A stretch of 5,642 bases of DNA from JACPSX01 sp035288405 [NCBI: bacterium] (GTDB lineage Bacteria; JACPSX01): NCBI GenBank assembly GCA_035288405.1, contig DATEAK010000269.1:1-5642 (forward strand), written 5' to 3'. Made by a program: the position numbers and the translations under genes. The notes under the pieces were generated by a model. That model was not told where the DNA came from and did not search any database. It saw nothing but the letters and a program-made list of their open reading frames with translations. Within the stretch, counting starts at the first letter, position 1. Each line of letters starts with the position of its first letter. This document shows, one piece after another, positions 1 to 5,642 of this stretch.

Positions 1-37
1 GGCGTCCTTGACGCCGCTGTCCACGGGGATTGTGCAG
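1..37 (-). pseudogene. Displaced 3'-end fragment of an aldolase/SDR gene
   Basis: Read on the minus strand these bases encode CTIPVDSGVKDA, nearly identical to the C-terminus of the intact aldolase/SDR protein (CTIPVDGGVKDA). The DNA matches 1558-1594 at 35 of 37 positions; the differences are at 18 (synonymous side of the pair is at 31; position 18 changes Gly to Ser in the conserved VDGG turn). The match stops at 38, and upstream in the same frame there are only four unrelated codons before a TAG at 49-51, so no gene body remains. The original stop codon would lie just outside the left edge. It is a remnant, not a functional gene. It could be the displaced original gene end after an insertion, or the tail of a decayed tandem copy. 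Confidence 0.75.
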
Positions 38-407
38 ATCAAGTCATTCTATTCCCCCCTTTTAGGGGATATTACCTCTCGCGGCCCGTTATTATCACGT
101 TTTTCACCACAGGGCACCTCACCCCGTCCCGACAACCCGGATTTTCGCTCCTTCCGAAGAGTTCCGAGGACAACCCGGATCATTGGACGGCTGACACCAG
201 GCAGAATATTACGCTATATCCCAACAGGCTGCCGCAAACCTTCCGTTCACCCTTCGACTGTGCTCAGGGCGAACGGAGGAAGTTCTGAATTTGCTGATGA
301 TCTTCCCTCCGTGGTGAGCCCGTCGAACCACGAAGCCGAATTTTTCAGGATCTTTCGAATGAACGTACCAAAGAGAAATAGGATCACAACAGCACTTCGT
401 GATCCTA
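38..407. other. Non-coding, repeat-bearing spacer downstream of fic
   Basis: I see no supportable gene in these 370 bases. The open frames crossing them are low-complexity translations with no recognisable motif, and one of them starts inside the displaced gene tail in antisense. The stretch contains a 12-bp exact direct repeat, GACAACCCGGAT, at 131-142 and 169-180, a small C4/G4 stem at 56-68, a hairpin repeat at 242-277, and an inverted repeat at 377-409 at the fic stop codon. It appears to be the non-coding flank of the fic segment that separates it from the displaced aldolase/SDR tail. Confidence 0.6.
242..277. repeat. Palindromic intergenic hairpin repeat
   Basis: Arms TCCGTTCACCCT (242-253) and AGGGCGAACGGA (266-277) pair at 11 of 12 positions around a 12-nt loop; the only mismatch is at 249/270. 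The core, CTGAGC-ACAGTCGAAGGG with GAACGG on the flank, resembles a short palindromic repeat often scattered between genes in environmental bacterial genomes. On the minus strand it reads as the familiar spurious peptide PFALSTVEG. The pairing is seen directly; the dispersed-repeat identity is from general knowledge and not checked. It lacks a T-run on either side, so it is not an obvious terminator. Confidence 0.5.
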
Positions 408-409
408 TT
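377..409 (-). terminator. Perfect 11-bp inverted repeat at the fic stop, possible terminator
   Basis: AATAGGATCAC (377-387) and GTGATCCTATT (399-409) are perfect reverse complements separated by 11 nt. The outer arm overlaps the fic TAA stop (408-410), a typical place for a transcript-ending hairpin. On the minus strand the sequence after the stem is only moderately T-rich (TTCTCTTTGG), so an intrinsic terminator is possible but not strong. A further copy of the arm, TGATCCTATT at 420-429, sits inside the last fic codons and can pair with the same partner, which suggests a repeat or binding site as an alternative role. Confidence 0.4.
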
Positions 410-1466
410 AATCGATCCATGATCCTATTCTCTCCCACTCCGCATCACGCCCCTTCCCGAGGCAACGAACCTTCTTTTGCTGTTTGAGATCCATAAGGGC
501 TCGCTTCAAAGTCGGGTAGCTCACCCCGGGACAGGCGCGCTGAAGCTCGCCGAACCGGAAACGGCTCGGCAGACGTTTGATGGTTTGCTGGACCATCTCC
601 CTCTTGGCACCTCTGGCCGTGGTGACTGTTCCGACCCGTTCCTCAAATTCTCTGTAAGCGGCAATAAGTGTCCCCAAGAAGTAGTTCCACCAGGGACGCA
701 AGTCGTGCTTGGCTTCGTGCCATTCCTGAGAGCTTTTCAAGAGCACTTCATAGTAGGTTTCTTTGCTTTCCTCGACAATCCGCTCCAGGCCGATGTAACG
801 GCCCACCTCGTAGCCAGCCTGGTAGAGCAAAAGGAGGGTCAGCAAGCGGCCAATTCTCCCGTTGCCATCCCAGAAAGGATGAATGCACTCGAAGTCGAAG
901 ACAAAGGAGGCAATCAAGAGAAGCGGCTCGGCTTGGCGGTCGTCGACGGCCCGGTGGTAGAGAGAGCATAGTTCCTTCATGAATTCTGGTGCTGCCAATG
1001 CCGAGACAGGACGGAAGCGGACGACCTGTCTTCCATCAGGGAGAATTTCCAGAATCGCGTTATCCTTCTCCTTCCACCGGCCACCCTTTTCCGAGGTGTG
1101 AGCGTACATCTGCCGGTGAAACTCAAGGATGAGCTTGGGATTCAGCGTCATGCGCTTTGCATTTGCGTGGATCTCGGCCAACACATCTCGATAGCCCGCC
1201 ACTTCCTCCTCGGAACGTCCTTTCGGTCTGGTTTTCTTCGTGACAATCGCTTCCAGCCGGTCTGCCGCGACAGTTATCCCCTCGATCCGGTTGGAAGACT
1301 CAACGCTCTGGACCACCGCCACGCGCTTTAAGGTTTCCAGGATCTCAGGTGATTGTTCCTGGTACAAGTTTTGACGGCCCCGGAACTCACCCAGAGCACG
1401 CACCATCATTAAAAGATTCTGGGAAATCGGTTGTTCCAGTAGGTATCCGTGCTCAAAAGAGCGCAT
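408..1466 (-). CDS. Fic family protein (probable AMP-transferase) with C-terminal winged helix
   Basis: This 352-residue protein carries the complete Fic catalytic motif HPFWDGNGRIGR at residues 196-207, with the catalytic His196 and the phosphate-binding GNGR loop intact. Fic enzymes usually transfer AMP from ATP to a hydroxyl side chain of a target protein. An inhibitory-helix motif of the (S/T)xxxE(G/N) type, S58-NRI-E62-G63, lies N-terminal to the Fic core, as in class II Fic proteins, where the Glu blocks productive ATP binding. A flap-like segment (QVVRFRPV, about 147-154) precedes the core. Residues about 285-345 look like a winged helix (FGELQRACPGVSYPTLKRALMDLKQQKKV). No signal peptide or membrane segment is seen, so it is probably cytoplasmic. 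The ATG has AAGGAG five bases upstream. The gene follows the aldolase/SDR stop by 79 nt and is flanked by a duplicated tail of that gene, which suggests it was acquired. Target unknown. Confidence 0.93.
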   Translation of the reverse strand: MRSFEHGYLLEQPISQNLLMMVRALGEFRGRQNLYQEQSPEILETLKRVAVVQSVESSNRIEGITVAADRLEAIVTKKTRPKGRSEEEVAGYRDVLAEIHANAKRMTLNPKLILEFHRQMYAHTSEKGGRWKEKDNAILEILPDGRQVVRFRPVSALAAPEFMKELCSLYHRAVDDRQAEPLLLIASFVFDFECIHPFWDGNGRIGRLLTLLLLYQAGYEVGRYIGLERIVEESKETYYEVLLKSSQEWHEAKHDLRPWWNYFLGTLIAAYREFEERVGTVTTARGAKREMVQQTIKRLPSRFRFGELQRACPGVSYPTLKRALMDLKQQKKVRCLGKGRDAEWERIGSWID

Positions 1467-1471
1467 TTCGG

Positions 1472-1477
1472 CTCCTT
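1472..1477 (-). promoter_or_regulatory. Ribosome binding site of the Fic gene
   Basis: The minus strand reads AAGGAG, then CCGAA, then the ATG at 1466-1464. The strong match and five-base spacing fix this start. No convincing -35/-10 pair was found in the 79-nt gap upstream, so the gene may be read through from the aldolase/SDR gene. Confidence 0.8.
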
Positions 1478-1545
1478 GTGGGTTGAAGGTTCACCGGCTT
1501 TGAGTGGAGGGGTCTGATCGCGGCCCGGGATTTCATTGGAATAGG

Positions 1546-3612
1546 TCACCTCGGGAAGGCGTCCTTGACGCCGCCGTCCACGGGGATCGTGCAGCCGGTG
1601 GTCTTGGCGGAAGCGTCGGACGCCAGAAAGCAAACTGCCTCTGCTACATCTTCAGCGGTGACCCGGGTGCGCAGGAGATTTCTCTGACGGTAGAATTCTT
1701 CCAGCTCCTCGGGCTTAATGCCGTGGGCCTTGGCGCGGCGCTCCCTCACCTCGGGGTTCCAGAGCTTGCTCCCTTCGAAGATCGCATCGGGATTGACCAG
1801 GTTCACCCGGATCCCAAGCTCCGCCGCTTCCAGAGCCAGAACCTTGGCAAGCTGGGTCTCGGCGGCCTTGGCGGCGCTGTACGCGGCGAAATCTTTCCCC
1901 GGCGAGAAAACGTTCTTCGATGAAACAAACACAAAGCTCCCGCCCAGGTTCTGAACCTTCAAGATCTTGAGTGCTTCCCGGGCCACCAGGAAATGCCCCG
2001 TCGCGTTCACGGCCAAGCTGCGGTTCCAGTCTTCCAGACTCAACGAATCGATGGGATCCACGTGAGCCAGGCCCGCATTGGAGATGATGAGATCGATCCC
2101 CCCGTAGGTAAGCACCGCTTTTCGGAACCCCTTATTCACGGAAGTCTCGTCGGTCACATCCATCGGCACAGCCACCGCTCTCCCCCAGCCGTGCTTCCGG
2201 ATGATTTCTTCCGCCAGGCTTTGCACCCCGGCCTCATCAATGTCCGTGACCACCAGGTGAGCTCCGGCTGCAGCGAGGCGGTGGGCGATGGCCCTGCCAA
2301 TGCCGCTGGCCGCACCGGTCACAAATGCAATCCGGCGGGAGAGAGGAGCTTCCGGAGGAGCCAGTGTGAGCTTGTAGAGCTCCAGGGGCCAGTATTCCAT
2401 GTCGTAAATTTCTTTCTCGGTGATGGAAGAATACTTCCCGAGAGACGCTGCTCCCTTGATCACCGAGATCGTGTGCACGTAAATGTCCCGGGCCATGCAA
2501 GCCTCCAGAAGACTTTTTCCAGTGGCCAACAATCCGATTCCCGGGATCAGGAGAACACGCGGATAAGGATCGTGAGCAGAAACTTCAGGCATCCGGTTGC
2601 GTTCAACGAAGGCCAGATAATTTTGGGCGTACTCTTCCAGCAACCGGGGAATGCTTTCTTTGAGTGCCTCGACACTTCTCGGGCTGGTGAGCGGAACGAA
2701 GAGAGGTTTCCCTTTCGTGCGCAGCACATGGTCCGGAGTCGCGGGGCCGATTGGGGAGAGGGCTCCCGCTTCTTCGGAGTTCACGAACTCCAGAATCTCC
2801 GGGCGGTCATCGTGGAGAAGGATCATGCGCTGCCGGCGGCTCATAGCCCCGCGCAGCACGGGAGCCAGTGCCGCCACATGTTCCCGGCGCCAGCCGGATT
2901 TATTTTCCAGCGCTGGCAGCACGGTCAACGGAGAACGCTTCTTGAGCCCCTGCTCGATGTACTGCTCGGCCCGGCTCACGATCTCGATCGTGCGATTGTA
3001 GGCTTCCTTGGCGCTTTCCCCCCAGGTGAAGAGCCCGTGCTTCTCCAGCACCGCACCCGGTGCGCCGGGAGACTTACCAACTTCTCCGGCTACCAGCTTG
3101 GCAAGCCGGAAGCCGGGCTGCACGTAGGGGATGAAGACCATTTCTTTTCCAAGAGCCTCTCGCACCACGCTGCGGCCGTTGTCGAGGTTCGTGAGAGACA
3201 GAATCGCGTCGGCGTGAGTATGGTAAATGTGAGGATAGGGGAGAAAGGCATGCAGTAGGGTTTCAATGGAAGGGCGGGCCGCTTGAGGCTCCATGAGCGT
3301 GTGGGCGAGGTACTCGACCATCTCTTCGTCGCTCATCTCTTCCCGCTCCAGGAGGGGGAGCACATCGTCCAGGCGCACACCGGGAAACTGCCGGGCTTCG
3401 ATGGTCTTGAGATCGGAGCCGCTCCCCTTGATGCGCAGCACCCGGGTTTGCCTGCCCCGGAAGTCGGTCTCGTCCAGCTTCATGCCGGTATTGCCCCCGC
3501 CCCAGATCACCAGGCTCTCCTCCTGGCCGATCAAACGGGAAGCATAAAGGAGCAGGTCCAGGCCCTGCAGTTTTTGAGCCTGCTCATCGGACCAGCGGTT
3601 TTCCACAGTCAT
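1546..3612 (-). CDS. Bifunctional class II aldolase / short-chain dehydrogenase (rhamnulose-1-phosphate aldolase type)
   Basis: With the ATG at 3612 the protein has 688 residues, the usual size for this fused family. The N-terminal class II aldolase/adducin domain (about 15-240) has WGGGN (37-41), KGSGSDLKTI (62-71), the metal-binding HTHAD (His131, His133) and a third likely ligand, His192, in EKHGLFTWG. A linker leads to a C-terminal Rossmann dehydrogenase (about 425-688) with TGAASGIG (432-439), Asp457 at the end of strand 2 (suggesting NAD), NAG (512-514) and the catalytic set Asn536, Ser565, Tyr578, Lys582. The C-terminus PVDGGVKDAFPR is family-typical. Characterised relatives split L-rhamnulose 1-phosphate into dihydroxyacetone phosphate and L-lactaldehyde and oxidise the aldehyde; the substrate here is not proven and no other rhamnose gene is visible. 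The ATG has a close GGAG two bases upstream; an in-frame TTG at 3639, abutting the corA stop, would add nine residues. Probably cytoplasmic and co-transcribed with corA. Confidence 0.92.
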   Translation of the reverse strand: MTVENRWSDEQAQKLQGLDLLLYASRLIGQEESLVIWGGGNTGMKLDETDFRGRQTRVLRIKGSGSDLKTIEARQFPGVRLDDVLPLLEREEMSDEEMVEYLAHTLMEPQAARPSIETLLHAFLPYPHIYHTHADAILSLTNLDNGRSVVREALGKEMVFIPYVQPGFRLAKLVAGEVGKSPGAPGAVLEKHGLFTWGESAKEAYNRTIEIVSRAEQYIEQGLKKRSPLTVLPALENKSGWRREHVAALAPVLRGAMSRRQRMILLHDDRPEILEFVNSEEAGALSPIGPATPDHVLRTKGKPLFVPLTSPRSVEALKESIPRLLEEYAQNYLAFVERNRMPEVSAHDPYPRVLLIPGIGLLATGKSLLEACMARDIYVHTISVIKGAASLGKYSSITEKEIYDMEYWPLELYKLTLAPPEAPLSRRIAFVTGAASGIGRAIAHRLAAAGAHLVVTDIDEAGVQSLAEEIIRKHGWGRAVAVPMDVTDETSVNKGFRKAVLTYGGIDLIISNAGLAHVDPIDSLSLEDWNRSLAVNATGHFLVAREALKILKVQNLGGSFVFVSSKNVFSPGKDFAAYSAAKAAETQLAKVLALEAAELGIRVNLVNPDAIFEGSKLWNPEVRERRAKAHGIKPEELEEFYRQRNLLRTRVTAEDVAEAVCFLASDASAKTTGCTIPVDGGVKDAFPR
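1558..1594 (-). repeat. Direct repeat: intact copy of the gene tail found at 1-37
   Basis: This is the 3' end of the intact aldolase/SDR gene and is repeated in the same orientation at 1-37 with two substitutions (1575 versus 18, 1588 versus 31). Similarity ends abruptly at 1594/37. Its leftward extent beyond position 1 cannot be seen. The two copies bracket the fic gene and its non-coding flanks, at an offset of 1557 bp. Confidence 0.85.
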
Positions 3613-3639
3613 TTCTCCAGTCGGTACGGGTTCAGGCAA

Positions 3640-4716
3640 CTACAACCACTTCTTGCGCCGGAAGTAGAAAAGGAACGCCAGCGCCACCGCCGCCATCAGC
3701 CCCAGAGCCATCGGGTACCCCCAGACCCAGTTCAGCTCGGGCATGTTCCAGGGGCTCTTGGCGGTGTTGAAGTTCATCCCGTAGATCCCGGCAATGAAGC
3801 TCAGAGGAATAAAGAACGTCGTGATGATCGTCAGCACCTTCATGATCTCGTTCAAGCGGTTGCTCATGCTGGACAGGTAAATGTCCATCAGGCCGGTGCC
3901 GATTTCCCGATAGGTTTCCAGGATGTCCAGGATGCGGATGGCGTGATCATAGCAATCCCGCAGGTAAACCCGAGTTTGTGATGAAATCAGAGGCGACTCC
4001 TCCCGCAACAGGCTGTTGATCGCATCCCGCTCGGGCCAGATGGCACGCCGCAGGTTCAGAAGTTCCCGCCGGGTCTGGTGGATTTTCTGCAGGGTTTCCC
4101 GGCTTGGTTTTTCGGCCACCTGATCCTCGAGGTCTTCGATTCGTTCCCCCAGGGATTCCAGGACCGGGAAAAAGCCGTCTACGAGAGTGTCGATCAAGGC
4201 ATAGGCAAGATAGTCCGCTCCCGAGCGGCGAATCGTCCCCCGATTGCTGCGAATCCTCTCCCGCACCGGATCAAAAACATCGCCGGGTCTTTCCTGAATC
4301 GTCACCAGAAAGTTCTCCCCCAGGAACAGGCTCACCTGCTCGAACTCAAGCCGATCCTGCAGGGCAACGCGGATGAAGACCAGGAAGTGGTACTTCTCGT
4401 AGTCTTCCACTTTGGGGCGCTGGGAAACGTGCAGGACATCTTCGAGAGCCAGCGGGTGGAGATGGAAGACTTCCCCGAGCCTGGAGAGGAACTCCAGATT
4501 GTGAATGCCGTCCAGGTGGATCCAGGTCACCCGCTTCTTGCCCAGGTACGGGAGACAATCTTCCACACTGGACAGCACTTTCTCCTCGAGCGCCTCCTGG
4601 TCATATGAGAACAGGGTTATGGAGACGGGCACCTCAGGAACAACCGCGGGAGGAACGAGGGTTCCCGGGGAAGTTCCCGGCGGATGGTAGCGGTGCTTCC
4701 AGATCTGCATGGTCAT
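3640..4716 (-). CDS. corA: CorA-type magnesium/cobalt transport protein
   Basis: This 358-residue protein (ATG at 4716) matches the CorA family, homopentameric inner-membrane channels for Mg2+ and Co2+. The long cytoplasmic N-terminal domain (about 30-285) includes the conserved HPLALEDVLH segment (87-96) and the acidic helical stretch VLESLGERIEDLEDQV (about 185-200). Two C-terminal membrane helices (about 292-310 and 331-351) bracket the signature YGMN (312-315) and the periplasmic-loop residues MPEL. The tail FRRKKWL is basic, as expected for the cytoplasmic end. A TTG start two codons earlier is possible, but the Shine-Dalgarno AAAGGA touches that TTG and sits six bases from the ATG, so the ATG is preferred. 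The N-terminus is Pro-rich (HPPGTSPGTLVPP). The gene ends 27 nt before the aldolase/SDR ATG, which suggests an operon. Confidence 0.95.
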   Translation of the reverse strand: MTMQIWKHRYHPPGTSPGTLVPPAVVPEVPVSITLFSYDQEALEEKVLSSVEDCLPYLGKKRVTWIHLDGIHNLEFLSRLGEVFHLHPLALEDVLHVSQRPKVEDYEKYHFLVFIRVALQDRLEFEQVSLFLGENFLVTIQERPGDVFDPVRERIRSNRGTIRRSGADYLAYALIDTLVDGFFPVLESLGERIEDLEDQVAEKPSRETLQKIHQTRRELLNLRRAIWPERDAINSLLREESPLISSQTRVYLRDCYDHAIRILDILETYREIGTGLMDIYLSSMSNRLNEIMKVLTIITTFFIPLSFIAGIYGMNFNTAKSPWNMPELNWVWGYPMALGLMAAVALAFLFYFRRKKWL

Positions 4717-4722
4717 GGACAA

Positions 4723-4728
4723 TCCTTT
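4723..4728 (-). promoter_or_regulatory. Ribosome binding site of corA
   Basis: The minus strand reads AAAGGA, then TTGTCC, then ATG at 4716-4714. Six-base spacing favours this ATG over the TTG that directly follows the AAAGGA. Confidence 0.7.
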
Positions 4729-4758
4729 GAAAATCTCCCGGTTTCCTCAAGTCCGGCT

Positions 4759-4787
4759 AGTTTATTATGGGGGGGAACCTGAATCAA
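4759..4787 (-). promoter_or_regulatory. corA: Candidate corA promoter with a C7 spacer tract
   Basis: On the minus strand TTGATT (4787-4782, four of six bases of the -35 consensus) is followed after 17 nt by TAAACT (4764-4759, four of six bases of the -10 consensus). The spacer holds seven consecutive C (plus-strand G, 4769-4775). A better -10 match, CATAAT at 4769-4764, is only 12 nt from the -35 candidate. Placement about 40 nt before the corA start is suitable, but the boxes are weak. Confidence 0.35.
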
Positions 4788-4828
4788 CCCCGATCCGAAA
4801 AAAATCGACGGGCAGCATATCGAAACAC

Positions 4829-4858
4829 GGAATGAGTTATAATAGAAACTCCAATTCC
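4829..4858. promoter_or_regulatory. Imperfect dyad overlapping the ligase -10 box, possible operator
   Basis: The left arm GGAATGAGTT (4829-4838) is the reverse complement of AACTC (4847-4851) plus ATTCC (4854-4858), with a two-base CA interruption in the right arm and an 8-nt centre. The dyad covers the TATAAT box at 4838-4843. A protein bound here would block that promoter, so an operator is plausible. The symmetry is visible; the function is inference. Confidence 0.35.
4838..4843 (+). promoter_or_regulatory. -10 box of the divergent CoA-ligase gene
   Basis: TATAAT matches the sigma-70 -10 consensus exactly and lies about 58 bases before the ATG at 4901, leaving a leader of roughly 50 nt. 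The -35 position (around 4815-4820, GCATAT) is a poor match, so transcription may need an activator or rely on the -10 element. Confidence 0.5.
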
Positions 4859-4887
4859 CCAAAGAGAAGTTCGTTCCAATTGCCTCC

Positions 4888-4893
4888 AAAGGG
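4888..4893 (+). promoter_or_regulatory. Ribosome binding site of the CoA-ligase gene
   Basis: AAAGGG is followed by seven bases and the ATG at 4901. An in-frame GTG at 4895 lies almost against this site and is therefore less likely to be the start. Confidence 0.6.
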
Positions 4894-4900
4894 CGTGATC

Positions 4901-5642
4901 ATGAACAAGTCTATTTTTAGCGAATCCTCTCTCAAAAGCAAATATTGGAACCCGTACACGGAAACCATGCCGCGGGAAGAGGTCAACGCTCTGCACTTGA
5001 AGCGAATTCAAAAACTGATCCGCTATGCCTACACGCATGTCCCTTTGTACCGCAACCTCTACAACCGGGTGGGTTTGAAACCCGAAGACGTCCGCACCCT
5101 CGAAGACTTCGATCGCCTGGTCCCCACCATCGACAAAAAGGAACTGCTCGATGCCCAGTCAAAGAATCCCCCTTGGGGGGAGGCGGCTGCGCTCAGCGAG
5201 GACGCCCTTCTGTACCGCTACCAGACTTCGGGCTCTACGGGGGTTCCCCTGGTCATCCCCATCTCCTACTACGACTCGGTCCGCTACGGGGACCAGTGGG
5301 CTTACGGTTTCTGGGGAGTGGGACTACGCCCCGGGCATTCTTTTTATTTTGCGTTTCCCTGGGGGACCTTTATCGCTTTCTGGAGCGCCTACTGGGGAGT
5401 CCGTAGAATCGGAGGAACCGTCTATTCCGGAGGGGGAGCGTCCACGGAGATGCGCCTGAAGCAGATTCTGGAATACAAGCCCACGGTGTTCCTCTCCACT
5501 CCCACCTACGCCCTCTACGTAGCGGAAAAGGCCAAAGAGGCGGGAATCAACCTGAGGGAGATCGGAATCAAGGTTATGTATCTTTCCGGGGAGCCCGGGG
5601 TCAGCATCCCCAGCACCCGTCAGGCCATCGAGGAAGCCTGGG
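4901..5642 (+). CDS. Phenylacetate--CoA ligase family protein (PaaK-like), 3' truncated by window edge
   Basis: The frame is open from ATG at 4901 to the right edge, giving 247 residues of an enzyme that usually has about 430. It belongs to the ANL adenylate-forming family: such enzymes activate a carboxylic acid with ATP to an acyl-AMP and then form the CoA thioester. The N-terminus (LKRIQKLIRYAYTHVPLYRNLYNRVGL, about 33-59) and the YRYQTSGSTGVPLVIP segment (105-120), containing the ATP-phosphate-binding loop TSGSTG, are typical of PaaK. STPTYALYVAE (199-209) and SGEPG (229-233) followed by SIPSTRQAIEEAW are also typical. The rest of the adenylation core and the C-terminal lid domain are outside the window. 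The true substrate may be phenylacetate or another aryl or short acid. It is transcribed divergently from corA across a 184-bp gap and no aromatic-degradation partner is visible. Confidence 0.93.
   Translation, partial: MNKSIFSESSLKSKYWNPYTETMPREEVNALHLKRIQKLIRYAYTHVPLYRNLYNRVGLKPEDVRTLEDFDRLVPTIDKKELLDAQSKNPPWGEAAALSEDALLYRYQTSGSTGVPLVIPISYYDSVRYGDQWAYGFWGVGLRPGHSFYFAFPWGTFIAFWSAYWGVRRIGGTVYSGGGASTEMRLKQILEYKPTVFLSTPTYALYVAEKAKEAGINLREIGIKVMYLSGEPGVSIPSTRQAIEEAW

Follow-up and report, generated by a model that had tools for sequence, protein, structure and literature searches.

Within the window, meaning here the whole 5,642-nucleotide stretch of DNA analysed, a fic gene lies between the intact 3′ end of a bifunctional aldolase/short-chain dehydrogenase (SDR) gene and a displaced copy of that same end. 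With a probability of roughly 0.5, we read this segment as a toxin or defence cassette that was inserted with duplication of the neighbouring gene's end, and as one of a recurring class of such insertions in the Tectomicrobia lineage. The features of the window concerned are the following.

1..37, minus strand: displaced, decaying copy of the aldolase/SDR gene 3′ end (35/37 to 1558-1594; in-frame TAG; VDGG changed to VDSG)
38..407, no strand: non-coding part of the inserted segment (no aldolase homology past the repeat; no Pfam match, three overlapping ORFs)
about 216..357, no strand: dispersed repeat copy, in which 38/41 of the window's matches in the related genome fall
377..409, minus strand: terminator-like stem-loop with perfect 11-bp arms, overlapping the fic stop codon
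408..1466, minus strand: fic, encoding a 352-aa Fic family protein (PF02661 68.2 bits, cut-off 24)
1558..1594, minus strand: repeat copy of the intact gene, within the aldolase/SDR C-terminal codons
1546..3639, minus strand: target gene, bifunctional aldolase/short-chain dehydrogenase, 697 aa (TIGR02632 759.5 bits, cut-off 567.75)

Two copies of the aldolase/SDR gene end

The direct repeat between positions 1-37 and 1558-1594, claimed in the initial annotation, was recovered with 35/37 identical nucleotides. The chance level was set with 100 shuffled versions (first-order Markov) of the remaining sequence, in which the best match of the 37-mer was 23/37, and the best match on the reverse complement of the real sequence was 21/37. 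The homology ends abruptly at 37/1594, only 15/63 positions being identical past this boundary. Read on the minus strand, the copy on the right encodes the end of the 697-aa protein, GCTIPVDGGVKDAFPR, followed by the stop codon, and the left copy reads E*NDLICTIPVDSGVKDA, which places an in-frame TAG four codons ahead of the homology, just as the same annotation had described for the left tail. Moreover, the left copy carries a Gly to Ser change at a position where Gly was invariant in 35/35 homologous C-termini compared. The left copy is a displaced, decaying tail of the aldolase/SDR gene.

The window's left edge falls inside the repeat, which may extend to the left of position 1. The repeat standing exactly at the window start, together with two comparable copies found at contig ends in a related genome (L137, L176), would also fit an assembly edge, in which the first bases of the contig were a strain variant or a misjoin and not the far side of fic; this is very unlikely, given that the two copies differ at 2/37 positions and join non-gene sequence, and that the cases in the relative are mostly contig-internal.

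The only close relative found was this Candidatus Tectomicrobia MAG of a groundwater bacterium, and kinship searches around it returned that genome alone. Its contig stops inside the aldolase gene, the 3′ half of which is absent. That the repeat might be a motif scattered across the genome, an outcome named beforehand as contrary to the annotation, was not borne out in this relative lacking an assembled aldolase 3′ end, where the 37-nt motif had 0 sites at ≤3 mismatches. A paralogous SDR gene as the source of the tail was disfavoured by this same result and by the in-frame TAG. In 34 distant aldolase loci for which downstream sequence was available, in some cases little of it, the best gene-end copy was 24/37, which is near chance.

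Between the repeat copies, fic was the sole recognised gene, the three further ORFs scanned there having no Pfam match, and no integrase was found in the window by ORF inspection and profile scans; both observations agree with the initial annotation, which had described only fic and non-coding repeats there. In window positions 1-1700, two terminator-like sites were found versus 2.3 expected from shuffles. The longest exact terminal inverted repeat at the insert ends was 7 bp, a length equalled in 81/300 shuffles. Rfam (at the gathering threshold) and ARAGORN returned nothing in the window, and positions 1-407 had no match among plasmids.

Terminus copies around toxin-family modules in the relative

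The layout of the window recurs in the relative, of which 140 contigs were surveyed, and where copies of a neighbouring gene's terminus flank ParE, AbiE, HicB, PIN and PemK modules. For example, in L090 the end of a methyltransferase gene is followed by an Unstab_antitox and ParE module and by an exact 54-bp copy of that end. Tandem stacking was observed in L130, in which the end of a GATase1-like gene precedes AbiEi_2 and AbiEii-like genes, an end copy, a HicB module and a second end copy. Similarly, L194 carries a PemK module with a gene-terminus copy, and the PIN module of L071 is accompanied by a copy of a 5′ end. The modules of L130, L151 and L194 came from the gene-end survey and not from family searches. 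The proposed class, termed terminus-duplicating toxin cassette, is defined by a toxin-type module with the intact terminus of a gene on one side and its displaced copy on the other, an arrangement present in both the window and the relative.

In the gene-end survey, terminus copies on the matching side numbered 22 rows versus nine on the wrong side (p 0.015). Contigs with >30% N were skipped, rows of long similarity were set aside as gene duplications (15 downstream, 16 upstream), and the listing of repeat pairs left out those with a summed length over 250 bp. We grouped the 22 rows, some of them antisense or doubly counted, into ~19 events. A different gene supplied the terminus in each case, both 5′ and 3′ ends were used, and the aligned length of the copies ranged from 34 to 293 bp; among the 13 inserts compared, the shared matches were only 20-44 bp. 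A recognised toxin-family gene was present in 7/~19 events and an integrase fragment in 1/~19. Other inserts held an Aldolase_II gene (L111) or an NMT1 gene (L190), and in several nothing was recognised among the ORFs scanned, the Pfam scan having covered 30 ORFs, a part of those in the inserts.

Toxin-family loci were flanked by unique direct repeats in the relative more often than every control tried: 9/23 loci, versus 17/300 random places (p 1.3e-5), 0/21 ABC matches (p 0.0012), 40/314 small ORFs (p 0.0023) and 7/250 large ORFs (p 3e-7). Four of the nine are weaker: at C113 the repeats stand at a contig end, and at C130 and both C73 loci the sequence holding them is noncoding or unclear. 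Without these four, 5/19 loci were flanked (p 0.006 vs random). The test took matches within the first 20 kb of contigs, up to C140, and counted once each the two loci matching two families (C116, C74). The PIN match C87:14-364 was left out, as was the ABC_tran match C57:649-732, which shares its reading frame with C57:1192-1362. Family cut-offs were not reached by two of the 21 ABC matches or by the PemK match at C116, and the C78 match to NTP_transf_2, inside a 987-aa frame, is probably no toxin. Outside this lineage, one of nine E. coli K-12 toxin-antitoxin (TA) loci scored, among the repeats adjoining rayT.

These counts also bear on a tandem duplication of the gene end and its surroundings, followed by a deletion that left the tail, with fic as an independent arrival and short terminus duplications being common in the lineage. 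The copies around inserts with no recognised toxin gene, as well as the general flanking of small ORFs (40/314), speak for it; we nevertheless judge it unlikely, in view of the excess at toxin-family loci over all controls and of the window itself, where the homology breaks off before leaving the gene end and nothing else of the aldolase gene adjoins it. We infer insertion over duplication at the window locus.

Known elements and possible routes of insertion

The window shows two properties of cis-mobilizable elements (CIMEs), namely direct repeats at both ends, one of them being the end of the target gene, and the absence of integration and transfer genes. The segment could accordingly be viewed as a remnant of an integrase-driven element that entered at the gene's 3′ end, supplied a replacement end and lost its integrase. 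In addition to the bounding repeats, this improbable reading draws on a comparable insert with a 172-bp gene-end copy and a Phage_integrase fragment of 45.3 bits (L100), and on an HTH_17 protein in the L090 insert (17016-17462); a decayed integrative element is a live rival, for some cases in the relative as well as for the window, because one of the ~19 events, L100, holds such a fragment. It is opposed by the lack of an integrase in the window and by the relative's cases, with their different genes, both kinds of ends and almost no common sequence. The initial annotation had proposed either a small passenger cassette or the residue of a larger element. The former is supported by analogy with the recurrent layout of the relative, and a single one-att integrative element fits less well, because different genes, 5′ and 3′ ends, copies of 34-293 bp and little shared sequence are involved.

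The Dehalococcoides cis-mobilizable elements and ssrA islands (PMC3146451, PMC5704250) are likewise bounded by a gene end and its direct repeat, in some cases without an integration module, and may be stacked in tandem; they differ in using one target gene and one common 20-bp repeat, whereas here each locus has a new gene and a new repeat, 5′ ends included. Similarly, the microcin H47 island of E. coli is described (PMC3191183, PMC5426353) as having imperfect direct repeats and no recombinase of its own, with RecA-free excision by host functions. It is alike as a small island, and differs in carrying a 13 kb microcin system. Chromosomal TA modules (ParE, PIN, PemK, HicB, AbiE) are the cargo of comparable inserts in the relative, where, in contrast to such modules in general, they are flanked by copies of a neighbouring gene's terminus; no paper on TA modules flanked in this way appeared in the literature searches.

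Under the cassette reading, positions 38 to ~1557 would be a small cassette, consisting of fic and a terminator-like stem, placed directly behind the aldolase/SDR gene. Its insertion would duplicate the last bases of this gene, which would remain whole, and leave a decaying tail on the far side, as may also have occurred wherever an intact terminus and its displaced copy enclose ParE, AbiE, HicB, PIN, PemK or Fic modules. In favour of this reading are the sharply bounded repeat, the decayed left copy, the recurrent layout and the excess at toxin-family loci in the relative, as well as a SoFic-like Fic protein that has homologues on a plasmid and in a phage and had no match at E ≤ 1e-10 in the relative. 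Host recombination is the most likely agent, by one of two conceivable routes: a circle carrying the module and a gene end could integrate through one crossover in the gene end, or the gene end could be copied twice during template-switching repair. A much broader proposal, which we hold doubtful, is that TA and defence genes of this lineage move as recombinase-free mini-cassettes using a copy of the neighbouring gene's terminus as an address, recombination between the copies freeing a circle that reinserts next to the corresponding gene of a different cell, with the host gene always intact.

To our knowledge, the spread of small recombinase-free TA and single-gene defence modules between chromosomes is poorly explained. 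The layout hints at how toxin-type genes may settle beside their neighbours without breaking them, and tolerance of the insertions would be explained by the duplication, which keeps the target gene whole. As a recurring footprint, a duplicated, decaying neighbour terminus would allow such insertions to be found and, from how far the displaced copy has decayed, dated; a search for empty sites and excised circles would make them testable.

The Fic protein and its homologues

Fic family enzymes serve bacteria as toxins and phage defences. The protein of the window belongs to the Fic/Doc family (PF02661), with the HPFx(D/E)GNGR motif present as HPFWDGNGRIGR at residue 196. It may be SoFic-like: it has a Fic domain and matches the PADLOC SoFic profile (1.9e-40), and its NCBIfam SoFic equivalog score, 56.3 bits, lies far under the cut-off of 550. 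A SoFic-type protein has an AS1 antitoxin gene downstream, according to PMC12249575.

No match to Fic was found in the relative at E ≤ 1e-10, and distant matches (21-29% identity) occurred in 3/12 genomes searched, the relative not being among them. Viral contigs searched with Fic, the aldolase and the repeat gave no relative and no match. An 18-nt pattern at window positions 131-148 was found in 11 viral contigs (exact over 21 nt, 130-150); it lies inside a long phage ORF in L054, and was taken as a single chance match because all 11 contigs are similar to L054 there. Near full-length homologues of the window Fic were found on a plasmid (47.9%) and in a phage (39.3%), and one of seven plasmid and phage Fic loci had a flanking direct repeat, of 31 bp.

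The duplicated gene end and the fic segment

The direct repeat reported in the initial annotation was confirmed, as positions 1-37 and 1558-1594 were identical at 35 of 37 sites, in 100 shuffles of the remaining window sequence the 37-mer matched at no more than 23/37, and immediately outside the repeat agreement dropped sharply to 15/63. The segment was also correctly described as holding one recognised gene, fic, and a dispersed repeat is present there too:

1-37, minus strand: left repeat copy, displaced gene-end tail
About 216-357: dispersed intergenic repeat, where 38 of the 41 window matches in the relative's genome fall, as partial matches
408-1466, minus strand: fic, 352 aa, sole recognised gene between the repeat copies
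1558-1594, minus strand: right repeat copy, within the last codons of a bifunctional aldolase/short-chain dehydrogenase (aldolase/SDR) gene of 697 aa

The assignment of the right copy to the aldolase/SDR gene and of the left one to a tail likewise stood. Read on the minus strand, the left copy gives E*NDLICTIPVDSGVKDA before leaving the window; its in-frame TAG precedes the homology by four codons, and a Ser replaces a Gly that was invariant in the 35/35 homologous C-termini listed. It is a displaced, decaying tail of the gene end. Because the outer flank lies beyond the window, three alternative explanations persist, namely a tandem duplication of the gene end and a decayed integrase element, both of which are unlikely, and an assembly edge, which is less probable still. 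A second short direct repeat (79-93/1518-1532; 13/15, with 10 bp exact) was observed close to each inner border of the segment; an exact match of 10 bp was reached in 3/300 shuffles.

The Fic protein carries HPFWDGNGRIGR and, upstream of it, SNRIEG, which we take to be an inhibitory-helix motif. It matched the PADLOC SoFic profile (1.9e-40), scored 56.3 bits against the NCBIfam SoFic model, far below its cut-off of 550 bits, and had 8uqu as its best solved structure relative by sequence (7.9e-103). Near full-length homologues were found on a plasmid (47.9% identity) and in a phage (39.3%). The third-position GC of fic was 0.654, versus 0.725-0.773 in three neighbours. A terminator-like stem overlaps the fic stop codon, such sites being no commoner here than in shuffles.

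The one close relative found was a Candidatus Tectomicrobia MAG (L029), whose aldolase is 84% identical as protein over residues 3-289 and whose DNA is 88% identical over 2774-4761. The site could not be compared there, since the contig stops inside the aldolase gene and the remainder was not found in this MAG, in which no Fic match was obtained at E <= 1e-10. Among distant aldolase loci, a copy of the own gene end above 24/37 was found in 0/34 with downstream sequence, and the Fic motif in 0/35.

Gene-end copies around toxin-type genes in the relative

Short direct repeats of which one copy coincides with a gene end pointed to the same layout around other toxin-type genes in the relative, where the background control covered 140 contigs, each to at most 20 kb (about 1.29 Mb excluding N, from a total of about 2.9 Mb). 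Representative loci, the last four of them inserts with other content than a toxin-family gene, were as follows:

L090: exact 54-bp repeat that covers the extreme end of a methyltransferase gene with the stop codon and 12 further bases, 860 bp apart start to start, the displaced copy downstream; a ParE toxin and an antitoxin of the Unstab_antitox family lie between
L130, 2646-9829: tandem array of a GATase1-like gene end, an AbiE-type pair (AbiEi_2 and an AbiEii-like protein just below its cut-off), a displaced end (64 bp, 89%), a HicB module that includes a UPF0175 protein, and finally another gene-end copy of greater length
L194: symporter gene end, PemK
L071: 5' end, PIN
L179: PIN and a ribbon-helix-helix protein
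L151: DUF4143 gene end adjoining UPF0158, whose 5'-end copy lies past a DUF2283 gene
L100, 5308-9216: gene-end copy of 172 bp, the insert containing a Phage_integrase fragment
L090, 17016-17462: HTH_17 protein in another insert
L111: Aldolase_II gene in the insert
L190: NMT1 gene in the insert

A BrnT/BrnA pair (15669-16205) directly follows the displaced methyltransferase gene end in L090 and is perhaps another stacked toxin-antitoxin insertion. In L151 (881-2966), nested terminus copies separate UPF0158, DUF2283 and a small unknown gene, beside the DUF4143 gene. In L137 (3517-4587), the end of a small gene ahead of a Cas4 gene is repeated exactly at the very contig end, which may be an assembly edge; by our reading only, Cas1 and Cas2 lie near this Cas4 gene.

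A survey of 1123 ORFs (120 aa or longer, those of the window among them) found copies of the 3' end downstream of 17 ORFs and upstream of 3, copies of the 5' end upstream of 6 and downstream of 7, and mid-gene copies numbering 16 and 12. With the window left out, 22 entries were on the matching side versus 9 on the opposite one (p 0.015), the former being partly non-independent and representing about 19 events by our own grouping. A recognised toxin-family gene was present in the insert of 7 of these (L071, L088, L090, L125, L130, L179, L194); the other inserts held non-toxin content (L100, L090 17016-17462, L111, L190) or nothing recognised.

Searches for PIN, ParE, PemK and NTP_transf_2 in the relative gave 25 testable matches on examined DNA, corresponding to 23 separate loci. 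Direct repeats that were unique and lay no more than 3 kb away to each side flanked 10/25 matches (PIN 5/11, ParE 3/5, PemK 1/3, NTP_transf_2 1/6) and 9/23 loci, compared with 17/300 random places (Fisher p for 9/23, 1.3e-5), 0/21 ABC_tran matches (0.0012), 7/250 large ORFs (3e-7) and 40/314 small ORFs, a control still including toxin genes and spurious ORFs (0.0023). When four positives located at the edge of a contig or in DNA of noncoding or unclear status were dropped, 5/19 remained (p 0.006 versus random). The window fic also scored positive.

Origin of the inserts and precedents

The Phage_integrase fragment of L100, the one comparable insert with a recombinase trace, shows that a recombinase was formerly present in one or more of these inserts, which speaks for a decayed integrase element. 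A single integrase with one att site, however, fits less well with the 13 inserts compared, whose common matches span only 20-44 bp, those of the window falling in the dispersed repeat, and with aligned terminus copies of 34 to 293 bp. The variation of the copies in length and identity (68-91%) is as expected for events of differing age. This variation, together with the little insert sharing and the lack of any shared motif visible by eye at the junctions of six among the 13 inserts, favours duplication of whatever terminus is at hand.

The likeliest reading, at about an even chance (roughly 0.5), is that the window segment is a Fic cassette whose insertion just past the aldolase/SDR gene duplicated the gene end, and that it belongs to a class which recurs in this lineage. 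Such an insertion could arise from a circle carrying a gene end that integrates through a single crossover, or from repair with template switching; either route would yield an intact gene end, a module and a displaced end copy.

Support for the pattern within the lineage comes from a single MAG together with the window. In other lineages, a flanking direct repeat (31 bp) was found at 1/7 plasmid or phage Fic loci, and of nine toxin-antitoxin loci in E. coli K-12 one was positive, dinJ-yafQ, via several repeats adjoining rayT that are presumably REP-type elements.

Among the matches listed, titles and abstract beginnings described no toxin or Fic modules bounded by neighbour-gene terminus copies. 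As far as excerpts of the respective papers describe them, precedents are offered by Dehalococcoides ssrA islands, 15 without an integration module (PMC3146451), by CIMEs (PMC5704250) and by the recombinase-less microcin H47 island (PMC3191183, PMC5426353).
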